A DNA stretch of 9,098 bases from Magnetococcales bacterium (GTDB lineage Bacteria; Pseudomonadota; Magnetococcia; Magnetococcales; JADFWU01): positions 11,042-20,139 of the forward strand of contig JADFWU010000035.1 in NCBI GenBank assembly GCA_015234045.1. Reading direction: 5' to 3'. The notes beneath the pieces are model-generated. The model did not search any database. It had not been told where the DNA came from and saw only the letters and a list, made by a program, of their open reading frames with translations. This document shows, one piece after another, positions 1 through 9,098 of this stretch (its first letter is position 1; the number at the start of each line of letters is the position of its first letter). The position numbers and the translations under genes are program-made.

Positions 1-1839
1 GTGACTGCTGTACGTAATCTGACTGTCAACGCCGGCACTGGCTCCGTTACCCTGGATGGTGCGGTTGGTGGTTCCAACCTGATCAATGCGGTGGATATCA
101 CTGGTACCGCTGGCATCAACATCAACGGTGGCAGCGTTACTTCTCAAAGCACACAGGATTACAACAGTCTCGTTGTCCTCGGTGCTGACACCACCTTTAC
201 CGCTGCTGATGCCAATGTGGCTTTTGACAGCACCATCAGCGGTGTGACAGCGGTTCGGAACCTCACCATTGGTGCCGGTACTGGATCTATCACCATTGAC
301 GGTGTTGTTGGTGGTTCTGACCTGATCAATACCATTGATCTTACCGGTGCTGGTGGCATTGCTCTCAACGGTGGCAGTGTGACTTCTCAGAGCACCCAGG
401 ACTACAACAGTGACGTTACCATCGGTGCTGACACCTCATTCACTGCGGCAAATGCCAACATCACTTTTGACAATACCGTTCAAGGCACCACCACAATCCG
501 CAACTTAACTGTGGATGCTGGTACTGGTGCTATCACATTGAGTGGTGCTGTCGGTGGTAGCAACTTGATCAATGCCGTGGATATGACCGGTTCAGCTGGC
601 CTTAACTTGGACGGTGGTAGCATCACTAGCCAAAGCACACAGGATTACCACAGCACCGTGTCCCTGGGTAACGATCTAACCCTGACCACTGCCAACGCGG
701 ATGTCACCTTCGATCAAACGGTAGACGGTGGACAGAAACTGACCGCTAACACCGGTACCGGCGATGTCACCTTCTCCGATGCCGTGGGCAGCAACACCAC
801 GGTCGCAGGTATGATGATCAATGCGGGCAATGTCGGCTTTGCCAGCACCGTAGATGTTGACAGTCAGGGATTGGATGTAACCAGCTCGGGCACTGTTGAT
901 TTCAACGATGCGGTCACTACGACATCAGCCGGTGATATCACTATCAATAATACCGGCACCATGACAGCGGCAGCAGCGGCTGACTTTGTTGTGGACGGTA
1001 ACTTCACTCAGTCTGGCACTGGCGCAGTTACCACATCTGCCAATATGATTACACATGGCGGTGATGTAACCTTTAACGGTGCCGTCACGCTTGATGCCGA
1101 GCAAACAGTGATCATGACCGACACCGGCAATATCACCTTCAATTCATCCCTGATTGATACGGATAGCACCGGTGTCATTGATGGCAGTCTTCCGAAAGAT
1201 GGCTTGGCAGGCTCTCAGATTCTATTGTTGGCTGGTAGTTTAGCTACTGGTACTGTAGCAACCATTGCAGATGTGGAAAATCTAACCACCCTGGAAAATC
1301 TGTTATCCGATGCCATCACAAGCACACCGTCCAATATCACAGTAGGTGCGGTTAATGTCGCCGATGTAAATGCGTATTCGATGGCGCTTACAGGACGTGG
1401 CGGTTATCTGTATGGTGCCCTGACAGTCGCGGGTTCTGGTAGCCAAGGCCAAAGAGCCGCTGAATCGGTCCTCACAACACCTGCACCACATGACGGACCC
1501 AGTCAGAATGGTGGTCTCTATCTCAACGGTTACCTGATCACCGGTCAATCGGTTGCTGAGCGTGTCATTTTGCCTGAACCAAAAGTGGATGAGTCTTCAA
1601 TCGGCAAAGGTGATGATGATATCTTTGTCATCGAAGGTGAACAGAAGACTGAGAAAACAGGTACTGCCAGTGATACAGGCTTTGGTATCACCGGTGATGA
1701 AGAAGTCAAAGACCCATGCAAATCAAACAGCTCTGCTGATGGTCAATGTGCATCTGATCAACCTGAAAACACCGAAGAAGTTGAGGAAAAAGACGGTGGT
1801 ACAGCCGGTGAATCTGGATATGGCATCACTGGTGAATAG
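1..1839 (+). CDS. C-terminal part of a large secreted beta-strand-repeat (FHA-like) surface protein, 5' end outside window
   Basis: The frame is open from the first base. The GTG at 1-3 is not a start, because it matches an internal Val codon (244-246) at the same position of the next repeat. The visible 612 residues begin with three near-identical 81-residue units rich in G, T, S, N, V and I (residues 2-82, 83-163 and 164-244), each with the core SQSTQDY. More degenerate beta-strand repeats follow to about residue 390. This composition is typical of the right-handed beta-helix stalks of filamentous-haemagglutinin-like adhesins. The last ~220 residues differ. They end in an acidic, Ser/Gly-rich tail with two Cys (CKSNSSADGQC) and two copies of a GxGITG(D/E)E-like motif. 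No autotransporter barrel, LPXTG signal or terminal Phe is present, so export by two-partner or other secretion is an inference. A surface or matrix role is likely, but the ligand is unknown. Confidence 0.8.
   Translation: MTAVRNLTVNAGTGSVTLDGAVGGSNLINAVDITGTAGININGGSVTSQSTQDYNSLVVLGADTTFTAADANVAFDSTISGVTAVRNLTIGAGTGSITIDGVVGGSDLINTIDLTGAGGIALNGGSVTSQSTQDYNSDVTIGADTSFTAANANITFDNTVQGTTTIRNLTVDAGTGAITLSGAVGGSNLINAVDMTGSAGLNLDGGSITSQSTQDYHSTVSLGNDLTLTTANADVTFDQTVDGGQKLTANTGTGDVTFSDAVGSNTTVAGMMINAGNVGFASTVDVDSQGLDVTSSGTVDFNDAVTTTSAGDITINNTGTMTAAAAADFVVDGNFTQSGTGAVTTSANMITHGGDVTFNGAVTLDAEQTVIMTDTGNITFNSSLIDTDSTGVIDGSLPKDGLAGSQILLLAGSLATGTVATIADVENLTTLENLLSDAITSTPSNITVGAVNVADVNAYSMALTGRGGYLYGALTVAGSGSQGQRAAESVLTTPAPHDGPSQNGGLYLNGYLITGQSVAERVILPEPKVDESSIGKGDDDIFVIEGEQKTEKTGTASDTGFGITGDEEVKDPCKSNSSADGQCASDQPENTEEVEEKDGGTAGESGYGITGE
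4..732 (+). repeat. Three tandem 243-bp in-frame repeats in the adhesin gene
   Basis: Units lie at 4-246, 247-489 and 490-732. Each encodes 81 residues beginning T-A/T-V/I-R-N-L-T and containing GGSxLIN, NGGS or DGGS, and SQSTQDY. The DNA is less conserved than the protein, with many synonymous differences, so the array is not a very recent expansion. It probably continues upstream of the window. Confidence 0.9.
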
Positions 1840-1869
1840 CACTATCCTAACCCTTGAATAACCTTTTAA

Positions 1870-1908
1870 CATGTCAGTAGCCTGAATCAATTTCAGGCTA
1901 CTGACATG
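1870..1908 (+). terminator. Perfect 17-bp hairpin downstream of the adhesin gene, probable terminator
   Basis: The left arm CATGTCAGTAGCCTGAA (1870-1886) and right arm TTCAGGCTACTGACATG (1892-1908) pair perfectly around a 5-nt TCAAT loop, 31 bp after the adhesin stop. Only a weak pyrimidine run (CTCTTT) follows. It could be an inefficient intrinsic terminator, an mRNA 3'-end stabiliser, or a read-through control between the adhesin and the caspase-like gene. Confidence 0.6.
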
Positions 1909-1944
1909 CTCTTTCACGCTGTTGACAACCAAGTGTACTGACTC

Positions 1945-3723
1945 ATGTGGCGACCAACTGCTTTCATACTCCTGTCAATCCTATCACTGTTCATTTTGAC
2001 CAGCTGTCAGAGCGGTGGTGGTCAGATGAAAGGCAAAAGCCCGGCATTTGCTGGTCGAAATGCCATTAAGATTGAACAGAAAAAGCCCTTAAGCCCCGCT
2101 CAGTCGAAAGTCAGCGTCGTTGCCCTACCCGACTTTGTTCAAAAACGTTTGATGGACAAAAACATCAAGGAAGAGGGGTATTATGCCGAGGCCCTGAAAC
2201 TGGTCGATGGCAACATGTACTATGAACATTGGAATGAAAAAGCCCAACGTGAAGAAAAACAAACACCCACTGAGGAACTGTTGTCTCGATATGGCGCCGA
2301 CAGTGAGACCGATATCGCCCGCCAGCTTGACCAACTAGGCATTGATGTAACACCTGAAAAAATTAAAGAATTTCGCAAAAACGGTACATTAATACATTAT
2401 CTACTTGAAGATTCTAAATCCCATCGTTGTTTCATCTTTTTCAGATCATCAACCGAAGATGATATACATGTCAAAGAGGAACACATCGCAGGAGAGCATG
2501 CCCTTTCAGGTGTCTCCTGTGTAAAAAAGAGCCAGAATGCGGCACGTGATCTGGAGTGGAACCACCTTGAATTAACGTCACAAGTCTTTTTTGACAACGG
2601 TAAACGCACGAAAGATCAGCTGCTAAAAAAGTCCTTGGCCAAACTGGACAAATTAGCCGAATTGGAAGCAGAACGCCTTAAACGAATCAATGACACCGAA
2701 AAGCCCCAATTCAATGGCCTGCCTGTCACACTGGAGATCGACACCTTTGGCGCAGTTACAGTACGAGGCACAGTATCCGATCAATCAGCACTGGATATGG
2801 TCCGTATCAATGGTACCGCTGTCGCGGTTGAAGGCAACCAAGCACAATTTCAGCTGGAGTTTCCAGTACGTCCCGGACAAAAAGCCATCCACCTGATGGC
2901 TATGGATGAACATGGATTACGCACTGATCAGTGGCTGGAGATCGACTTCAAAGGCATGGATATGTCTGTTTTCTGGAGTGATACTGCTGCTGTTTCTTCC
3001 GCTGGCAATGGCATCTCCATGGCCCTGTTGATCGGCAATAGTGATTATGCCCACTGGGGCAAACTGGTGACACCTTCCTATGATATCGATTCTCTGGCCA
3101 ACGTTCTTCAAAACAGTTATGGCTATGAAGTCCTGAAACTCATAGACACCTCCAAAAATGAGTTGTTGGAAATTCTCGAATCCTACTTGGTCGATAAAAC
3201 CCGCGATGTCGATAACCTATTGATCTACTATGCCGGTCATGGACTGCTTTACAAAAAACGTGGTTATTGGATTCCCGTGGATGGTCTGATGGATGATCCC
3301 GCACTCTGGGTTTCCAACCAACGCATCACCCGTGCTCTGCGCCGCCTGCCTGCACGCAATGTGATGGTTATTTCCGACTCCTGTTACTCCGGTACCATGA
3401 TCCAGAACAAACCGACAAAAAAGGAGAACACAACCTTTGAGGAGAGCCTGTCACAAATGTGGTCACGCACCGGCATGGCCGCCAGTGATGCTGAGGAGGT
3501 CGCATTGGAACCCGTTCTCAGTGAAGGTGAAGTGGGTAACTCACTGTTTGCCGACGTTTTACTGGATGTGCTGGACGGAAACCGTGGACGCATCAGTGCC
3601 TCTTTGGTTTATGAAAACGTCAGTGAGATTCTGGAACCTTTTCCGCAGAATCCTCAATATGGGCCAATTGGTCGTGCAGGTCACGATCTTGGGGCTGATT
3701 TCACCTTTACCAGAACCGAATGA
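1945..3723 (+). CDS. Lipoprotein with Ig-like and caspase-like (peptidase C14 / metacaspase-type) domains
   Basis: A 592-residue protein. Residues 1-20 form a lipoprotein signal ending in lipobox L-T-S-C21. Gln at +2 predicts sorting to the outer membrane. Residues ~22-250 match no domain I recognise; they hold C162 and C192 (possible disulphide) and a charged helical stretch at ~218-250. Residues ~255-336 look like an Ig-like beta-sandwich (GTVSD, VRINGTAV, MDEHG). Residues ~357-590 are a caspase-like fold: strand ALLIGNSDY, catalytic His432 in YYAGHG and catalytic Cys480 in DSCYSG, 48 residues apart as is usual for the family. Both dyad residues are intact, so it is probably an active cysteine peptidase facing the periplasm or cell surface; the substrate is unknown. 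An in-frame TGA at 1939-1941 makes ATG 1945 the first start and the signal peptide supports it, although no good ribosome-binding site precedes it. It lies between the adhesin and an OmpA-like gene, which suggests a role at the envelope or on surface proteins. Confidence 0.88.
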   Translation: MWRPTAFILLSILSLFILTSCQSGGGQMKGKSPAFAGRNAIKIEQKKPLSPAQSKVSVVALPDFVQKRLMDKNIKEEGYYAEALKLVDGNMYYEHWNEKAQREEKQTPTEELLSRYGADSETDIARQLDQLGIDVTPEKIKEFRKNGTLIHYLLEDSKSHRCFIFFRSSTEDDIHVKEEHIAGEHALSGVSCVKKSQNAARDLEWNHLELTSQVFFDNGKRTKDQLLKKSLAKLDKLAELEAERLKRINDTEKPQFNGLPVTLEIDTFGAVTVRGTVSDQSALDMVRINGTAVAVEGNQAQFQLEFPVRPGQKAIHLMAMDEHGLRTDQWLEIDFKGMDMSVFWSDTAAVSSAGNGISMALLIGNSDYAHWGKLVTPSYDIDSLANVLQNSYGYEVLKLIDTSKNELLEILESYLVDKTRDVDNLLIYYAGHGLLYKKRGYWIPVDGLMDDPALWVSNQRITRALRRLPARNVMVISDSCYSGTMIQNKPTKKENTTFEESLSQMWSRTGMAASDAEEVALEPVLSEGEVGNSLFADVLLDVLDGNRGRISASLVYENVSEILEPFPQNPQYGPIGRAGHDLGADFTFTRTE

Positions 3724-3788
3724 TATCCCAACATAACTCGCTGAATGTTCAGGCGAATTTGCTTGATTTTTTGTTGGGAATCGGATAT

Positions 3789-3797
3789 TGTTATTAT
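3789..3797 (+). promoter_or_regulatory. Possible extended -10 promoter for the OmpA-like gene
   Basis: TGT-TATTAT (3789-3797) fits an extended -10 element (TGn followed by a 5/6 match to TATAAT). A transcript starting near 3804 would have a leader of about 28 nt before ATG 3832. There is no convincing -35, the closest being TTGTTG at 3771-3776. This is assigned by motif only. Confidence 0.35.
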
Positions 3798-3831
3798 GTA
3801 TAGGGAAATTCTTGTCAAGCAGGAGATGATC

Positions 3832-4425
3832 ATGAAACTCTCACATATTTTTCTAGCTGTAGGAACTGTTCTGCTGGCTGCTCAACCTGCTTTGGCCGGA
3901 GAGCTTCAGTTTCCTGAATCCAAAGATGAGATGATCAAGGCGTTGAAATTCCAAAACGCCACAACCGAACACGAAGGCAAAGTGTACGAAGTCACCGAAT
4001 CCGGTGAGAAGTTTTTGATCTACAAAGGCAAGCGCTATAGAATGCGCGGCATTGGTAAGATCGTTGACTCCGATATCGTACCTAAAATTGGTGCGCGTAT
4101 TCAATTTCCAGTCAATGGTTCCGCGGTTCAAGCTCAATCATTCCGCGTTCTGGATCAGCTGGCAGAAGCCCTGAAAGACAGCACGCTGTCCGACTCTGTC
4201 ATACAGGTTTCAGGACATACGGATACCAGTGGCGATACTCATCAAAACATGACACTCTCACAACAACGTGCTGATGCGGTAAAAGGTTACCTGATCTCCA
4301 GACACGGAATCTCTCCCAATCGTCTGATCAGCAAAGGGTATGGTGAGTCCAAACCACTGGCCTCCAATGCGGACCATCAAGGCCGGAGTCAAAATCGTCG
4401 GGTTGAATTTATTCGTATTGAATGA
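3832..4425 (+). CDS. Secreted periplasmic OmpA-C-like peptidoglycan-binding protein
   Basis: A 197-residue protein with a signal peptide at residues 1-22, probably cut by signal peptidase I after A-L-A (ALA|GE). There is no lipobox. Residues 23-86 are a short region I do not recognise. Residues ~87-197 are an OmpA C-terminal (OmpA/MotB) domain: IQFPVNG, SGHTDTSGD, NMTLSQQRAD, GYGESKP and NRRVEF. D131 and R146 sit 15 residues apart, like the Asp/Arg pair that holds diaminopimelate of peptidoglycan in Acinetobacter OmpA. There is no beta-barrel, so it is probably a soluble periplasmic cell-wall binder. ATG 3832 is chosen because AGGAG (3821-3825) lies 6 nt upstream and the signal peptide starts there. 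In-frame ATGs at 3745 and 3826 are less likely. The gene follows the caspase-like lipoprotein by 108 bp and ends at a strong terminator. Confidence 0.9.
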   Translation: MKLSHIFLAVGTVLLAAQPALAGELQFPESKDEMIKALKFQNATTEHEGKVYEVTESGEKFLIYKGKRYRMRGIGKIVDSDIVPKIGARIQFPVNGSAVQAQSFRVLDQLAEALKDSTLSDSVIQVSGHTDTSGDTHQNMTLSQQRADAVKGYLISRHGISPNRLISKGYGESKPLASNADHQGRSQNRRVEFIRIE

Positions 4426-4456
4426 TCAATTCGTACCCTATTTTGTGTAACATCTT

Positions 4457-4490
4457 AACAGGAGCCTATTTGGGCTCCTGTTTTGCTTTT
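4457..4490 (+). terminator. Rho-independent terminator of the OmpA-like gene
   Basis: AACAGGAGCC (4457-4466) pairs with GGCTCCTGTT (4473-4482) around a 6-nt loop, giving a 10-bp stem that runs straight into a T-rich tract (TTTTGCTTTT, 4481-4490). It lies 31 bp after the stop codon and separates the envelope genes from the TPR-kinase unit. Confidence 0.9.
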
Positions 4491-4548
4491 ACCCTCTTTT
4501 TTCTTTTGAAAAAACGCTGAATTAATGGACATCAGCAAATAGTATTGG

Positions 4549-4581
4549 ACGCTACATAATAGGAGGGATACCATGTAGCGT
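4549..4581 (+). promoter_or_regulatory. Leader hairpin with AGGAGGGA in the loop, candidate CsrA/RsmA site or operator
   Basis: ACGCTACAT (4549-4557) and ATGTAGCGT (4573-4581) form a 9-bp stem around a 15-nt loop containing AGGAGGGA (4561-4568). Loop-displayed GGA is the known recognition element of CsrA/RsmA. Further GGA triplets lie at 4527-4529, 4547-4549 and 4583-4585. The loop motif is also an ideal Shine-Dalgarno for the ATG at 4573, which lies in the stem and is followed at once by TAG. At the DNA level the same inverted repeat could be an operator. The structure is visible in the sequence; its role is inferred. Confidence 0.5.
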
Positions 4582-4590
4582 GGGATAATC

Positions 4591-4617
4591 ATGAAAAACA
4601 AAAGAAATGCATCATGA
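4591..4617 (+). CDS. Putative 8-codon leader peptide overlapping the TPR gene start
   Basis: ATG at 4591 opens MKNKRNAS, whose TGA stop (4615-4617) overlaps the TPR gene ATG (4614) as ATGA, a classic arrangement for termination-reinitiation coupling. Its own ribosome-binding site is weak (GTGGGA at 4580-4585). The main support is that the TPR gene also lacks a good Shine-Dalgarno of its own. It could be chance. Confidence 0.3.
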   Translation: MKNKRNAS

Positions 4618-5459
4618 GTCAGACAGCGACTAAAATGGCCTGCGCCCAACTGGTCCGGGAGATCAACACCCTGTTCAAGCAAGGTGAAATGATCGATCCC
4701 TTTACACTCGCACGCCTGACAAAAGCTGCTGACAACTGCCGCACATCAGAACCACTATTGGCATTTCTGGCACTGGGTCGTATCGCATGCCTGGAACATA
4801 ACCCCAGCAAGATGGAGACCTATCATAAGATGATGGTCAATACAGCCCCGGACAATCCACGCTGCCATCTGTTCTACTCAATCTCTTTACGTAGTTTTGG
4901 TTTTTTTTCTGAGGCTTGCCAACGCGCTAAATCCGCATTTGATCTGGACCCGGATGATAAAGATATCGTTCAAAACCGTATTCGCGCTGAAGCGGCGGCT
5001 GGTCGTTTCCGTAAGGCCGCCCGGTTGATGAACTTCTCAATTAACGCCAACATGCCGCTGACTGTGCGCCAATTTGACTTTATCAAAGAGGTCACCTATT
5101 TGCTCACAGAAGCCCAAATAGACGATGTACAAACCGAAGCTCTGCAACAAACCGCCATGGCATTGCTGGATGAGCATCAGATATACCCATGGGGCTCGCT
5201 CCGTTTTCCGATGGTTCGCATGGCACTGATACCCGATGTTGAGAACGGCAACCCTTCACCGAGCGCGGTTCCTGTTCCTGTGGTTCTGGAGTGGCATATC
5301 CAAATCAATGCGGATGAACAAACAATTGCACAGTTGAACAATCAGCTTGCTCAAAGAGTAGCAGCCGATGATCAATTCAAATCCGTAACGCAATGGATAC
5401 ATTTCCAACTCATTTCCAAACAGGGAGGGCGTCATGGCAATAACATCTTTTTTGCCTGA
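4614..5459 (+). CDS. Cytoplasmic TPR-like helical-repeat protein, probable partner of the downstream kinase
   Basis: A 281-residue protein with no signal peptide or membrane segment. Residues ~46-145 resemble three degenerate tetratricopeptide-like helical hairpins: PLLAFLALGRIACLEHNP, then a pair around CHLFYSISLRSFGFFSEACQRAKSAFDLDPDD, then RAEAAAGRFRKAARLM. The Ala/Gly/Leu and DPDD positions are TPR-like. Residues ~146-281 match nothing I recognise. ATG 4614 is the only usable start after the in-frame TAG at 4560-4562. The bases before it make a poor Shine-Dalgarno, so translation may depend on the short leader ORF. The 3' end overlaps the kinase gene by 26 bp, and the kinase ribosome-binding site lies inside this gene, so the two are probably co-translated. 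TPR domains usually mediate protein contacts, so an adaptor or regulator of the kinase is plausible but unproven. Confidence 0.7.
   Translation: MSQTATKMACAQLVREINTLFKQGEMIDPFTLARLTKAADNCRTSEPLLAFLALGRIACLEHNPSKMETYHKMMVNTAPDNPRCHLFYSISLRSFGFFSEACQRAKSAFDLDPDDKDIVQNRIRAEAAAGRFRKAARLMNFSINANMPLTVRQFDFIKEVTYLLTEAQIDDVQTEALQQTAMALLDEHQIYPWGSLRFPMVRMALIPDVENGNPSPSAVPVPVVLEWHIQINADEQTIAQLNNQLAQRVAADDQFKSVTQWIHFQLISKQGGRHGNNIFFA
5423..5428 (+). promoter_or_regulatory. Ribosome-binding site fixing the kinase start
   Basis: GGGAGG ends 5 nt before ATG 5434, inside the 3' end of the TPR gene. It supports this start and translational coupling with the upstream gene. Confidence 0.75.
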
Positions 5460-7992
5460 TAGCGTCGCCCAACCACATAGACAACGCAATGTGATTCAAC
5501 TCATCATCCTGCTTATTGTTCTGGTTATTTCAATCCATCAATTTCAAATTTTTACCGGCTTGCAAATGGTTCGGCATCAAGGGCCATTGGTGGACGCAAG
5601 CATGGAGATCAAACAGGAAATAACACTCTATCACCTCTGGTTAGAAGAGTTGATGCAGGGTGATGACACCATCAATAAGGAAGAAGTTTGGCAACATTTG
5701 GATGAAGCACGATGGTATGCCACTGCCATGTTGCATGGTGGTGCCAATACCGAAGGCACGTTTATGCCTCTTGAGTCAGATCATCTGCGCGACTTGGTGA
5801 TGATTACCATGGCTCATATGGATAAACTTTCTGCTCTGGGTGTCATTCGTCTTGACGAACCAAAGTCTAACTATGCAGGCTCTATTCAAGATCAAGCCTT
5901 TGACCGCACATTTTACTCAGCCATCCTGGCAGTAGATTCAATTGAATCCGCACTCCATACAGCACTACAAAAGCAGCAGGATCGATTTCTCTATATCGGT
6001 ATCCTTCTAGGGCTGATCATCCTTGCTTTTGGCACCTATACAATTTTCCAGATTACGCGTTCAAACCATTCGCGAACAAACGCATTGTCTGAAATTGCCA
6101 AAAGCAACGCACAACTTGAAACACTGATAAATACCATACCTTTCAGCGTATGGGCTGTTGATACACGACAAAATATTATTTTGCAAAACAATTTAAGTCG
6201 CCAAATATGGGGAGACAAACGTCATCAAACCATAAACGATATCGATCAACCTGATAATCTGCTGGACTTTTGGATTATGCGTCATCAAAAAGTAGTTGCC
6301 AGCGGAAACCGTTTTGAAGGCGAGGTACAGGAACGCGGTGGAAAACGGGTTCACCATGCCATATTAGCACCTATCACCGCTGAACAGGGTATTCATGGTG
6401 TGGTGGGCATTGCCCGTGATGTAACAGACCGCTTCAAAACCAGACAAGCCCTTAAAGAGAGTGAACACCGTTATCGTTCTCTTATTGAGCTTTCACCAGA
6501 AGCAATTATAGTTCATTGTCAGGGACAAATAGTTTTTGCAAATCCCAGTGCAGTGCAACTTTTTGGCGCATCATCACCCAGTAACCTGGTCGGTCTTCCG
6601 GTGTTGGATCTGGTTCCAGAAGAGATACTGGATGCAATCAAGACACGGATTCAAAATGTATTAGAACTCGGAGAGGTCCAATCGGCTCAGGAACAAACAC
6701 TGTTGAAACTGGATGGAAGCAGAATCGAAGTAGAAACTTCTGGTGGTCCGGTTACTTTTGATGGTCAGAAGGCTATTCAAGTTGTGATCCGCGATATTTC
6801 TCAACGTAAAGAATCTGAGCAAACACTCAAACAAGCGATTACTGAAGCCAAACGTGCCAATGAAGCCAAAAGTAAGTTTCTGGCCATTATGAGCCATGAG
6901 ATACGCACGCCGATGAATACAGTAATCGGCATGACGGATCTATTGAAAGAGTCCCAAATCAATCATACTGAACAGCGCTATCTTGAAACGCTATCACGTG
7001 CAGGCAATGCATTGATGGCCTTGATCAATGATATTCTTGATCTGTCAAAAATTGAGGCAGGACAACTTTCTTTGGAAGAAGCATCGCTTGATCTACGCAA
7101 ACTGGCACGTGAAACGGTGGATATCCTGCGTCTGGCCGCCAAGGACAAAGGACTTGCAATTGGCTGTTGGGTTTCAAAAGACGTGCCTGATCTCGTGTCA
7201 GGAGATAGCCAGCGTATTCGGCAGATTTTATTGAATCTTCTCAGTAATGCGACAAAATTCACCGAATCCGGTCAGGTAAGATTAAGCGTTCACCAACAGT
7301 CAGACAACATGGTTCGGTTTGAGGTGATGGATACTGGAATCGGTGTTGCGGAAGATAAACAAGAAACAATCTTTGAGGCATTCAATCAAGCTGACATCTC
7401 CATGACACGCCGCTTTGGTGGTACTGGTCTAGGCTTAACCATCTGCCGTCGCCTTGTGGAACGGATGGATGGACAAATATGGGTTAATTCCAATACTGAC
7501 CGTGGCAGCACCTTTATTTTTACAGCCTCTCTCCCAAAAACAGACAGAACTGTTTCTATCCAATCTCATCATGCAAACCAGATCCATAGCAAACAATTAC
7601 CCAATGCGCTGTCCATATTGTTGGTGGATGATGCACCAGACAACGTATTACTCGTGCAAGCATACCTGAAGAAAACCGCACACCGACTCACCATAGCTGA
7701 AAATGGCAAGCAGGCTGTAGAGGCATTTGAGGCATCAACATTTGATCTTATTTTGATGGATATTCAAATGCCTATCATGGATGGCTATGAAGCCACACGA
7801 AGAATTCGACAGATTGAACAACAACGAGACACCCAACCCATTCCCATTATCGCCCTGACCGCCCACGCCATGACTGAAGACACACGCACAGCCCTGGAAG
7901 CCGGATGCTCACTGCATGTCAGCAAACCAATCAAAAAGGCCAGATTATTTGAGGTGCTTTTGACGATGACACAACACGATGATCTTGAATAA
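5434..7992 (+). CDS. Membrane-bound hybrid sensor histidine kinase (PAS-PAS-HisKA-HATPase-REC)
   Basis: An 852-residue inner-membrane sensor kinase. TM1 is at ~20-36. A mostly helical periplasmic domain (~40-184) contains the motif HLWLEE at residues 67-72. TM2 is at ~185-205. PAS1 (~228-333) and PAS2 (~341-460) each end in a RDxxxR/RDxxxRK-type tail (RDVTDR, RDISQRK). The HisKA H-box is SHEIRTP with phospho-acceptor H488. The HATPase shows N-box N601/N605, G1 DTGIG (633-637) and G2 GGTGLG (662-667). The C-terminal receiver (~726-845) has acidic D732/D733, phospho-acceptor D776, T809 and K831, all intact. It should autophosphorylate on H488 and pass phosphate to D776. No HPt or DNA-binding output is fused, so an external HPt and response regulator are expected but not in this window. 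No HAMP domain is obvious after TM2. The gene overlaps the TPR gene by 26 bp. The signal sensed is unknown. Confidence 0.95.
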   Translation: MAITSFLPDSVAQPHRQRNVIQLIILLIVLVISIHQFQIFTGLQMVRHQGPLVDASMEIKQEITLYHLWLEELMQGDDTINKEEVWQHLDEARWYATAMLHGGANTEGTFMPLESDHLRDLVMITMAHMDKLSALGVIRLDEPKSNYAGSIQDQAFDRTFYSAILAVDSIESALHTALQKQQDRFLYIGILLGLIILAFGTYTIFQITRSNHSRTNALSEIAKSNAQLETLINTIPFSVWAVDTRQNIILQNNLSRQIWGDKRHQTINDIDQPDNLLDFWIMRHQKVVASGNRFEGEVQERGGKRVHHAILAPITAEQGIHGVVGIARDVTDRFKTRQALKESEHRYRSLIELSPEAIIVHCQGQIVFANPSAVQLFGASSPSNLVGLPVLDLVPEEILDAIKTRIQNVLELGEVQSAQEQTLLKLDGSRIEVETSGGPVTFDGQKAIQVVIRDISQRKESEQTLKQAITEAKRANEAKSKFLAIMSHEIRTPMNTVIGMTDLLKESQINHTEQRYLETLSRAGNALMALINDILDLSKIEAGQLSLEEASLDLRKLARETVDILRLAAKDKGLAIGCWVSKDVPDLVSGDSQRIRQILLNLLSNATKFTESGQVRLSVHQQSDNMVRFEVMDTGIGVAEDKQETIFEAFNQADISMTRRFGGTGLGLTICRRLVERMDGQIWVNSNTDRGSTFIFTASLPKTDRTVSIQSHHANQIHSKQLPNALSILLVDDAPDNVLLVQAYLKKTAHRLTIAENGKQAVEAFEASTFDLILMDIQMPIMDGYEATRRIRQIEQQRDTQPIPIIALTAHAMTEDTRTALEAGCSLHVSKPIKKARLFEVLLTMTQHDDLE

Positions 7993-8010
7993 GATCTGTT
8001 GAAAAAGCAG

Positions 8011-8214
8011 CTACTCAGAGTAGTCAGAACGCGTGCGTTGACGGATATGGCGGTTCCTTCTCTTGCGGCTTTGCTCGGACATGTTCTTGTCAGCCTCGGA
8101 AAAAGTAAACCGGCCAAACAACACACACCCTTTCATACCAGGATCGCACTTAATCTGATTTAACTTTCTGCACAACCCGTCAACTTCATGCGGACAGCCC
8201 CAACCACTACTCAT
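8011..8214 (-). CDS. Small conserved-looking four-cysteine protein of unknown function
   Basis: A 67-residue cytoplasmic-type protein. Its N-terminal half carries four Cys (C7, C15, C23, C30) with spacing C-X7-C-X7-C-X6-C and the block CDPGMKGCVLFGRF. The C-terminal half is basic and charged (QSRKRRNRHIRQRTR). The even Cys spacing suggests a metal or Fe-S site, but I can name no family with certainty. ATG at 8214 is preferred over the longer frame opening at 8319. It is preceded by AGGG about 8 nt upstream, and the extra residues of the longer form would overlap the neighbouring gene. The gene converges on the kinase with 18 bp between stops and lies 38 bp downstream of the coiled-coil gene, so it may be the last gene of a minus-strand operon. 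A short hairpin overlapping its stop (8011-8023), followed by a T-run on the minus strand, could be a weak terminator. Confidence 0.65.
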   Translation of the reverse strand: MSSGWGCPHEVDGLCRKLNQIKCDPGMKGCVLFGRFTFSEADKNMSEQSRKRRNRHIRQRTRSDYSE

Positions 8215-8250
8215 AACTCTATCCCTGTCATCAGGGTCGCGGAAAAAATA

Positions 8251-8357
8251 AATTATTGCCAGAATTTTAATACAGAGATAATTATGCCTGCCATAGAGAC
8301 CGTGATAGAAAACGACCAAATCATAAAACGATCCATACGCTTATTCATTGATTCAAA
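8251..8357. repeat. 107-bp direct repeat, identical to 8782-8888 (3' end of both coiled-coil genes)
   Basis: All 107 bases match 8782-8888. They cover the stop codon, the membrane segment and the linker of both paralogues. The absence of synonymous changes indicates very recent duplication or gene conversion. Confidence 0.95.
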
Positions 8358-8759
8358 ACGCTGGTCAACCTTCTCAAAACGCTTTTCCATACTCTGCTGC
8401 ATCATTTCAAAGCGTTTATCAACTTGCTCAAAACGCTTATCAAAGCTCTGCTGCATTTCTTCAAAACGCTTATCAACCTGCTCGAAGCGCTTATCAATGT
8501 TTAGTTGCATTGATTCAAAACGCTTATCAACCTGCTCAAAGCGCTTATCAACCTGCTCAAAGCGTTTATTCATCAACTCAAAGCCTTGCTGCATCAGCTC
8601 CCGTTGATGTCTCAACTCACTTTCAATATTCAGTACACGGTCACGTACTTCCAACTCATGGGCAATATGCGCTGAGGTCACCTGTCGTTCGCTCAACCAA
8701 CGACCGAGATTGGCATCCATGTAGTCTGCAATTGCTTGTTCCAGCTGTTGCTGATCCAT
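8253..8759 (-). CDS. Tail-anchored coiled-coil repeat protein (copy 1)
   Basis: A 168-residue protein. Residues 1-64 form a charged, mostly helical head (MDQQQLEQAIADYMD start). Residues 65-139 are built of KRFEQVD-type units: six 7-residue units and three 11-residue units (KRFESMQLNID, KRFEEMQQSFD, KRFEMMQQSME). A basic linker KRMDR and one C-terminal membrane segment (~146-164) follow, ending KFWQ. The repeats should form a long homo-oligomeric coiled coil anchored in the inner membrane by its tail, with the head in the cytoplasm. ATG 8759 is supported by AGGG about 8 nt upstream. The gene starts only 24 bp after the stop of a paralogue on the same strand. I recall similar proteins in gammaproteobacteria, but know no established function. 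Frames open on the opposite strand through this region are by-products of the 21-bp repeats. Confidence 0.8.
   Translation of the reverse strand: MDQQQLEQAIADYMDANLGRWLSERQVTSAHIAHELEVRDRVLNIESELRHQRELMQQGFELMNKRFEQVDKRFEQVDKRFESMQLNIDKRFEQVDKRFEEMQQSFDKRFEQVDKRFEMMQQSMEKRFEKVDQRFESMNKRMDRFMIWSFSITVSMAGIIISVLKFWQ
8536..8612. repeat. 77-bp direct repeat, identical to 9022-9098 (5' side of the repeat block)
   Basis: The 77 bases match 9022-9098 without change, and the match may continue past the window edge. The offset is 486 here and 531 at the other end, so copy 2 is 45 bp shorter in the region between. Confidence 0.95.
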
Positions 8760-8783
8760 TGTCGCGACCCTAAATCCTGTGAA

Positions 8784-9098
8784 TTATTGCCAGAATTTTA
8801 ATACAGAGATAATTATGCCTGCCATAGAGACCGTGATAGAAAACGACCAAATCATAAAACGATCCATACGCTTATTCATTGATTCAAAGCGCTTATCAAC
8901 TTGCTCAAAGCGCTTATCAACTTGCTCAAAGCGCTTATCAACTTGCTCAAAACGCTTATCAACTTGCTCAAAACGCTTTTCAACTTGCTCAAAACGCTTT
9001 TCAAAGCTCTGCTGCATTGCTTCAAAGCGCTTATCAACCTGCTCAAAGCGTTTATTCATCAACTCAAAGCCTTGCTGCATCAGCTCCCGTTGATGTCT
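8784..9098 (-). CDS. Tail-anchored coiled-coil repeat protein (copy 2), N-terminus cut by window edge
   Basis: The last 104 residues of a paralogue of the neighbouring gene. The frame stays open to the right edge: bases 9081-9098 encode RHQREL, as in copy 1, so the Met at 9080 is internal. The repeat block holds seven 7-residue units and one 11-residue unit (KRFEAMQQSFE), 60 residues against 75 in copy 1. The linker, membrane segment and KFWQ end are identical to copy 1. Both genes run on the minus strand 24 bp apart, so they are a tandem duplication and probably an operon. Co-expressed copies with matching heptads could form mixed coiled coils. Confidence 0.8.
   Translation of the reverse strand, partial: RHQRELMQQGFELMNKRFEQVDKRFEAMQQSFEKRFEQVEKRFEQVDKRFEQVDKRFEQVDKRFEQVDKRFESMNKRMDRFMIWSFSITVSMAGIIISVLKFWQ
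8886..8990. repeat. Five tandem 21-bp units in coiled-coil copy 2
   Basis: Units start at 8886, 8907, 8928, 8949 and 8970. The first three are identical and the last two differ at one or two bases. Each encodes one KRFEQVD-type heptad on the minus strand. Unit gain or loss by slippage keeps the reading frame. Confidence 0.95.

Follow-up and report, generated by a model that had tools for sequence, protein, structure and literature searches.

Tail-anchored coiled-coil genes in tandem in a Magnetococcales bacterium: a bacterial family with conserved ends and a variable repeat stalk

The window, i.e. the whole stretch of 9,098 nt that was analysed (G000:C46:11042-20139, from an assembly of 3.6 Mb in 117 contigs), ends in two adjacent paralogous genes on the minus strand which share a C-terminal membrane anchor, as the initial annotation had proposed. 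Copy 1 (8253-8759), delimited by the open reading frame list and the family search, is a complete gene of 168 aa. Alignments define its head (aa 1-60, 8580-8759), consisting of a helix, a short loop region and the start of a long helix; this is followed by a stalk (aa 60-141, 8337-8582), whose sequence divides into units of 7,7,7,11,7,11,7,11,7,7 residues, and by the membrane anchor (MDRFMIWSFSITVSMAGIIISVLKFWQ) with the stop codon (8253-8336). The initial annotation described the repeats and the anchor rightly and missed the head of 60 residues. Copy 2 (8784-9098) lies 24 bp upstream of copy 1 on the same strand, continues past the window end and is represented inside the window by its C-terminal 104 codons and the stop codon, comprising a stalk of 67 aa (8868-9068, units 7,7,11,7,7,7,7,7,7) and an anchor with stop codon (8784-8867), all on the minus strand. 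Both copies have identical DNA throughout the anchor and over the 10 residues available from the end of the copy 2 head; within these limits they differ only in the stalk.

Since the window stops exactly at the start of a 100-N scaffold gap (window 9099-9198, L009 1641-1740), the truncation of copy 2 is due to the assembly. Across the gap, its head begins with ~26 codons that have 98% identity to copy 1 over 85 nt; ~70 nt are missing by comparison with copy 1, and the 100 N are therefore a placeholder. A search for more copies, as recommended earlier, gave two additional loci of the same genome, C23 (277 aa) and C48 (188 aa). The 24-bp spacer between the copies (8760-8783, no strand assigned) holds short remnants of an inverted-repeat arm, and an arm of a dispersed inverted-repeat element (8233-8257, likewise without strand) overlaps the stop codon of copy 1. 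With 24 bp between two genes on one strand, co-expression of the pair is plausible, and both copies may be expressed. A terminator scan of the locus gave none, the promoter-like sites that were found sit on the wrong strand, and Rfam had no match around the locus.

By our count the stalks measure 82 and 67 residues, instead of the 75 and 60 given earlier for the two rods. The stalk of copy 1 covers its 82 residues in 23 turns (3.565 residues per turn), and alternation of heptads with hendecads, proposed for most of this copy, is strict in a part of 54 residues (8358-8519, minus strand), which consists of three units of 18 residues (54 bp) at 3.60 residues per turn. On the DNA level, Tandem Repeats Finder (TRF) reports a 54-bp repeat at 8346-8551 with 3.8 copies and 80% matches. 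Copy 2 is nearly all heptads, as had been noted, with a single hendecad among nine units, 3.526 residues per turn and a DNA repeat unit of 21 bp (TRF, 8884-9004). Hydrophobicity periodicity peaks at 3.585 in copy 1 (power 15.9, 99% shuffle limit 7.5) and at 3.55 in copy 2 (power 14.8, limit 7.2), so that both stalks lie far above shuffled sequences in the coiled-coil check that had been recommended.

A straight helix has a periodicity of 3.63 residues per turn, heptads of 3.5 and hendecads of 3.67, and an arrangement of 18 residues over 5 turns has been described (PMC4786415). The near-untwisted helix postulated for copy 1 applies to its alternating 54 residues, whereas the stalk as a whole, at 3.565, takes a middle position between the values of heptads and of a straight helix; copy 2, at 3.526, comes near to it. 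A designed difference in twist between the copies finds little room in averages as close as 3.57 and 3.53. In heptad/hendecad coiled coils with stutters an insertion of 4 residues turns a heptad into a hendecad, as is the case here, and the 18-residue periodicity is common to both; the units studied here differ from these coiled coils (PMC4786415) in being near-perfect, in their fixed R-F start and in a number that changes between paralogues.

Across the 93 homologues described below, the heptad reads F at position a, V, I or M at d, D or E at e and R at g, with the identities at a and g imposed by the search pattern. Free of that pattern are heptad position d (V, I or M in 93% of units) and hendecad position h (M in 94%). 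The position frequencies and the comparison of periodicity with shuffles show a continuous hydrophobic seam at a/d or a/d/h. R-h-x-x-h-E is a known trimerisation motif. The heptad R-F-E-Q-V-[D/E] fits this form, with the qualification that the last position, usually E in the trimer motif, is D in 82% of units.

The initial reading as helical rods that are anchored in the membrane by the C-terminus is supported, and these rods have an unbroken hydrophobic core. AlphaFold2 models copy 1 as an uninterrupted helix from residue 3 to residue 167 (mean pLDDT 92) with a dip in confidence at residues 21-30 in the head, and a short homologue as a helix (3-23), a loop and a second helix (29-103); in both, a single helix runs through stalk and anchor and any break is in the head. 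The pTM values of these single-chain models are low (0.45 and 0.34), which is normal for a chain that forms a single long helix. In copy 1 the anchor averages a hydropathy of 1.99 across 19 residues (family median 2.03), and 4 residues follow it. In 90% of the members the best 19-residue hydropathy exceeds 1.6 (9/93 are below 1.6), and the hydrophobic segment always lies 0-10 residues from the C-terminus. Neither copy 1 nor the family has an N-terminal hydrophobic segment or signal peptide, and their single membrane segment within ~30 residues of the C-terminus is the arrangement of C-tail-anchored proteins. Lysine and arginine number 3.4 in the 12 residues preceding the anchor and 0.8 after it; by the positive-inside rule this bias, together with the lack of an N-terminal signal, predicts that the N-terminus, with head and stalk, lies in the cytoplasm.

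Whole-protein searches returned generic coiled-coil matches, and the family, here called KRF, was gathered with the head alone as query. Among GTDB species genomes 223 related stretches were obtained, of which 78 loci were kept, and 93 usable full-length members formed the comparison set. Carriers are mainly Chromatiaceae, Ectothiorhodospira, Halomonadaceae, Methylothermaceae, Magnetococcales and Desulfotignum, in addition to some Spirochaetota and SAR324 records, with 1-8 matches per genome in the fifteen family-containing genomes; most of the full-length members come from Chromatiaceae, other Gammaproteobacteria and Magnetococcales. Within the order of the window the distribution is patchy (10 of 48 genomes). 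Whole proteins searched against Pfam, NCBIfam and PDB hit generic coiled coils only, and no Pfam or NCBIfam hit reached its curated limit; PADLOC and PHROGs gave weak coiled-coil matches only, and no Pfam family describes the heads (11 heads, E <= 5). Judged by these comparisons, the putative tail-anchored coiled-coil rods are a real and widespread bacterial family that is undescribed in the curated libraries searched. A phage or plasmid origin was considered and dropped, as head-based searches did not find the family in collections of phages, plasmids and viral contigs.

Conservation within the family is highest in the head, and in alignments its residues E37, R41, E46, H51, R53, E54, L55, M56 and F60 are invariant in A2. 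Two anchor types, RxDRFMxWSFG (34/93) and RHDxxFLWLxGFI (52/93), follow like heads, suggesting that family members may have exchanged their ends. Between these ends, 98% of 634 unit-start spacings in the 93 members equal 7, 11 or a sum of these numbers. The shortest stalk has 14 residues and the longest 173 (median 57), and at least one hendecad is present in 57 members and none in 36. Neighbouring hendecads are rarer than in shuffles (14 against 25.9 +/- 3.3), and runs of 11-7-11-7-11 are commoner (11 observed, 2.0 +/- 1.5 expected); these runs are confined to 7 proteins with unlike hendecad sequences (e.g. MQQSFD, MKADMD, MQTSMD). Independent duplication of 54-bp units would account for such runs, with no selection on twist; selection for a straighter rod is a further possibility.

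Tandem copies with unlike stalks recur. Pairs at the same locus, always on one strand, differ in stalk length in 11 of 11 cases, at a head identity of 94-100% in ten and 81% in one, and an anchor identity of 90-100%. Among 70 pairs with at least 90% identity at both ends, only six have equal stalks. Stalk length thus varies among homologues and among near-identical pairs while head and anchor are conserved. With this variation, and with hendecads missing from 36 of 93 members, neither a ruler of fixed length nor a 7/11 order that is indispensable is likely, and a designed difference in twist finds no support.

The head, the anchor and the stalk units are under purifying selection. The pN/pS ratios, which are approximate as pS is near saturation, are 0.15-0.23 for heads and 0.39-0.54 for anchors (within anchor types). 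Stalk units compared within a single gene gave 0.32 (heptads) and 0.39 (hendecads) once the positions that the search pattern fixes were left out. The heptads of copy 1 gave a pS of 0.60 and a pN of 0.046. Because synonymous differences between units exceed nonsynonymous ones, the repeats are kept as protein and are not only recent DNA duplicates.

We suggest, with a probability of roughly 0.6, that these proteins are cytoplasm-facing, tail-anchored oligomeric stalks which display a small helical head, and whose length changes by in-frame gain and loss of repeats. Both the head at the N-terminus and the coiled coil behind it would reside in the cytoplasm, with the single C-terminal helix crossing what is presumably the inner membrane. 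The Phe/Val core would probably bring the chains together in parallel, perhaps as trimers, and the resulting oligomeric stalk would keep the small helical heads at a distance from the membrane for the binding of a partner. This stalk would act as a spacer in which in-frame units of 21, 33 and 54 bp could be gained or lost by recombination or slippage, since any mixture of heptads and hendecads would preserve the hydrophobic seam. Selection would hold head and anchor constant, and stalk length would drift or be loosely tuned. A scaffold or display role is possible, and a display stalk of freely changing length, rather than a precise ruler, is the most likely form of it. The 7/11 mixture in the window would then represent one state of a fast-changing repeat and not a precise design. 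More doubtful is the extension that tandem paralogues, perhaps as hetero-oligomers, form a graded set of rods in each cell which shows one head at several distances, with a length that could be switched through the gain and loss of repeats. In its natural members the family combines constant heads and anchors with rods that change, and it thereby offers a ready test of how important stalk length and twist are in membrane-anchored display.

The surroundings of the pair bear on the unlikely alternative that these genes are accessory passengers which hardly benefit the host, were spread and duplicated by repeats and mobile elements, and persist only as they do no damage. The pair is bracketed by inverted-repeat arms, at 8233-8257 and in a complete element of 168 nt (L009 1838-2005), which lies beyond the window on the upstream side of copy 2 and has a strong predicted fold (z -9.45), and recombination between these inverted repeats could be the origin of the tandem pair. 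No Pfam family occurs more than three times among 111 immediate neighbours, the one seen three times being the recQ neighbours of the Thiocapsa records, and a recurrent operon partner that would suit the display model did not emerge; all-against-all clustering of neighbours is dominated by antisense frames of the family gene itself. The bracketing element, the lack of conserved neighbours in this survey, the recurrent tandem copies and the patchy occurrence in the order (10/48) all fit passengers, but the purifying selection on head and stalk units, the nearly always open frames and the missing matches in phage, plasmid and viral collections speak against them.

The inverted-repeat arm AGGGTCGCGGAAAAAATAAATTAT has 17 matches in the genome at no more than 2 mismatches and its reversed control has none. 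Genes resembling PD-(D/E)XK nucleases (Rpn-like, AAA-ATPase_like/PDDEXK_9, DUF3782-like) are met repeatedly, in several genera, at distances of up to 5 kb from the family genes, e.g. at loci L036, L051, L059, L073 and L088; PDDEXK_9 matches account for just 2 of the 111 immediate neighbours.

With regard to described systems, the short helical cytoplasmic proteins YqjD, ElaB and YgaM of E. coli (DUF883) resemble the KRF family in a C-terminal inner-membrane anchor and in several paralogues, and differ from it, in the parts of their descriptions considered here, by having no KRF-type repeat array (PMC5525287, PMC6389858). That KRF proteins work like YqjD and ElaB, as tail-anchored proteins in stress or ribosome tethering, would agree with this common plan and with the several paralogues per genome, and is nevertheless improbable given that DUF883 is absent from the Pfam matches of the 11 heads (E <= 5). 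The Bdr proteins of Borrelia, compared by description only, likewise form paralogous families in which short in-frame repeats vary in number and a membrane segment stands at the C-terminus, but they have an unlike repeat motif and are plasmid-borne. Very unlikely, finally, is a molecular ruler or tether in which two rods set defined membrane distances and their twist difference is functional, as initially put forward: unequal stalks with a common anchor and head end and an 11/7 alternation above shuffles would suit it, but not a family range of 14-173 residues, equal length in just 6 of 70 near-identical pairs and a mean twist gap of ~0.04 residue per turn.

The plan of head, stalk and C-terminal anchor, with its coiled-coil stalk, is also that of the CCDC90-like proteins (DUF1640, PF07798: MCUR1, CCDC90B, Put6/Put7 of yeast and numerous small proteins of bacteria), which carry at the start of the stalk a beta-layer neck of the form [aliphatic]-A-T-K-[polar]-[DE] (PMC4786415). 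A genuine PF07798 gene with the motif LATKAD is present elsewhere in the same genome (L114 1369-1641, minus strand, 90 aa). Membership of the KRF family in this group was rejected on three grounds: PF07798 did not match at C46, C23 or C48 in a search of the own genome (E <= 1) nor in the members at L104 and L062 in single-protein scans, the neck was found in 0 of 93 members with a strict or a relaxed pattern, and the KRF heads are unrelated to the head of the genome's CCDC90-like protein (hhalign probability 0.9%, 24 columns). Between the anchors of the two groups hhalign gives a weak alignment (23 columns, probability 28%), and the KRF stalk differs in being a highly repetitive 7/11 array.

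Elsewhere in the window, an open reading frame at 1-1839 with 243-bp repeats is adhesin-like by appearance, and on the same strand follow genes for a caspase-domain (Peptidase_C14) protein (1945-3723) and an OmpA-domain protein (3745-4425). In addition, the genome contains a second coiled-coil family. Its proteins begin with a signal-like N-terminus and have short repeats of the KRFDxVN type or of other types; GYIAWDRR forms a membrane segment in their centre, and LRSFSLL is conserved at the C-terminus. The genes lie on the plus strand at L012 (876-1421 and 1457-2074) and L118 (1372-2028 and 2055-2579) and on the minus strand at L013 (1432-2001) and L014 (1025-1774); this family also occurs in tandem pairs with unlike stalks, apparently in the opposite topology.
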